Source: Thalassotalea marina
GTDB taxonomy: Bacteria > Pseudomonadota > Gammaproteobacteria > Enterobacterales > Alteromonadaceae
Assembly (NCBI RefSeq): GCF_014656435.1
Contig: NZ_BNCK01000008.1
Coordinates: forward strand, 62,001-126,000
Length of the DNA stretch: 64,000 nucleotides
Reading direction: 5' to 3'
In this document: positions 1 through 64,000 of the stretch, one piece after another
Layout of the letters: each line of letters opens with the position of its first letter
Position numbering within the stretch: position 1 is the stretch's first letter
Made by a program: the position numbers and the translations under genes
The notes under the pieces: model-generated
Databases searched by the model: none
The model's input: only the letters and a program-made list of their open reading frames with translations
Told to the model about the DNA's origin: nothing

Positions 1-1047
1 GGTCCTTTAGCAAACTTTCTTTTTGCTATCTTTGCGTTTTATTTGATGTTTCTTGTTGGTGTCCCCAGTGTAAAGCCTATAGTTGGTGACGTTACCGAAA
101 ATTCAATTGCTGCCAATGCAAACATAACAAATAAAAGTGAAATAATAGAAGTAGCAGGCCAAACAACACGTGATTGGCAAGACGTAAATCTTGCGCTAGT
201 CGCCAATATCGGCGAACCATCAATTGAAATAAAAACCAAAGAACAAGGTAATGTATCGGCGACATTACATCAATTAGATACTAGAGATTGGAAATTTGAA
301 CCGGAAAAAGCCTCGGCAATTGATAGTTTAGGCATCCAAATATTCAGGCCTAAAATTCTTAATGAAGTAGGCTTAGTTCAAGAGAAAAGCCCTGCAGCTA
401 ACGCTGGATTTTTACTCGATGATCAAATTATTAGCATCGACAATAAGCAAATAAACGGCGATTGGCAAAAATTCACGGAACTAATTCGCACTTACCCTAA
501 TCAAACGATTGCAATTGAAGTATTACGTGCTGGAAAAGTGGTAGTTTTAACTGCTACACCCAAAGCTCGAGAAGTAAATGGCGAAACACAAGGGTATTTA
601 GGGTTAAGTCCCAAGTCTGAACCTTATCCTTCAGAATACCGCATCGAATTATCTTACGGCTTATATTCAGCTCTAGAGCAGAGTTTAGCTCGAACCTGGC
701 AACTAATCGTGCTCAGCTTTGATATGATCGGTAAGTTAATTACGGGTGATGTTTCGGTAAAAAACTTGAGTGGCCCTATATCAATTGCACAAGAAGCAGG
801 TAACCATGCTGGTTATGGTTTTGTGTATTTTTTAGGCTTTTTGGCGCTAATTAGTATTAATTTAGGAATAATTAACATTTTACCTATTCCAGTACTTGAT
901 GGCGGCCATTTAGTTTATTACCTTATAGAGCTTTTAACGGGAAAGCCCGTTTCGCAAAAAGTTCAAGAAATAGGTTTTAAATTTGGTACACTAGCCATAT
1001 TAGGCCTGATGAGTATCGCATTATTTAACGATTTATCGCGGTTATAA
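1..1047 (+). CDS. rseP: RseP site-2 metalloprotease, 5' end cut by the window edge
   Basis: Inner-membrane zinc protease that cleaves anti-sigma factor RseA within the membrane after DegS and so releases the envelope-stress sigma factor. The frame is open from base 1; the first visible residues (GPLANFLFAIFAF) match the conserved GPxxN segment after the active-site helix, so the true start and the HExxH zinc site lie upstream of the window. Two PDZ-type segments follow (the second has GLVQEKSPAANAGF), then the C-terminal membrane helices with the third zinc-ligand motif, INILPIPVLDGGHL. About 348 codons are visible of roughly 450 expected. bamA follows after 29 bases, the standard gammaproteobacterial order. 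A TTG at base 43 would give a spurious short start; I treat the gene as truncated instead. Identification is firm. Confidence 0.96.
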   Translation, partial: GPLANFLFAIFAFYLMFLVGVPSVKPIVGDVTENSIAANANITNKSEIIEVAGQTTRDWQDVNLALVANIGEPSIEIKTKEQGNVSATLHQLDTRDWKFEPEKASAIDSLGIQIFRPKILNEVGLVQEKSPAANAGFLLDDQIISIDNKQINGDWQKFTELIRTYPNQTIAIEVLRAGKVVVLTATPKAREVNGETQGYLGLSPKSEPYPSEYRIELSYGLYSALEQSLARTWQLIVLSFDMIGKLITGDVSVKNLSGPISIAQEAGNHAGYGFVYFLGFLALISINLGIINILPIPVLDGGHLVYYLIELLTGKPVSQKVQEIGFKFGTLAILGLMSIALFNDLSRL

Positions 1048-1076
1048 ATAACAAGAAGTAATAAAGTTTAGTTTTT

Positions 1077-3545
1077 ATGATGATGAAAAAGATAGCCTTG
1101 GCGGTAATGTTAGCTGCTACAGGCGTAAGCGCGAATGCAGCTGAAGAATTTCAAGTTGAAGACATTCAGGTTAAAGGACTACAGCGTGTTGCATTAGGTG
1201 CGGCATTGACCCATATACCGTTTAATGTAGGCGATACTCTTAATGAATTTAGAGTGTCTCAATCTATTAAAGCTCTATATAAATCTGGTCACTTTAACGA
1301 TATATCAGTTTCACGTGATGGTAATCGAGTTATCTTTCGCGTTAAAGAGCGTGAAACGATAAGCGAAATTGAATTTGACGGTAACAAAGATCTTAAAGAA
1401 GAGCAGCTAGTAGAAAGTCTTGAAGGTCAAGATATTCGTGTTGGCGAAACTTTAGATCGCACTGTGATTTCTAACCTAGAAATGGGTTTAGAAGATTTTT
1501 ACCATTCAATTGGTAAATACAATGCAGACGTTAAAGCTGAAATAACACATCTACCACGTAATCGTGTCAATATTAAGTTTGTGTTTTCAGAAGGGGAAGC
1601 AGCGGCCATACAACGTATCAACATTGTTGGCAACGAAGTGTTCTCTGATCAAGAATTGTTAGAACGTGCTGAATTGACATTTGACTCTCCTTGGTGGGAC
1701 TTTATGGCTCAAGATCGCTATCAAAAGCAAAAGCTTGAAGGCGATATGGAAACTATCAAAAGTCACTATCTTGACCGCGGTTATCTACAATACAAAGTGG
1801 ACTCAACTCAGGTATCAATGACACCTGACAAAAAAGCTGTATATATCACCTTGAATATTACTGAAGGTGAAAAATATACGGTAAGTGAGGTTGACTTTAT
1901 AGGTGATATGGCAGGCTTTGAAAAAGCGATTCGTGCCATTAACCCAATGGCAGCAAATGAACTATATAATGGCACATTAGTTACATATACCGAAGAATCG
2001 ATAAGTCGATTCCTAGGACGATTTGGTTATGCCTATCCAAAAGTAAATACCATTCCAGAAATCAACGAAGAAGATAAAACAGTTAAGTTGACCATTTCAG
2101 TTGACCCTGGAAAACGTATTTACGTTAACAGAATTAATTTTACTGGTAACCATGTAACCTCGGACGAAGTTTTACGACGAGAACTACGTCAAATGGAAGG
2201 TGCTTGGCTATCAAACAGCTTAGTTGAAAACTCAAAGGCGTGGTTACAACGTTTACCTTATTTAGAAAATATTGAGTTTGATACAAAACAATTACCAGGT
2301 GAAGAAGACCTAGTTGATATTGATTTTTCTGTTAAAGAACAACCTTCAGGATCATTTACCGCAGGTATAGGTTATGGCTCAGCGACTAAAATGAGCTTAA
2401 ACGCTGGTATTCAACAAAATAACTTTTTAGGTACCGGTAATCTGTTAGCATTTAACATTAATACGGTAAGTTATTCTCGCTCTGTTAGTGTTTCGTACAC
2501 CGACCCTTATTTTACTACTGACGCTATTTCATTAGGTGGAACACTCTTCTATAACGAGTTTGATGCAGGTAGTGCAAACTTAGTTGAGTTCAACCAAAAA
2601 AGTTATGGTTTAGGTGTTAACTTTGGTTTTGCGATTGATGAATATATTCGTCTGAACTTTGGTATTGGTTATAAACATAACGGTATCACTCGCTTACAAA
2701 CATATGAGCAAATTCAAAGATTCTATGAACTTTATTCGGATCCTAATTCACCGGATGCCGGTTTAGAGTTCGAAAACTTTGATATTACTGCGGCGATTTC
2801 TCGTTCAACGTTAAACCGAGGTCGTTTTCCAACTGCCGGTTCGCAGCAGACGTTGTCATATAAAATGACGACGCCAAACTCTGATAATAACTATTTCAAA
2901 GTTAATTTAGATACCGTGTGGTACTTTCCTATTGCCAGAGGATGGAGCTTTAAAACCAGCTTGCAGTTAGGTTATGGTAATGGTTATGGCGACTATAACG
3001 GTAATGACCAGATGTTACCGTTCTGGGAAAACTTCCGTGCCGGTGGTGGTTCTGATACCTTACGTGGTTTTGAAACAAATATTGTGGGCCCACGTGCTAT
3101 TTACCGCACACCGCAACGTATTCCAGGAACACCTGACCCTGTAGGTGGTGGTGGCTGTTGTTTAGGCCCAGATCATGATGTAATTGGTGTATCTCGTCGT
3201 TCTGTAGGTGGTAACGCTATTGCCTTAGCAGGTATTGAGCTAATAGTACCAACTCCTTTTCTTGATGAAAGCTTTTCTAACAGTGTTAGAACAAGTTTCT
3301 TTGTTGATGCGGGTAACGTATGGGATACTGAATTTAGCACGAGTGACTATAAAGACTTAGCACCAAGAGAGTTTGTTAAGCTTGATGATTACTCAGATGT
3401 AGGAAGATTTCGAGCGTCTGCTGGTTTATCAATCCAGTGGATTTCACCAATGGGACCAATGATATTTAGTTTTGCTAAACCATTGAAGGAAGAAGAGGGT
3501 GATGACACTAAATTCTTCAACTTTAATATTGGTAAAACCTTTTAA
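1077..3545 (+). CDS. bamA: Outer membrane protein assembly factor BamA
   Basis: Central Omp85 subunit of the BAM complex, inserting beta-barrel proteins into the outer membrane. 822 residues, close to the 810 of E. coli. A signal peptide (residues 1-21, ending SANA) precedes five POTRA domains (about 22-425) and a 16-strand barrel. The barrel has the L6 loop motif at residues 662-665, here LRGF rather than the usual VRGF, and ends in the C-terminal aromatic signature GKTF. The L6 region carries two adjacent cysteines in a glycine-rich stretch where the E. coli protein has two spaced ones. Three ATG codons in a row open the gene (1077, 1080, 1083); the lysines that follow fit any of them. It lies between rseP and skp, as usual. 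Confidence 0.97.
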   Translation: MMMKKIALAVMLAATGVSANAAEEFQVEDIQVKGLQRVALGAALTHIPFNVGDTLNEFRVSQSIKALYKSGHFNDISVSRDGNRVIFRVKERETISEIEFDGNKDLKEEQLVESLEGQDIRVGETLDRTVISNLEMGLEDFYHSIGKYNADVKAEITHLPRNRVNIKFVFSEGEAAAIQRINIVGNEVFSDQELLERAELTFDSPWWDFMAQDRYQKQKLEGDMETIKSHYLDRGYLQYKVDSTQVSMTPDKKAVYITLNITEGEKYTVSEVDFIGDMAGFEKAIRAINPMAANELYNGTLVTYTEESISRFLGRFGYAYPKVNTIPEINEEDKTVKLTISVDPGKRIYVNRINFTGNHVTSDEVLRRELRQMEGAWLSNSLVENSKAWLQRLPYLENIEFDTKQLPGEEDLVDIDFSVKEQPSGSFTAGIGYGSATKMSLNAGIQQNNFLGTGNLLAFNINTVSYSRSVSVSYTDPYFTTDAISLGGTLFYNEFDAGSANLVEFNQKSYGLGVNFGFAIDEYIRLNFGIGYKHNGITRLQTYEQIQRFYELYSDPNSPDAGLEFENFDITAAISRSTLNRGRFPTAGSQQTLSYKMTTPNSDNNYFKVNLDTVWYFPIARGWSFKTSLQLGYGNGYGDYNGNDQMLPFWENFRAGGGSDTLRGFETNIVGPRAIYRTPQRIPGTPDPVGGGGCCLGPDHDVIGVSRRSVGGNAIALAGIELIVPTPFLDESFSNSVRTSFFVDAGNVWDTEFSTSDYKDLAPREFVKLDDYSDVGRFRASAGLSIQWISPMGPMIFSFAKPLKEEEGDDTKFFNFNIGKTF

Positions 3546-3595
3546 TTGGACGTTTAATCCTTATATAACAATTAATAGTAGCAAATCGACAAGCT

Positions 3596-3609
3596 AGGAG
3601 AAGACATTG
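3596..3609 (+). promoter_or_regulatory. Ribosome-binding site fixing the TTG start of skp
   Basis: AGGAG at 3596-3600 is six bases from the TTG at 3607. No ATG or GTG in frame gives the same signal-peptide start, so this site decides the start. Confidence 0.7.
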
Positions 3610-4122
3610 AAAAAGTTATTTAAATCTGTTGCGTTGGCAACTGTAGCATCAAGCGCACTATTGTCAGGTGCTGCTATGGCAGATCAAAAAATCGCAGTAG
3701 TAAACATGCAAGAAGTGATGGGTAGCATTCCACAAACTGATGCAATTCGCCAAACGCTTGAAAATGAATTTAAAGACGCTCGTGCAGAATTAGCACAGCT
3801 AGAAAAAGACATTAAATACTTCCAAGAGAAGAAAAAGCGTGATGCTTCAATCATGAGCAAAAAAGACGTTGAAGATCTTGATAAGCAAATCGCTGATGCG
3901 TTCAAAATTTATCAAGAGAAAGGTCAAGCGCTTCAACAGCAAGCTGGTGTTCGTCAAAACGAAGAAACTAACAAAATTTTAGCGTTAATTCGTCAAGCGA
4001 TCGATAAAGTAGCAGCTGACAAGAAATACGACCATGTATTAAATAAACAAGCTGCATTGTTCAGTAAGCCAGAACATGAAATTACGCAAAACATTATTGA
4101 ACAAGTAAGCAAAATTAAATAA
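3607..4122 (+). CDS. skp: OmpH/Skp periplasmic chaperone
   Basis: Periplasmic holdase that binds unfolded outer-membrane proteins and hands them to BAM. 171 residues, the usual length. TTG start, then MKKLFKS and a signal peptide ending about residue 25 (GAAMA). The mature part begins QKIAVVNMQEVMGSIPQ, a typical first beta strand, followed by a long charged coiled-coil region (about residues 50-125, rich in E, K, Q, A) that forms the tentacles of the trimer. It sits 61 bases after bamA, consistent with co-expression of the receiver and its chaperone. Next is a hairpin-containing gap before lpxD. Confidence 0.95.
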   Translation: MKKLFKSVALATVASSALLSGAAMADQKIAVVNMQEVMGSIPQTDAIRQTLENEFKDARAELAQLEKDIKYFQEKKKRDASIMSKKDVEDLDKQIADAFKIYQEKGQALQQQAGVRQNEETNKILALIRQAIDKVAADKKYDHVLNKQAALFSKPEHEITQNIIEQVSKIK

Positions 4123-4161
4123 TTTGTGCTGTAGGCTTTTTAGCTGAAAGCCATATTTGAA

Positions 4162-4194
4162 CTTGATTGATCATTGCTCTAATGGTCAATCAGG
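4162..4194 (+). other. Strong hairpin in the skp-lpxD gap
   Basis: Arms at 4162-4175 and 4181-4194 pair over 14 bases with two G-T wobbles around the loop GCTCT. A smaller hairpin (GGCTTT / AAAGCC) lies just before it. No run of T follows, so it is not a standard terminator. It may protect the 3' end of the skp message or cause partial termination before the lipid A genes. Confidence 0.5.
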
Positions 4195-4280
4195 CTCAAT
4201 TTAAGGTTTCTCTATTGCACTTTAATAGCCTACAATAGTGCTATTAAATACAACCCCCGAAAAGAGAAATTGATCCCTTG

Positions 4281-5312
4281 ATGAGTTATACATTGGCTGA
4301 GCTTGCCGATAAAATCGGTGCCACGGTACATGGTGACAATAATTGTCTAATTCATAGTTTAGCGACCCTAACCCAAGCCCAACAAGGGCAAATTGCCTTT
4401 TTATCTAACAGTAAGTATCGTCAGCAGTTAGCGATAACTAAAGCCTCTGCGGTTATTATTTCTGAAGACTGTCTTGAAGAATGTCCAACAAACGCGCTAG
4501 TGATGAAAAACCCTTATTTAGGTTATGCTTACGTGGCTCAAATGTTAGATACAACACCTAAACCCGCCTATTCTATACATCCATCAGCAATTGTTGATGA
4601 GTCTGTTAAGTTAGGCGAGGGCGTGACTATTGGGGCTAATACCGTTGTTGAAGCCGGTGTTGAACTTGCTGATAACGTTTGTATTGGCACTGGTTGTTTT
4701 GTCGGGCAAGATGTAAAAATTGGTGCGAATACAACTGTTTGGGCTAATGTTTCTATTTACCATCGCGTGATAATTGGTCATAGTTGCTTAATTCAAGCAA
4801 ATACCGTTATCGGCTCCGATGGCTTTGGTTATGCAAACGATAAAGGCAAGTGGATAAAAATTCCACAATTAGGGTCGGTCATTATTGGTAACAATGTTGA
4901 GATTGGTGCCAGCACGACTATTGATCGTGGCGCTTTAGGCGATACTGAAATTAAAGATGGCGTTATTTTAGATAACCAGATTCAAATTGCCCACAATGTT
5001 GTTATTGGTGAAAACACCGCAATGGCTGCATGCAGTGTGATTGCTGGTAGTACTGTGATTGGAAAACACTGTACAATAGCTGGGTTAGTCGGCGTTAACG
5101 GACATATCAATATCGCAGATGGATGTGTGTTTACTGGTATGACTATGGTAACTAAAGACATTACGACCGGAGGAGTCTATTCCTCAGGCTCTCCTTGCCA
5201 ACCTAATAAAGAGTGGCATAAAACTAACGCTAGAATTAGAAAGCTCGAAGCAACTAATGCTAAGATTAAGACATTAGAACAGCAAGTTAGTGCCTTAAGC
5301 ACTGAAAACTAA
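4281..5312 (+). CDS. lpxD: UDP-3-O-(3-hydroxyacyl)glucosamine N-acyltransferase LpxD
   Basis: Adds the second, N-linked 3-hydroxyacyl chain from acyl-ACP in the third step of lipid A synthesis, in the cytosol. 343 residues. The N-terminal uridine-binding domain (SYTLAELADKIGATVHG) is followed by a left-handed parallel beta helix of hexapeptide repeats (about residues 100-290, many I/V-G-x-x) containing the catalytic-histidine region QIAHNVVIGENT, then a C-terminal helix that packs the trimer (about 315-343). A TTG sits directly before the ATG at 4278; I use the ATG because the family begins with this segment. The 155-base gap before it holds a hairpin. fabZ, lpxA and lpxB follow in the same pathway. 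Confidence 0.96.
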   Translation: MSYTLAELADKIGATVHGDNNCLIHSLATLTQAQQGQIAFLSNSKYRQQLAITKASAVIISEDCLEECPTNALVMKNPYLGYAYVAQMLDTTPKPAYSIHPSAIVDESVKLGEGVTIGANTVVEAGVELADNVCIGTGCFVGQDVKIGANTTVWANVSIYHRVIIGHSCLIQANTVIGSDGFGYANDKGKWIKIPQLGSVIIGNNVEIGASTTIDRGALGDTEIKDGVILDNQIQIAHNVVIGENTAMAACSVIAGSTVIGKHCTIAGLVGVNGHINIADGCVFTGMTMVTKDITTGGVYSSGSPCQPNKEWHKTNARIRKLEATNAKIKTLEQQVSALSTEN

Positions 5313-5345
5313 AAATCTAACTTGTTGTAACTACTTATAAATATT

Positions 5346-5361
5346 AAAGGACACTAAATTG
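5346..5361 (+). promoter_or_regulatory. Ribosome-binding site fixing the TTG start of fabZ
   Basis: AAAGG at 5346-5350 is eight bases from the TTG at 5359. No ATG opens this frame near the expected N terminus. Confidence 0.6.
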
Positions 5362-5811
5362 GAAACTCAAAAGAATACACTTGATGTCGAGGAGATCCGT
5401 AAATTAATCCCTCATCGTTATCCAATGTTATTGGTTGATCGTGTACTTGACTTTGAACCAGGTAAAAGCCTTCACGCCATTAAGAATGTGACGATTAATG
5501 AGCCTGTTTTTACTGGTCATTTCCCTGAGTTAGCTATTTTCCCTGGTGTTATGATCCTCGAAGCACTAGCACAAGCGACTGGTATTTTAGGATTTAAGAG
5601 TACAGAAGCTCGTGAAAATGACGAAATGTATTTATTTGCGTCAATCGATAATGCCAAGTTTAAACACCCTGTTTTACCAGGCGATACCATGCACTTACAC
5701 GTCGAATTTTTGAAAGAGCGTCGTGGTATGTGGAAATTTTATGGTGAAGCTCGCGTTGATGGCAAAGTTGTCTGTTCAGCTGACCTTATGTGTGCTCGAA
5801 GAAAGATGTAA
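5359..5811 (+). CDS. fabZ: 3-hydroxyacyl-[acyl-carrier-protein] dehydratase FabZ
   Basis: Dehydrates 3-hydroxyacyl-ACP to trans-2-enoyl-ACP in each fatty-acid elongation cycle. It competes with LpxA and LpxD for 3-hydroxyacyl-ACP, which explains its place in this operon. 150 residues, a complete hot-dog fold with the family hallmarks [14 protein letters not shown] near the N terminus and [20 protein letters not shown], containing the catalytic histidine and glutamate. Start is TTG. The gene lies 46 bases after lpxD and just ahead of lpxA. Confidence 0.96.
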
Positions 5812-5812
5812 T

Positions 5813-5828
5813 AGGAGCCTATAACTTG
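5813..5828 (+). promoter_or_regulatory. Ribosome-binding site fixing the TTG start of lpxA
   Basis: AGGAG at 5813-5817 is eight bases from the TTG at 5826. The only upstream in-frame ATG (5790) lies inside fabZ and has no such site, so the TTG is preferred. Confidence 0.65.
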
Positions 5829-6596
5829 ATTCATCCTCAAGCCATTATTGAAGAAGGGGCTAAAATTGGTAACAACGTTACTATTGGGCCATGGACTTAT
5901 ATAAGCAAAGACGTAGAAATTGGTGACGATTGCCACATTGGACCTAATGTAGTGATTAATGGTCCTACCGTGTTAGGCAAAGGTAATCGCATTTTTCAAT
6001 TTGCGTCGATTGGCGAGGAATGCCAAGACTTAAAATATGATGGAGAGCCAACTAAATTAATCGTTGGTGACAATAACGTATTTCGTGAATCTTGTACTGT
6101 GCATCGTGGCACTATTCAAGATAACGGTGAAACCATCATAGGTAGTAACAACTTATTTATGGCATATACTCATGTGGCACATGATTGTGTTGTGGGTAAT
6201 AACTGTATTTTAGCGAACAACGCTTCAATTGCAGGTCATGTTCATGTTGGTGATTTTGCTATTTTAGGTGGCCAGTCTGGCGTGCATCAGTTTTGTCACA
6301 TTGGTGCACATAGTTTTATTGCCGCTACTTCACTTATCTTAAAAGATGTACCGCCTTATGTAATGGCGTCTGGTAATGCAGCTAAACCTTATGGATTAAA
6401 TAGCGAAGGCTTAAAACGACGTGGTTTTGAACCTGAAACAATTCGTGCAATTAAAAAAGCATACCGTAAAGTATATCGCGACGGTTTAACGGTTGAACAA
6501 GCCGTGTCGGCAATCGAACAAGAGCTTCCAGCATCAGCTGAGCTTAAGCTTTTTGTTGAGTTCATTCAGTCTTCAAATCGCGGCATTATTCGATAG
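5826..6596 (+). CDS. lpxA: UDP-N-acetylglucosamine acyltransferase LpxA
   Basis: First enzyme of lipid A synthesis: moves a 3-hydroxyacyl chain from ACP to the 3-OH of UDP-GlcNAc. 256 residues from the TTG start (E. coli 262). The protein opens with [20 protein letters not shown] and runs through hexapeptide beta-helix coils to about residue 185. The catalytic-histidine region is [15 protein letters not shown], and [13 protein letters not shown] lies in the last coils. A helical C-terminal domain follows (about 190-256). The start was chosen from the ribosome-binding site and from family length: the longer reading from 5790 would add 12 residues that overlap fabZ. lpxB begins two bases after the stop. 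Confidence 0.95.
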
Positions 6597-6598
6597 CT

Positions 6599-7768
6599 AT
6601 GAAAGAGCAACTATTAGTTGAAGCAGGCGCCGACAAGGCGCCTTTATTTGGTATTGTTGTCGGTGAACACTCTGGTGATACATTAGGCGCAGGTCTAATG
6701 AAAGAACTGCTAAAAACCTTTCCTGATGCTAAATTTGTAGGCATCGGTGGGCCGAAAATGAAGGCGTTGGGCTTCAATTCATTGTTTGATATGGAAGAGC
6801 TTGCCGTCATGGGCGTTTTCGAGGTGCTTGGCCGCTTAAGACGTTTATTTAAAGTACGCGATGAGTTAGTCGATTACTTTAAACAGCATCGCCCAGATGT
6901 TTTTATTGGCATAGATGCACCAGACTTTAATCTTCGTTTAGAATTGCCTTTAAAACAAAGTGGTATTAAAACCATTCATTATGTCAGTCCAAGTGTTTGG
7001 GCATGGCGTCATAAACGTATTTTCAAAATCGCAGAAGCGACGAATATGGTGTTGAGCTTACTACCTTTTGAAAAAGCGTTTTACGATAAATATAACGTCC
7101 CTTGTACTTTTGTTGGTCACCCATTGGCTGATGATATTCCTTTGAGCTCAGATAAAGCCAAAGCAAGAGAAGAGCTAGGGCTAGGTAACGGAAAAATACT
7201 GGCTATTATGCCAGGAAGTCGTGGCGGTGAGTTATCCAGATTAGTCCCTGTGTTTCTTGCTTCTGCTAAACAGCTTTTTCAAGAAGATAGTACGCTGACC
7301 TTTGTTGCGCCTATGGTTAGCGAAAAGCGTGCTGAGCAATTTAACAAACTTCATCAAGAGCATGCGCCAGAATTACCTATAACTGTGGTAGTTGATAAAA
7401 CACAACAAGTGATGGCGGCAAGCGATTGCTTGCTTATCGCTTCTGGTACAGTAACGCTTGAAGCGGCGCTGATTAAACGTCCAATGGTGGTCTGTTATAA
7501 ATTTAACCCTATGACTTATCATATGTTTAAAGGTTTTGTGAAAATTAAATGGTTTTCATTACCAAACCTTCTGGCAGATAAAGCCTTGTTACCTGAGTTA
7601 TTGCAAGGCAATGTGACTACTGACAAAATTGTCCCCTTGCTTAAAGAGCGCCTTTATCAAGATCAAAGTGATTTAACCCAGTCTTATTTAGACATTCATC
7701 AAAGCTTAAAACAAAACGCGAGTAAGCAGTCGGCGCAGGCTGTGATTGACCTAATGGCGGAATCTTAA
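6599..7768 (+). CDS. lpxB: Lipid-A-disaccharide synthase LpxB
   Basis: Membrane-associated GT-B glycosyltransferase (family GT19) condensing UDP-2,3-diacylglucosamine with lipid X to form the lipid A disaccharide. 389 residues against 382 in E. coli. After a short variable lead the protein has [20 protein letters not shown], then [29 protein letters not shown] and [11 protein letters not shown], all conserved in LpxB. The C-terminal half holds a donor-binding region with [10 protein letters not shown]. It starts two bases after lpxA stops and ends three bases before rnhB, so translation is probably coupled. Confidence 0.97.
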
Positions 7769-7771
7769 GGT

Positions 7772-8404
7772 ATGGCTAAAGCTAAAGTAGAATTACCAGC
7801 ATTTGTCTATCCAGCAGCTTACCGAATCGCGGGTGTTGACGAGGTAGGAAGAGGCCCACTGGTTGGCGATGTTGTTACCGCTGCTGTGATCTTAGATCCA
7901 GATAACCCGATTGAAGGTCTTACTGACTCTAAAAAGTTGTCTGAGAAAAAACGCGCTTTGTTAGCAGAAGAAATTAAAGAAAAAGCCACGGCATGGTGTA
8001 TTGCGCGAGCGACACCTGAAGAAATTGATACTATTAATATATTGCATGCCACAATGTTAGCGATGCAAAGAGCTGTTCATGGGTTAGACATTGAGCCTGA
8101 TTATGTATTAGTTGATGGTAATCGATGTCCAACATTTGGTGGTGCTGAAGGTAAAATACAGACACAAGCGGTTGTTAAAGGTGACGCTCGGGTTGCTGAA
8201 ATTAGTGCCGCATCCATCTTGGCCAAAGTGGCTAGAGACGAGGAGATGATCGCTTTGGATAAAGTTCATCCTGAATATGGCTTTGCAAGTCATAAAGGCT
8301 ACCCAACCAAAGCTCATTTAGAAAAAATAGTCGAACATGGCGTATTAGACTGTTATCGTAAAAGTTTTAAACCTGTTGCCGCCGTTATCGAAAATCAAAA
8401 ATAA
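7772..8404 (+). CDS. rnhB: Ribonuclease HII
   Basis: Nicks RNA-DNA hybrids and removes single ribonucleotides misincorporated in DNA, with Mn or Mg. 210 residues, slightly longer than E. coli (198) because of an N-terminal lead. The catalytic carboxylates are in [10 protein letters not shown] (Asp, Glu) near residue 22 and in DYVLVDGN, with further conserved DSKKLS and GYPTKAH motifs. It sits between lpxB and dnaE with gaps of three and two bases, the order found in E. coli. Confidence 0.96.
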
Positions 8405-8406
8405 TA

Positions 8407-11400
8407 ATGACAGATACTCAAGCCCCAGCTGAGGCCTTCCAAGAGCCAAAATTTATTCATTTGCGTGTGCATAGTGACTTTTCTATGTGTGATGGCTTGA
8501 ATAAAGTGAAACCTATTCTTGCCAAGGCGCAAGAATTCAAAATGCCAGCGATTGCGCTAACCGATCAAACCAACTTGTGTGGCCTTGTTAAGTTTTATCA
8601 TGCGTGTCATGGGGCAGGGGTAAAACCAATCATTGGTAGTGACTTTTGGGTTCAATGTCCTGAGTTAGAAAACGAGCTTTCTCGTTTAGTTGTAATCGCT
8701 TCAAATAATACTGGTTATAAAAACCTAACTGAGCTTATTTCCAAAGCTTATCTTCGTGGGCATGTTCAAGGCAAAGCGGTTATCGATCGCGATTGGTTAG
8801 TCGAATATGCCGAAGGTTTAATTTTGCTGTCTGGGGCAAAAGACGGTGATGTTGGTAAAGCTCTGCTCAAAGGCAATAACGCCATGGTTGATTCCATGGT
8901 GGACTTTTATCAACAGCACTTTGCTAATAACTACTTTCTTGAGCTTATTCGCACCGGACGTGAAGACGAGGAGAACTATCTTCACCTTGCAGTAAAATTG
9001 GCGATTGCACGTGGCTTACCCGTTGTTGCAACAAACGAAGTTGTTTTCCTTACTGAAGACTTATTTGATGCACATGAGATTCGTGTCAGTATTCATGATG
9101 GTTATACACTTGACGATAAAAGACGCCCGAGGCGCTTTTCTCCCCAGCAGTATTTACGTAGTGAACAGGAAATGTTGGAGTTATTCTCTGATATTCCAGA
9201 GGCTCTACAAAACACCGTAGAAATTGCTAAACGTTGTAATGTCACTGTTAGGCTTGGTGAGTACTTCTTACCTGATTTCCCTACAGAGGGCATGAAAATT
9301 GACGACTTCCTGATCAAGGTATCGGAAGAGGGCCTACAAGAAAGGCTCGAGTTTTTGTTTGATAAAGACTCCCCAGATTTTGCAGAAATTAGAAAGCCTT
9401 ACGACGAACGCCTTAAAATAGAACTCGACGTAATTAACAACATGGGTTTCCCTGGATACTTCCTTATCGTAATGGAATTTATTCAGTGGAGTAAAGATAA
9501 CAATATTCCTGTTGGACCCGGCCGTGGCTCTGGTGCTGGTTCATTAGTGGCCTATGCATTAAAAATTACCGACTTAGATCCACTAGAATTTGACTTACTT
9601 TTTGAACGATTCTTAAACCCAGAACGTATTTCGATGCCCGACTTTGACGTCGACTTTTGTATGGATCGACGTGATGAGGTAATTGACCATACCGCAGAGT
9701 TATACGGTCGAGATGCTGTATCGCAAATTATCACCTTTGGTACCATGGCGGCTAAGGCGGTTATTCGAGATGTAGGCCGTGTTTTAGGTCACCCCTATGG
9801 TTTTGTTGATCGTATCTCTAAGCTGATCCCTGGTGATCCGGGCATGACTCTGGCAAAAGCCTTTGATGTTGAGCCTAAGTTACCAGAACTATATCACCAA
9901 GATAGTGAAGTGAAAGACCTTATCGACATGTGTCGAATTCTGGAAGGTACCACACGTAACGCCGGTAAACACGCCGGTGGTGTTGTTATTTCACCGACGA
10001 CAATTACAGATTTTGCGCCTCTATATTGTGATGATGAAGGTAAAAACCCTGTTACCCAGTTCGATAAAAATGACGTAGAAGATGCTGGACTGGTTAAATT
10101 TGACTTCTTAGGTCTTAGAACATTAACCATATTGCAATGGGCGATTGAGATGGCGGATGAAAAGCTACTCAAAGCCGGCAAAGAGCCCATCGACATTGCA
10201 GCTATTCCATTAGATGATAAAGCATCATTTAAAGTCTTATTAGCATCGCAAACAACAGCAGTATTCCAGCTAGAATCGTCAGGGATGAAGGCGCTGATAG
10301 AAAAGCTTAAACCTGACTGTTTTGAAGATATTATCGCGTTAGTAGCACTGTTTCGCCCAGGCCCACTTGATTCGGGCATGGTAGATAACTTTATCGAACG
10401 TAAACACGGCCGTGAGGAAGTGTCTTATCCCGATGCAACATGGCAACATGAGTCACTAAAGCCAATCCTTGAACCGACTTACGGTATTATTTTGTACCAA
10501 GAGCAGGTTATGCAAATTGCCCAGGTGTTGGCCGGCTATACGCTTGGTGGCGCAGATATGTTGCGTCGAGCTATGGGTAAAAAGAAGCCAGAGGAAATGG
10601 CCAAACAGCGTGCCGTTTTTGAAGAAGGTGCAATAAGCCAAGGAGTTGATGGCGAGCTCGCCATGAAGATCTTCGACTTGGTAGAAAAATTTGCCGGTTA
10701 CGGTTTTAACAAATCTCACTCTGCTGCTTATGCCTTGGTGTCGTACCAGACACTTTGGATGAAGGCGCACCATCCTGAGCCCTTTATGGCAGCAGTAATG
10801 TCTGCCGATATGGATAACACAGACAAAATTGTTACCTTGGTCGATGAATGCAGCAACATGGGGCTTAAGTTACTGCCACCTGATGTGAATTCTGGCCTTT
10901 ATAAGTTTACGGTAAACGATGACAACGAAATTGTTTATGGTATTGGCGCAGTTAAAGGGGTAGGTGAAGGCCCAATTGAAGCGATAATTGCCGCGCGTGA
11001 AGCTGGTGGTCCGTTTGTTGATTTATTTGATTTTTGTGCCCGTGTTGATTTAAAGAAAACCAACAAACGTGTATTAGAAAGGTTAATTAAGTCAGGCGCG
11101 ATGGATAACCTTGGACCTCGCACCGACAAAGGCCCACATCGAGCCGCATTGTTTGAAACATTGCCAGAGGCTATCAAGGCTGCTGAACAGCATGCAAAAG
11201 CACAAGCGATAGGGCAAGATGATTTATTCGGCCTGATAAATGAAGAGCCGGACGATACAAGACAAGCGTTTAAAGAAGTGCCTATGTGGCCAGAAGAAGT
11301 ATGGCTTGAGGGAGAAAAAGAAACACTCGGCTTGTATTTAACAGGGCACCCGATTAATCGCTACTTAAAAGAAATTAAAAAATACGCATCCGGTCGGTTA

Positions 11401-11937
11401 GTGGCGATGCAGCCAACAGGTAAAGATCGTACATCTACGGCGGTAGGTTTAGTGATAGGTGTGCGTGTACTCACCAATAAACGTGGACGTCGCTGGGCAC
11501 TAGTCACTTTAGATGACAAGAGTGCGCGTATGGATGTTAGACTCTTCCCCGATGATTATGATAGGTTTGCAGAGCAGTTAGTCACCGACTCAATTTTGGT
11601 CTGTACTGGACAGGTCAGCTTTGATGATTACTCAGGTGGTAATACAATGACTGCCCGCGATATAATGACCATTGAAGAAGCGCGCGAAAATTATGTTTCT
11701 TCACTGGACTTAAACGTCTATCGAAATGACATCGCGGAAACTTTTGTCCAAGACTTTAGTCAGATATTATCTGAGTATAAAGATGGTACGTGCCCAGTTC
11801 GTGTTTTTTATCAAAGAGATGAAGCAAAAGGTATGCTAGAATTGGGCGTACAATGGCGCGTATCACCAGCTGATAGATTATTGAATCAGCTAAAAGTATT
11901 GTTGGGTGAAGAAAACGTAGCGTTAGAATTCAAATAG
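8407..11937 (+). CDS. dnaE: DNA polymerase III alpha subunit DnaE
   Basis: Catalytic subunit of the replicative polymerase. 1176 residues (E. coli 1160). Order: PHP domain (about 17-280, starting [16 protein letters not shown]), palm and fingers (the catalytic aspartates lie in [32 protein letters not shown] precedes them), thumb, a tandem helix-hairpin-helix region around residues 840-920, an OB fold (about 985-1070) and a C-terminal tau-binding part. No inteins or breaks. The stop is followed by a 63-base gap before accA. Several long reverse-strand open frames inside it are shadows. Confidence 0.98.
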
Positions 11938-12000
11938 ATAATGCTAAAAAGCGTTATTTATCAATGTAATAAGATTTTAGATAATAGGTAAGAACAACCA

Positions 12001-12957
12001 ATGTCATTGAACTTTTTAGATTTTGAGCAGCCGATTGCTGAACTTGAAGCAAAAATTGAAGAATTGCAATTAGTAAACTCGGGACAAGAACTTGACCTTG
12101 ATCTAGAAGAGCAAATTACGCAATTACGTGAAAAAAACAAAGAACAAACACGTAAAATATTTGAAAATCTAGATCCATGGCAAACGGCTCGTGTTGCACG
12201 TCATCCACAACGCCCTTACACGGAAGATTATTTACCACGTATCTTTACCGAGTTTGATGAATTAGCTGGTGATCGTGCTTATGCTGACGACAAAGCGATT
12301 GTTGGTGGTATTGCACGTATTGACGACAAACCAGTCATGGTAATTGGCCATCAAAAAGGTCGTACAACGGCGGAAAAAGTAAAACGCAACTTTGGAATGC
12401 CTCGCCCTGAAGGGTATCGTAAAGCGCTTCGTTTAATGGAAATGGCTGAGCGTTTTAATATGCCAATTATTACTTTCATTGACACGCCAGGCGCTTACCC
12501 AGGTATTGGTGCGGAAGAACGTGGTCAAAGTGAAGCAATTGCAAAGAACCTACAAGTAATGGCACGCTTAAATGTACCAATTATTTGTACTGTTATTGGT
12601 GAAGGCGGCTCTGGTGGTGCCTTAGCTATTGGTGTTGGTGACCGAGTCAACATGCTGCAGTATTCAACGTATTCAGTAATTTCTCCTGAAGGCTGTGCCT
12701 CTATTTTATGGAAAACTGCTGAGAAAGCATCAACTGCGGCTGAAGCTATGGGTATCACGGCAAATCGTATCAAAGAATTAGAACTGATTGATACTATTGT
12801 TCCTGAGCCAATGGGTGGTGCACATCGCAATGTAGACGAAATGGCGGCACAACTAAAACAAACCATCAAGTCTCAATTAGAAGAGTTAGATGGGTTATCA
12901 AAAGAAGAGCTAATCGAAAAACGTTATCAACGTTTAATGTCATACGGTTATTGCTAA
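12001..12957 (+). CDS. accA: Acetyl-CoA carboxylase carboxyltransferase subunit alpha
   Basis: Alpha half of the carboxyltransferase that moves CO2 from carboxybiotin to acetyl-CoA, giving malonyl-CoA for fatty-acid synthesis; it works as an alpha2beta2 unit with AccD (not in the window). 318 residues, the usual length. An N-terminal helical segment ([19 protein letters not shown]) precedes the crotonase-like core with [18 protein letters not shown] and [11 protein letters not shown], which form the oxyanion holes. The position after dnaE is typical. An intrinsic terminator follows directly. Confidence 0.97.
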
Positions 12958-12967
12958 TCGAATATCA

Positions 12968-12998
12968 GGGCTTAGTAAAACACTAAGCCCTTTTTCTT
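12968..12998 (+). terminator. Intrinsic terminator after accA, abutting tilS
   Basis: A perfect 9-bp stem, GGGCTTAGT (12968-12976) and ACTAAGCCC (12982-12990), with loop AAAAC, followed by TTTTTCTT. The T tract ends on the base before the tilS start codon. Confidence 0.9.
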
Positions 12999-14351
12999 AT
13001 GTCGCTTATCTTAAATTCCCTTGCCACTACTTTACAACCGTTTATAAAGCGACCTGTCTGGGTAGCTTTTAGTGGTGGAATAGATTCACAAGTATTACTG
13101 CACGCTTTAGCTAATTTAAAATCTTCAAAGTTTCCTGATTTAAACTTAAATGTTTGCCACGTTCATCATGGCTTAAGTGATAATGCTGATACTTGGTTGG
13201 CATTTGCTGAGCACACCTGTAACCAGTTAAAGCTGCCACTAGTCACTCATCGTGTAAAGTTAACGGTTAATGCAAGAGAAAGCCTCGAAGCGGTTGCTAG
13301 AGAAGCCAGATATCAAGTGTTTAAAACGGTGTGTCATAAAAACGCAGTTATCGTGACTGGACATCACCAAGACGATCAATGGGAAACCTTTTTATTGGCG
13401 TTAAAGCGTGGCTCTGGTGTGCAAGGCCTTGGTGCCATGCAACAATTAAGTAATTTGGGGCATCAGCAGCAAGTGTTGTGTCGTCCTCTGTTAAATACAT
13501 CGAAACGAGCAATTTATGATTACGCTAAGTTGCATGCGCTTGATTGGATAGAAGACGAGTCGAATCAGGATACGCGCTTTGATCGCAACTTTATCCGACA
13601 TCACCTTACGCCTATGCTAACAGAGCGTTGGACTGCTTTTATCAGCACTGTTGCTCGTTCAGCACAACATTGTCAGGAAGCTCAGCAAATTCTAAATGAA
13701 GTCGCTGAACAAGATCTTCAACTAACATTATCTAACGAAGGGCGAATCAGTGTTGAGCCCTTATTGGCATTATCTTTTGCCAGACAGAAGCAGGTGATAC
13801 GTCAGCTATTACAAAATAATGACGCCAAAATGCCAAGCCAAGTGCAAATTGAACAAGCGCTACTTCAAATTCAACAACCAGAGTTGTCGACGTTAAAGGT
13901 AAAGCTTGGTGATCATTGGCTACGTCATTTTCAAAGTCAGTTGTACCTTACCAAAGAATATGAAGATATTACTTCGTGGAGTGCTAACGTTATTTTGCCT
14001 AAAGCAGGGCAAGTATCGCTAGATCTTCCTGATGATTTAGGTAAGTTGGTGATTTCGACTACGCCAGACGCCAACGGTGATAAAACATTAGTTTTTGCTG
14101 TGACAAATAAAGATGAGCAACTAAGTGTTCAGTTTACCCATAACAACCCTAAAATCTTGCCTGATTATCGACAGCACCACAGAAGTTTAAAAAAAGTATG
14201 GCAAGAATTGGCGATACCTACCTGGCAGCGCAATAGAATACCTTTGCTTTTTAGTCAAAATGAACTGGTCGCTGCCGCAGGGCAATTTGTATGTCAACCG
14301 TTTAAACAAGCAGACTGTCGACAAACCTATTATCTTAACTGGCTTGCCTAA
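12999..14351 (+). CDS. tilS: tRNA(Ile)-lysidine synthase TilS
   Basis: Converts C34 of the CAU-anticodon tRNA-Ile to lysidine with ATP, so that it reads AUA. 450 residues. The N-terminal PP-loop ATPase has the signature SGGIDSQVLLHAL at about residue 25, with HVHHGLSDNAD and TGHHQDDQWET; the TilS-specific substrate-binding domain and the C-terminal domain (about 370-450) follow. The ATG lies on the end of the accA terminator with no visible ribosome-binding site. The start still looks right, because the family begins only a few residues before the first strand. In this frame the gene has no other plausible start upstream of the PP-loop. Confidence 0.95.
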   Translation: MSLILNSLATTLQPFIKRPVWVAFSGGIDSQVLLHALANLKSSKFPDLNLNVCHVHHGLSDNADTWLAFAEHTCNQLKLPLVTHRVKLTVNARESLEAVAREARYQVFKTVCHKNAVIVTGHHQDDQWETFLLALKRGSGVQGLGAMQQLSNLGHQQQVLCRPLLNTSKRAIYDYAKLHALDWIEDESNQDTRFDRNFIRHHLTPMLTERWTAFISTVARSAQHCQEAQQILNEVAEQDLQLTLSNEGRISVEPLLALSFARQKQVIRQLLQNNDAKMPSQVQIEQALLQIQQPELSTLKVKLGDHWLRHFQSQLYLTKEYEDITSWSANVILPKAGQVSLDLPDDLGKLVISTTPDANGDKTLVFAVTNKDEQLSVQFTHNNPKILPDYRQHHRSLKKVWQELAIPTWQRNRIPLLFSQNELVAAAGQFVCQPFKQADCRQTYYLNWLA

Positions 14352-14424
14352 GGTAAGTCAGGTTAGAATAAAACAAAAGCGGGATAACACGCTTCTTCCT
14401 ACTACTATAAAAATCGGAGACATT

Positions 14425-15603
14425 ATGAACCTTGTTTTGAAGCTAATTGCCGGTATTGTTGCCGGTATTCTGGTGGGACTTTATGCACCAGACTTTATCG
14501 TTCAATTAGTTTTTACAGCGCAAAACCTCATTGGTCAGTTAATTAAATTTACTATTCCACTCATTATCTTATTTTACATTGCAAGCGGTATTGCATCGCT
14601 ACCTAAAGGCTCAGGATCGCTGTTAGGTAAAACTGTTGGTTTAGCGTATGGCTCAACCATAGTGGCGGGTATTTTAGCTTTTATCGTTGCAAGTAACGTT
14701 TTACCAGACTTAACTGCAGGTAGTGTTGCAGAGGCAAGTCATGGTGAAAAAGTACAAGGGTTTATTGATTTTCAAGTAAAACCACTTTTTGATGTGATGA
14801 CGGCTTTAGCAGTGGCCTTTATTTTTGGTATTGGTATCAGTGCTACCAATGCTAATTCATTGCGCACCACACTAAATGAAGCTAAAGATATTATTGAAAT
14901 GTTGTTAAGCAAAGTGATCATCCCAGCATTGCCATTTTATATTGCTGGTGTGTTTGCTGACATGACAGTTGACGGCTCTGTATTTACTACACTTAAAACC
15001 TTTGGTGTTGTGTTAATTCTAGCGGTTATTATGCATTGGGTTTGGATCGCAGTACTTTACGTAGTAACTGGTGCTGCAACTGGTAAGTCACCAGCGCTAT
15101 TACTTAAAAACATGATGCCTGCATATTTTACCGCATTAGGTACTATGTCAAGTGCGGCAACAATCCCTGTGTCGTTAAAAGCCAATAAAGCTAATAAAGT
15201 CAGTGATGGCGTTGCAAACTTCACCGTGCCATTGTGCGCCTCAATTCATTTAAGTGGCTCTACAATTACTATCATTACTTGTGCAACAGCGGTAATGATC
15301 ATGACACCAGAATTATCATTGCCAAGCATCGGCGGTATTATTGGTTTTATTCTTATGCTTGGTGTGACTATGATCGCAGCCCCTGGAGCACCAGGAGGAG
15401 CCGTAATGTCAGCTCTAGGTTTGTTAGCGAGTATGCTAGGTTTCAGTGACGCAGCGTTGGCATTGATGATTGCGCTATATATGGCACAAGACAGCTTTGG
15501 TACTGCATGTAACGTAACCGGCGATGGCGCCATCGCGCTGTGGGTAGACAAGTTTGCTGGCGAAGATGGACTAGCAACTATTGAACATAAGTCCGAAGTG
15601 TAA
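14425..15603 (+). CDS. Dicarboxylate/amino acid:cation symporter (SDF family)
   Basis: Inner-membrane secondary transporter of the sodium- or proton-coupled glutamate/dicarboxylate family (PF00375). 392 residues. Start taken at the ATG at 14425 (MNLVLKLIAGIVAGILVGLY) with GGAG seven bases upstream; the frame stays open back to 14260 inside tilS, but that part is a shadow. The sequence is almost all membrane helices. Family features seen are the serine-rich re-entrant loop (FTALGTMSSAATIPVSLKA) and a second hairpin region (MIAAPGAPGGAVMSALGLL) followed by a helix with AQDSFGTACNVTGDGA. Substrate cannot be told from sequence; the glycine/alanine-rich hairpin differs from the standard glutamate carriers. 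A strong terminator follows. Confidence 0.85.
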   Translation: MNLVLKLIAGIVAGILVGLYAPDFIVQLVFTAQNLIGQLIKFTIPLIILFYIASGIASLPKGSGSLLGKTVGLAYGSTIVAGILAFIVASNVLPDLTAGSVAEASHGEKVQGFIDFQVKPLFDVMTALAVAFIFGIGISATNANSLRTTLNEAKDIIEMLLSKVIIPALPFYIAGVFADMTVDGSVFTTLKTFGVVLILAVIMHWVWIAVLYVVTGAATGKSPALLLKNMMPAYFTALGTMSSAATIPVSLKANKANKVSDGVANFTVPLCASIHLSGSTITIITCATAVMIMTPELSLPSIGGIIGFILMLGVTMIAAPGAPGGAVMSALGLLASMLGFSDAALALMIALYMAQDSFGTACNVTGDGAIALWVDKFAGEDGLATIEHKSEV

Positions 15604-15614
15604 AACATTAATCT

Positions 15615-15642
15615 AAAAAAAGCCGCATAGCGGCTTTTTTTT
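15615..15642 (+). terminator. Intrinsic terminator after the symporter
   Basis: Stem GCCGC (15622-15626) and GCGGC (15630-15634) with loop ATA, flanked by a run of A on the left and eight T on the right, so it may work in both directions. Confidence 0.92.
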
Positions 15643-15951
15643 ATGGCGATAAAATGCAGTTGCCTATCACATATAAATTAATCTGGCTGATATCAACAAA
15701 GCGCTTGACTTGAAAAGCAGTGAAGGTCAGTATGAATAAAAATATATATTAATTACTATCTGAATTCATGATTACAAAGCAGCTACTCAATACTAATTGG
15801 CGTACCCGCAATGCCGTCAAGGCAATGCGCTGGGCTAGTGCTGCTAAACGATTGTAGTCAACAAGTCGTTAACCGCAGTGAGTCAGCTGCGGTTTATATC
15901 ACTTTTTCCGCCTGTCTACTGCACACATTGTCATAAAATAGGAGCAAGACA
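15643..15951. other. 309-base intergenic stretch
   Basis: No supported gene. It holds a hairpin at 15871-15894 (AACCGCAG / CTGCGGTT, loop of eight bases) that may be a weak terminator or attenuator ahead of the DMT permease, and a 29-codon open frame at 15768-15857 with a basic predicted product but no ribosome-binding site. A TAGGAG ribosome-binding site for the next gene lies at its right end. Confidence 0.5.
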
Positions 15952-16866
15952 ATGAGGGTGCCAATCGCCTATTTAGCTGTTGTATTAATATGGTCAACAA
16001 CACCGTTAGGTATTGTTTGGAGCAGTGAAACAGTCGAACCAACGATGGCTGTGTTACTTCGCATGTTAATTGCGTGGCTTATTGGCTGGGGCATTATTAT
16101 TGTCTGTCGAATTCATTTGCCATGGCACAAAGAGGCTCTTAAGCTTTATTCTTTTTCTGCCATTGGTATTTTTGGTGGTATGTCATTGTCGTATGCCGCA
16201 GCTTCCTATATTTCTTCAGGCTTAATGTCTCTGATCTTTGGCTTATCACCAATATTGTCTGGTGTGTTGGCGCAAAAGTTACTAGCTGAAGATAGGTTTA
16301 ATCATATAAAGAAATTAGCCTTGGTCGCGGCACTTATTGGCTTAGTGATTGTTTGTTATGACAAAATGACGTTAAAAGCGGATGCTTATATTGGCATTAT
16401 ATTCGTATTAATCGCCGTGTTCTTTTTTAGTTTAAGTGGTGTAATGGTTAAAACCATTAATATAAAAATTAACCCAGTTGCGACAACTGTGGGCGCTTTA
16501 ACGTTCAGTACACCTCTGTTTTTAGTGATGTGGCTATTGCTTGATGGCACGTTAGATTATCAACAATGGTCAATAAGATCGGTAAGTGCAATCATTTATT
16601 TAGGGCTTTTTGGCTCGTTAATAGGGTTTATTTCTTATTTTTATGTGCTGCAAAAACTTTCAGCCAGTACGGTTGCATTGGTGACGATGATCACACCGGT
16701 ACTTGCCATTACTTTAGGTGCACTGCTCAATGATGAAGTGATCACTGACAACTTGATCGTTGGTGCAGGTTTTGTCGTTTTTGGCTTAACTTGTTACCAG
16801 TGGAGTAGTAAAGTTGAATACGTTGTCAGATATAGGTTCAAAAAAGTTAATGATACCCAAACATAA
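15952..16866 (+). CDS. DMT superfamily permease (EamA family)
   Basis: Ten-helix inner-membrane transporter of the drug/metabolite type, with two EamA repeats (about residues 4-135 and 148-285). 304 residues. The first helix begins VPIAYLAVVLIWSTTPLGIVW, a family pattern; the second repeat has SFALLGLIGSL-like sequence (YLGLFGSLIGFISYFY). Members export amino acids, nucleobases or other metabolites; the substrate is unknown. The 3' end overlaps the following acetyltransferase by 17 bases, which suggests coupling. A good TAGGAG site precedes the ATG. Confidence 0.85.
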   Translation: MRVPIAYLAVVLIWSTTPLGIVWSSETVEPTMAVLLRMLIAWLIGWGIIIVCRIHLPWHKEALKLYSFSAIGIFGGMSLSYAAASYISSGLMSLIFGLSPILSGVLAQKLLAEDRFNHIKKLALVAALIGLVIVCYDKMTLKADAYIGIIFVLIAVFFFSLSGVMVKTINIKINPVATTVGALTFSTPLFLVMWLLLDGTLDYQQWSIRSVSAIIYLGLFGSLIGFISYFYVLQKLSASTVALVTMITPVLAITLGALLNDEVITDNLIVGAGFVVFGLTCYQWSSKVEYVVRYRFKKVNDTQT

Positions 16867-17308
16867 AGAAAAATTAGTGCTGACCTTTAACAAAGCAGCG
16901 CCAGAAGATATAAACTTTTTGCTTGAACTGAGAAAGCTGTCGATGACTGAACACCTGTTGGCGGCTGGCTTAGACTATGACGACGAGCAACATAAAGCGA
17001 GAATATTAGAGTATTACAATGATACTTACTTATTGAATCTTGCTGATAAGGCCATTGGCGTGGTAAAGCTGGGGCAAATGGCCGATAGGTGGCATATTCG
17101 TCAGTTTCAAATTTTGCCTGATTATCACGGAAAAGGAGTAGGGACTAAGGTATTGTCTTTACTCCAATCAAAAGCACAAAGCGTTAATATGCCTATTACC
17201 TTAAATGTACTTTACCAAAACCCTGCAAGGCGATTATACGAAAGAATGGGGTTTAAAGTAATTGGTGAAAATGGGCTGGAATATCAAATGAAATGGTCGC
17301 TACAGTAA
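16850..17308 (+). CDS. GNAT family N-acetyltransferase
   Basis: Cytosolic acyl-CoA-dependent N-acetyltransferase. 152 residues from the ATG at 16850; a TTG at 16814 in the same frame would lengthen it inside the permease gene. The acetyl-CoA pyrophosphate loop is QILPDYHGKGVGTKVLSLL (Q/R-x-x-G-x-G/A type), and NPARRLYERMGFKVIGE is the usual C-terminal motif. It overlaps the DMT permease gene by 17 bases and probably shares its message. Substrate unknown; modification of a small molecule handled by the permease is possible. Confidence 0.8.
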   Translation: MIPKHKEKLVLTFNKAAPEDINFLLELRKLSMTEHLLAAGLDYDDEQHKARILEYYNDTYLLNLADKAIGVVKLGQMADRWHIRQFQILPDYHGKGVGTKVLSLLQSKAQSVNMPITLNVLYQNPARRLYERMGFKVIGENGLEYQMKWSLQ

Positions 17309-17320
17309 TAAGCGGGCATA

Positions 17321-17346
17321 AAAAAAAGCGCTTAGGCGCTTTTTTT
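17321..17346. terminator. Bidirectional intrinsic terminator between the acetyltransferase and fur
   Basis: AAAAAAAGCGC (17321-17331) pairs with GCGCTTTTTTT (17336-17346) around TTAG. It serves the forward acetyltransferase and the reverse fur gene, which converge here. Confidence 0.92.
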
Positions 17347-17367
17347 AATCTAAAAAGTGAGTCGTTT

Positions 17368-17811
17368 TTAGTTTTGTGAAGTGCGGTACTTTTCACACGC
17401 TTCTTTATCTTCACATTCACCATACAAGTATAAACTGTGGTTAGTTAATTTGATGTTATGCGATTTTGCTACATCTTCTTGACGTTGCTCAATAACGTCA
17501 TCTTCAAATTCAACAACCTTACCACATTTTAAACACACTAAATGATCGTGATGTTTCTTATGGCTTAATTCAAATACTGATTTGCCACCTTCGAAGTGAT
17601 GACGTGTAACAATACCCGCATCATCAAATTGGTTTAACACGCGGTATACAGTTGCTAAACCGATTTCTTCATTCAGATCTAACAGGATTTTATAAACATC
17701 TTCCGCGCTAATATGTTGGTTACCTGGATCTTGCAGAATCGTCAAAATCTTCACACGCGGTAAAGTAATTTTCAATCCGGCTCTTTTTAGCTCTTCGTTT
17801 TGATCGGACAT
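17368..17811 (-). CDS. fur: Ferric uptake regulator Fur
   Basis: Iron-dependent repressor of iron uptake, acting as a dimer. 147 residues from the ATG at 17811 (MSDQNEELKRAGLKITLPRVK), preceded by AGAAG seven bases upstream; a TTG five codons further out is rejected. A winged-helix domain (about 1-83, with GLATVYRVLNQFDDAGIV) is followed by the metal-binding domain with HHDHLVCLKCG (Cys93, Cys96) and two further cysteines at 133 and 139. It stands downstream of fldA, as in E. coli, but with its own 190-base upstream region. I did not find a clear Fur box in that region. Confidence 0.97.
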   Translation of the reverse strand: MSDQNEELKRAGLKITLPRVKILTILQDPGNQHISAEDVYKILLDLNEEIGLATVYRVLNQFDDAGIVTRHHFEGGKSVFELSHKKHHDHLVCLKCGKVVEFEDDVIEQRQEDVAKSHNIKLTNHSLYLYGECEDKEACEKYRTSQN

Positions 17812-17968
17812 GAAGCAACTTCTCAATTGGACAATAAAGGTAAAATTATAGGTGTATTTTGCTCGCCTGAAAAGCGCTAATTTGTTTTAATTTATTGAAA
17901 ATTGCCAACAAAGTTAGCGTTTTTATTTAAAAAAATCCATGATTTAAATAGGGGTATTTTTTCGGGAT

Positions 17969-17993
17969 AAAAAAAACCTGCTTGAAAAGCAGG
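17969..17993 (-). terminator. Intrinsic terminator of the fldA transcript
   Basis: On the reverse strand CCTGCTT and AAGCAGG (17977-17983, 17987-17993) pair around a three-base loop, followed by eight T (17969-17976). Confidence 0.9.
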
Positions 17994-18018
17994 CTTTTAA
18001 TTTTCTTTTCTGTACTAA

Positions 18019-18546
18019 TTAATCAGCTAACTCAGCTAAGCACATTTCTTCATGAATCTGGTTAACCCATTTATCAACACGAGCTTCTGTTAACTCAGGT
18101 TGGCGGTCTTCATCAATACACAAACCAATAAACGTATTATCGTCAATAAGTGCCTTTGATGCTTCAAATTCATAGCCTTCATTTGGCCAGTTGCCAACAA
18201 TAACAGCACCTTTTGATTCAACGATATCACGCAGTGGCTCCATCGCATCACAAAAATACTCTGCGTAATCTTCCTGATCGCCTAAGCCGTATATTGCAAC
18301 CAACTTATCTGTGAAATCAATTTCTTCTAGTTCTGGTAAAAAGTCATCCCAGTCACACTGGTTTTCGCCGTAATACCATGTAGGAATACCTAAAATAAGC
18401 ATATCAAATTCAGCGATTTCTTCTTTGGTGCTTTTAGCGATGTCTTTCACATCTACTAATTTTTTACCAAGCTTTTTCTGGATCATTTTAGCGACTGCTT
18501 CGGTGTTTCCAGTATCACTCCCGAAAAATAAACCTACGATTGCCAT
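18019..18546 (-). CDS. fldA: Long-chain flavodoxin FldA
   Basis: FMN electron carrier used in place of ferredoxin by radical SAM and reductive enzymes. 175 residues, the long-chain type. The phosphate-binding loop GSDTGNTEAVA is at residues 9-19; the FMN-stacking regions are TWYYGENQCDWDDF (about 56-69) and GLGDQEDYAEYFCDA (about 96-110). It is the last gene of the reverse run ybfF / DUF2788 / ybfE / fldA, with 19 bases between ybfE and fldA. The position near fur matches the E. coli order. Confidence 0.96.
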   Translation of the reverse strand: MAIVGLFFGSDTGNTEAVAKMIQKKLGKKLVDVKDIAKSTKEEIAEFDMLILGIPTWYYGENQCDWDDFLPELEEIDFTDKLVAIYGLGDQEDYAEYFCDAMEPLRDIVESKGAVIVGNWPNEGYEFEASKALIDDNTFIGLCIDEDRQPELTEARVDKWVNQIHEEMCLAELAD

Positions 18547-18565
18547 GAATATAACCTTATCAACT

Positions 18566-18847
18566 CTAATTTTCGTTACTTGCTAGCGCTTTGACAATAA
18601 GTGACTCAATCAACTCACTGCGGTTGCAGCCCGAGTTTTTAGCCAGCTCGTCTAGCTGTTCGATTAAACTGTGGTGAAGCTTGAATTCAACGCGTTTTAA
18701 ACCATTGTTGCGATCACGCTTTACTTGGTTACGCTTGTTGATTTTTACTTGGACGCTACGTGAATGAGGATTTGTCCTCGGGCGTCCTGGTCGCTTGTCA
18801 TCACCAAACAGATCGATCGTTGTTAAATCTGAAACTTGTTTTGCCAT
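18566..18847 (-). CDS. ybfE: YbfE-type ribbon-helix-helix protein
   Basis: Small conserved protein called LexA-regulated in E. coli; its biochemical role is not established. 93 residues: a basic N-terminal half (DDKRPGRPRTNPHSRSVQV, then KINKRNQVKRDRNNG) and a C-terminal ribbon-helix-helix-like segment (KRVEFKLHHSLIEQLDELAK followed by NSGCNRSELIESLIVKAL), suggesting DNA binding. It lies between the DUF2788 gene (four bases upstream) and fldA. I looked for a LexA box (CTG-N10-CAG) ahead of this run and did not see a convincing one, so SOS control is not supported here. Confidence 0.85.
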   Translation of the reverse strand: MAKQVSDLTTIDLFGDDKRPGRPRTNPHSRSVQVKINKRNQVKRDRNNGLKRVEFKLHHSLIEQLDELAKNSGCNRSELIESLIVKALASNEN

Positions 18848-18851
18848 GCTG

Positions 18852-19073
18852 TTAACCTATGCCTTGGCTTTCCCATATAAATTGGATAACGCCTTTAGCA
18901 ATAAAGCCAGCACAACCTAGAAACAATACGAAATAAACAACGTATTGCCCCATTTTAGGAACATCATTTTTCTTCATAACGTCATTGATAGATAACCCTA
19001 TGAAAACAAAAATAAATAAAAAGAATAAATTTAAGCCAATAGCTTCAATTAACGCAAAATGTTCAGCAAGCAT
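18852..19073 (-). CDS. DUF2788 small membrane protein
   Basis: 73-residue protein with two hydrophobic helices (about residues 12-28 and 46-64) separated by the polar segment NDVMKKNDVPKMGQY. This matches the DUF2788 family, found beside ybfE/ybfF in related marine genera. Function unknown. It is followed four bases later by ybfE, so both are probably translated from one message. Confidence 0.75.
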   Translation of the reverse strand: MLAEHFALIEAIGLNLFFLFIFVFIGLSINDVMKKNDVPKMGQYVVYFVLFLGCAGFIAKGVIQFIWESQGIG

Positions 19074-19186
19074 AATTCACCATAAAAATTTCAGGCGCGA
19101 CTATAGCATATCGCCAATACAATGCGCAGCCCTTTTTAACATATAAAATGTTGCATATGCAATTAAATTGCTAAAAAGTTGCACTT

Positions 19187-19954
19187 TTATTGATCTAGAA
19201 GAAAGTCTAATAATATTTTATTAAAGGCTACCGTTTTCTCAGCATGCAACCAATGACCTGCGCCTTGAATGATCTTGGCTTTGGCGTGAGGAAAGAGTTG
19301 GTTGATTTTTGCTCTGTGTTCGCTGGTTATATAATTTGATTCACCTCCTTTAATAAAAAGGGTAGGTGAGTTAAAAGTGCTATTGCCTTGATATGCTGTC
19401 ATGATTTGGCTATAGCCTTGCGTTAGATAGTCGAGGTTACATTTAAATGCAAAACCTTGCTCAGTTTTGGTGAGGTTACGTAATAAGAATTGTCTTACAC
19501 TAGGCGTTTCAACGTATTGAGCTAATGTTTTGTCGGCATCAGTTCTGCTTTTTATTGCCGCTAAATCGATAGCATTTAGTCCCGCAAAAATTTGCTCATG
19601 ATGTGCTGAGTACTGCACTGGGGCAATATCCGCAACAGCAAGTTTATTTACTCTGGCTGGGTGCTCTAGCGCTAATTGCATCGCTATTTTTCCGCCCATT
19701 GAATGGCCCAAAACATGCGCTTTATCAATGTTTAGCGAGTCCATAGTGTCGATAATGTCTTGTGCTAATTCATCATAGTGCATATCAGGTAAATGAACTG
19801 AGTTTCCATGGTTGCGTACATCGACATTGGTCACAGTAAAATGGCTGGCCATAGGTTTAGCCACCATGTTGAGGTTTTCTAAACTACCCAAAAGGCCATG
19901 AATTAATAATAAGTGTGGACCTTGTCCCTGCTGAACATGATGTAAAGTTGCCAT
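19187..19954 (-). CDS. ybfF: YbfF-type alpha/beta hydrolase (esterase)
   Basis: Cytosolic esterase; E. coli YbfF hydrolyses short acyl esters and acyl-CoA thioesters in vitro. 255 residues from the ATG at 19954 (MATLHHVQQGQGPHLLLIHG); the frame is open a further 70 codons upstream but that would run into seqA and matches no family N terminus. The oxyanion region is LLIHGLLGSLEN, the nucleophile elbow VLGHSMGGKIAMQLA, and the catalytic histidine lies in QGAGHWLHAEKT near the end. It is divergent from seqA, as in E. coli. Confidence 0.92.
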   Translation of the reverse strand: MATLHHVQQGQGPHLLLIHGLLGSLENLNMVAKPMASHFTVTNVDVRNHGNSVHLPDMHYDELAQDIIDTMDSLNIDKAHVLGHSMGGKIAMQLALEHPARVNKLAVADIAPVQYSAHHEQIFAGLNAIDLAAIKSRTDADKTLAQYVETPSVRQFLLRNLTKTEQGFAFKCNLDYLTQGYSQIMTAYQGNSTFNSPTLFIKGGESNYITSEHRAKINQLFPHAKAKIIQGAGHWLHAEKTVAFNKILLDFLLDQ

Positions 19955-20109
19955 AAAAGAATTGTAATAAAAATTTGATTTGAATTTGCTGGTAATGGTG
20001 TCGATTATACTGAATTTACCCAAAGAAGCTAAATTGTTATAGAGACTTAACGGTAAGGTCAGTATAATCTCGTCGAAAAAATTTAATGTAAGAATGTAAG
20101 GTTGTTTAG

Positions 20110-20661
20110 ATGAAACATATCGAAATTGATGAAGACTTATATCAGTATTTAGCTTCGCAAACACAATTTATTGGTGAAAGTGCCTCATCTATCTTACGTC
20201 GCTTGTTGTCACTGCCGGGTTCTCAAACCGAATCAGTGACTAAAAAATCTTCTGAAATTACAAAAACGTTTACTGTAGATGAACAAGAAAAGCCCGCTGA
20301 GAAAGTTGCCGCTACAGCGAATAAAGCTAATGTTTTTGACGTGATAAACAAAGAAGAGTTGTCTATGCAACGTGGTGTTGTTGGACGATTTTTATTGTTA
20401 CTGTCTGCTCTTCAACGTGTCCACGGTGACGACTTTGCTGTTGTTTTAGATATTCGTGGGCGTGACCGTTTGTATTTTGCTCAAAGTGAAAAGGAACTAT
20501 CAGAATCTGGCAGTAGTACTAAGCCACGTCAAATTCCAGAAAGCCCTTATTGGGTTATTACCAACTCAAATACAACGCGTAAAAAAATGATGATAACCGA
20601 GGTTGCAAAAGCCCTTGATTATTCAGATCAACAGATTGAAAAAATTAGAGATTTACTATAG
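20110..20661 (+). CDS. seqA: Replication initiation negative modulator SeqA
   Basis: Binds hemimethylated GATC pairs, sequesters oriC after initiation and organises new DNA; this implies Dam methylation in the host. 183 residues (E. coli 181). The N-terminal oligomerisation part is [20 protein letters not shown] with [11 protein letters not shown] variable linker (about 45-75) leads to the C-terminal DNA-binding domain (about 75-183), which has [22 protein letters not shown] and [15 protein letters not shown]. pgm follows 18 bases later, the conserved seqA-pgm pair. Confidence 0.97.
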
Positions 20662-20679
20662 TTCATAAAAAGGAAACTT

Positions 20680-22326
20680 ATGTCTGTACATCCGCACGCA
20701 GGGCAACCTGCACGACCAGAAGATATCGATAACATTGCGCAATTAGTAAGCCATTATTATATAAAACAGCCCAATGTTGCTACGCAATCACAACGTGTAA
20801 GCTTTGGCACTTCAGGTCACAGGGGGAGTGCATTTAAAAGTAGCTTTAACGAACATCATATAGTAGCCATATGTCAGGCTGTTGCTGAATACAGAACCGA
20901 ACAAGGTTACAAAGGCCCGCTTTATTTAGGCAAAGATACACATGCTTTGTCTGAGCCAGCCTTTGCAACCGCGCTTAGCGTATTAGTAGCCAACAATGTA
21001 CCTGTGGTGATTCAAGAAGATTTAGGGTTTACACCTACACCTGTTATTTCACGCCTGATCATTGCATACAATGCTAATAATGATTCATTTGCCGATGGGC
21101 TTATCATTACCCCTTCACACAATCCACCTTCTGATGGTGGTATTAAATATAACCCTCCACATGGTGGACCCGCTGAAGGCGAAGTAACTAAACGTATTGA
21201 AAAACGTGCTAACGATATTATTCATAAAGGCATGTTGGAAGCTAGGCAGGCCATTTATGAAGATGCACTTGCATCAGAATTAGTGACTAAACAAGACTTT
21301 ATTGGCTTTTATGTGGATGAGCTAGACAAAGTTTTGGATATGCGATCAATAGCTGAGGCAAAAATTAAAATAGGTGTCGATCCATTAGGAGGTTCAGGCA
21401 TCGATTATTGGCCTAGAATTGCTGCTAAATATGATTTAGATTTAACCGTTGTCAACCCAAAGGTTGATGCCAGTTTTGCTTTTATGCCGTTAGATAAAGA
21501 CGGCAAAATCCGCATGGATTGTTCATCGGCTTATGCGATGGCAGGTTTGATCGCCTTAAAAGATGAGTTTGATATTGCGGTTGGCAATGACCCTGATTTT
21601 GATCGTCATGGCATAGTGACTAAAGCGGGTGGTTTGATGAATCCGAACCACTTTTTGGCTGTAGCAATTCATTACTTAATGACGCACAGAAGTTGGCCAA
21701 GCTCCTGTAAAATAGGTAAAACCTTAGTTTCTAGCTCAATAATCGATCGCGTAGCGAACTTATTGGATAAACCATTGTCTGAAGTTCCTGTGGGTTTCAA
21801 ATGGTTTGTTGATGGCCTGCATTCGAGTGAATACGCTTTTGGCGGTGAAGAAAGTGCAGGGGCTTCATTTATCGCCAAAGATGGCAGTTGTTGGACGACA
21901 GATAAAGACGGTTTTATTATGGCGTTATTAGCGGCTGAAATTGTCGCAGTAACAGGTAAAGACCCTTATCAGTATTATCAAGAACTTGCCAAGCAATTGG
22001 GTGAACCAATTTATGGTAGAGTTGAAGCTGTCGCTAGTTTTGAGCAAAAGCAGGTGTTTACGCGTTTAAATGCCGAAGATATCTCTGCTACCGAACTAGC
22101 AGGAGAGGCAATCGAACAGAAAGTCACTCATGCCACAGGAAATGGTGCAGCTATTGGTGGAATTAAAGTGATATCTGCCAATGGTTGGTTTGCTGCTAGG
22201 CCTTCTGGCACCGAAGATATTTATAAAATATACGCAGAGAGTTTTATTGATAAAGCACATTTAGATCAAATAATTCTTGACGCACAAGCAATTGTCTACG
22301 ATATTTTTAGTAGAGATGGCTTGTAA
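20680..22326 (+). CDS. pgm: Phosphoglucomutase (alpha-D-glucose phosphate-specific)
   Basis: Interconverts glucose 1-phosphate and glucose 6-phosphate, feeding UDP-glucose and glycogen metabolism. 548 residues (E. coli 546). Motifs in order: substrate-entry FGTSGHRGSAF (about 42-52), catalytic serine loop ITPSHNPPSDGGIKYNPPHG with Ser146, metal loop DPDFDRHG (about 306-313), sugar-binding GGEESAGAS, and the phosphate-binding RPSGTEDIYKIYAE near the C terminus. It forms a pair with seqA. No anomalies. Confidence 0.97.
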   Translation: MSVHPHAGQPARPEDIDNIAQLVSHYYIKQPNVATQSQRVSFGTSGHRGSAFKSSFNEHHIVAICQAVAEYRTEQGYKGPLYLGKDTHALSEPAFATALSVLVANNVPVVIQEDLGFTPTPVISRLIIAYNANNDSFADGLIITPSHNPPSDGGIKYNPPHGGPAEGEVTKRIEKRANDIIHKGMLEARQAIYEDALASELVTKQDFIGFYVDELDKVLDMRSIAEAKIKIGVDPLGGSGIDYWPRIAAKYDLDLTVVNPKVDASFAFMPLDKDGKIRMDCSSAYAMAGLIALKDEFDIAVGNDPDFDRHGIVTKAGGLMNPNHFLAVAIHYLMTHRSWPSSCKIGKTLVSSSIIDRVANLLDKPLSEVPVGFKWFVDGLHSSEYAFGGEESAGASFIAKDGSCWTTDKDGFIMALLAAEIVAVTGKDPYQYYQELAKQLGEPIYGRVEAVASFEQKQVFTRLNAEDISATELAGEAIEQKVTHATGNGAAIGGIKVISANGWFAARPSGTEDIYKIYAESFIDKAHLDQIILDAQAIVYDIFSRDGL

Positions 22327-22418
22327 TTTAAATAATTGATTTTTAACTAACTTAACTATTTACCAAGGAGGGTGTGTAGTAATTTTGATGTCATTGCTGT
22401 AGGAGAAATTACTCGTAT

Positions 22419-23162
22419 ATGCCTCATCGTCAATATATGCATCGTCCAACTGTGATCAAAGACCTCACTGTACTTGTGGTGGTTAACTTGATCTTCTTTT
22501 TTGCCTTCATGAATTTTGATGTTCTTGAGTCGCTGTATCAATTTTCTCGCGACTATGAACATTTTGAAGTTGATGAAATTATTCCTTTGGGTATTACCGT
22601 CGCCATTAGCTTTTTAATTTTTAGCTATCGCCGTATTAAAGAACTTGGGTTAATGGCACAAACATTAGAGCATATGTCTTTATTGGACCCACTGACAGGC
22701 TTACCTAATCGACGCGCAGGACAAATTAGCTTGGTAACTTGGTGTGATTTAGCGAATGAAAAAGGCCAAGATTTTGCTATATATCAAATCGACCTCGATA
22801 ACTTTAAAAAAATCAATGATATGTATGGGCAAATGGTGGGTGACGACGTATTGAAGTTAGTGGCTCAACGGGTGGGTAATAATTTACCTGAAGGTGCACT
22901 ATTGTGTCGTTGGTTAGATGATAATTTTATCGTTGTGGCTAACGTAACAACGAAAAAAACACCTGCTGAATTTGCATTAGAATTACAACAACTGATCAGT
23001 AAACAAATTATGACAGCAACGGTGGATCTGACGTGTTGTATTGGTTTTAGCCTCTACCAAAAAGGGCATATCGTTGAAGACATCCTTCATGATGTTGAAG
23101 ATGCTTTGGCCGTTGCCAAACACAGAGGTGAGAACAATATTCACGGTCATGTAACTGCCTAG
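22419..23162 (+). CDS. Membrane GGDEF-domain protein with degenerate active site
   Basis: 247 residues: two membrane helices (about 14-32 and 47-64), a short signalling helix, then a GGDEF-fold domain (about 85-245) that begins with the normal DPLTGLPNRRAG and has the strand DFAIYQIDLDNFKKINDMYG. The catalytic signature is not GGDEF: at the expected place the protein reads CRWLDDNFIVV, so both glycines and the glutamate are lost. Such domains normally do not make cyclic di-GMP and may serve as nucleotide sensors or scaffolds. No RxxD inhibitory site is seen. The ATG has AGGAG 13 bases upstream, rather far. It stands alone between pgm and astE. Confidence 0.82.
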   Translation: MPHRQYMHRPTVIKDLTVLVVVNLIFFFAFMNFDVLESLYQFSRDYEHFEVDEIIPLGITVAISFLIFSYRRIKELGLMAQTLEHMSLLDPLTGLPNRRAGQISLVTWCDLANEKGQDFAIYQIDLDNFKKINDMYGQMVGDDVLKLVAQRVGNNLPEGALLCRWLDDNFIVVANVTTKKTPAEFALELQQLISKQIMTATVDLTCCIGFSLYQKGHIVEDILHDVEDALAVAKHRGENNIHGHVTA

Positions 23163-23175
23163 CATTTAACAAACA

Positions 23176-23205
23176 GTAAGCGTGGATAGAATATTTCACG
23201 CTTAC
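23176..23205 (+). terminator. Probable terminator after the GGDEF-like gene
   Basis: GTAAGCGTG (23176-23184) and CACGCTTAC (23197-23205) pair perfectly around a 12-base loop. The tail is CTAAAAAATATTTTT, so the T run is delayed and the call is tentative. Confidence 0.5.
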
Positions 23206-23258
23206 CTAAAAAATATTTTTCGACAAACTGCCATTTAGTTACCAAATTATCTTACAAT

Positions 23259-24374
23259 ATGTGCCATTGTTTCCTTGAAGAAGAAAATGGTTTGGGTAAC
23301 TTACAGCAGCAATTACAATCAACAGGTGACTTTCTATCAATCTCTCGTGAACATCCTTGGTCACTTCCTGAAACTTTCCAATTTGAAATTACACACAGCG
23401 CTTCTGGCAACAAGAGCATTGCCAAAGTATTAGAAACAGGCATCATAGTTTTTGAACCACTAACGCAAACGTCTACACAAGATATTGTTTTATCATGTGG
23501 CGTGCACGGTAATGAAACTGCGCCCATTGAAATATGTGCCGAGTTAGTGCAAAAACTCATTTTAGGTGAATTGCCATTAGCACAGCGTGTGTTGTTTATT
23601 TTTGGTAATCCAGCATCGATGAACGTCGCTCAACGTTTTGTTGAAGAGAACATGAATCGCTTATTTTCAGGCGGCCATTCTATTGACCAAGGTCAGGGAG
23701 TAGGGTTGATCAATAAAGAGCGAGAGCGTGCTTTATTGCTAGAAAACACCGTTAGAGCATTTTTTCAACAAGGCACCGAGCTTGGTAATAGCCGAGAACG
23801 CATGCATTACGATTTGCATACCGCTATTCGCGGTGCAAAATATGACAAATTTGCTGTTTATCCGTTTCTGCATGGAAAACCAAGAAAACCAGAACAACTG
23901 CAATTTTTACTAGCTTGTGGTGTTAATACCATCTTGTTATCAAACTCACCAACAACAACATTTAGTTATTTTTCTTCCAATGAATTTGCTGCCGATGCTT
24001 TTACTGTTGAGTTAGGTAAGGTCAGGCCATTTGGCGAAAATGATATGTCACAATTTGAACAAGTAAAAACAACCTTAACACGACTTGTATCAGGTGAAGA
24101 TTTACAGTTAAAAGCATTTGATGAAGCTGACTTTCATATTTTCACCGTGGCGCAAGTGATCAATCGTCACCATGAAAATTTCACCTTAAATTTTGCTGAT
24201 GATGCACCAAACTTTACTGACTTTACAAAAGGTTATGTGCTTGCGATTGATGGTGAAAATGAAATCAAAGCGCAACAAGACGGCGAAGCCATTATTTTTC
24301 CAAATGCCAAAGTTGCTATTGGTCAACGAGCATTGCTAACCGTTGTTCCTTCAGCATTAAATAGTGAAATTTAG
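23259..24374 (+). CDS. astE: Succinylglutamate desuccinylase AstE
   Basis: Zinc hydrolase, last step of the AST arginine-degradation pathway, splitting N-succinylglutamate to succinate and glutamate. 371 residues (E. coli 322). The zinc site is GVHGNETAPIE (His83, Glu86) with a third ligand in HYDLHTAIRG; the catalytic Glu is in AFTVELGKVRPFG. The extra length is at the N terminus: the ATG at 23259 gives a cysteine-containing lead (MCHCFLEEEN), and a TTG at 23292 would give a start closer to the family. No other ast genes are nearby, so the pathway must be completed elsewhere, as is common in this order. Confidence 0.88.
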   Translation: MCHCFLEEENGLGNLQQQLQSTGDFLSISREHPWSLPETFQFEITHSASGNKSIAKVLETGIIVFEPLTQTSTQDIVLSCGVHGNETAPIEICAELVQKLILGELPLAQRVLFIFGNPASMNVAQRFVEENMNRLFSGGHSIDQGQGVGLINKERERALLLENTVRAFFQQGTELGNSRERMHYDLHTAIRGAKYDKFAVYPFLHGKPRKPEQLQFLLACGVNTILLSNSPTTTFSYFSSNEFAADAFTVELGKVRPFGENDMSQFEQVKTTLTRLVSGEDLQLKAFDEADFHIFTVAQVINRHHENFTLNFADDAPNFTDFTKGYVLAIDGENEIKAQQDGEAIIFPNAKVAIGQRALLTVVPSALNSEI

Positions 24375-24397
24375 CACGTTTATATTTAGCGCTAGAT

Positions 24398-24664
24398 AAA
24401 AGTTTACAAGGGCTGCCTTGAACAAACACTTTATAGATTAAGATCAAAAATAAGTGAACATATTAGTTTACACTTAGCTAAAAGTTTACGTTAAGGTTAA
24501 CTGCTATTCCTTGCATTACAGTTAACGTAAAGGTAAAGTTCAGGCAGCAATAATTTATATAACAACGCATCAAATCTTTAATTGTCTAACGCAAACAAGC
24601 ACTATACTTGTGGCTAGACGTTTAAAGATTTCCTTGTTTCAAGGGCACTACATAAGAGAAGGCT
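24398..24664 (+). promoter_or_regulatory. Upstream regulatory region of the bkd operon
   Basis: Holds a 10-bp inverted pair, TTTACGTTAA (24485-24494) and TTAACGTAAA (24522-24531), centres 37 bases apart, and repeated GTTTAC elements at about 24402, 24466 and 24484. A weak promoter, TTGTCT (24582) and TATACT (24603) with a 15-base spacer, lies downstream of the pair. The ACGT-centred halves recall the sites of MerR-type LiuR regulators of branched-chain amino acid catabolism; that link is inference from memory of the motif. Confidence 0.5.
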
Positions 24665-25849
24665 ATGAATACTGATATTTACAAAGAAAGCCCGGTTGTC
24701 CATACCGCAGCTTTTATTGATGGTCATTCAGTTGAAATCCCCATCCTCAAGATTTTACAACAAGATGGCACTGTTTATGACGGTGCAGAACTTCCAGAGA
24801 TTAACCAAGAACACGCGGTAAAAATGTATCAAGCGCTAGCTTTTCACCGTGTGTTAGACGAGCGCATGATTGCCGCACAACGCCAAGGACGAATCAGCTT
24901 TTACATGGCTGCGCTTGGTGAAGAAGCTGCCAGTGTAGGTGGCGCAGCGGGTCTTGAACCACAAGACATGATCATGGCGCAATATCGTGAACAAGGCGCG
25001 CTAATCTACCGTGGCTTTTCGCTTGAAAACTTTATGAACCAAATGTTTTCAAATGAAAAAGATCTTGGTAAAGGCCGTCAAATGCCAATTCATTACGGCA
25101 GTAATGAATTAAACTACATGACGATTTCCTCTCCTTTGGGTACACAAATTCCACAAGCTGCTGGTTATGCATATGGCCAAAGACTTCAAGGGCAACCTGC
25201 AGTGACTATGTGTTACTTTGGCGAAGGTGCTGCGTCTGAAGGTGATTTTCATGCTGGCTTAAATATGGCAGCAGTGCATCAGTGCCCAACAATCTTCTTC
25301 TGCCGTAATAACGGTTATGCGATTTCAACACCATCTGAAGAGCAGTATGTTGGTAATGGTATTGCCTCTCGTGGTGTCGGTTATGGTATTAAAACCATTC
25401 GTATTGACGGTAATGACATTTTGGCTGTGTTAAAGGCGGTGCAATTAGCACGTGCTTACGCATTAGAAGAAAACAAGCCGGTGATCATTGAAGCAATGTC
25501 TTATCGTTTAGGTGCTCACTCTACATCGGATGACCCAACAGGCTACCGTACTAAAGAAGAAGAGGCCAAATGGCACGCTCACGATCCAATTTCACGCATG
25601 AAGTCTTGGATGTTGGCGCAAGGGTGGTGGAGTGAAGAGCAAGAAACTGCACTTTTTGAAAAACTACGTGAAGAAATTTTAGCAGCAGTAAAAGTGGCTG
25701 AAAAAATTGATAAGCCACCTGTAGAAGATCTTGTTTCTGATGTTTATGACCAAGTGCCGCAGCATTTGCAAAAGCAATTGGATGATTTAAAACTTCATAT
25801 TAAAAAATATCCCGAAGCCTATCCGTTTACTGCTGGGAGAATTAAATAA
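24665..25849 (+). CDS. bkdA1: Branched-chain 2-oxoacid dehydrogenase E1 alpha
   Basis: Thiamine diphosphate-dependent decarboxylase subunit of the complex that converts the 2-oxoacids of Val, Leu and Ile to acyl-CoA. 394 residues. The diphosphate-binding motif runs from [15 protein letters not shown] to [12 protein letters not shown]; the regulatory-loop region [21 protein letters not shown] is of the BCKDH type. The N-terminal 60 residues (with [19 protein letters not shown]) also match BCKDH rather than pyruvate dehydrogenase. Its stop codon overlaps the ATG of the E1 beta gene by one base. The operon lacks an E3 gene, so lipoamide dehydrogenase must come from elsewhere. Confidence 0.93.
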
Positions 25850-26826
25850 TGGCACAAATGAACTTATTACAGGCAATCAATAACGCCTTAGACATTGCCA
25901 TGGCAGAAAACGACAGTGCTGTGTGTTTTGGTGAAGATGTTGGCCATTTTGGTGGTGTATTTAGAGCAACCAGTGGTTTACAAGAAAAATACGGTAAAAC
26001 GCGCTGTTTTAACACACCATTAGTTGAGCAAGGCATTATCGGTTTTGCCAATGGTTTAGCGGCGCAAGGCAGTACACCAATTGCTGAAATTCAGTTTGCC
26101 GATTACATTTTCCCTGCTTTTGACCAAATTGTTAACGAGTCGGCAAAATTCAGATACCGCAGTGGTAATGAATTTAATGTGGGCAAGTTAACCATTCGTA
26201 CACCATACGGTGGTGGTATCGCAGGTGGCTTGTATCACAGTCAATCACCTGAAGCATATTTTGCTCACACGCCAGGTTTGAAAATAGTTGTGCCACGTAA
26301 CCCATATCAAGCAAAGGGTTTGTTGTTGGCCTCTATTCGTGATGATAACCCAGTGGTATTTTTTGAACCTAAGCGCTTATATCGTGCATCAGTAGGTGAA
26401 GTACCAACTGAAGATTACCAATTGCCAATAGGCAAAGCTGAAGTGGTACAACAAGGTAGCGATATTACGTTACTTGCTTGGGGCGCTCAGATGGAGATTA
26501 TCGAAAAAGCGGCGGAAATGGCGAAAAAAGACGGTATTTCATGTGAAATTATCGACTTAAGAACTATTTTACCTTGGGACGTTGAAACGGTTGCTAGCTC
26601 GGTAATGAAAACCGGACGTTTATTAATATCGCAAGAAGCGCCATTAACTGCTGGTTTTGCAAGTGAAATTGCAGCAACTATTCAGAGTGAATGTTTCTTA
26701 CACTTAGAATCGCCAATAGCACGCGTTTGTGGATTAGATACACCATACCCACTAGCACTTGAAAAAGAACACGCGGCTGATCACTTAAAAGTGTATGAAG
26801 CGATTAAAAATAGCGTAAATTACTAG
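25849..26826 (+). CDS. bkdA2: Branched-chain 2-oxoacid dehydrogenase E1 beta
   Basis: Second subunit of the alpha2beta2 E1 enzyme. 325 residues, the usual length. Seen: N-terminal [32 protein letters not shown], cofactor-contacting [18 protein letters not shown], the [18 protein letters not shown] segment, and a C-terminal transketolase-like domain with [12 protein letters not shown] and [14 protein letters not shown]. It overlaps E1 alpha by one base (TAATG) and is followed nine bases later by the E2 gene. Confidence 0.94.
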
Positions 26827-26835
26827 GACATTAAC

Positions 26836-28392
26836 ATGAGCATTGATTTTATTTTACCCGATATTGGTGAAGGTATCGTTGAATGTGAGCTGGTGGAATG
26901 GCTAGTAAAAGAAGGTGATCGCATCGAAGAAGATCAACCTGTTGCTGACGTAATGACAGACAAAGCAATGGTACAAATTCCAGCGATGCATTCAGGTATT
27001 GTAGATAAACTTTATTATGCCAAAGGTGATATTGCTAAAGTACATGCGCCATTATTTGCCATGACGCCAGAAGGTGAGGCAGGATCAGAGTCTGCGCCTA
27101 GCGCCCCGGCTGCTGAACCAGCACAAGCACCTGTTGCAGCAGCAACAACGGGAACAATTATAGAAGACTTTATCTTGCCTGATATTGGCGAAGGTATTGT
27201 TGAATGTGAAGTAGTTGAATGGTTAGTTGCCGAAGGTGATGTTATTGAAGAAGATCAGCCCGTAGCTGATGTAATGACTGACAAAGCCATGGTACAAATT
27301 CCAGCAATGCATGCTGGTACCGTCGTTAAACTTCATTATGGTAAAGGTGAGATTGCTAAAGTACATGCACCATTATTTGCTTTAGAAAGAGCTTCAACAG
27401 GTGGTACTCCTGCTGCTACCCCAGTTGCTAAAGAAGAAACTCCAGCACCTGTTGCTGCCAAGGTAGAAAAGCCTGCACCTGTTGTTGCTAGCAATGAAAA
27501 AGTCGTCAATAAAAAAGCGGTTGCAAGCCCAGCTGTGCGCCGTGTTGCACGTGAGTTAGGCGTCAATATTCACCAAGTACCAGGTAGCGGTAAAAAAGGT
27601 CGTATTTTTAAAGAAGATGTTGTTGCGTTTAATGAGCAGGGCGCTCAACCTACAGCAGCGACTTCGTCAACACAAACAGCTGTTGGTGGTACCCGTGTTG
27701 AACCAATTCGTGGTGTAAAAGCTGCGATGGCAAAAGCAATGACAGCGTCTGTGTCTACCATCCCACACTTTACTTACTGCGAAGAAATTGACATGACGAA
27801 GTTAATTAAACTTCGTGGCGAATTAAAAGAAGTTTACGCTAAGCAAGACATTAAGCTCACCATGATGCCATTTTTCATGAAAGCAATGTCATTGGCGTTA
27901 AAGCAGTTTCCTGTGGTTAATTCTCAGCCTAATGAAGAGTGTACTGAGATCACTTATTTTGATGATCACAATATCGGCATGGCGGTTGACTCTAAAGTGG
28001 GTTTATTAGTACCCAATGTCAAACAGGTGCAAACTAAGTCAATTTTAGATTTAGCGCAAGATATTGCTCGCTTAACTGAAGGTGCTCGTTCTGGCCGTGT
28101 TGCCTCAGAAGACCTTAAAGGTGGAACTATCACGATTTCAAATATCGGTGCTATTGGTGGAACAGTTGCTACACCAATTATCAATAAGCCTGAATCTGCG
28201 ATTGTGGCTTTAGGTAAAGTGCAGCATTTACCGCGCTTTAATGATAAAGGTGAAGTTGAATCTCGTGCCATTATGCAAGTAAGTTGGTCTGGTGATCATC
28301 GTATTATTGATGGTGGTACAATTGCTAGGTTCTGTAATCTTTGGAAGTCTTTCCTAGAAGAGCCAACAAATATGCTTGTGCATATGAGCTAA
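26836..28392 (+). CDS. bkdB: Branched-chain 2-oxoacid dehydrogenase E2 with two lipoyl domains
   Basis: Dihydrolipoyl acyltransferase core of the complex. 518 residues. Two nearly identical lipoyl domains (about 2-77 and 111-185) carry the modified lysines in DVMTDKAMVQIPA at Lys43 and Lys150. Ala/Pro-rich linkers follow, then a peripheral-subunit-binding domain (about 232-268, ASPAVRRVARELGVNIHQV) and the catalytic domain (about 285-518) ending with the active-site histidine in SWSGDHRIIDGG (His488, Asp492). Single-lipoyl E2s are common for BCKDH; the doubled domain suggests tandem duplication within the gene. A terminator follows. Confidence 0.93.
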   Translation: MSIDFILPDIGEGIVECELVEWLVKEGDRIEEDQPVADVMTDKAMVQIPAMHSGIVDKLYYAKGDIAKVHAPLFAMTPEGEAGSESAPSAPAAEPAQAPVAAATTGTIIEDFILPDIGEGIVECEVVEWLVAEGDVIEEDQPVADVMTDKAMVQIPAMHAGTVVKLHYGKGEIAKVHAPLFALERASTGGTPAATPVAKEETPAPVAAKVEKPAPVVASNEKVVNKKAVASPAVRRVARELGVNIHQVPGSGKKGRIFKEDVVAFNEQGAQPTAATSSTQTAVGGTRVEPIRGVKAAMAKAMTASVSTIPHFTYCEEIDMTKLIKLRGELKEVYAKQDIKLTMMPFFMKAMSLALKQFPVVNSQPNEECTEITYFDDHNIGMAVDSKVGLLVPNVKQVQTKSILDLAQDIARLTEGARSGRVASEDLKGGTITISNIGAIGGTVATPIINKPESAIVALGKVQHLPRFNDKGEVESRAIMQVSWSGDHRIIDGGTIARFCNLWKSFLEEPTNMLVHMS

Positions 28393-28469
28393 AAAGATAA
28401 TTAACCTTAGCTTCGCATAAGCACTATTTCTTATAAAAACCTGAGGTTAACTAATCAAACACGTAAAAG

Positions 28470-28493
28470 CCCAGCGAGATGCTGGGTTTTTTT
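28470..28493 (+). terminator. Intrinsic terminator of the bkd operon
   Basis: CCCAGC (28470-28475) and GCTGGG (28481-28486) with loop GAGAT, followed by seven T. Confidence 0.88.
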
Positions 28494-28520
28494 ATACATG
28501 ATCGGGGATGTTCAGCGGTA

Positions 28521-29396
28521 TCAAATTAACTCAACATCAAGTAGCTCTGCAAGTTGTGCTCGCTTAGCACTTAAGCCTTTATATGGGGCTAAATTGGCGA
28601 TTAAGGCACGCAGTAAAACACTATTGAGAATGTCTTGTTCTAATTGAGTTTCCAGTAAAGTTAAAGTTTCATTGACTACTGTTTTGTCTTTCGTAGCAAG
28701 TTCATTACTTTGGTTTTTTAGCTCAGAAACTAACAATTTTGCTTTGGTTAATTGTCTGACTTGTGGGTCATCGTGATATAAAGGCAGATCTTCAGGCGTG
28801 AGAGCAGGTTCTAACGTTGTTGTTGAGAAACTGCCTATTACTGCATCTATGGCTGCTGAGATGACTTTGGCACATCGCTCTAGTGTTAGTTGGGCATTAT
28901 CTAACGCAATATAGATGCTATATTCCTGCAACGCGCCATTTAGCAGAGCGATAACATCCATGTGCCATTTTTCATCAAGTTCTGCATAGGCGTTAGCAAT
29001 CAGTTTTAACTGATTTTGATAGTAAGTGGCTCGAATACTTTGAATATATTCGATAGCATCATCATCCATTACGGCACTATCGTCGTAAGCGATAGCTTGT
29101 GTTAAAGCTCTTTCTTCACTTACTTGACTCAATTCGTGGTTGATATATGCCTCAATCAATGACACTCCAGCCAGTGATTTATCAGTAAGTAACTGTTCCA
29201 GTTGTAACTGACTTAATTCAAGTAGCTGTGTTAACAAGGCATGCACGATGTCTTGTTTACTTTTAAAGTATGAATATACAGAGCCTTTAGCAATCCCAGC
29301 ATTTGAGGCGATACTGGCGATGGTTGTGCCTGAAATACCATGTTCAACAAATAACGCTTTGGCAGAAGATAAAATTAAATCTCGTTTTGTACTCAC
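28521..29396 (-). CDS. TetR/AcrR family regulator, long form
   Basis: DNA-binding repressor with an unusually long ligand domain: 291 residues against about 190-220 typical. The N-terminal helix-turn-helix is clear (LILSSAKALFVEHGISGTTI, then AGIAKGSVYSYFKSKQDIVHALL). The remainder is helical with no recognised ligand signature; the last 80 residues (LTKAKLLVSELKNQSNELA and onward) look like an added coiled segment. The start is GTG at 29396 with AGGG upstream. It is divergent from the ABC exporter over a 170-base region with three copies of one operator motif, so it very probably represses itself and the exporter. Confidence 0.85.
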   Translation of the reverse strand: MSTKRDLILSSAKALFVEHGISGTTIASIASNAGIAKGSVYSYFKSKQDIVHALLTQLLELSQLQLEQLLTDKSLAGVSLIEAYINHELSQVSEERALTQAIAYDDSAVMDDDAIEYIQSIRATYYQNQLKLIANAYAELDEKWHMDVIALLNGALQEYSIYIALDNAQLTLERCAKVISAAIDAVIGSFSTTTLEPALTPEDLPLYHDDPQVRQLTKAKLLVSELKNQSNELATKDKTVVNETLTLLETQLEQDILNSVLLRALIANLAPYKGLSAKRAQLAELLDVELI

Positions 29397-29475
29397 TTAA
29401 ATACCCTAATAAATCTAACCCAATCAAGGATTTTGGCGATGGTGAATTAGCATATCATGCCACAAAGTTAACCTT

Positions 29476-29489
29476 TGACCAAGTAGTCA
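29476..29489. promoter_or_regulatory. TetR-type operator, copy 1
   Basis: TGACCAAGTAGTCA. First of three related 14-bp sites (consensus TGACCAAKWAGTCA) in the region between the TetR gene and the ABC exporter. Copies 1 and 2 together form a 36-bp imperfect palindrome (29476-29511, 14 of 18 pairs match) with an inner perfect AGTCACTT / AAGTGACT. Confidence 0.75.
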
Positions 29490-29497
29490 CTTGAAAG

Positions 29498-29511
29498 TGA
29501 CTTTATGGTCA
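29498..29511. promoter_or_regulatory. TetR-type operator, copy 2
   Basis: TGACTTTATGGTCA; its reverse complement is TGACCATAAAGTCA. It begins 22 bases after copy 1 begins, about two helical turns, in inverted orientation. Confidence 0.72.
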
Positions 29512-29539
29512 ATTATAGTGTGACCAAGTGAATTGTTTT

Positions 29540-29553
29540 TGACTTATTGGTCA
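29540..29553. promoter_or_regulatory. TetR-type operator, copy 3
   Basis: TGACTTATTGGTCA; its reverse complement is TGACCAATAAGTCA. It ends 14 bases before the exporter start codon, where a bound repressor would block transcription. A further lone half, TGACCAAGT, lies at 29521-29529. Confidence 0.72.
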
Positions 29554-29567
29554 TTTGTGAGGTTGAA

Positions 29568-31247
29568 ATGAAAGGGAATGATAATGCATCGCCTGAATTA
29601 ACAGGGCTATGGCAGCTTTTGTCGACGCATAAACCGAATAATAAAAGCTTTTTATATATGACATTGTTGATTATTGTCGCCACTGGACTAGAGCTGGTAA
29701 TCCCATTGTACAGTCGTCATTTAGTTGACAACATTAATCAACTCGGGTTTGACTACGTGGTCATTTTGGGTTTGGTCTTTGTGGTTGTTATTGCGGCAAT
29801 CAGTGAGGGCGCTTTAGCTTGGTATGGTGCGAGAATGGGCGAACATACCAATTTGAGCTTACGTTATTCTTTGATCGGGCGACTTGTTAATACAAAACAA
29901 GCCATTTTAAATAATGAACATAGTGCTGAATTAAGTGCTCGTATTATGAATGATTCTGCGTCAGTTAAATCGATTTTGGCGGAAGATCTTATAGGCCTAA
30001 TTAGCGGTGTTATTTCACTTATCGCAGTCATAGTTGTTATGTTTTTGCTAGATTGGCGATTAACACTTGTGTTGCTGGCGTGTATAGCGATCGGAGCATT
30101 GGTGATCACACCGTTGGCACTTTCAATGCGAGGTATAGGTAAAGCAATGCAAGATGCTGAAGCAGATTTATTCACTTATGTTTCAGAGTGTTTTAAAAGT
30201 GGCAAAATGATACGCGCTCACAATGCTAAACAAAGCGTATTGAATCGAAGTAAAGGATTGTTAAACAATAGCTTTCATCATGCAATGCGTGAAGCTCGGG
30301 TAGTGTCCATGATTAATCCAATTTCCAACTTGGTATTAATGATGAGCATGGTTGCAATATTGGCTTTTTCCGCTCATTGGATAGCACAAGGCTCAATGAC
30401 ATTGGGTACGGTAACTGCTTTTTTAATGTACTTGTTTGGGCTAGCGTTTCCCTTAATTTCATTAGGTATGTTCTTTTCAAATTTACAAAAAGCTGCTGGA
30501 GCGGCAGTAAGGCTAAATGAAATAAATCAATATGAGATGGAAAGTGAAGGCGGGAATCTTGAATTGAAAAAGCTATCGTCAATAAGGCTAAACAAACTTA
30601 AATTTGAAGCTGACGGTAAGTTGATTTTAACTGATATTAATTTAGCGTTTTCTGCAGCTGGACTAACGGTGATTCTTGGTGAAAGTGGCAGTGGAAAATC
30701 AACCTTAATTCAACAGTTATTGGGTTTTTATCATGAAACCCAGTCTAATATTTTGGTCAACGAACTACCTTTTACAGATTATCAGCTTAATAGTGTTCGA
30801 GGTAATATGGCGTGGGTAGATCAAGAACCGAGACTCTTTCATGCATCCATTCGTGAAAATTTGCTGCTAGGTTTAACTACAGTGCCATCGGATGAAGAAA
30901 TAATGGCATGTATTGAACAGGTTGGCTTGTTGTCATGGTTCAATAAAATTAATGGTGATTTAGATATATTGGTAAGTGAACAGCAACAGTTATTTTCAGG
31001 AGGAGAAAAACAGCGTTTTGCTATAGCCCGCGCGTTGTTGAGAAAACCTCAGCTACTGGTGTTAGACGAACCGTCATCTGCATTAGACAAAGACAATGAA
31101 GCATCAATTATGTCACTGTTGCGTCATATGTCGGCTAATATTCATGTGGTGATGGTGACACATAACAAGCAGTTAATTTCACCATCAGATCACGTGGTTA
31201 CACTAGAAAACGGCCGGATAAGCAAAACTTGCCAACGGGTAGCATAG
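29568..31247 (+). CDS. ABC exporter, fused membrane and ATPase domains
   Basis: Half-transporter of the multidrug/lipid exporter type (MsbA/LmrA class), expected to act as a homodimer in the inner membrane. 559 residues from the ATG at 29568, with GAGG five bases upstream. Six membrane helices (about residues 28-310) precede the ATPase domain: Walker A GESGSGKST at 371-379, signature FSGGEKQR, Walker B LLVLDEPSSALD and H-loop VTHN. The Q-loop region reads MAWVDQEPRLF. No peptidase domain. The operator cluster upstream suggests induction by a compound bound by the divergent TetR protein. The substrate is unknown. Confidence 0.9.
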   Translation: MKGNDNASPELTGLWQLLSTHKPNNKSFLYMTLLIIVATGLELVIPLYSRHLVDNINQLGFDYVVILGLVFVVVIAAISEGALAWYGARMGEHTNLSLRYSLIGRLVNTKQAILNNEHSAELSARIMNDSASVKSILAEDLIGLISGVISLIAVIVVMFLLDWRLTLVLLACIAIGALVITPLALSMRGIGKAMQDAEADLFTYVSECFKSGKMIRAHNAKQSVLNRSKGLLNNSFHHAMREARVVSMINPISNLVLMMSMVAILAFSAHWIAQGSMTLGTVTAFLMYLFGLAFPLISLGMFFSNLQKAAGAAVRLNEINQYEMESEGGNLELKKLSSIRLNKLKFEADGKLILTDINLAFSAAGLTVILGESGSGKSTLIQQLLGFYHETQSNILVNELPFTDYQLNSVRGNMAWVDQEPRLFHASIRENLLLGLTTVPSDEEIMACIEQVGLLSWFNKINGDLDILVSEQQQLFSGGEKQRFAIARALLRKPQLLVLDEPSSALDKDNEASIMSLLRHMSANIHVVMVTHNKQLISPSDHVVTLENGRISKTCQRVA

Positions 31248-31298
31248 TGTTAGTATGCTGCGCACTAAAATAACAAAAATATAGCATGCAGGAGGTAT

Positions 31299-31904
31299 GT
31301 GGTGCGCCGCTTTCACAAAATTTTAGGACTCATAATGTTACTACCGTTTATTGCTTGGGTAGTAACTGGCGTGTTTTTCTTTTTTAAACCTGGTTATCAA
31401 GAAGCTTATCAAGCGCTAAATATTAAACAATATCCTGTTGCAGGACTGGCAGAGAGTTTAATCGATGATAGCACGCTCGAAGTTAAACAAATGCAAACAA
31501 TTTTAGGGCATCATGTGTTGATCAAAAACAGTGACGGCTGGCGTCACTTTTTAGACAACAATGAAGTAAAAAAGGATGAATTAACGCCCGAACAAATTCG
31601 ATTGTTAGTCAATGATGCTATTACGCAAAAGAAAGCACGCTATGGCGATATTGTTTCTGTTGATGGTGTTAAAGCAACTACCTCAACAGGCGTTGAAGTA
31701 ACCGTTAATTGGCAAGGTTTGTCGTTAAGGCAATATGGCCAAGATACTGACTTTATCAATACAATTTATGATATTCATTATCTGCGTTGGACAGGCAATA
31801 AAGCCTTCGACCAGTACTTGGGCGTTATTGGTCTGATGCTTGTACTGTTATTAGCCGTACTTGGTACTTGGATGTCATTACGTAAACCGACGATTAAATA
31901 TTAG
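31299..31904 (+). CDS. PepSY-type two-helix membrane protein
   Basis: 201 residues: a membrane helix near the N terminus (about 8-27, ILGLIMLLPFIAWVVTGVFFFF), a periplasmic part of about 145 residues, and a second helix near the C terminus (about 172-191). The first helix with the short linker after it is typical of PepSY-associated membrane proteins, which often accompany reductases or transporters. GTG start; GGAGG lies three bases before the GTG at 31299 and six before a second GTG at 31302, so the latter may be used. It lies 51 bases after the ABC exporter on the same strand and may share its message. Confidence 0.65.
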   Translation: MVRRFHKILGLIMLLPFIAWVVTGVFFFFKPGYQEAYQALNIKQYPVAGLAESLIDDSTLEVKQMQTILGHHVLIKNSDGWRHFLDNNEVKKDELTPEQIRLLVNDAITQKKARYGDIVSVDGVKATTSTGVEVTVNWQGLSLRQYGQDTDFINTIYDIHYLRWTGNKAFDQYLGVIGLMLVLLLAVLGTWMSLRKPTIKY

Positions 31905-31978
31905 CCTTAACAACCGGGTCTTGTGGTCAGACCTGTTGTTGTGTAAGGTAGCTTGATTCAATTTTTTAGGTTTTAGTC

Positions 31979-32863
31979 ATGCATCAAAAATCGCTTTTTA
32001 TCAAAGAGGGCACTCATCAATTACATGTGCGTCGAATTTTTGAAAGCTCTGGTGGCACACCGATACTCATGCTGCACGGTACGATCGAGAATGGCAAAAT
32101 ATTTTATACTGAGTCGGGGAAAGGCTTAGCTTGTTATCTTGCTGCACAAGGGTTTGATGTATTTGTCGCAGACTTTCGTGGTAAAGGGCAAAGTACGCCA
32201 TCAATAAATGAAGATCCAAAACATGGTCAACATGAAATGATCGTACATGATGTTCCAGCTTTCATCGATTTGGTAAAAGCCCAAACGGGTAAAGCGATGC
32301 ATGTTATATGTCATTCATGGGGCGGCGTAATCTTTAATAGCGCTTTAGCTCGTATGCCAAATTATTTGCCGGATGTTAAAAGCATTGTGTGTTTTGGCAC
32401 CAAACGCAGTGTGCACAGGAAAAGCTTTCACAAATTTTGGAAGGTTGATTTATTTTGGAATCGTTTAGCACCTGCAATTGCAAAACGTAAAGGTTTCATC
32501 AATATGGTCAAACTTAAGTTCGGCGCTGACAACGAAACTTATGATTTTTTACGCCAGAGTATCGACTGGGTTAAGCCAAAACCTTGGATTGATCCTGAAG
32601 ATGGTTTTGATTACGCCAATGCCGCTAAAAATATTACTTGGCCCGAAACTTGGCACATGACAGGTATCAATGACGATTTACTCGGGCATATTGATGATGT
32701 AATTGCACATGTTGAAGAAACTAACCCCAAGGCAGAAGTTTCGTTATTGTCAAAGCAAAATGGCAATTTACTTGATTATGACCACATCAATATGCTGACA
32801 GCTAAGCAATGTGTTGAAGACCACTTTCCTAAAGTGAGTGATTGGCTAGTAAAACGGTCATAA
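31979..32863 (+). CDS. Alpha/beta hydrolase
   Basis: Cytosolic serine hydrolase, 294 residues, no signal peptide. Oxyanion region ILMLHGTIENGKIFY, strand with VFVADFRGKGQST, nucleophile elbow VICHSWGGVIF (CHSWGG in place of the usual GHSxGG), and a likely catalytic histidine in DYDHINML near the C terminus. The substrate is unknown. The gene stands alone, with a strong terminator six bases past its stop region. Confidence 0.82.
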   Translation: MHQKSLFIKEGTHQLHVRRIFESSGGTPILMLHGTIENGKIFYTESGKGLACYLAAQGFDVFVADFRGKGQSTPSINEDPKHGQHEMIVHDVPAFIDLVKAQTGKAMHVICHSWGGVIFNSALARMPNYLPDVKSIVCFGTKRSVHRKSFHKFWKVDLFWNRLAPAIAKRKGFINMVKLKFGADNETYDFLRQSIDWVKPKPWIDPEDGFDYANAAKNITWPETWHMTGINDDLLGHIDDVIAHVEETNPKAEVSLLSKQNGNLLDYDHINMLTAKQCVEDHFPKVSDWLVKRS

Positions 32864-32892
32864 AAAATGCCCAGTTAATTGGGCATTTTTTT
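32862..32892. terminator. Bidirectional intrinsic terminator
   Basis: AAAAAATGCCCA (32862-32873) pairs with TGGGCATTTTTT (32880-32891) around six bases. It lies between the forward hydrolase and a reverse membrane-protein gene. Confidence 0.9.
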
Positions 32893-32909
32893 ACAATATT
32901 ATAAATTTT

Positions 32910-33341
32910 CTAGTTGAGCCAATGATTCTGTTGGCCTTTATTTGCCATCAAAATAAGTGCCATTGCAATAATGATAACTAAAATTGGCATTACCGCACTT
33001 GAAGGGCCTGCTACAGCAATAGTGTCGATAATAAAGAATGAATAAATATTTTGTACAATAACGCCTAGCAAAGACAAAATTAATACTATCTTAGCTAGTG
33101 AATTACGCATTATTAATAATACACATCCCAAACAACCACCAATTACCGCAAGAGCAAAAGCAGCGGTTACCCAAACAGGAATATTTTGATATAGGGGCTG
33201 CTGTTCTGGCGGGAATTGCGCAATGATTTCAGGGGTTAACATTAAATGGCTTATAAAAGCCAATAAACCCAGTAGGTTCCAAACCAGTGCTAAAACTGCA
33301 CAGACTGAAAACCAACGTGGAGCTTGTGAATTGTTTTCCAT
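32910..33341 (-). CDS. Four-helix inner-membrane protein, unknown function
   Basis: 143 residues from the ATG at 33341 (MENNSQAPRWFSVCAVLALV); a start 11 codons further upstream is possible but poorly supported. Four hydrophobic helices (about 11-31, 60-78, 84-106, 116-136) with the loop TPEIIAQFPPEQQPLYQNIP between the first two. Proteins of this layout are widespread in marine gammaproteobacteria and sometimes carry a sugar-transporter label that I consider unsupported. It is divergent from a lipoprotein gene. Confidence 0.6.
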   Translation of the reverse strand: MENNSQAPRWFSVCAVLALVWNLLGLLAFISHLMLTPEIIAQFPPEQQPLYQNIPVWVTAAFALAVIGGCLGCVLLIMRNSLAKIVLILSLLGVIVQNIYSFFIIDTIAVAGPSSAVMPILVIIIAMALILMANKGQQNHWLN

Positions 33342-33459
33342 AGTTAATCTCTTATTATAATTATGTCTACTCAAGTCTAGTGAATTTATTCAATAAATAA
33401 AACTTTACTTATATATTACTGTTGTAATACATTTGGATTACACCTGTAATTTAATAGTG

Positions 33460-34209
33460 ATGACTAAGTTGAAACGTGTAATATTTTTATTAGCAATTAT
33501 TCTGCTGCAAGGCTGTTCGTCGCATAATACCGTGCATGTCTATGCTAAGTACCTTTCAGAAGAACAAGAGCAACAAGTTGTTGAGAGCTTGAGCGTTAAT
33601 GAAAACTTAACTGTTGAGGTAAATCGTTTAGAGTTTCCAAGCACAGTAAATGATAATACCTTAATTTATGCACCTAGCAGAGGCACTGATAAAGCCGCAA
33701 TAGAAGTCATGGAACAGGTGTCTTCACTAGGCTTTCCAATTGGCGCAACGGGATTAATGTTAGCCAATAATCACAGTTTTTCCGCCAATAACATGGGGAT
33801 ATATTTAGTTCCTGCTGGGTTAAGTATTACTAATGAAAGAGCTCGTGCCGGTAAATACAATATTCCACTTTACAGTGAATATGGTGCGAGAAATTGTGAA
33901 AATACCGCCACACTTGAGATAAAAGAAAGTGGCAATTTTGTATTAAATGAAGAAGTTTGGGATAAAAATAAACAAGATTACCAACAAAACCAATACAGAG
34001 GTACTTGGTCGATAGAAGACAATCAATATCTTTTATTTCGCAGCCCTGCTTGGCAACAGGTTCTATATTTTCATCGTCAAACATTTGAACGTGATATTGA
34101 AAACGGTAAATTACAAGGTTATCAACTCATTCCTATGACGAAGTACAATAAAGGTAGCAATTACGCGCGAGTTTATTGTACTTATGAAATTAGCCAGGTT
34201 ATGGAATAA
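33460..34209 (+). CDS. Lipoprotein of unknown function
   Basis: 249 residues from the ATG at 33460. The first 18 residues form a signal peptide ending in the lipobox LLQGC, so the mature protein is lipid-anchored. The mature part starts with a strand-helix-strand (TVHVYAKYLSEEQEQQVVES) and a later region with GTWSIEDNQYLLFRSPAWQQ that looks like beta meander. There are two further cysteines (in ARNCENTATLE and RVYCTYEI) that could pair. I recognise no family. A small tautomerase gene follows 39 bases downstream. Confidence 0.6.
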   Translation: MTKLKRVIFLLAIILLQGCSSHNTVHVYAKYLSEEQEQQVVESLSVNENLTVEVNRLEFPSTVNDNTLIYAPSRGTDKAAIEVMEQVSSLGFPIGATGLMLANNHSFSANNMGIYLVPAGLSITNERARAGKYNIPLYSEYGARNCENTATLEIKESGNFVLNEEVWDKNKQDYQQNQYRGTWSIEDNQYLLFRSPAWQQVLYFHRQTFERDIENGKLQGYQLIPMTKYNKGSNYARVYCTYEISQVME

Positions 34210-34248
34210 TACACTTTCAATTTTATTGATTTTGTTGAGTTTTAATTT

Positions 34249-34590
34249 ATGCCTCATATTGTGATAGAGCATTCAGCTGTTGCCCAAATTTCAGATGTTA
34301 TAAGTTCAGTACAAAAAAGTTTATTTGACGCGGCATTTTCCACGGGTTTATTTACTAAAGATGCGATTAAAGTTCGTAGCATAGTTTATGAAAATTATTA
34401 TTTGCCTGAGGGGCAAACGTTTTTTATTCATGTGAATAACAAAATTCTTTCCGGTAGAACGGTTGAGCAAAAGCAAATGTTAAGTAAGGCAATAGCCGAG
34501 GCGTTATCAGCGTATGCTTTTGTTAATACCACGATAAGCGTTGAAGTGAGTGATTTACACAGCGAAAGTTACATTAAACTTCAAAACTAA
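34249..34590 (+). CDS. Tautomerase of the 5-carboxymethyl-2-hydroxymuconate isomerase (CHMI) family
   Basis: 113 residues, the CHMI length. Starts MPHIVIEHS: after removal of Met the N-terminal proline is the catalytic base of the tautomerase superfamily. ILSGRTVEQKQMLSKAIAEAL and SVEVSDLHSESYIKLQN match the central and C-terminal parts of the family. No homoprotocatechuate-pathway genes are near, so the native substrate is open. Confidence 0.8.
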   Translation: MPHIVIEHSAVAQISDVISSVQKSLFDAAFSTGLFTKDAIKVRSIVYENYYLPEGQTFFIHVNNKILSGRTVEQKQMLSKAIAEALSAYAFVNTTISVEVSDLHSESYIKLQN

Positions 34591-34714
34591 AAATGTAACT
34601 TATTGTAAAAATAACTAGTTTTTAGATTATGGTCATTTTTTTAATGATTAAAATGACGTAAAGTGAATCCCTGTTTTATGTAGAAATCATCAATGCATTA
34701 TCACGGGGATTTAC

Positions 34715-35917
34715 ATGCATAGCTCTTTGGTGAGTCATCAACAGTCTCGTTATCACTATATGGACAATTTGCGCGCACTCGCTATGCTCGTTGGTATCGT
34801 GTTCCATGCGATACTTGCCTACAGTCCTCTTTTACATAACATTTGGTTTCTAGCTGACCAACAACACTCAGTTGTTGTTGATGTTATCGCATTTTGGCTG
34901 CACACCTTCCGAATGCCTTTATTTTTTATCATTGCGGGTTTTTTCGCCTACATGTTGATAGAAAAGCGTGGAGTTAAGGGTTTTATAAAAAACAGAAGCA
35001 CACGTGTTTTATTACCATTAATCGTGTTTTTGCCACTTGTCATCGGTATTGTTGTGACCACCATCTTTTGGGCTATGGACAATATTCATCATTTACCTCC
35101 CGTCCTGGCGATGTCAAAAGAGCTTGAAAAGCAAAACTCAGATTTAAGCACTGCACATTTGTGGTTTTTATTTAATTTATTTGGTTTTTGTTTAGTACTC
35201 GCTGCTTTGTATAAAAATAAATTGGTTCAAGGGCGCTGGACAAATGATATAGCGTCAGTGCCATTTTTATTGGTCATGTTTCCGGTACTTATCATTCCTG
35301 CGACATACAGCGTCGACGCGCCATTTCCTGCTCCTGAAAAGCTGTACCCAGAGTTATGGTCATATGGCTTTTACGGCGTATTCTTTTTTGTTGGTGTTGC
35401 TATATTTAAACGTCAAAAAGTACTTGAGCAATTGTATCAACACAGGCACGTGATGCTTGCTATTGCTACCTGTAGCTACTTAACTTTTTATGCCTTAATG
35501 CCAAAGGCATTAACCATAGATGAAGTGAAGTTAATGATAGAGCAGGGCGCTAAAATTACTCAAGGTTTTGAACATGTTGCCATGGTTATCTTGCAAGCTT
35601 TTTCATCGGTATATTTTTCTTTATTAGCGCTTTGTTATGGCAAGAAGCTCATTGATAAGCAAAATGCTATTGTTCGGTATATCGCCGACGCCTCATATTG
35701 GCTTTATATTGTTCATATTCCACTGTTATTGCTAATACAAATGCCAATGTTAGATTGGCAAACACATGCGATCATTAAACTCATTGCCGCCTTAACATTA
35801 ACCTTTGTTATTGGTTTTATTAGTTATCATTTTTTAGTGAGAAAAACTTGGCTAGGTCAGTGGCTGAATGGCCAGAAGGTTGTTTCAAAAAAAGTGGCTG
35901 ATTTAGCGGTGGATTGA
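34715..35917 (+). CDS. Acyltransferase 3 family membrane protein
   Basis: 400 residues with about ten membrane helices. The family hallmarks are at the start: RYHYMDNLRALAMLVGIVFHAILAYSP (in two parts, with the conserved His) and FWLHTFRMPLFFIIAGFFAYM, then RSTRVLLPLIVFLP and AHLWFLFNLFGF. Members transfer acyl groups to extracytoplasmic sugars; the closest named relative is the OpgC/MdoC type that succinylates periplasmic glucans. No glucan genes are nearby, so I do not assign a symbol. GGGG lies eight bases before the ATG. Confidence 0.82.
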   Translation: MHSSLVSHQQSRYHYMDNLRALAMLVGIVFHAILAYSPLLHNIWFLADQQHSVVVDVIAFWLHTFRMPLFFIIAGFFAYMLIEKRGVKGFIKNRSTRVLLPLIVFLPLVIGIVVTTIFWAMDNIHHLPPVLAMSKELEKQNSDLSTAHLWFLFNLFGFCLVLAALYKNKLVQGRWTNDIASVPFLLVMFPVLIIPATYSVDAPFPAPEKLYPELWSYGFYGVFFFVGVAIFKRQKVLEQLYQHRHVMLAIATCSYLTFYALMPKALTIDEVKLMIEQGAKITQGFEHVAMVILQAFSSVYFSLLALCYGKKLIDKQNAIVRYIADASYWLYIVHIPLLLLIQMPMLDWQTHAIIKLIAALTLTFVIGFISYHFLVRKTWLGQWLNGQKVVSKKVADLAVD

Positions 35918-35919
35918 GG

Positions 35920-35963
35920 CACTCAGCACCACAGATTTTAGGTTGGGAGTGTGGTGCTAAGTG
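35920..35963. terminator. Hairpin between convergent genes
   Basis: Arms at 35920-35933 and 35950-35963 pair over 14 positions with one mismatch (core AGCACCACA / TGTGGTGCT). There is no long T run, so it could act as a bidirectional terminator or 3' barrier. Confidence 0.55.
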
Positions 35964-35971
35964 TAATAAAG

Positions 35972-36766
35972 TTATTTCTTAATGCGTTTTCTGATCCAAG
36001 GTGTTATTGCTAGTAAAGATAACAACCAATAAACACTGCCACCATGACTATGACTTTCGCTAACATAAACTTCTTGATAAGTAGGGTCGTAATCACTGCT
36101 CTCTAACGGTAATGCGTATAAATCACTGTTGTCGTCAGCGCTGTATGAAGCAACAATATCGGAATAACCAACTTCATATAGATCAATTAATACGTCGTAG
36201 TTAGCAGGCACATAGCCTTGATTTAGCGTGGTATACACTTCAAAGGCATCATCTTCACTTTCACCATAAATAGAAAAGTTTTCCGTTGTGTAGTAGTGGA
36301 TCCAATCACCACCATCTTTACTTAAATAAAGTTCAGCATAAACTCTAGCGTGTTCATTAAATTGGTAGTTGATCACGTCAGCATCAAAGGTCACGCTAAA
36401 GGTTTGAAAGTAACCGTCTTGGTCAATATCTTCAATTAAAGACGCGTAGCCGTCATAAATTGAAAAGCTGTGGTCAAACGATTGTGCACTTTGCGCTTGT
36501 TTTGTACTTGATTTACTGGCGAAATCATTAGAATACAACTGCTTTTTCAGCGCTTTAACTTGCTCGCGTGTTTTGCCTATCAATACATTTGGCGAGTCAG
36601 AAAGTGATTTGCTTTCTTTTAATTGAGTCAACGCTTTGCTTTTATCCCAACTCTGTTTGACACTGCTAACAGAGTAATTTTTTTCAGTTCCTTCAGTTGC
36701 ATACGCCAATTGCGTAGCAGATGTTAATGCCAGTGCTAACGTGATGGTTGAAATCGTGTTGTTCAT
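35972..36766 (-). CDS. Secreted surface protein with GlyGly-CTERM-like tail
   Basis: 264 residues from the ATG at 36766. Signal peptide of about 23 residues (NNTISTITLALALTSATQLAYA), then a beta-rich mature region (residues about 95-235) full of aromatic and acidic residues, with SIYDGYASLIEDIDQDGYFQ and YINYQ-like strands. The tail is SHGGSVYWLLSLLAITPWI followed by RKRIKK: a glycine pair and serine, a membrane helix and a basic cluster, as in proteins processed by rhombosortase. The layout fits the choice-of-anchor H group. Expected fate: outward transfer through type II secretion and surface anchoring. No rhombosortase gene is in the window. Confidence 0.75.
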   Translation of the reverse strand: MNNTISTITLALALTSATQLAYATEGTEKNYSVSSVKQSWDKSKALTQLKESKSLSDSPNVLIGKTREQVKALKKQLYSNDFASKSSTKQAQSAQSFDHSFSIYDGYASLIEDIDQDGYFQTFSVTFDADVINYQFNEHARVYAELYLSKDGGDWIHYYTTENFSIYGESEDDAFEVYTTLNQGYVPANYDVLIDLYEVGYSDIVASYSADDNSDLYALPLESSDYDPTYQEVYVSESHSHGGSVYWLLSLLAITPWIRKRIKK

Positions 36767-36961
36767 CTTTATCTTCCTCGACAATGTCAAACTTATGGCC
36801 ATTAAAGACCAAAGTTTCTGAACGAGTGCTGAACATAAAATTGACTGTTTTTAGAGGGTTAACAAGCATAAAACCCTGTTCAGTCATGATTCAGTTATTG
36901 CTTGATAGATTGTCATTCATCAAGATAACTTTTACACTGTGCGAGTTTAAAACGTAAACCT

Positions 36962-37267
36962 ATGGTAGGAGCAATGAGTCAAAAATCGGTTATACCATCA
37001 ATTGTTGTTGCGTTAATGCTGACCATCTCTGGCATAACTGCTATTGAGTGTAAGGCCGCCCCGTATTTTAATGGCCAGCACTACAAGGTGAACAATGCCC
37101 AACAAGCCGCTCGTTTAGTCAAAAAACATACTGGCGGTAAAGTATTAAAGGTTGAACGCGCCAAAGTGAATGGTAATCCTGGTTATAAAGTAAAAGTATT
37201 AAAAGATAATGGTCATGTTGTATCAATGAAAATTGATGCCATTACAGGAAAAGTATCAGGAAAATAA
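36962..37267 (+). CDS. Secreted PepSY-domain protein upstream of a two-component system
   Basis: 101 residues: signal peptide (about 1-32) and one PepSY domain (AARLVKKHTGGKVLKVERAK, NPGYKVKVLKDNGHVVSMKI, DAITGKVSG). Such small periplasmic proteins often precede PhoPQ-like pairs and may tune the sensor. The start is uncertain: the ATG at 36962 has no ribosome-binding site, while the ATG at 36974 has AGGAG only two bases away. The response-regulator gene begins one base after the stop, so the three genes form one operon. Confidence 0.8.
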   Translation: MVGAMSQKSVIPSIVVALMLTISGITAIECKAAPYFNGQHYKVNNAQQAARLVKKHTGGKVLKVERAKVNGNPGYKVKVLKDNGHVVSMKIDAITGKVSGK

Positions 37268-37268
37268 T

Positions 37269-37952
37269 ATGCGATTATTGTTAGTTGAAGACGATTTAAA
37301 TTTACAGACGCAATTAAAAACACAACTTGAAAATGCTAAGTACAGTGTAGATTGTGCTGAAGATGGTGAAATAGGGCTGTATCAAGCAACTGAGTACCAA
37401 TATGATGCTGCGATAATCGATTTAGGTTTGCCAAAAATGGATGGCAAAACCTTAATTGAAACAATTCGTCAGCAAGACATTAAGTTTCCAATTATCGTAT
37501 TAACCGCGCGTGACCGTTGGCAAGATAAAGTGGAAGGCTTAGATGCCGGCGCAGACGATTATTTAACTAAGCCGTTTCAACCTGAAGAGTTATTAGCACG
37601 TTTAAACGCCTTAATTCGTCGCAGTGTAGGCCAAGCTAGCCCGGTTATTAATAATGGGCCTTTTTCACTAGATACTGCGAGCATGGAAGTTAAAGTTAAT
37701 GGTCAGGCGGTGTCTTTGAGCAGCTATGAATATAAAGTGTTTGAATATTTAACCTTACATTTGGGACAAGTGATTTCTAAAACACAATTAACTGAACATA
37801 TTTACGATCAAGACTTTGATCTTGATTCAAACGTAATAGAAGTGTTTGTACGACGCTTACGTAAAAAACTCGACCCTGACGCTGAGCTTCAATTTATCGA
37901 AACCATGCGTGGACAAGGTTATAAAATGCGAGTGTTCAACCCAACGAATTAA
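37269..37952 (+). CDS. OmpR-family response regulator (PhoP-like)
   Basis: 227 residues from the ATG at 37269. Receiver domain 1-115 with acidic pocket EDD (7-9), phosphoacceptor Asp51 in AIIDLGLPKMDG, and TARDRW, then Lys in YLTKPFQPEELLARL. Winged-helix effector domain about 130-225 (VSLSSYEYKVFEYL, SNVIEVFVRRLRKKL). It follows the PepSY gene by one base and precedes the kinase by six. The order and kinase type recall PhoP, but Mg control is not shown. Confidence 0.93.
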   Translation: MRLLLVEDDLNLQTQLKTQLENAKYSVDCAEDGEIGLYQATEYQYDAAIIDLGLPKMDGKTLIETIRQQDIKFPIIVLTARDRWQDKVEGLDAGADDYLTKPFQPEELLARLNALIRRSVGQASPVINNGPFSLDTASMEVKVNGQAVSLSSYEYKVFEYLTLHLGQVISKTQLTEHIYDQDFDLDSNVIEVFVRRLRKKLDPDAELQFIETMRGQGYKMRVFNPTN

Positions 37953-37958
37953 TGGATT

Positions 37959-39305
37959 ATGCCGTTGTCTTTTTTCCGTCAAAACTCTTTAAAGTCGCGC
38001 TTGTTGCTGAGCGCGATTTTTATGATCATAGTTATCTTGCCGTTAGTTGGCCTGCTTATTTCAAATGCTTATCAGCAGCACATGGAATCTGCCATTAAAA
38101 ATGAATTAACGGCGTATTCATATAGCTTATTGGCTGTTGCTGAGTTTGAAAATGGTCAATTGATCATGCCAGAGGCTTTAACTGAAAGTCGTTTTAATAC
38201 CAGTCAATCCGGTTTATATGCCACCATTACGCAATTGAGCAATGGGCAAAATTTATGGCAATCAGCATCTTTGTTGGCACTCAATGTTCCAAGGCGATTA
38301 CCGATTCCTGCTGTCGGCAATAACACCTTTGCCAGTATTACCTTAGAACGCAATCCACATTTTATTTATAGTTTTTCAGCTAGCTTTACCGATGATATTG
38401 GAGAACATGAAATTACGATTCATGTCATTCAAAACAAAGCGGCCTTTATTGAATTGATGGATGAGTTTCGCGGACAAATTGCCTTAGGCCTCATTGTATT
38501 AATGCTGGTGTTATTGTTATCACAATATGCGTGGCTGCAGTGGAGCTTAAAACCTTTACATACATTAACTGATGAAATTCACCGCATAGAGCAGGGCAAA
38601 AGCAAGCAGCTTGAGCAAGAGTATCCTATTGAGCTTGAGCAAGTCACCGAACAAATCAACACTTTATTACAAACTGAACAGGTACAACGCACCCGATACC
38701 GCAATGCTTTATCTGATCTGGCACACAGTTTAAAAACGCCATTAGCCGTGTTGCAGGGGCAAGTGAATATTGTAGGAACCAGTTTAAGTCAGGAGCAAAT
38801 TGATGTGATGAATTTAATGATCGAACATCAATTAAAGCGTGCTCAAAGTGCAGGGCAATCGGCATGGCATCTGGGGATAGAAATTGAACCCACGTTGAAA
38901 AAGCTAACTAATAGTTTGCAAAAAATTTACCGCGATAAGCAGTTGTCGATGAATGTTAATTTAACAGAAGACGCTATTTTTAAAGGTGATGAAGCTGATT
39001 TACTAGAAATATTAGGTAATTTGTTAGATAACGCATGTAAAGCGGCTCATTCGAGCGTGTCAATTGCTATTGTGCAACTTCATAAATGTTTAGAAATTTG
39101 TGTGCAAGACGATGGACAAGGCATAGCAGAAGAAAAGATAGAGCTTATTCTTCAACGAGGTAAACGAGCCGATACATATAGTCAAGGCCATGGTATTGGC
39201 CTTGCTATTGTTCGTGATTTAGTAGACAGCTACAAAGGAGAGCTACATATTGGTAGCTCTAGCTCGTTAGGTGGTGCTAAATTTACCCTGCGTTTTGAAC
39301 AGTAA
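37959..39305 (+). CDS. Sensor histidine kinase (PhoQ-like)
   Basis: 448 residues: membrane helix about 13-35, a periplasmic sensor of about 135 residues, second helix about 172-192, HAMP-like linker, dimerisation domain with His256 in LSDLAHSLKTPLAVLQGQ, and ATPase domain with LLDNACKAAHS, DDGQGIAEE and GHGIGLAIVRDLV. All catalytic boxes are intact. Its ligand may be periplasmic, perhaps with the PepSY protein as accessory. The 3' end overlaps the converging DUF6463-like gene by 23 bases. Confidence 0.93.
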   Translation: MPLSFFRQNSLKSRLLLSAIFMIIVILPLVGLLISNAYQQHMESAIKNELTAYSYSLLAVAEFENGQLIMPEALTESRFNTSQSGLYATITQLSNGQNLWQSASLLALNVPRRLPIPAVGNNTFASITLERNPHFIYSFSASFTDDIGEHEITIHVIQNKAAFIELMDEFRGQIALGLIVLMLVLLLSQYAWLQWSLKPLHTLTDEIHRIEQGKSKQLEQEYPIELEQVTEQINTLLQTEQVQRTRYRNALSDLAHSLKTPLAVLQGQVNIVGTSLSQEQIDVMNLMIEHQLKRAQSAGQSAWHLGIEIEPTLKKLTNSLQKIYRDKQLSMNVNLTEDAIFKGDEADLLEILGNLLDNACKAAHSSVSIAIVQLHKCLEICVQDDGQGIAEEKIELILQRGKRADTYSQGHGIGLAIVRDLVDSYKGELHIGSSSSLGGAKFTLRFEQ

Positions 39306-39669
39306 TCTGAGCTTTATTTGCGCCAATTAACAATACAATTCCTTGGATTATAAAAAGATAAGCCCCTGATATCGGCATAATAAAGGCGACAATCACACCG
39401 ATAACTATAAAGCTTAAGCCTAAAGATATCGGGGGCACAAAACCTTGGTCAATGGCTTTTTGTAACGTTAAACCAAAGGCCATCCAAAAAAAGCCAGTGA
39501 TCAAAAACCAAGAAATGGCTTCTCGGTCAAACAATACTTGCCCATCAACAATTGTGCTAGAAATCCACCCCGCATCTGACATATCGAGTAAAACAGGCCA
39601 ACCCATCACAAAGCCAATTAAGTTATGTAAAACACCAGTAGCAAATAAATAATAACCTGAATATTTCAT
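39283..39669 (-). CDS. DUF6463-like membrane protein
   Basis: 128 residues with four hydrophobic helices (about 5-24, 51-69, 79-97, 101-118). The start MKYSGYYLFATGVLHNLIGF and the FDREAISWFLITGFFWM segment look like the DUF6463 family, an assignment made from memory. Function unknown. It is last in the operon DUF2867 / TetR / this gene, with a one-base gap to the TetR gene. Confidence 0.65.
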   Translation of the reverse strand: MKYSGYYLFATGVLHNLIGFVMGWPVLLDMSDAGWISSTIVDGQVLFDREAISWFLITGFFWMAFGLTLQKAIDQGFVPPISLGLSFIVIGVIVAFIMPISGAYLFIIQGIVLLIGANKAQITVQNAG

Positions 39670-39670
39670 T

Positions 39671-40225
39671 TTACCGCTCCAGTTTCAATAATGATTTCAT
39701 ACCAAGTGTGGTGACGCGTAAAACTTCCTCAATACTTGGTGTTGGATAAATTTGCTGCATGCCTAAAAAATTAGCATAAGCCATTAGTGCGTAATCTTCG
39801 GCCAATTGAGGCGCTAAGCCTAAACCGACATAACACTCTGCTAAGTAGGCTTGGCGTTGTTTATCTATCTTCTCAAGGTGTGGTCTAATTGACGGCGTTT
39901 TTAATGCCCAAGCGCGAATATGCAGCTCAGTGCCTGTTTTATTGCTGGCGATTACTTGATCAAGCTTTTCAAGACGCTCAAGAGGTGAGCCTTTGGTGTT
40001 GGCTTGTTCTATAAAACTAACCGTCATCGATTGATACCAATACTCCATCAGTTGTTCGATAAAATCTGCTCTGGAGGCAAAATGGTGATAAAAGGAACCT
40101 TTTGAAACGCCCTTGGCATCACACAGGGGTTGTATTTTTAATCGCTCTGGACCATGTTTTTTTAATACAGCTAATGCAAAATCTAGCCAATCTTGTTTGG
40201 CTGCAGATATTTGATAATCAGTCAT
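39671..40225 (-). CDS. TetR family repressor
   Basis: 184 residues. N-terminal helix-turn-helix: FALAVLKKHGPERLKIQPLC, then AKGVSKGSFYHHFASRADFIEQ, a clear TetR pattern. The C-terminal helical domain has the sequence ELHIRAWALKTPSIRPHLEKI, seen in several unassigned TetR proteins. The ATG overlaps the stop of the DUF2867 gene (ATGA). The probable operator is the perfect 23-bp palindrome at 40754-40776 upstream of the operon, so it should be self-repressing. Confidence 0.88.
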   Translation of the reverse strand: MTDYQISAAKQDWLDFALAVLKKHGPERLKIQPLCDAKGVSKGSFYHHFASRADFIEQLMEYWYQSMTVSFIEQANTKGSPLERLEKLDQVIASNKTGTELHIRAWALKTPSIRPHLEKIDKQRQAYLAECYVGLGLAPQLAEDYALMAYANFLGMQQIYPTPSIEEVLRVTTLGMKSLLKLER

Positions 40226-40725
40226 ATTCTGCCTGCTTTACGTGCATTATTGATCACGGCTCTTGCAATAAAATAGTGAAAGGGCAAAACGCTATTCACA
40301 TAAAGTTTGCCCAAAAACGTTTTTTTAATGACCAGGGTAGAAACAATGATGTTGGTATCTGTTAACTTGACCGAAATAAAAAACTCCATGTGTTTATCTT
40401 CTGCTTGGTTAATGATCTCATCATCATGTTTTTCTGATACGGTTAAAAAGCCAGCTTTGTCGCCAACATCTAATTCGGTTTTTTCAGTCTTAAAATTAGC
40501 TTTGCCAACGTCAAAGCCAAACAGAGTAACAAGCTTATTTCGCAAACTCATTAGGGCTGTTACCCATGATGGCATGTAGTTAAAAATGGCGAATTGCGTT
40601 TCACTGGGGGAAAGTTCTGTTTTTTCTCTAGAGATAACCAGTGCATCTCTAAAGTAATTATTGCGAGACTTTTCGGCCAGCCGATCAGCAAAAGGGGCGG
40701 TTAATGAGGAAATAGCTGAAAACAT
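40222..40725 (-). CDS. DUF2867 family protein
   Basis: 167 residues. DUF2867 members have this length and the pattern seen here: FRDALVISREKTELSPSETQ, then WVTALMSLRNKLVTLFG, then TVSEKHDDEIINQAEDKHME, and a C-terminal VLPFHYFIARAVINNA. Function unknown; the fold is thought to be lipid-binding-like (inference). I use the ATG at 40725 because GGAAG sits five bases before it; an ATG four codons upstream lacks such a site. First gene of a repressor-controlled operon. Confidence 0.75.
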   Translation of the reverse strand: MFSAISSLTAPFADRLAEKSRNNYFRDALVISREKTELSPSETQFAIFNYMPSWVTALMSLRNKLVTLFGFDVGKANFKTEKTELDVGDKAGFLTVSEKHDDEIINQAEDKHMEFFISVKLTDTNIIVSTLVIKKTFLGKLYVNSVLPFHYFIARAVINNARKAGRI

Positions 40726-40753
40726 AAAATCTTCCATTGAATAGTTATCTGTT

Positions 40754-40776
40754 ACATACCATACCGTATGGTATGT
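40754..40776. promoter_or_regulatory. Perfect palindromic TetR operator
   Basis: ACATACCATAC (40754-40764) and GTATGGTATGT (40766-40776) are exact reverse complements around a single C. It lies 28 bases upstream of the DUF2867 start, in the promoter region of the operon that encodes the TetR protein. Confidence 0.88.
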
Positions 40777-40888
40777 TATGAGGCAATAAATTTAATATAG
40801 AAAATAGCTTTTATTTTATTCAGGTAACATTCAGTTTACATTCGCTACATTGTGAACTATCAGCAAAAAACACAAGCAGGTGGACATA

Positions 40889-42274
40889 ATGGCAGCAAAA
40901 AAATCATTATTGATAGCAGCGATGTTAACAGGGTTACTGAGCACTTCTTATCATGTAGAAGCAAGAGTTGTGAACAATCAAAGTGAAACTCAGGCAACTG
41001 TGTTTACAGAGGCTGAACTAGAGCAAATGCTTGCTCCTATTGCATTGTATCCAGATACCTTGCTGACACATATTCTTATCGCGGCAACGTACCCTATTGA
41101 AGTAATAGATGCAGATCGATTTATTAAAAATCATAAAAACTATACCGACAAAGAGCTTGCACGGTTAGTAGGTGAACAAGATTGGGACCCAAGTGTTAAG
41201 GCGTTAACCCGTTTTCCAAACATCATAGAAAAGCTAAGTACTGACTTAACTTGGATGCGCAATTTAGGTGATGCTTTTTTACAAGATGAAGAGCAAGTTT
41301 TGGCTGGGGTGCAGTCTTTACGTAAACGTGCCGATATTGCAGGTAACTTAGCACAAATGGACAATGTTGATATTATTCGTGAAAAGAAAACTATCATTAT
41401 TGAGCCACGTGAATCTGAAATAGTTTATGTACCTTACTACGATACTCGAGTGGTATATGGTGATTGGCGCTGGCGTCATTATCCGCCAGTATATTGGCAA
41501 CGACCTGTTCATTATAGCTATTATCATGGCCCGTTTTATTGGCGCTCAGGGGTAGATCTAGCACTCGACTTTTTCTTTGTTGGTTTACATTGGAATCATT
41601 ATAGGGTGGTACATAAGCACTATAAAAGTCGCTATCACTGGAAAAACCGTTATCACCGCAACCAACGAATTACAACTAGCCATGAAGTAAAACGCTGGGT
41701 TCATAATCCTCGCCATAGAAAAGGTGTGGCTTATCGAACACCTACGATAAAAACACGTTATGCAAGTCATCAACCGAGTTATCGTGAGGCAAAGTCAGTT
41801 CGTATTAAAGAGCGCAAAACATATCCGCATAAGAGTTCGTATCGTACAAAAGATTATGCCAGTTCACGTCATGAGAAGGTAAGCCATAGCTTAAAAGTAA
41901 ATCAGGCGGTGAAGGTTAACAAACACAGAGAAAAACATATTTCTCCTGTTAAAGCTAACCAGCCAACGGCTCGATTCCATGCTTCGAAAGCGCGTGATAA
42001 AGCGGAATTTAAAAGAGATAACCTAGCACGTAAACATATTGCTAAGGAGAAAAGTGAATATCGTCCAGTAAAACGCGAACAGGCTCGATACGAATCAGTA
42101 AAGTATAAAAGTCACATGAAGGAAAGATCGAAGCAATACAGCACGAAAGTAAAATCTCGTGAACGCCAATCGGCTCAGGGAGGCCACAAGCGTATGTCTC
42201 GCGCTAAAGTGGCAAGCGGTTCAAGCAACCACAAGTCGATGAAATCATCCAGTCGACAATTTAAAAATCATTAG
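40889..42274 (+). CDS. DUF3300 secreted protein with basic tail
   Basis: 461 residues from the ATG at 40889 (AGGTGG five bases upstream). Signal peptide about 1-26, then the DUF3300 region (about 35-200): LEQMLAPIALYPDTLLTHIL, ATYPIEVIDADRF, LTRFPNIIEKLSTDLTWMRN, LGDAFLQDEEQVL, IVYVPYYDTRVVYGDW. After a Trp/Tyr/His-rich stretch (about 195-260) the last 200 residues are of low complexity, dominated by Lys, Arg, His and Ser. The function is unknown. The charge would suit binding to polyanions such as lipopolysaccharide or extracellular DNA; that is inference. Confidence 0.85.
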   Translation: MAAKKSLLIAAMLTGLLSTSYHVEARVVNNQSETQATVFTEAELEQMLAPIALYPDTLLTHILIAATYPIEVIDADRFIKNHKNYTDKELARLVGEQDWDPSVKALTRFPNIIEKLSTDLTWMRNLGDAFLQDEEQVLAGVQSLRKRADIAGNLAQMDNVDIIREKKTIIIEPRESEIVYVPYYDTRVVYGDWRWRHYPPVYWQRPVHYSYYHGPFYWRSGVDLALDFFFVGLHWNHYRVVHKHYKSRYHWKNRYHRNQRITTSHEVKRWVHNPRHRKGVAYRTPTIKTRYASHQPSYREAKSVRIKERKTYPHKSSYRTKDYASSRHEKVSHSLKVNQAVKVNKHREKHISPVKANQPTARFHASKARDKAEFKRDNLARKHIAKEKSEYRPVKREQARYESVKYKSHMKERSKQYSTKVKSRERQSAQGGHKRMSRAKVASGSSNHKSMKSSSRQFKNH

Positions 42275-42295
42275 TGTTGCTGAATCCGCAGGTCT

Positions 42296-42327
42296 AATAC
42301 CGCTCACATGGAGGTGAAGCGGTATTA
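42296..42327 (+). terminator. Probable terminator after the DUF3300 gene
   Basis: AATACCGC-TCAC pairs with GTGA-(A)-GCGGTATT around ATGGAG, with one bulged A; followed by ATTATTTT. Confidence 0.65.
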
Positions 42328-42403
42328 TTATTTTAAATAACTACAGGTTGGTATAAGACACAGTGCTAAATCAAATAAGACAATAAATTAGCAGTCTCAT
42401 ACA

Positions 42404-42470
42404 TTTCTAGGTCGATATTTTTGTCTGAACTCAAAATAACGCACAAGTCAGTAAAAATAGCACCTAGAAA
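42404..42470. repeat. 67-base imperfect inverted repeat
   Basis: Ends TTTCTAGGT (42404-42412) and ACCTAGAAA (42462-42470) are perfect complements. Inside, a TATTTTT-containing arm pairs with a TAAAAATA-containing arm with few mismatches, giving a long hairpin. It lies just beyond the 3' end of the reverse M28 peptidase gene. It could be a small non-autonomous element or a structured 3' end. Confidence 0.5.
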
Positions 42471-42494
42471 AGCGTTGCTTATATGAAGATGAGC

Positions 42495-43823
42495 TTAATA
42501 AATTTTGCCACGACCAGCCACTTTACTAACATCAACACGTGTTGGTGTGATGCTGCCATCAACCAATCCTTGTGTTGAAATTGACAAGCTTTCGATCACT
42601 TGATGCATTGATTTCAAATCAAGACTTGCTAAATCATCTGTCACTTTATGGTAGTGCTGATCTTTATCTAATTGCGTACTACTAAAGCTGTGAGCTGGCA
42701 CACCTAAACGCGCTAGAGTGGCGTTATCTGAACGGTAAAACAGGTTTTGTTTAGGGTATGGATCAGCATGAATTTCGCCGTCTGTACCTGTTAATCGTTT
42801 ATTGAGTTCTTCACCTAATGAAGAGCGCTCCATGCCTGTCATCCAAATGCGGCCAGGGCCAAACTTTGATGGTTTACCGATCATTTCAATGTTGATCATC
42901 GCAACAACGTCGTCAGGATTAAGTTGTTGTGAAAAATAACGTGAACCAAAGCCGCCAATTTCCTCGGCAGTAAAAGCACTAAACATTAACGTACGTTTGT
43001 TATCGCCTTTTTTAGCAAAAAATTCTGCTAGGTTCATTATGGCAGTTGTACCTGATGCGTCATCATCGGCACCATTGTAAACAACATCGCCTTCACCTTC
43101 GCCAGCGCCTAAGTGATCATAGTGAGCAGAATAAAGCACAATTTCTTCTTTGCTTTCTTTACCTGGAAGTACACCCACTACATTGGTTAACTCGCGCTTT
43201 TTAATTTCTGTTTCAGCTTTTAAATCAATGCTGTTAACGCTAGTTTCTTCTGTTAACAACATTACAATTGCGCCTTGATGATCTAAATTTAGTTTATTTA
43301 AACCTCGGGCAAAATAACCGCTGTAACCAGCGAACATTTTTGCATGTTTTGGATTAACTAAAACTAAATGTTTTCCGCCATCATTATTCATCTGGCGAAT
43401 AATTTGGCGCATATCATCCTGCTCACCGATTACAGTTGTTTTAAAATCGTTAGTTGATTGCCAGTTAATTTGAGCAATGGTGCTAGCCATACCCAGTGAT
43501 TTTTCGTCTAGTGTTTTGCCATTTAGCGCAGCTGCAATTGACTTAGGTTTAATCGTAGTGATTTCAAACGTTTGCTTAAAGCTTGATTCGCCCGCCATAG
43601 GCATAAGTCCAATGGCTTTAAAACGATCGCTGATATAATCTGCTGCTTTGTCAATTTCTGGGCTGAAACTTGCGCGGCCTTTTAAATTGTCACTGGCTAA
43701 GAAAGTTATATCTTTTGTCATGGTGTCAAAAGAAATGTTGTTAGCGAGTGCACTTGAAGAAGCGCCAGTAAATAACGCAAATGAAAGAGCGGTGGCGATT
43801 AAGGTTTTTGTTGTTTTTGCCAT
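42495..43823 (-). CDS. Secreted M28 family zinc peptidase
   Basis: 442 residues. Signal peptide of about 27 residues (ends SSSALA). A PA-like insert occupies roughly residues 115-200, then the M28 zinc aminopeptidase core: YSAHYDHLGAGEGEGD (His, Asp), NGADDDASGT (bridging Asp), AFTAEEIGGFGSRYF (Glu pair), INIEMIGKP, YRSDNATLARLGVPA and HYHKVTDD (last His). All expected metal ligands are present. The likely role is release of N-terminal amino acids from peptides outside the cytoplasm. No partner genes adjoin. Confidence 0.92.
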   Translation of the reverse strand: MAKTTKTLIATALSFALFTGASSSALANNISFDTMTKDITFLASDNLKGRASFSPEIDKAADYISDRFKAIGLMPMAGESSFKQTFEITTIKPKSIAAALNGKTLDEKSLGMASTIAQINWQSTNDFKTTVIGEQDDMRQIIRQMNNDGGKHLVLVNPKHAKMFAGYSGYFARGLNKLNLDHQGAIVMLLTEETSVNSIDLKAETEIKKRELTNVVGVLPGKESKEEIVLYSAHYDHLGAGEGEGDVVYNGADDDASGTTAIMNLAEFFAKKGDNKRTLMFSAFTAEEIGGFGSRYFSQQLNPDDVVAMINIEMIGKPSKFGPGRIWMTGMERSSLGEELNKRLTGTDGEIHADPYPKQNLFYRSDNATLARLGVPAHSFSSTQLDKDQHYHKVTDDLASLDLKSMHQVIESLSISTQGLVDGSITPTRVDVSKVAGRGKIY

Positions 43824-43895
43824 TGTAATTACCTGAAAGAACTCAAAAGCTTACTATTGAGTATCTGTCAGGTATTTGCAATAGCTTTAAGCGGC

Positions 43896-44441
43896 TTATT
43901 GTGTTGCTAACTGTAAAGTTTCGCGTTCAATTAACAAAGATTCATCACCTATGGTTAACCAAAGTTGGCCATCTTGAATGCTGGCCTGAATTTCCATGGT
44001 ACGTTCTACAAGGCTTGCAAGATGTTCTAGCGCGCTATAGTCAAAGCGTTCAACCGTTAAATTATGATAGGTTGCCAACTTATTAACGTTTTGTTGCCAC
44101 CACACATCAAACGGTGAATGATAACCATAAAGTTTGGCTAACTTTGCTTTATTGCAGGCACGCTTAATACGTTTTTCGTCAGGTTGGCCAAGTTCAACCC
44201 ATAGTTCTATTTCGTCGTTATAGTTTTGCTGCCAAAGCACTGCTTCGTCTTCGTCGCTCACGCCTTTGCCAAACGTTAATGTTTCACTCGCATTTAAAAT
44301 AAAGGCCAAAATATGCGTCATCATGCGAAGGTCGGTTTCGGAAGGGTGTTGAGCTATCGTTAAACTTAAGGTGTCGTAATAATCACGATCCATATCCGAC
44401 AAATGAATAGTCGCTTTATAAATGGTTGATTTAAGAGCCAT
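43896..44441 (-). CDS. yaeQ: YaeQ family protein
   Basis: 181 residues, the length of E. coli YaeQ. Opening MALKSTIYKATIHLSDMDRDYY, then TLSLTIAQHPSETDLRMMTH, ELWVELGQPDEKRIKRAC and the C-terminal WLTIGDESLLIERE are family features. The fold is a PD-(D/E)XK nuclease-like one. It has been reported to compensate for loss of the RfaH elongation factor in Salmonella; the molecular role is not settled. Single gene. Confidence 0.9.
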   Translation of the reverse strand: MALKSTIYKATIHLSDMDRDYYDTLSLTIAQHPSETDLRMMTHILAFILNASETLTFGKGVSDEDEAVLWQQNYNDEIELWVELGQPDEKRIKRACNKAKLAKLYGYHSPFDVWWQQNVNKLATYHNLTVERFDYSALEHLASLVERTMEIQASIQDGQLWLTIGDESLLIERETLQLATQ

Positions 44442-44608
44442 AACGTCAGTTACTTTATAAATAATGGCGCAGATTGTACGTGTATTTTCGCCATATCAAA
44501 AACTATTTTTCAAATGAATGTTTGAGATAACAGTAATTAATTTAGTTGATGTAATATACGGTGATAAAGTAAATACTTACGTTTTATCGAATAGCTTGAG
44601 AGTTTAAT

Positions 44609-45727
44609 ATGACCTTTACTTCATTCATTCCTCCAGAACGCACATTAATGGGGCCAGGCCCATCTGATGTTAGCGCTCGAGTACTTTCTGCGTTAGCAAG
44701 GCCAACAATAGGACATTTAGACCCTAAATTTGTCGGCATGATGGATGAAGTAAAAGCCTTACTGCAATATGCGTTTCAAACAGAAAATGAAATGACGCTC
44801 GCTTTGTCGGCACCTGGTTCGGCAGGAATGGAGGCATGTTTTGTTAACTTAGTGCAACCACAAGACACCGTCGTGGTATGTCAAAACGGTGTGTTTGGCG
44901 GTCGTATGGCAGAAAATGTTAAACGTATTGGCGCTAACTTAGTCTTACTGGAGAGTGAATGGGGCAGAGCGGTAGATGCTCAAGCGCTCGACAATTTGCT
45001 AGAACAAACTCCCCAAGCGAAATTTGTTGCTTTTGTGCATGCAGAAACATCCACTGGCGCAAGATCTGATGCAAAAACCTTATGTGAAATTGCTCGTAAA
45101 CATCAATGTTTAACTATTGTTGATGCGGTAACTTCACTTGGGGGCAGTGAGCTTAGAGTTGATGAATGGGGAATCGATGCCATTTATTCTGGCAGTCAAA
45201 AATGTTTGTCCTGTGTACCTGGTATATCGCCCGTAAGCTTTAGTGACCGTGCCGTTGATATTATCAAGCATCGCGAAACACCCGTACCAAGCTGGTTTTT
45301 AGATCAATCGCTAGTGATGTCATATTGGTCTGGTGAAGGTAAACGTGCATACCACCATACCGCACCGGTTAATTCATTATATGCACTGCACGAGTCATTG
45401 GTGATATTACATGACGAAGGCTTGGAAAATAGCTGGCAACGCCATCAAGACATGCATCAGCTACTTGCGACAGGCCTTGAAAAATTAGGGGTAGATTTTG
45501 TTGTGCCACAAGCAGAGCGCTTAGCACAATTAAATACAGTGCTTATTCCACAAGGTATAGATGATGCTAAGGTTAGAGCTATATTACTTAACGACTACAA
45601 TTTAGAAATTGGTGCTGGCCTTGGGCAATTTGCAGGTAAAGCTTGGCGCATAGGCTTAATGGGACACAGTGCTAACAGAGCAAATGTTGCCCTTTGTTTA
45701 AGTGCGTTGAAAGAAGTGCTGGTGTGA
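44609..45727 (+). CDS. Class V aminotransferase, alanine-glyoxylate/serine-pyruvate type
   Basis: PLP enzyme of 372 residues. It starts with RTLMGPGPSDVSARVLSALA, has the cofactor-phosphate region SAPGSAGMEACFVNL, HAETSTGARSD, the PLP-ring aspartate in TIVDAVTSLGGSELRVD (Asp172) and the Schiff-base lysine in YSGSQKCLSCVPGISP (Lys198). These are the marks of the AGXT/SPT group that uses alanine or serine with glyoxylate or pyruvate. It probably links glyoxylate to glycine or serine metabolism. Complete; stands alone. Confidence 0.9.
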   Translation: MTFTSFIPPERTLMGPGPSDVSARVLSALARPTIGHLDPKFVGMMDEVKALLQYAFQTENEMTLALSAPGSAGMEACFVNLVQPQDTVVVCQNGVFGGRMAENVKRIGANLVLLESEWGRAVDAQALDNLLEQTPQAKFVAFVHAETSTGARSDAKTLCEIARKHQCLTIVDAVTSLGGSELRVDEWGIDAIYSGSQKCLSCVPGISPVSFSDRAVDIIKHRETPVPSWFLDQSLVMSYWSGEGKRAYHHTAPVNSLYALHESLVILHDEGLENSWQRHQDMHQLLATGLEKLGVDFVVPQAERLAQLNTVLIPQGIDDAKVRAILLNDYNLEIGAGLGQFAGKAWRIGLMGHSANRANVALCLSALKEVLV

Positions 45728-45768
45728 TAACTTTTGAGTTAACCAGACTAAAAAAATTGATTTAATAT

Positions 45769-45996
45769 TTAATTATCGACACTAAACCGCCAAAAACTAA
45801 ATGTATTGGCGGTTAAGTTACCATTATCGTCAAAATGGCTACCCGTGATATAGCTGTAGGGAATGTAACAATCACCGTTATCGCCAAAGTCTGCTCCCAA
45901 AGAGTTTCTGCAAATAAATACTTCTTTTTTATGATCAAATCCTAAGCACAAAAATGAATGCCCGCCTAGGCGCCTTTCAAAAGGAGAGGTAAACAT
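45769..45996 (-). pseudogene. C-terminal remnant of a papain-like (C1) cysteine peptidase
   Basis: A 75-codon open frame reading GGHSFLCLGFDHKKEVFICR, then NSLGADFGDNGDCYIPYSYI. This is the C-terminal third of a C1 peptidase, with the catalytic His (GGHS) and Asn (RNSLG) but without the N-terminal part carrying the active-site Cys. Upstream on the reverse strand (46000-46130) no frame continues the protein, and no ribosome-binding site precedes the ATG. I read it as the leftover of a deleted gene. A functional short peptide is possible but less likely. Confidence 0.7.
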
Positions 45997-46129
45997 TTGA
46001 TAGATTAACTAATTGAAATTAAGTAGTAAATTTGAAACGTTGAATTGTATCAATTGATGTTTATCTATTGCCTTTTTCTGGAGTGAAGTTATCTTATGTG
46101 TCAATTAAAGGATGCCATGATAATGAAAG

Positions 46130-46927
46130 ATGCTCAAAAATAAGACTATTCCGTTTGATGGGGAAATTATAGATAACCTTTGTGGCTTATACTCTCATTT
46201 TGACAAATTACCTGAAACTGTGTTTTGCAATAATGAAGATGTGACTTATTGCAAAAGTAAATTACCCTTTCCTGCATTTAATTGTGTGATTAATACTAAC
46301 TTAACTTCTGAAAGTGCTAATTCTAAAGTTGAAGATATTATCGGATGTTTCAGTCAGTTAAACTTACCATTTTGTTGGAATGTTTCACGCTCTTCTTTAC
46401 CTGTAGGCTTAGATAACATACTAAAAAATAAAGGCTTTGTACTGGCTGATACACAGTCTGGAATGTCTATGAATATTTTAGGATATAGAAAAAGCGAGCG
46501 GCAAACTAATTTAGAAATTAATGTAGTAAGTGCTAGAGAAGAGCTTGACTTATGGGCGACTACATTTCAACAAGGATTTGAAATACCAGAGTTTGTGTCA
46601 CAAGCATTTTTAGAAATTTATCGGACTTTTGGCTTTGAACCGCACTCTAAAATAAGATGTTTTATTGGGTTTTACAATAATAAGCCTGTGTGTACCGCAG
46701 CATTATTTTTTACCCCAAAAAGTGCCGGCATTTACAGTATGTCTACGATTCCTGATTTTAGAAGGATGGGGTTTGGTCAAGCAATTGCTGAGTATATTTT
46801 GGAATATGCCGCTAAATTGGGCAATGATAAAGCCGTACTATTTGCCACTGATGCAGGGAAAAGGATTTATAAAAAGCTAGGTTTTGTAGAAAATGATGTA
46901 AGCGACATTTATTTATACAATAAATAA
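46130..46927 (+). CDS. GNAT family acetyltransferase, two-domain
   Basis: 265 residues. The C-terminal half is a GNAT domain with SMSTIPDFRRMGFGQAIAEY as the acetyl-CoA loop and FATDAGKRIYKKLGFVEND as the last motif. The N-terminal half (about 1-130) resembles the degenerate GNAT-like domain found in two-domain members. The gene is AT-rich and has several overlapping ATG codons and no strong ribosome-binding site; the ATG at 46130 is the first that keeps the frame open. Substrate unknown. Confidence 0.75.
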   Translation: MLKNKTIPFDGEIIDNLCGLYSHFDKLPETVFCNNEDVTYCKSKLPFPAFNCVINTNLTSESANSKVEDIIGCFSQLNLPFCWNVSRSSLPVGLDNILKNKGFVLADTQSGMSMNILGYRKSERQTNLEINVVSAREELDLWATTFQQGFEIPEFVSQAFLEIYRTFGFEPHSKIRCFIGFYNNKPVCTAALFFTPKSAGIYSMSTIPDFRRMGFGQAIAEYILEYAAKLGNDKAVLFATDAGKRIYKKLGFVENDVSDIYLYNK

Positions 46928-46961
46928 CTTTTTACATAAGTTATTTACAATAGTTCAAATC

Positions 46962-46992
46962 AAGGACTAGGGCGCTTTAAGTCTTAGTCCTT
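46962..46992. terminator. Hairpin between the acetyltransferase and the diiron-enzyme gene
   Basis: Arms 46962-46973 and 46981-46992 pair over 12 bases (two G-T pairs) around GCTTTAA. It lies between converging genes. The tail is short in T, so efficiency is uncertain. Confidence 0.6.
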
Positions 46993-47011
46993 TGTCTAAT
47001 TGATGTATTAC

Positions 47012-47677
47012 TTAGGGAGCTGCTCTACAAACATCTTCCATAACTTTTGCCACATACCTAAACGTTTGAAATGCACTCAATTCTATCGATTTATATAACT
47101 CTTCAGTTAAGGGTAAACTGTTAATAGTTCTTATAATGTCTTCTTTATGTTGTGCATCAATTACTGCATGTTCCATCACAGTACTGAAGGCTTCACGCGG
47201 TAAGCCTGAATTTGTGATTAATCCTTCAACATACTCGACGGTAGGGTGATAAACCTCTAAGCATCCTAAGTACCCCATAAAAGATACTGGGTGGTGGTGG
47301 TTTATCCAATAATATTGAGAACCTGTGAGGGCTGCAACACTTGGAGGTGGAACTCTAGAAAATATTTCTTCTCTCGAGATACCAAGCAATTTTAGATCAT
47401 TTACATACCACTCATCATGATCTGTTTCTTCAGCTATATGTTTTTTCATATAACTCGTTAAGATATGGTACAACTCGTCCTTAGGGAACTCCTCCATCTT
47501 AACCAACACCTGTTGCATTAGCGGTACTGTTGCTCTTGCTACCATTTGGTTTACCCAAATATGTTCTTTTACAACTTCAGGGTAGCAAGACAACTCATAA
47601 TACTTCTGGCCTACCGCTCGAGCGTTTAATGATAAAACGCTCATGCTTTTTGTTAGTCGCTCAAAATGAGTTGTCAT
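47012..47677 (-). CDS. Haem-oxygenase-like diiron enzyme (iron-containing redox enzyme family)
   Basis: 221 residues, all helical, of the TenA/PqqC-like fold. Residues positioned as metal ligands: Glu84 and His87 in KKHIAEETDHDEW, Glu141 in YLGCLEVYHP, and His170, Asp174 and His177 in MEHAVIDAQHKED. This E-xx-H ... E ... H-xxx-D-xx-H layout is that of haem-oxygenase-like diiron oxidases, which activate O2 to oxidise or cleave amino acids, fatty acids or peptides. It lies 15 bases downstream of a 59-codon peptide gene and is surely cotranscribed with it, so the peptide may be substrate or regulator. The exact reaction is unknown. The region is AT-rich and accessory in look. Confidence 0.82.
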   Translation of the reverse strand: MTTHFERLTKSMSVLSLNARAVGQKYYELSCYPEVVKEHIWVNQMVARATVPLMQQVLVKMEEFPKDELYHILTSYMKKHIAEETDHDEWYVNDLKLLGISREEIFSRVPPPSVAALTGSQYYWINHHHPVSFMGYLGCLEVYHPTVEYVEGLITNSGLPREAFSTVMEHAVIDAQHKEDIIRTINSLPLTEELYKSIELSAFQTFRYVAKVMEDVCRAAP

Positions 47678-47692
47678 AATCTTTGTTGCCCT

Positions 47693-47872
47693 CTAAAGCA
47701 TTATTCCTACACCAGGGCTGGTTTTTTGAATAGTTTTGTTAATTTTTTTAATCTGTTCTACTTCTTCTTTGGATAAGCTATCGATCGCTTTCAAATGCTC
47801 TTCTGTAAGCTCGTCTTTATTAATAATTCCTTCCGCATGAAGATGGTCACTGTGTGATTGTTCTTTTGTCAT
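47693..47872 (-). CDS. 59-residue peptide, possible precursor partner of the diiron enzyme
   Basis: Reverse-strand frame starting at the ATG at 47872 and ending with TAG at 47693-47695. The product has a His-rich start (MTKEQSHSDHLHAEG), a charged helical stretch (residues about 20-50, containing LTEEHLKAIDSLSKEEVEQI) and a short hydrophobic tail TSPGVGIML (51-59). It has no Cys. The split between an acidic helical leader-like part and a small Gly/Pro tail recalls RiPP precursors. The diiron-enzyme gene follows with a 15-base gap. A weak GGA lies eight bases before the ATG. It is transcribed away from the hybrid sensor gene. I recognise no family; the coding call rests on the gene context, spacing and amino-acid pattern. 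Confidence 0.65.
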   Translation of the reverse strand: MTKEQSHSDHLHAEGIINKDELTEEHLKAIDSLSKEEVEQIKKINKTIQKTSPGVGIML

Positions 47873-48084
47873 TTTAATATTCCATTGTTTATTGATTAAG
47901 CGATATTAAACAAATATATACCTGTTCAGGTCTAGAATAAGTGAGATATTATTTTGGTGTCAAGAAATTGATTAGTAAATCAAAAATAGTTTTATATGTG
48001 CTTATCAATTTTGACAGTATTAACTTTACTTTTTTGTTTAATTATTCAGAATAACCTACACAAGAAAACCACTTAAAGTTTCCC
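47873..48084. promoter_or_regulatory. AT-rich divergent promoter region
   Basis: 212 bases between the reverse peptide gene and the forward hybrid sensor. A perfect -35 hexamer TTGACA at 48011-48016 points toward the sensor, but a -10 at good spacing is unclear (TTTAAT at 48037 has a 20-base spacer). No inverted operator stands out. Confidence 0.35.
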
Positions 48085-51000
48085 ATGCAAAATAATAATA
48101 AAAATTGGACCACAAATATTCGTCCTGGAATAAGCTTTCTAAATTCCATTATTTTGTCTTTTTTGTTTTGTTATTCGACTATGTCAATTGCACAAGAATA
48201 TGGTGAAATTCAAAAAATAGAACTTGTCTCAGATGCATACTCATTAGGTGATGGGTTATCTCAAGCTACAGCTGAAACATTACTACTTGACTCATATGGG
48301 TTTCTTTGGGTTGGTACTGCAGATGGACTTAATAGATTTAATGGATACGAGTTTGAAGTTTTTAGACCTTCATTGACTGAACCAGGCAGCATTAGTAGCG
48401 GCCAAGTTTTTTCAAGTTTACAAGATTCAAAAGGAAGGTTGTGGTTTGGGACAAATGGAGGAGGCGTAAACCTTTGGTTACCAAAAAGAGAATCTTTTCT
48501 CACAATTAGCTCAGAAAGTGAATTTAGCAATAGTGTTGTCGAACAAATTGTTGAAGACTCTAATGGAGATATTTGGATTGCAACAGACATTGGAGTTGCA
48601 CAGTTAAATCTGGAAAGAACAAGTGGTGATAATTTAGAGTTCCCAAACAATATAAGTATATCTTGGAAAAGTGACGACTTTAAAGCGAAGGTATTGGTTA
48701 CTGATATCAAAGACAACTTGTTATGGGTGGGGGCTGATAATGGTCAAGTGTTCTCAATTGATACTTCAAGCGCGTCGTATTCATTGACTAAAAAAGTGAG
48801 ACTTTCCTCTAGTATTACTGCAATTCTAAAAGTAAATGAACAAACATTATTAGTAGGTTCCAATAAAGGACTTTTTGATTATTCAATCGCCAATCAAACA
48901 ATCTCTAAAAATGTAAACTTTAAATCTTTTGATGATTTGAAAGTGACTAAACTTTTTAAGTTAAAGGGTGAAATATGGGTGGCATCCTATACTGGGATTT
49001 TTAAGTTTCATTATGGAAATGAAACTAAAAAACCCGTTGTCATATCTGATGATAACCTTAAATTAGGTGTGAATGTTCACGTCACAGATATAATTGAAGA
49101 CAACTACGGTGGAATTTATGTTGGCACTTTTACAAACGGCTTTTTAAGGCTTGATAGCAAAAAGTCACAATTTCAGACAACTAAAAAGGAGAATGGTGCT
49201 GAATCACTGAGTAGTAATTTAATTGTTGGTATTTACGAAAGTGAAAAAGGAAATTTGTTGTTAGGAACCTACGGTGCTGGGCTTAATGTAAAAAAAACAA
49301 ATCAAAAAAACTTTGAAACTTTTAAGAAAAATGTCAACGATGCTAACGAATTACAAAGTGACATCATTACTTCTATCGCTGAAGAAAATGAAAATGAGTT
49401 TTGGATCGGAACGATAGGTGGTGGATTTTCGAAATTCAGTTTAGAAACCAAGAATTTTAAAACATATAAAAAATCTGGAAATGATACAAATTCGCTAAGT
49501 CATGATAACGTATTATCCTTTTTAAATGACCAAGATATATTGTGGATAGGAACATGGGGGGGAGGATTAAATAAATTTAATAAAAAATCTGAGACATTTG
49601 AAGTTTACAAAAGCTCAAACAGCAATAATTCGTTGTCAGATGATAAAATATGGGCAATCGCAAAAGATACTGATGGTTACCTTTGGATCGGAACTGAGAC
49701 TGGAGGGCTAAATCGACTAAACCTGTCTACAGAAAACATTACTGTATACAAATCAGAGCCCAATATAGAAAATTCTATCTCGAGCAATTATGTTACCAGT
49801 ATTTTGGACAGTAATGACGGCTTTCTATGGATAGGAACAAATAATGGCCTCAATAGATTTGATAAATCGAATGAAACATTTAGCAGGTATACAATAAAGC
49901 AAGGGCTACCTAGCAATGTTATTCAGGGAATTGTACAAGATGAATCTAAAAATATTTGGCTCAGTACGATGAAAGGAATTTCTAAGTTAGATGTAAGTAA
50001 TGATACCTTTAAAAATTATGATAAAAATGATGGGTTGCAAGGAAATGAATTCAACTCATTAAGTTTTTATAAAAGTAAAAGAGGTGAAGTGTTTTTTGGT
50101 GGTATAGACGGATTCAACCGTTTTTATCCTAATAACATTAGACACGATCTAACTACTCCAAATGTTCTTCTAACTGACTTCTTAGTCCATAACGAACATG
50201 TTGATATTAAAAGTACAAAAGAAAAAAATCCAAACTCAAAATTCACCATTCCCGCCTCAATTAACGAATTAGATGAACTTGTTCTCACGTACGATGAAAA
50301 ATTAGTTTCATTTGAATTTGCTGCTTTGCATTTTGCTGAGCCCATGAATAACCAATACGCGTATATGCTTGAGGGTTTTGATGAAAAGTGGATCCACACT
50401 GATGCAAAAAATCGTCGAGCAACGTATACCAGCTTACCTTCTGGCAACTATGTTTTAAGAGTTAAAGCCAGTAATGGTGACGGTTATTGGAATGAACAAG
50501 GCAAGTCATTAAAAATTAAAGTGCTGCCACCTATGTGGAAAACTTGGTGGGCTTATACTTCTTATATTGCTATTTTTATTGGGATATTTGGTTTAATTTT
50601 ATATCGTCAAAACTACCAACGTTTGCGTGAACATGCCATAAATGTGCAGCTAACACGCGCAGATAAATTAAAAGATGAGTTTTTGGCCAATACTTCACAT
50701 GAGCTTAGAACGCCGCTTAATGGCATTATTGGGCTTGCTGAATCGTTAATTGATGGTGCCTCAGGCCAGCTACCTGATGCGGCAAATAAAAACCTTGCCA
50801 TGGTCGTTGCCAGCGGTAAGCGTTTGTCAAATTTAGTTAACGATATTCTCGATTTTTCAAAGCTTAAAAACCACAACCTTAAACTTAATCGCTCAGGGGT
50901 AGAACTTCACAGCTTAACCGATGTGGTGTTGACGGTTTCCACACCGCTAATTGGCGATAAAGATATCACACTCAAAAATACAGTCTCTGCAGAATTACCT

Positions 51001-54000
51001 TTGGTTAATGCCGATGAAAATCGTGTTGAGCAAATTTTGTATAACTTGATTGGTAATGCCATTAAGTTTACAGAATCAGGGCAAGTGAAAGTATCAGCAA
51101 AACATCTTGATGACGTGATCAGTATTTCTGTCGCTGATACTGGCATTGGTATTCCAAAAGATAAATTAGAAGATATTTTTAACTCATTTGAACAGCTTCA
51201 AGGCAATGTAAATCGAGAGCAAAGCGGTACGGGTTTAGGTCTTGCCGTTACCAAACAGTTGGTTGAACTTCACGGAGGTAAAATTTCTGTTGAGTCAACG
51301 TTAGGTAAAGGTAGTTGCTTTACTTTTACTTTACCAATTGAAGAAGATGCGATATCTGATGTCACCAATGTAGTTAAGTCGACAAACTTACAAAAACTAA
51401 ACCGCTTACAACATTTAGACAATGAAATTGAATATGTGAGTTTAGACGCACAAGAGTTGAGCCAACTTAGTGCTCGAGAACTTGATTATCAAAAATATCA
51501 TATCCTAGTGGTTGATGATGACGCTATTAACCGTCAGGTATTAGTAAATCATCTAGGCTTAAAAGGTTATCAACTAACAGAAGCGGCCAGTGGTAAACAA
51601 GCCTTGGCCTTAATCAATGGTGATGGCGATGCTGAAAGTGCAAAAGCTCGTCCGTTTGATTTAGTGCTACTTGATATTATGATGCCAAAAATGTCTGGCT
51701 ATGAAGTTTGTAAAAAAATTCGAGATATCTATTCACTGAATGAAATGCCGGTCATCTTCTTAACGGCTAAAAACCAAGTGATTGATTTAGTAGAAAGCTT
51801 CTCAGTAGGTGGCAATGACTATTTAAGTAAACCGATTTCAAAACATGAGTTGTTAACTCGCGTTGAAAACCACTTGAGTTTGCTTGATATAAATCGACAT
51901 CTGGAATTTCAAGTTGCTACACGTACAGAAGAACTTGAAAAAGCAACGCAGGCTAAAAGTGAATTTTTGGCTAAAATGAGCCATGAAATTCGCACGCCAA
52001 TGAACGCCATTATTGGTTTAAGTCATTTAGCATTAAAAACTCAACTGAATAATCACCAAAAAGATCTGATAGAAAAAACGCAAGACGCTTCGCAGGCGCT
52101 GCTTGGGTTGATCAATGATATTTTGGACTTCTCGAAAATTGAAGCGGGTAAGATGACCATTGAATCGGTGGTGATGAACATTGAAGCCCTGATCAAAAAA
52201 ACCGCCAATATTTGTGCGCTTAAAGCTCATAGTAAAGGGCTTGAACTCGTGGTGAAAGTTGCGCCAGATGTGCCAAAACAGATCAAATCTGACCCTGTCA
52301 GGCTACAACAAATTTTAGTTAACTTGGTAAGCAATGCTGTTAAGTTTACCGAACATGGTCATGTTTTAATTGACGTTAAAAAAGATCCTAGTAGAAAAAA
52401 CAGCCTAGCATTTTCAGTTACTGATACCGGCATTGGTTTAGAAGCCGGGGCAATGAATGGCTTGTTTAAGTCGTTTAGCCAGGCAGATAGTTCTATTACT
52501 CGTAAATTTGGTGGTACTGGCCTAGGCTTATCTATCTGTAAGCAGCTAACTACGCTTATGGGTGGTGATATATGGGTTGAAAGTGAGCTTGGCGAAGGCA
52601 GTACCTTTAGCTTTACCGTCGCTTATGATCACGTTGAAAATAGCGAGTTAGTCGCTAATCAGTCCATGATGATTGAAGGTCTTAGTGTATTAGTTGTTGA
52701 TGACAATGCCTTGTGTTTGAGTGTTCTCCAAGATTTACTTGAGCAATTTGGCTGTAAGATAACTACAACCAATAACGCGTATACCGCACTGGAACTGTTA
52801 GACAACGCCAAGTTAATTGAACAACCCTTTGATTTAGTGATCACCGACTGGCGGATGCCGAAAATGGATGGCATTGAGTTAGCACATAAAATTAGTGAAT
52901 TGGAAGACAAAAATAATATTCCAGCAGTACTGATGGTGACGGCATTTGATAAAAACGATGCCATGACCTTGTCACAATCAGCAGGGGTTGATGGTTTTCT
53001 TGAAAAGCCTGTTGATGCTTCCATGTTACTTGATGCCATGATGGGAGCACTGAAAATGGACGGTAAACACGTAACCTATTCATCACAACCTAAAGGTATA
53101 TTAGATTTATCTCACGCCAATATATTATTGGTTGAAGATAATGCGTTAAACCAACAAGTAGTGTTGGGCTTCTTAGAAGAAACTCGCGTTAATATTGATG
53201 TGGCAGAGAATGGTCAACAAGCACTAGATAAACTCGAAGACCATAGTTATGACATGGTATTTATGGATCTACAAATGCCAGTGATGGACGGTTTAACTGC
53301 AACGCGCGCGATTAGAGCCCACGAAAAATATGCCGATCTACCCATCATTGCGATGACAGCTCACGCTATGCAAGAAGAGTTAGACCGTTGTATTGAAGTG
53401 GGCATGAATGATTACTTCACTAAGCCAATTGATCCAAACGCGTTATTTACTTTGTTGTCGAAGTGGTTAAGTGCTCCTGTGTCAGCTATCAGAGAACCTC
53501 ATCCACAAACTCAATCAGTCGTCGTTAGTCCTGAAGAGCAAGTAAAAGGTGATTTACTCTCTGAAATCAAAAAGCTTAAATGTTTAGACGCCGAAGCCGC
53601 GATACAGGGTATGGGGGGAAGAACCGGTATTTTTGAAAAGCTAGTAATAGACTTTGCCAGTAACTACCATGCCACCGTTGACGAATTAGGCGATATATAC
53701 CGCGATAAAGACTACGATACGGCTTTTAGAATTGCACACTCGTTAAAATCGAATGCAAATTATATTGGTGCTTATCAACTAGCTAAACGTGCTCGACAAT
53801 TAGAAGCTCAGCTTAAAGAAGATCCAACGTCAGCTGATATTCTTGTTGCTGAAACCTGTATCGAATTGAATAACGTATTAATGGAACTTGCTGAGTTGCC
53901 ATTATCGTCGCCTAACGATACTGCCTTTAATGTAGAGCAAAGTGTTGAGGTTAATTCAGGGCAACTAAAGGTGTTGTTAAACTCAATTCATGGCTTAGTG

Positions 54001-54165
54001 GCAGAAGAAAACGCTGAGGCGGAAGACTTAATTCCTCGATTACTCCAACTAACAAAGGGGACTTCACACTATTTGTTGGCTAAACATATTGCTGACAATA
54101 TTGATGACATAGAATATGGCGAGGCTATTGATAAAATAGAAGAGCTTATAACAGCATTAGAATAA
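48085..54165 (+). CDS. Giant hybrid two-component sensor: propeller, two kinases, three receivers, HPt
   Basis: 2026 residues. Order: signal peptide/anchor (1-37); about a dozen periplasmic beta-propeller blades (about 45-690, with units such as [13 protein letters not shown] and [13 protein letters not shown]); Y_Y_Y domain (about 720-810); membrane helix (about 822-842); kinase 1 with His872 ([10 protein letters not shown]) and ATPase; receiver 1 with Asp1197; kinase 2 with His1300 ([10 protein letters not shown]) and ATPase; receiver 2 with Asp1588; receiver 3 with Asp1728; HPt with His1885 ([12 protein letters not shown]). All phospho-sites are intact. Two kinase modules in one chain are unusual. 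The propeller half looks richer in A+T than the transmitter half. A diguanylate-cyclase response regulator follows 22 bases downstream and is a likely phosphate acceptor. The propeller/Y_Y_Y class often senses glycans (known for Bacteroides); the ligand here is unknown. Confidence 0.93.
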
Positions 54166-54187
54166 CTAAAATAAGACGTATAACACT

Positions 54188-55177
54188 GTGAATGAAAAAC
54201 TAAATCATGAAGCGACAGAAAGCTCCACAAAGCGCATGATAAAGAATATGGGTGATATAGAGCAAAAGATACTGATTGTTGACGATGAAAAAGCTAACCG
54301 TAAGGTATTAAAAGAGCTTTTACAGGATCAAGCAACCATCATCTTTGCAAAAAATGGCGAGCAGGCAATTGAATTGGCAAAGAAACATGTGCCAGATTTA
54401 ATGCTACTTGACGTGATCATGCCGGATAAATCTGGCTTTGAGGTTATCGAAGAGATTAAAAATGATCCGGTGACTATGGCAGTATCGGTTATTTTTATCA
54501 CAGGGCTTGCCAACAGTGACGACGAAGAGCGAGGCTTTGATTTGGGTGGCTGTGATTATATTTACAAACCATTTAAAGCCAATATCGTTATAGCGCGCGT
54601 GTTAATGCATTTAGAGCTAATTTATCAGCGAAAAATGTTAGATTCCATTGCTCATATTGATGCGCTTACTGGCATATCTAATCGACGAAAAATGGATGCG
54701 GTGTTGGTTGATGAAGTGGCGGCAAACAAACGAGATAAAAAGCAGTTATTGGTTGCCATTATTGATGTTGATTTTTTCAAACAATATAACGATAACTATG
54801 GTCACGGTGCTGGTGATATTGCGCTAAAAAAGGTTGCTGCAACCTTTAGAGAAGTACTGAAACGACCCCGTGATTTTGCCGCACGTTACGGCGGTGAAGA
54901 ATTTGTGATGATTTTACCCGACAGTAATTTAGATGGGGCAAAATTAGTGATGAATAACTTGATGCAAGCGTTAGCTGATAAAGCAATTATCCATGAGCAT
55001 TCGCAAGTTTCTCGTTATTTAACCATGAGCATTGGAGCTGTGTTAATTGATGGTGAGCAATCAACCTCACCTGAGCAAGTAATTGGCATCGCCGATAGGT
55101 TGTTGTATCAAGCCAAACGCCAAGGGCGTAATCAAATAGTGGTAGAAACCTTCTTTAAAACACAAGCTGCGGTTTAA
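54188..55177 (+). CDS. Response-regulator diguanylate cyclase
   Basis: 329 residues; makes cyclic di-GMP when its receiver is phosphorylated. GTG start at 54188. A 25-residue lead precedes the receiver (about 26-140), with LIVDDE and phosphoacceptor Asp75 (LMLLDVIMPDKSG) and lysine in YIYKPFK. The cyclase domain (about 155-320) has DALTGISNRRKM, the active GGEEF (residues 235-239) and an intact RxxD inhibitory site (Arg226-Asp229), so product inhibition is expected. It follows the hybrid sensor by 22 bases and is its probable output: a sensed ligand would change c-di-GMP. Confidence 0.93.
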   Translation: MNEKLNHEATESSTKRMIKNMGDIEQKILIVDDEKANRKVLKELLQDQATIIFAKNGEQAIELAKKHVPDLMLLDVIMPDKSGFEVIEEIKNDPVTMAVSVIFITGLANSDDEERGFDLGGCDYIYKPFKANIVIARVLMHLELIYQRKMLDSIAHIDALTGISNRRKMDAVLVDEVAANKRDKKQLLVAIIDVDFFKQYNDNYGHGAGDIALKKVAATFREVLKRPRDFAARYGGEEFVMILPDSNLDGAKLVMNNLMQALADKAIIHEHSQVSRYLTMSIGAVLIDGEQSTSPEQVIGIADRLLYQAKRQGRNQIVVETFFKTQAAV

Positions 55178-55180
55178 AAC

Positions 55181-55210
55181 TAAGGGCTATGTTTAGATGA
55201 CTAGCCCTTA
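55181..55210. terminator. Hairpin between convergent diguanylate cyclase and radical SAM genes
   Basis: TAAGGGCTA (55181-55189) and TAGCCCTTA (55202-55210) are exact complements around a 12-base loop. No long T run. Confidence 0.65.
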
Positions 55211-55219
55211 ACTTGTTTA

Positions 55220-57184
55220 TTACTCTACACGTTGTTTTTCAACTCGACTTTCTGCAATTTTAGCCAAGTTAATGCTACCACCTGGTGATTCGTTGTTATC
55301 AAGCATGGTAGGAGATTCACCGACAAAAGCTAACGCCATTAAACATTTACTTAAATTGATCATCAGTTTGTTATCAATTAAGTCGGCGATGGCTTGATCA
55401 ATCTCAGCTAGCTCTTCATTAGGTTGTAGCTCTAGCAGTTTTTTGATCAAACGCTCTTTCGGAATAGGCTCTGACGCTAAACGATAAAGCTGTGCTTTTA
55501 TACCGGTTAAAATGTGAGTGAAGTTTGTCGCCACTTCACGTGTATCCATTATGATAATACTTTCGCCTTTATCGACCATATAACACATTGGAATGGCTCC
55601 GCTTTGCCATTGCTCACTCCAATTGTCTAATAAAGCTTGAACTTGACCTAGGGCTTTGCTTTGCGGTTTAAAGGTGAAATTTAACGTATAAATGCCCTGA
55701 GTTTTATCTGAGGCTTGATTAAAGAAATAAGCAATATTTGATAAAGCTTCACCTTGTAACGGGTAAATATATTGATAACTTTTGGTTGGCTCAAGCGTGA
55801 GGTTATATTGTTCCGGATTATTAAAATACGGACTAAAACGGTGATAACAAATTTTTGCCATTTGATCAAAAGGAGGATGTAAGTGAGTTACCATAGGTAG
55901 CCATTCGAGCATCTCTTCATACCAGCTCTCTTGTTCAAAAGGCGCTTCACACAATAAGTTCCATGTAACGCGAATACCGTAACTTCTACACCACTTCAAT
56001 GCCGCAATATTTTGAATTGCGGTTGTACCTTTTTTAATCGCCTTTAAAAAGTCGTCATGTAAGCCTTCAATACCTGGTTGTATCCACTTGATACCCGCTT
56101 TAGCCATGGTTTCAACATGATGCTTTTTCAAGTTAGCTTTTGTTTCATAAAACAAGTTGTATTCTTTTACTTTTGAAAGCTCAGGTAAAACTGTTTTCAT
56201 GTATTCAACAGGCAAAATGTTGTCTACCACCAAAAACTTATTGGTGTTGTATTTGCTGGATAAGGTTTCAAATTCATTAATAGCAACATCAGCAGGTTTA
56301 GAACGGTGGGTCATAGTGCCGCCGTTTAGTCCGCAAAAGGTACAGTGCTGCTTTGCTCCCCACCAACACCCACGAGAAGTTTCGGCCAATAAGCCCGGCG
56401 AGATAAACTCTTCAAGTTGCAGTTCTTTTAACGTGTCAAAATAACTGTCGTAAATTGGCATTCCAACAACAGACATATCACTTATGTAGGCACGCGGTGG
56501 CTTTGATTGACAACCTAAATCAGCAGTAAGGTTTTTATGTTTTTGCGAAATAAACCCGTTAGGTAAGTTGCGGTAGTCTATATGTTCGCCTTTCATTAGC
56601 TTATCAATAAAAGGGCCTATAACATCGTCACATTCGCCAGAAAATACATAATCTACCCAGTGAAAGTTTTCACTAATGGTTTGCCCCATAATGCCTTCGC
56701 AGTTTGCGCCTCCAAGCATAGTAATAATGCTTGGTTCTAATGCTTTTATGCGGCGCATAAGTGCCAGTGAGGCACAATTTTGTTGGAAGGTAGAAGTGCA
56801 ACCAAGAATTTTAGGTTTAAGTTTTAAAATATCTTGGGCAATTGCTTCAATAAAAGCTTCGGCTTTGTTTCTAATATCTAAAAGCTGAGCAATTTTTTCG
56901 TCATCAAGATCGGTAAATAAGTTAAAAAAGCCTTCGTCATTTAAATTGGCATCTGGAAAGGCTGCACGAGAAAATGTCCACTCACCAATGAGGTAGTCAT
57001 TAAAAGAACTGTCTATTAGATCATATTCGGCTAAGCCAATTATTGATGCAAACTTTACGTTGCCGTAGATTGCTTCGACAGAATATCCGTATTTAGTTAT
57101 GTAAGTTTCAAGTACTCCAAGGGAAATAGACGGAGTTGTAATTGAAGAGTAAGGTAAACTTACGAGACAAACATCCTTTATCAT
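55220..57184 (-). CDS. Cobalamin-binding radical SAM enzyme, RiPP-maturation type (rSAM_ocin_1-like)
   Basis: 654 residues. N-terminal B12-binding-like domain (about 1-210, with LGCTSTFQQNCASLALMRRI and TMLGGANCEG), then the radical SAM core with ETSRGCWWGAKQHCTFCGLN: Cys273, Cys281 and Cys284 in a C-x7-C-x2-C arrangement. This pattern and the WWG triplet are typical of the RiPP maturation radical SAM C-methyltransferase family. A C-terminal region (about 480-654) is probably for peptide recognition. Reaction expected: methylation or rearrangement of a ribosomal peptide using SAM. I found no precursor gene in the 198 bases upstream or the 42 downstream, so it is an orphan here. The 59-residue peptide 7.3 kb away is a conceivable but unproven substrate. 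Confidence 0.85.
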   Translation of the reverse strand: MIKDVCLVSLPYSSITTPSISLGVLETYITKYGYSVEAIYGNVKFASIIGLAEYDLIDSSFNDYLIGEWTFSRAAFPDANLNDEGFFNLFTDLDDEKIAQLLDIRNKAEAFIEAIAQDILKLKPKILGCTSTFQQNCASLALMRRIKALEPSIITMLGGANCEGIMGQTISENFHWVDYVFSGECDDVIGPFIDKLMKGEHIDYRNLPNGFISQKHKNLTADLGCQSKPPRAYISDMSVVGMPIYDSYFDTLKELQLEEFISPGLLAETSRGCWWGAKQHCTFCGLNGGTMTHRSKPADVAINEFETLSSKYNTNKFLVVDNILPVEYMKTVLPELSKVKEYNLFYETKANLKKHHVETMAKAGIKWIQPGIEGLHDDFLKAIKKGTTAIQNIAALKWCRSYGIRVTWNLLCEAPFEQESWYEEMLEWLPMVTHLHPPFDQMAKICYHRFSPYFNNPEQYNLTLEPTKSYQYIYPLQGEALSNIAYFFNQASDKTQGIYTLNFTFKPQSKALGQVQALLDNWSEQWQSGAIPMCYMVDKGESIIIMDTREVATNFTHILTGIKAQLYRLASEPIPKERLIKKLLELQPNEELAEIDQAIADLIDNKLMINLSKCLMALAFVGESPTMLDNNESPGGSINLAKIAESRVEKQRVE

Positions 57185-57381
57185 TATTTTTATAACTTGC
57201 TAAGGTCACGTGTTTACAAGCCTATTATAAAATAGCGATGAACGCTAGCGTGTTAACTGCAATAAATAACCATGAATTAATTGAGGTTTTATAAAGATTT
57301 ACTTTATTTGAAGTGAGGTAGGGGCGAGCTACCGAGTTATTAGTCTAACTGCTTATTAAATAACTCGGCAACCAAGTAATG

Positions 57382-58386
57382 TTAACGTTTAGTGGTTAAA
57401 AATTGGGTTAAAGTTTCGGCAAATTCTTCAGGCTGTTCCGCCCATGTCCAATGACCTGTGTGCTCTAAAAATTTAAGTGTTGCTGTGCCTTTAGGTAACA
57501 TCTTATAAAATCGATAAGCCATTTCAGGTGTTGTTTTCCAGTCTTTTCTACCGTTAATAATTAAGGTGGGAATATTAAAGTTTTTAAACATGGTTTCATC
57601 AATGACCACATTCTTTAGTGTTCCAGATATCTTTACTTCTGGGTCTAAGCCAGCCATGTCAAAATAAACATTTAGATTTGAGCCGTCACGTTTGTCTCTT
57701 GAACGGTATTTTCTGAGCCCGGAGCGTTTACTTGGATCATACCAGTCAGACATGTTGCCGATTTCTCTGTTGTAAAAAGCTTTCATATATTCTGGACTAC
57801 TTGTTAACAGCCCCTTTGCTCTTATTGATTCCAGCTGTTCCCATTTTTGCGGAAAAAAGGTTTTTCTTAAATATTTAGCCGCGTCAACGTTCATTTGTTG
57901 GCTTACACCATCAGCTGATGCACTTAACATGATTAAATTTTCAACCCTATCTGGATAGGTTAGCGCGTATTGCACCGCTGGAATTCCTCCATATGAATGA
58001 CCAGCTAACACAAGTTTAGGGACGTTAAGATGTTTGCGTAATGTTTCTATGTCTTCAACGGTGATCGTTGGGGAAAATTTCTCTGGAATTTTTCGTGTTG
58101 CTCTTCCAACGCCAGTTTCATCGAAATAGATGATTTGAAAGCCATGCGGTTTTAAAAAATCTAATGCTCCCCAAAAAATAGTACGTGCAGCACCTGGCCC
58201 ACCATTAAGCATTACAACTGGAGTACCTTCACCGTCCGCCTCAAAATAGATTTGGCCAAATTTACTCTTAATATAAGTTCCTTGACCATAGGGTTTAGGT
58301 AATGGGTTTTCGTTAGTCTTTGCCAATAATGCTGAGCAGTTAAGGCACAATAGTAGTGATAGGGTAATTAAAAATGCTTTAAACAT
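57382..58386 (-). CDS. Secreted alpha/beta hydrolase, proline iminopeptidase-like
   Basis: 334 residues. Signal peptide of about 22 residues (SLLLCLNCSALLA; a Cys at 17 could be a weak lipobox). The oxyanion motif VMLNGGPGAARTIFW is that of S33 prolyl aminopeptidases, followed by IIYFDETGVGRA, the nucleophile Ser131 in LAGHSYGGIPAVQYAL, and the catalytic His in EHTGHWTWAEQPEEF. It follows the LACTB-like gene by 26 bases and is probably cotranscribed. It may release amino acids from peptides in the periplasm; substrate is not certain. Confidence 0.85.
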   Translation of the reverse strand: MFKAFLITLSLLLCLNCSALLAKTNENPLPKPYGQGTYIKSKFGQIYFEADGEGTPVVMLNGGPGAARTIFWGALDFLKPHGFQIIYFDETGVGRATRKIPEKFSPTITVEDIETLRKHLNVPKLVLAGHSYGGIPAVQYALTYPDRVENLIMLSASADGVSQQMNVDAAKYLRKTFFPQKWEQLESIRAKGLLTSSPEYMKAFYNREIGNMSDWYDPSKRSGLRKYRSRDKRDGSNLNVYFDMAGLDPEVKISGTLKNVVIDETMFKNFNIPTLIINGRKDWKTTPEMAYRFYKMLPKGTATLKFLEHTGHWTWAEQPEEFAETLTQFLTTKR

Positions 58387-58412
58387 AAGGTTATCCTCAT
58401 TGTAAGACTTGG

Positions 58413-59846
58413 TTATTGTGTTTCAGTAAGTTGTATGGAGTAGGTTTGATGTTTACCTGCATCTATTTCAAAGACGTTGTTTTTACCTTCAAATGAAGTG
58501 ATACCAATTTTAGTTACCATCAGTAGTCGTTGACCGTGTTTTGTGGAGTAGGTAAATAATGGCCATTGCTTAATGGGATTGTTTGATGTGTTAAATGTGT
58601 TTAACCAGTTGGCGTAGTCAGTCGTGTTGTCGGTTAAATAACACATGTTTACTTGGCAACTAGTGTGACTACTGACTTGTTGGCCTTTATTTTTCACCTC
58701 AATCTTGATGTTGTTTTTAGGATCAAGTGTTGCGTTGTCGATATAAAGCCCAGCTAGCGCAAATGCTAATTTATCGATAGATGAGATCCAGCTGCTATTT
58801 GATAAAAAGGCAATACTGACTTCTTGTTCTGGAAAAATCGCAAGAATTGACCTTGCTCCAGGAGTGGCGCCAGCATGATGATATACTGTTCGTCCTTGGG
58901 CGTCGGTAGAGATGCGCCAACCAAAGCCGACGGCAAATCGGTCGTTACTTACCAGATCGCCGTTTAGAAATTTTGTTGGCGTAAATAAAAGCTGTCCTAA
59001 AGGTGATTCATTTTGGCTTTTTTCTAATACTTTTGCGCCAAACAATGCGAGGTCACTAGCTGATGCAAAAAGCCCAGCACCAAATACGCTATAAGACTTT
59101 TCGCCAAAAGCAATAGGCTCAGCACCGTCACGGGTTAACTCGTAAAGCTTTGAGCTTGATGGTGATAGGGCGTTAATGTTTTCAATGGCAGGAGTTGTTT
59201 TATCCGTCCAGCGCGCTACAAAGTTTTTAACAGCTTGTGACAATGGCTGTTTGGTTATTTTTTCGTAGAGTGCACCTGCTAGTGTGTAGCCGTGAGTTGA
59301 ATATAAATATTCTGAACCAGCTCGCGATAATAAGTCTCGATTTTTAAGTGTTTTAACCGCCGCTACGGCTGAAGTGAAGTGCTGGTCGTAAATATCAAAG
59401 TCTTTTACCTGATAATGAGGCAGTCCTGAGGTATGTGACAATAACTGCCTAACCGTTATGTGATGATATTTGCTGTTGAGTTCGGGGTAGTAATGTCCAA
59501 TACCTAAATCTGGGTCTAATTGCTCAAGAGTAACTAACTCGGCCAACATAGTAGCACCAATAAGTTTTGATACACTGGCCAATCGAAAAGTTGTATCAGG
59601 CGTTGCAGGCTGTTGATTTTTTACATCAGCAAAGCCGGTAGCAACAGAGGCAACAAGTTTACCTTTGTGAGTTACCGCCACAGAAAAGCCAGGAACACCT
59701 GTGACTGTGTTCAGGCTATTAAGTAATTTAGTTAGCTCTTTTTCGTATGGGCTAAGCCCTTTACTGGGGTTTACGTTAGCTGTATTAGCAAAAGATATTG
59801 GCATGTAAGTCATGCATGCCAGTAAGATAAAAATGTGTTTTTTCAT
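58413..59846 (-). CDS. LACTB-like secreted serine hydrolase (beta-lactamase family)
   Basis: 477 residues, with a signal peptide of about 20 residues (CMTYMPISFA). Catalytic S-x-x-K at Ser91-Lys94 (RLASVSKLIGA), Tyr182-Ser-Thr184 in EYLYSTHGYTLAG (the YST form seen in the LACTB peptidase group rather than the YxN of true class C enzymes), and HHAGATPGARS in place of the KTG box. A C-terminal beta domain of about 100 residues follows. So this is more likely a peptidase or esterase than an antibiotic-degrading enzyme. The ribosome-binding site sits in a hairpin. It heads a two-gene unit with the hydrolase, downstream of the ToxR-like regulator. Confidence 0.87.
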   Translation of the reverse strand: MKKHIFILLACMTYMPISFANTANVNPSKGLSPYEKELTKLLNSLNTVTGVPGFSVAVTHKGKLVASVATGFADVKNQQPATPDTTFRLASVSKLIGATMLAELVTLEQLDPDLGIGHYYPELNSKYHHITVRQLLSHTSGLPHYQVKDFDIYDQHFTSAVAAVKTLKNRDLLSRAGSEYLYSTHGYTLAGALYEKITKQPLSQAVKNFVARWTDKTTPAIENINALSPSSSKLYELTRDGAEPIAFGEKSYSVFGAGLFASASDLALFGAKVLEKSQNESPLGQLLFTPTKFLNGDLVSNDRFAVGFGWRISTDAQGRTVYHHAGATPGARSILAIFPEQEVSIAFLSNSSWISSIDKLAFALAGLYIDNATLDPKNNIKIEVKNKGQQVSSHTSCQVNMCYLTDNTTDYANWLNTFNTSNNPIKQWPLFTYSTKHGQRLLMVTKIGITSFEGKNNVFEIDAGKHQTYSIQLTETQ

Positions 59847-59847
59847 A

Positions 59848-59877
59848 CCATGCTCCTTTTTGAATCATTGAGCATGG
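59848..59877 (-). promoter_or_regulatory. Hairpin over the ribosome-binding site of the LACTB-like gene
   Basis: CCATGCTC and GAGCATGG (59848-59855, 59870-59877) are exact complements 14 bases apart. On the transcript the second arm contains part of the AAGGAG site two bases before the ATG, so folding would hide it. Confidence 0.6.
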
Positions 59878-59916
59878 ATTATGAAAAAACCGCCAGTTAA
59901 TAAGGGTTATGAATGG

Positions 59917-60837
59917 TTACGATGGGTTAGCAAGTGCTTTTAACGTTGGCCAAATAGGGTCTTTGGCAAATTCTCGCTGTTGTTTGTTTAAATACAGTTT
60001 TCCAGAAGTAATTAACGCGTTAATACCATTAAGTTGAGATTGTAATACTTGATTTAATGAATCATCGGTCAAGGATGAAAGGTTGTCAGTGCGCAAAATG
60101 GTAGCCGTTGTTGGTTCAACTAAACTCAACTTTATTATGGTTTGATTATTTACGGTTATAACGTCTAAAAAACTGATTAAAGCAATTCGGTCTTTTCTTG
60201 CTTGCACTGGTAATGCTTGTTCGTGTCGTTGATTTGATAATATAAGTTGAATGTTTTGTGCTTGGTTTTCTTGGTTAAGTAATTGATTCCAAGTTTGATA
60301 AATGGCAGCCGCATGATTTGGCATTTCACTTGGCGACATGTTGCTCCAAAGTGCGATGCGATTATTACTTGCTGCCTTTTCATGAACAGGTGGTTGAGCA
60401 AAGTAATGGAACAGTAAAGCAACAAAAAAAACTAACGCTAGTGCAATACCCCAAGTTTTTTTGTTGATATTTGATATTTTTGAAGCGTTTATTTCGACTA
60501 ACTGTGCTGGTTTTGTTGAGTTTTCACTTGCTTGTTGCACAGGTTCAATCAACAAGCGGTAACCTTCTCCTCTCACTGCTTGAATAGACAAGCCTTCAAG
60601 AGATGACTGCTCGAGTGATTTTCGCAATACAAATACTCGTTGTTTTAACGTGTCTGGACTAACTTCAGTGTTAGACCAAACATTGTCGATCAGCGTTTTA
60701 ATGGGAACGACTTGAAGAGGTGTTTGTGCGAGAGTGTACAGTAATTTAAAACTTAAAGGGTTTAAGTTCACTGACTGATTGTCTTTAGTGACTTGGTATG
60801 TTAAATCGTCAAATACCAAATTGTTATTCTCTTTCAT
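59917..60837 (-). CDS. Membrane-anchored winged-helix regulator (ToxR/CadC type)
   Basis: 306 residues. The N-terminal OmpR-type winged helix (about 5-97) reads FKLLYTLAQTPLQVVPIKTL, TLKQRVFVLRKSLEQ and IQAVRGEGYRLLI. A linker leads to one membrane helix (about 128-147, WGIALALVFFVALLFHYF), then a periplasmic domain of about 155 residues. Such one-piece sensors bind DNA from the membrane. It lies upstream of the LACTB-like gene on the same strand and is divergent from the esterase gene, so it probably controls the surrounding hydrolases. No Cys is visible in the sensor part. Confidence 0.85.
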   Translation of the reverse strand: MKENNNLVFDDLTYQVTKDNQSVNLNPLSFKLLYTLAQTPLQVVPIKTLIDNVWSNTEVSPDTLKQRVFVLRKSLEQSSLEGLSIQAVRGEGYRLLIEPVQQASENSTKPAQLVEINASKISNINKKTWGIALALVFFVALLFHYFAQPPVHEKAASNNRIALWSNMSPSEMPNHAAAIYQTWNQLLNQENQAQNIQLILSNQRHEQALPVQARKDRIALISFLDVITVNNQTIIKLSLVEPTTATILRTDNLSSLTDDSLNQVLQSQLNGINALITSGKLYLNKQQREFAKDPIWPTLKALANPS

Positions 60838-61066
60838 TAGAGATAAGTCATCCTAAATTAATGTAATTGCTGTGCCTGTGTAAAAGTGTATCAGGTCATT
60901 ATTTTTGTTAATAGCGCTAAAGTGGCGATATTAGGTCTCATCAAATCACCAATTATTTGTTTCATCAGTTAACCATCAGTTTTTCATTAGCTAAAACACT
61001 GCTTTTTCTATTGCCAAGTTTACGATGGACTTAGAACATAATGCCAATAAAAAGAGGACATTATGT

Positions 61067-62224
61067 ATGCACATTGCTAAGCGCTATTTTTATGGAATAA
61101 TTTTTTTAGTTGCAGCTCAAACGAGTTATTCAACTGAAATTGTTGAAACCTTTGGTCATGTTCAAACGATTCAATCTGAAACGCTAAACGAGACGCGTGA
61201 AATACTTATTCATTTACCCAGTGCATATTCGAAACAACAGGCAAAATATCCGGTGCTGTATGTATTAGATGGTAGTCGTCACTTTAAGCATGCTGTCATT
61301 GCCATGCAGCAATTAGTTGAAGCAGGAAAAATGCCGCAAACCATCATAGTTGGAATAAGTAACAATACAGGTCAGCGTATGCGCGATAGTTACGATGGCA
61401 GGGCACAATTTTTAACCTTCATTAACAAGGAAGTTACCCCATTTATCACAGAGAGTTACAGCACTTCTGCAATAAAAGTGTTTTTTGGGCATTCGGCCAT
61501 GGGGTTAGTGTCTTTAGTTGAATTTGCTAAAGGTGGTAATGCTTTTAGCAAATTTATTGCATCTAGCCCTGCAATTGACACAAATGAAGAGGAATTTTTT
61601 GACGATTTTGCCCAAAAGCTTAAAAGCAAATTACCAATTGAAACAGATGTTTACTTTTCTGTAGGTGAAAAAAACAGAGAGGGACTCGGTTTTGTTGATG
61701 GCGCTGAGCAATTGGCCTCGATTTTAGAAAAAAACGCTACAGCAAAGGTGAATTGGCATTTACAAATACTTAACGGACATAATCACACCAGTGCTGCTTA
61801 TGCCGCGATGTATAATGGTTTGAGCTTTGTATTTCGTGATTTTGAAGCGCCTGCTTTGCCAAATTATCAGGCGTTTAACACCTTTGGAGGAATGGATAAG
61901 CTAAGCGAGTTTTTTATAAAGCGAGGCTTGAAATACCGTGTTGAAAGCAGAATTCCAATTCATACGATTACGGGGTTAGCTTTTGCTTTTTATGGTGAAG
62001 GGAAGCTTGAACAAGCCATAGAATTACTTGAACAACAAGTAGCAAATTATCAAGAGCCTATGTTTATTTATGGCGCGTTAGGTTTTATCTATGAACATAA
62101 GCAAGAACATAAAAAAGCACTACAAGCCTATCAAGATGCTTTAAGGTTTGCTAAGAAATCGAACCGAGATGCTCAAGCGCAACAATATTACCAAAGTAAA
62201 GTTGCTGAGCTTGAACACGGCTAA
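61067..62224 (+). CDS. Secreted esterase D-type hydrolase with TPR tail
   Basis: 385 residues from the ATG at 61067, with AGAGG nine bases upstream; a start at 61025 would add 14 polar residues before the signal peptide and is rejected. Signal peptide about 1-23. An alpha/beta hydrolase domain (about 25-265) of the esterase D/IroE type has YPVLYVLDGSRHFKHAVIAM, TIIVGISN, the nucleophile in FFGHSAMGLVSLVEF, and a likely catalytic His in NGHNHTSAAYAAMY. The last 100 residues form TPR-like helices (AFAFYGEGKLEQAIELLEQQ, GALGFIYEHKQEHKKALQAY). The tail may hold a partner protein. Divergent from the ToxR-like regulator over 229 bases. Confidence 0.85.
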   Translation: MHIAKRYFYGIIFLVAAQTSYSTEIVETFGHVQTIQSETLNETREILIHLPSAYSKQQAKYPVLYVLDGSRHFKHAVIAMQQLVEAGKMPQTIIVGISNNTGQRMRDSYDGRAQFLTFINKEVTPFITESYSTSAIKVFFGHSAMGLVSLVEFAKGGNAFSKFIASSPAIDTNEEEFFDDFAQKLKSKLPIETDVYFSVGEKNREGLGFVDGAEQLASILEKNATAKVNWHLQILNGHNHTSAAYAAMYNGLSFVFRDFEAPALPNYQAFNTFGGMDKLSEFFIKRGLKYRVESRIPIHTITGLAFAFYGEGKLEQAIELLEQQVANYQEPMFIYGALGFIYEHKQEHKKALQAYQDALRFAKKSNRDAQAQQYYQSKVAELEHG

Positions 62225-62267
62225 TGATTGAAGAGGGCTAACGTTAACAATATTGTATTTGTGGATG

Positions 62268-62858
62268 TTAGAACCCTCTGAAAAATATTCTTTTTAAGTC
62301 AAATTTATTGAGCATTTTTTCCATTAACTCAAGATCTGAGACTCTGTCTTCTAACTCTTCAATATCTAATTGTTGTTTGGTTAGTTGTCTGTCTTGCGAC
62401 TTATCTAATCCGCCGCTAGCGATAAAATTGCGGATATGTTGCAGTTCGTCTTTGTCTAACCACACTCCACAATGAATGCAGGCGTCAATTAATACGCCAG
62501 AAATAGCTTTAAAATTTCGTCTAGACATAACATTTTGGCAATTGGGGCAGGGTAAATAATTTTCTGCTGCTGGTAATCCTGGTCGAGAATAATTGGGATC
62601 GCTAGTATCATCTCGATATACGTCAAATTCTGAAGTTAACACTGAGAATTTTTCCGGCTCTATCCAAAGCCCTTCACATTGAATACATTTGTCTAATTCT
62701 AGGTTTCTATAATGATGAACTTCTAAGGTTGTTTTACAACGAGGGCAGTTTTTTACAGTTGATGGTCTTTGAATTTTCATGCTGCCATTACACATGGGGC
62801 AATGCATGATTTTACCTTGAGTTATATGGTGGCATGATGTGCATTGTGATTGTGTCAT
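62268..62858 (-). CDS. Double TFIIB-type zinc-ribbon protein
   Basis: 196 residues from the ATG at 62858; the frame runs further upstream (to 63095) but that would cross the divergent neighbour. It has an initial knuckle pair (CTSC, HCPMC), then two zf-TFIIB units: KNCPRCKTTLEVHHYRNLEL with DKCIQCEGLWIE, and LPCPNCQNVMSRRNF with DACIHCGVWLDKDEL. A C-terminal coiled coil follows (about 155-190, QQLDIEELEDRVSDLELMEK). Function unknown. Confidence 0.85.
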   Translation of the reverse strand: MTQSQCTSCHHITQGKIMHCPMCNGSMKIQRPSTVKNCPRCKTTLEVHHYRNLELDKCIQCEGLWIEPEKFSVLTSEFDVYRDDTSDPNYSRPGLPAAENYLPCPNCQNVMSRRNFKAISGVLIDACIHCGVWLDKDELQHIRNFIASGGLDKSQDRQLTKQQLDIEELEDRVSDLELMEKMLNKFDLKRIFFRGF

Positions 62859-62965
62859 AAAAAAGATTTTTATCAGTAGTCTGGTTACAATAGCATTCAC
62901 TATACTCAAGCTAATCACTAATTTCTGTTTTATTTTTATAAAATTAAAACAGACTTGATACCGAC

Positions 62966-63310
62966 ATGCGTAAAACTGATAAAAAAATAGATAACCAAAT
63001 AATACAAGTACTGACTGAAGTTTGTGAACATGCGTTAAAGCAAATCGACGGTTTTGAGTGGTTAACTCATACAGTAGATTACAACCGATTTCCACATAGC
63101 TTGGAAATCACGCTTGTTTTTGATACCAATGCAAATTTAGCTAATTATTTACGTTGCTCGCAAAATACTTTTCTAGCTGATCAAGTTGTATCAGCATTAA
63201 ACAAAATAAACATTAAACTCGTAAAACCCAAAACTCAGATTAGCTACGACACAGAAGAAAATTGCAGACAGCAACATGCAGGAAACTGGGCGAAACGTTT
63301 AGTGCATTGA
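62966..63310 (+). CDS. Conserved small protein, unknown function
   Basis: 114 residues. A small family of marine and enteric gammaproteobacteria has this opening (MRKTDKKIDNQIIQVLTEVC), the central GFEWLTHTVDYNRFPHSLEI and the end QISYDTEENCRQQHAGNW. It has been labelled a Fis-family regulator, but I see no Fis helix-turn-helix, so I do not use that name. Divergent from the zinc-ribbon gene over 107 bases. Confidence 0.65.
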   Translation: MRKTDKKIDNQIIQVLTEVCEHALKQIDGFEWLTHTVDYNRFPHSLEITLVFDTNANLANYLRCSQNTFLADQVVSALNKINIKLVKPKTQISYDTEENCRQQHAGNWAKRLVH

Positions 63311-63326
63311 TAGGAAATATAAAGCG

Positions 63327-64000
63327 TTACGGCGCGTTTTGCTCAGGGATTTCGGCAAGCAACATTTTGTATTTACTTTGTAACTTGCTAAATTCTGTTG
63401 ATTGAATAAATTCTTGATAGGCGTGGTTGAAATCACTAACTAACTTGAGATCTTTAAAGGCCATTTGGTAATGCATCTTTGGAAAGATATCATGTACCTC
63501 AAACGCTTGTTCATTAAAGTGTGTTTTATTAATGGCATAAAAATAATTGAAAATATTGATGTCCATCACGATAACATCAACTCGATTACGAAATAGTAAT
63601 TCTAATTGCGATAACCTGTCTACTACTTGCGTATACATTGGACTTCGTTCAATAGCTTGGGTAAATTCTTCGCCAAGTACCTTATGCGCTTCCTCAAAGG
63701 TTGCTATTGAATAGTTACCAAGATCTTGAATTTGCTCAATACTTAGATTGTTTTCAGATAGAGAGATAGCAACGTTTTGGTAAATAACATAAGGATTTGT
63801 TAGTTGCTCCTTGTTTGAGATCATATAAGCATTAGTTGTTGTCATGCCGTCAATGCTGTCATTCATTAACATTTTTTCTGAACGGCCAAAAGGCACAAAT
63901 AAATAATTAGCCGCTTTGTCTAACCGATTTAATACGGCATTAACCAGCTCTAACTCAAAGCCCTGAGCGTTTTCTTCTATGATATATGGCGGTCTTTCTA
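63327..64000 (-). CDS. Solute-binding protein family 3, N terminus cut by the window edge
   Basis: The reverse frame is open to the last base. The codons from 63897 to 64000 read PPYIIEENAQGFELELVNAV, then LNRLDKAANYLFVPF, a typical start of the periplasmic solute-binding family 3 (amino-acid-binding type) fold, so the GTG at 63896 is not the true start. About 224 residues are visible. Later parts include YQNVAISLSENNLSIEQI and VDVIVMDINIFNYFYAI, the hinge and second lobe. No permease or ATPase is in view. It may be a lone sensor-like binding protein. Partial. Confidence 0.75.
   Translation of the reverse strand, partial: ERPPYIIEENAQGFELELVNAVLNRLDKAANYLFVPFGRSEKMLMNDSIDGMTTTNAYMISNKEQLTNPYVIYQNVAISLSENNLSIEQIQDLGNYSIATFEEAHKVLGEEFTQAIERSPMYTQVVDRLSQLELLFRNRVDVIVMDINIFNYFYAINKTHFNEQAFEVHDIFPKMHYQMAFKDLKLVSDFNHAYQEFIQSTEFSKLQSKYKMLLAEIPEQNAP

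Follow-up and report, generated by a model that had tools for sequence, protein, structure and literature searches.

The PQQ pathway is built from the parts PqqA, PqqE, PqqC and PqqF, with a crosslinked Glu/Tyr pair in the peptide PqqA, and polytheonamide-type proteusins combine an NHLP-like leader with radical SAM methyltransferases. The C1A proteases PoyH and ThoK act as leader proteases (accessible part of PMC10885120). For the haem-oxygenase-like dimetal oxidases (HDOs), a 2026 review puts the functionally validated members at about a dozen and defines the site by a set of three His and three carboxylate ligands; in its accessible portions, modification of ribosomal peptides by HDOs is cited only through the 2019 thiovarsolin study (PMC13108848). 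The substrates of described HDOs are fatty acids, amino acids, a tripeptide or the HDO itself (accessible portions of PMC13108848 and PMC13185094), and in AetD, UndA, HrmI, PolF and MboA the substrate carboxylate is reported to be a ligand at Fe1, that of MboA coming from a tripeptide (PMC13185094, same portion). In the thiovarsolin pathway, a varO mutant lost two compounds that are 2 Da lighter and made only two heavier ones, which is why VarO was taken to be a dehydrogenase (PMC6511847, in the part available). A haem oxygenase-like gene is also present in thioamide clusters of several Sinorhizobium species (PMC8120280, in the part available).

We analysed a window of 64,000 nucleotides from Thalassotalea marina in which an earlier sequence-only reading had paired a small peptide gene with a diiron-type enzyme gene. 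That reading had proposed the peptide as the substrate of the enzyme, in a new class resembling the ribosomally made, modified peptides (RiPPs), or as its adaptor. Our analysis indicates that the locus probably belongs to a RiPP pathway consisting of a leader peptide, an HDO, a radical SAM enzyme and a protease. The features of the window that bear on this proposal are the following.

47693..47872, minus strand: precursor-like peptide gene, 59 aa, ATG start (conservation, selection, AlphaFold2 model)
47872-47729, minus strand: predicted helical leader, peptide residues ~1-48 (AlphaFold2 model)
Residues ~49-59 of the 59-aa peptide, minus strand: putative core or tail, ending SPGVGIML (low-confidence C-terminal part of the model)
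47012..47677, minus strand: HDO, 221 aa (Pfam match, metal-site alignment, AlphaFold2 model)
46130..46927, plus strand: GNAT acetyltransferase, between the HDO gene and the protease remnant (domain match)
45769..45996, minus strand: papain-like (C1) protease gene, C-terminal remnant of 75 aa, His/Asn half kept, catalytic Cys half lost
48085..54165, plus strand: hybrid sensor kinase, 2026 aa, divergent neighbour (Reg_prop propeller, Y_Y_Y)
54188..55177, plus strand: response regulator-GGDEF protein, a PleD-like diguanylate cyclase, next to the kinase (domain matches)
55220..57184, minus strand: radical SAM enzyme, TIGR03975 (RiPP maturation radical SAM C-methyltransferase; 660.1 bits, cut-off 281.85)

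The coordinates bear out the original observation that the peptide frame ends 15 bases before the diiron-type gene, the 221-aa HDO ORF (47012-47677, minus strand). Because many chance ORFs reach such a size, the length of a 59-aa frame is insufficient evidence for a gene. The peptide is present in five of five genomes of the genus, the window's included, at E<=0.01. An order-level search of 295 genomes with the peptide as a single-sequence query returned two matches, one of them the window's own, and the sole other match of a DNA search was L002, 29 bases long. Among 12 compared pairs, pN was 0.04-0.27 against a pS of 0.17-0.95, and dN/dS was 0.09-0.22 in the seven pairs with finite dS. The peptide pN/pS pooled over all pairs was 0.47 (against 0.40 in the HDO), as high as this because synonymous sites are saturated. 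These substitution patterns point to purifying selection on the peptide. Selection, together with conservation in all five genus genomes and in 15 of 17 family genomes that match the HDO strongly, upholds the small frame as a gene and rules out its reading as a chance ORF.

Nine columns are invariant among 17 aligned peptides. Eight lie within the N-terminal 37 residues and the ninth is a Gly, fourth from the C-terminus; the final residue is I, L, V or F in all 17, giving a tail end of the form Gly-x-x-hydrophobic, and the tail residues apart from this Gly are variable. The SPGVG tail singled out by the sequence-only reading is present in the window peptide but in only three of the five genus members, and the feature that holds family-wide is the Gly at -4 with the final I/L/V/F. 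The AlphaFold2 model of the peptide is helical in the leader-like part, as had been suggested, with three helices (residues 7-13, 24-31 and 35-50) followed by a tail of low confidence (last block pLDDT 50) without a helix. Taken together, alignment and model suggest a leader followed by a short core, the architecture of RiPP precursors.

Profiles of known precursor families match this peptide below their cut-offs. Against NF045560 (aroma-sacti cluster domain), the window peptide scores 27.3 bits, under the curated cut-off of 30 bits, and all seven type-A peptides tested (of 17) gave matches that are likewise sub-cut-off (E 5.7e-7 to 3.7e-3, 17.5-29.7 bits). Run over 100 genomes of the phylum, the same profile found the window genome and one weak match inside a 404-aa frame of another, neither over the cut-off. 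Against NF045559 (StsA-related sactipeptide), the window peptide scores 12.6 bits, with a cut-off of 75.

The HDO matches Pfam Haem_oxygenas_2 (40.1 bits, cut-off 28.9). The metal site E84-xx-H87 ... E141 ... H170-xxx-D174-xx-H177 recurs unchanged throughout the 19 aligned HDO sequences, and its exact spacing (E-xx-H, E, H-xxx-D-xx-H) is what we take to be the HDO ligand motif. The intact site that had been claimed for the enzyme is therefore borne out, and, judged by this alignment, it is real, with all ligand residues in place. The AlphaFold2 model (pLDDT 95.1) resembles UndA 6p5q_B (Foldseek E 1.6e-6, TMq 0.75) and 3dde_A (VIA-align Z 23.7, 2.5 A over 215 residues); because haem oxygenases and TenA also score a Z of about 20, function is not derivable from the fold alone. 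By sequence, the best solved match is again 3dde, a structural-genomics entry from Shewanella, followed weakly by AetD and MboA. The window enzyme has two features of the HDO superfamily, namely the fold of haem oxygenase and the three His and three carboxylate ligands. Ten HDO positions, some of them adjoining metal ligands, covary with Phe-ending peptides, a pattern that is confounded with clade and to which we give no weight.

We surveyed the pairing of the two genes in a family sample of 395 genomes. The HDO is matched strongly, above 100 bits, in 17 of them, and the genome next in rank reaches 66 bits. In 15 of the 17, the gene immediately 5' of the HDO is the peptide gene; in the other two, an NHLP-like peptide occupies that position. 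The earlier reading had expected homologues of the peptide beside homologues of the enzyme, with a conserved tail and purifying selection; the survey agrees on each point (15/17 genomes, tail 17/17, pN<pS), and cases of the enzyme kept with the peptide absent were looked for in this HDO clade and none was found. The arrangement recurred at every one of ten loci from a scan of named genomes (Thalassotalea, Colwellia, Pseudocolwellia, a MAG labelled Flavobacteriaceae); nine of these loci belong to the same 17 genomes, so the scan adds names and one further case and no independent support. Loci L017 and L019 each carry two peptide and HDO pairs. The peptide stop and the HDO start overlap by one base in nine of 18 type-A pairs, with gaps of 0-15 bases in five and 79-92 in four, spacings that depend on the start codons picked by script. 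By eye, 16 of 18 type-A rows show AAGG or AGGA ahead of the peptide start, the exceptions being the window (TGGA) and G357, where the likely start differs from the start shown. Peptide and HDO distances correlate (Mantel r 0.54, 0/5000 permutations as high) over 17 pairs, a set from which G002, whose peptide is identical to that of G001, and two type-B pairs were dropped.

The MAG labelled Flavobacteriaceae contributes L016, a contig of 5.1 kb that carries the genes for peptide, HDO, protease and radical SAM enzyme. Its HDO, protease and radical SAM proteins are 66-72% like their Colwellia and Thalassotalea counterparts, and the contig is probably misbinned.

The pairing is confined to one group of HDOs. 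A BLAST screen with the window peptide, which a very divergent peptide could escape, found no peptide at any of 13 distant-HDO loci examined (of 133 genomes with weaker matches only). It found none, with the type-B peptide as a further query, at L057 and L062, two distant HDO copies in genomes that also have the cluster. These loci rule out the proposition that every HDO has such a peptide. In a tree of 31 rows, the two HDO groups separate with support of 96/96, with the Sinorhizobium enzyme on a long branch of unsure placement, and the distant matches form another subfamily. At several distant loci, the HDO abuts its upstream neighbour gene; the three neighbours scanned comprise two AMP-binding genes and one short-chain dehydrogenase. 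The window genome itself has a second, distant HDO (L062:6556-9476; G000:C1, about 316.5-319.5 kb), located after an AMP-binding gene and before an SDR-like gene, and similar AMP-binding/HDO/SDR-like sets recur at distant HDO loci of the family.

An alternative is that the peptide serves the HDO as an adaptor, as an inhibitor subunit or as the carrier of a small substrate, and does not mature into a product. The HDO is the one partner that accompanies the peptide in every genome examined, and the concentration of eight of nine invariant columns in the helical N-terminal 37 residues is as in a binding partner. Against this explanation stands the C-terminus, where the Gly at -4 and the hydrophobic end are conserved in 17 of 17 peptides despite a low-confidence, helix-free model. 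It also sits poorly with a leader that resembles RiPP leader models and the peptide of a YcaO-TfuA locus, and with companions such as a radical SAM enzyme of a RiPP family and a papain-like protease, which the adaptor alternative of the sequence-only reading explains less well. We consider it improbable, and the RiPP pathway remains our preferred reading.

The first of these companions, the TIGR03975 radical SAM gene, lies about 7.3 kb from the peptide and HDO pair inside the same window. The sequence-only reading had overlooked it, as it had the protease remnant and the VarO precedent. The motif C-x7-C-x2-C is present in 17 of 17 aligned radical SAM sequences, and a PDB sequence search with the window protein gave no match at 1e-3. 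The gene adjoins the pair or its protease at L016, L017, L018, L019, L020, L021, L023, L059 and L060. In the window's genus, it is found beyond the kinase and GGDEF genes, further off in G002; in G151, it is about 77 kb away from the pair. At the G002 locus, two extra genes (1021 and 405 aa; L093:10997-15386), likely an insertion, stand between the GGDEF and radical SAM genes.

We looked for an alternative precursor of the radical SAM enzyme among 118 small ORFs around it at 17 loci and found no better candidate; the conserved ones were the type-A peptide, its type-B counterpart and a few short frames common to two or three ORFs. Near the radical SAM gene, a short stretch at L016:4975-5101 and L023:7272-7454 is conserved in more than one frame, which suggests that it is a non-coding element under conservation, perhaps in front of the large gene that comes next.

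Papain-like proteases are the other recurrent companion. The window fragment (45769-45996), with the catalytic Cys half lost, is a dead remnant. An intact homologue is encoded elsewhere in the window genome (G000:C1:423743-424549), 44% identical to the G151 protease, and similar intact copies are present in all four other genus genomes (genus range 44-46% identity to the G151 protease); in this genus, the protease is located outside the cluster. A C1 protease follows the HDO gene at L016, L017 (second pair), L018, L019, L020, L022/L013, L023, L058 and L060; at L021 and L059, it is found on the far side of the radical SAM gene. The catalytic residues Q69, C75, H263 and N281 (L013 numbering) are present in 14 of 14 full-length proteases aligned, a set that left out the second L019 copy. 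That copy (L019:10705-11714), by the second peptide and HDO pair, falls into two frames of 274 and 70 aa and is either broken or affected by a sequencing error. No signal peptide is evident by eye on the protease, which is probably cytoplasmic.

Both companions track the HDO across the 395 family genomes. With a threshold of E<=1e-40, the radical SAM enzyme occurs in 16 genomes, all among the 17 with a strong HDO match; the protease, at >200 bits, occurs in 15, again all among these 17. The radical SAM match is missing only in G421, which has HDO, peptide and protease, and the protease is missing in G316 and G352, the two type-B genomes; the gene set is thus not invariant. Weaker protease matches of 50-83 bits occur in six further genomes without HDO, G403 among them. 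Hypergeometric values for co-occurrence with the HDO are 1.4e-27 for the radical SAM enzyme and 2.6e-25 for the protease, both too small because related genomes overstate the number of independent events; at the level of 52 genera, the radical SAM value is 7.5e-9.

The two type-B genomes (genus g118) have an 86-aa NHLP-like peptide ahead of the HDO, which in G316 matches NF038399 with an E of 2.3e-6, below the cut-off. On one strand in each case, the gene order is peptide-HDO-radical SAM in G316 and radical SAM-peptide-HDO in G352. A plasmid search with the HDO returned 15 records, only four of which reached at least 80% query coverage, all Sinorhizobium. Megaplasmids of Sinorhizobium fredii carry an HDO gene whose product has 32% identity to the window enzyme (E 4e-23); it runs divergently from a gene for a 67-aa peptide, which is followed by YcaO and TfuA genes. 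The leader of this peptide aligns with the profile of window-type peptides (hhalign probability 86%, E 5e-6), the best match of all ORFs at three loci and above 2000 of 2000 shuffles; the peptide itself gave no match to NF045560 at E 0.1. The leader that window-type peptides have in common with this YcaO-TfuA locus suggests that the HDO clade may be a transferable tailoring module. On the Methylibium petroleiphilum plasmid RPME01 (L106:4785-7337), an HDO-like gene stands in a run with two others, one of the enoyl-CoA hydratase family and one annotated as ferritin.

Upstream of the peptide gene, the hybrid kinase has, besides its propeller-type sensor, two HisKA stretches, two HATPase stretches, three receivers and an Hpt domain. 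In the type-A loci compared, the kinase gene adjoins the first peptide gene in divergent orientation, and the GGDEF gene comes after it wherever the contig is long enough; G382 and G358 give no information on this link, as their contigs end before the kinase's upstream side. The kinase is a candidate regulator or receptor, with a putative role for the GGDEF protein alongside it, and the pair may regulate or sense the pathway product. A further possibility, compatible with the RiPP pathway, is that the product is a peptide signal read by the divergent kinase and relayed to c-di-GMP through the GGDEF protein, as the conserved gene order and the propeller sensor would suit. We regard this as possible but unlikely, given that the kinase persists without the peptide in G403, which has only a C-terminal protease fragment beside it and has lost the rest of the cluster, and in G348, and that no secretion gene was identified. 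The kinase without the cluster in these two genomes rules out an obligate link. Another RiPP-type run adjoins the degraded cluster of G403 (L099:1948-4423), with genes for a Cys-containing DUF2282 small protein, an enzyme of the MbnB/TglH/ChrH (MNIO) family and DoxX. The GNAT gene of the window has no match in this position at the loci compared and is probably an insertion.

The earlier proposal that the peptide is a substrate, in a RiPP-like setting, is well supported, at the level of sequence, by the pairing, the leader-like fold, the co-occurrence of radical SAM enzyme and protease and the pair at the YcaO-TfuA locus. In the pathway that we propose, the 59-aa gene product would be the RiPP precursor, with a helical leader (about 48 residues) through which the tailoring enzymes recognise it and a core consisting of the short C-terminal tail that ends Gly-x-x-(Ile/Leu/Val/Phe). 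The HDO, with a diiron (or Fe/Mn) site and O2, would oxidise the core by desaturation, hydroxylation or oxidative decarboxylation; its most likely target is the free C-terminal hydrophobic residue or the position beside it. The TIGR03975 enzyme would add a further change, perhaps C-methylation, and the papain-like protease, probably in the cytoplasm, would cut off the leader. We infer the order of these steps, the site and type of oxidation, the regulation by the kinase and the peptide's role as substrate of all three enzymes.

We tentatively place the action of the HDO at the C-terminal residue of the peptide, because the Gly-x-x-hydrophobic end is fixed in a tail without predicted structure and because five HDOs are reported to bind the substrate carboxylate at Fe1 (PMC13185094, in the portion available). 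The conservation of the tail end might alternatively stem from recognition by the protease or an exporter. The fully specified scheme, a new RiPP class in which the HDO grips the free C-terminal carboxylate of the precursor and converts the terminal Ile/Leu/Val/Phe, for instance through oxidative decarboxylation or desaturation, the radical SAM enzyme makes a second change, the protease frees a short, modified peptide and the kinase/GGDEF pair senses the signal, is rather doubtful in all its parts at once. In a broader form, one HDO clade and one leader type would constitute a mobile module, joined to a radical SAM enzyme in marine Gammaproteobacteria and to YcaO-TfuA in rhizobia.

The PQQ pathway has the same kinds of part as the window cluster (small peptide, radical SAM enzyme, haem-oxygenase-fold oxidase, peptidase) and raises the possibility that a small cofactor is made from the peptide scaffold by excision of a modified amino acid, as PqqA, PqqE, PqqC and PqqF do for PQQ. 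Unlike PqqA, the window peptide contains no Tyr, and so no Glu/Tyr pair; there is no Tyr column across the 17 aligned peptides and none is conserved in the tails. The tail residues except Gly vary, which would be unusual for a fixed cofactor, and the distribution is patchy, at 17 of 395 family genomes. We therefore consider a cofactor highly improbable as the product.

Among the matches listed from the open-licence PMC literature, there was no title on a RiPP with HDO, radical SAM enzyme and papain-like protease, and a leader family of the window type was not found together with an HDO. A haem-oxygenase-like protein in a RiPP cluster (VarO), TIGR03975 as a RiPP family and C1A leader proteases are already known; the combination of parts, and the window-type leader family with an HDO, we have not found described. 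The earlier reading recognised no described pathway with this pair, but VarO already provides a haem-oxygenase-like RiPP precedent. Such a cluster, in which a defined leader peptide goes together with an intact HDO, a TIGR03975 enzyme and a protease, offers a testable substrate for two little-studied enzyme families, and makes the substrate of an uncharacterised HDO clade directly testable.

The window HDO has the fold and ligand set of the characterised HDOs (UndA, AetD, MboA, CADD, BesC, HrmI and PolF) and of 3dde. Most of the 52-position domain model of NF045560 is covered by the window-type leader, below the cut-offs of both the aroma-sacti and the StsA-related (NF045559) models; a thioether to a tail cysteine is impossible in window-type peptides because none of the 17 aligned tails contains Cys. 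Polytheonamide-type proteusins have in common with the window pathway a RiPP leader, a radical SAM enzyme and a C1A leader protease (PoyH), but the window pathway has a short leader and core and an HDO in addition. Thiovarsolin (VarA, the YcaO protein VarY, the TfuA protein VarT and VarO) is like the window cluster in having a haem-oxygenase-like protein in a RiPP cluster, the likeness to VarO being one of description. Its core is repeated and contains Arg, whereas the window-type core is an aliphatic- or Phe-ending tail, and the HDO's partners in the window are instead a TIGR03975 radical SAM enzyme and a papain-like protease.
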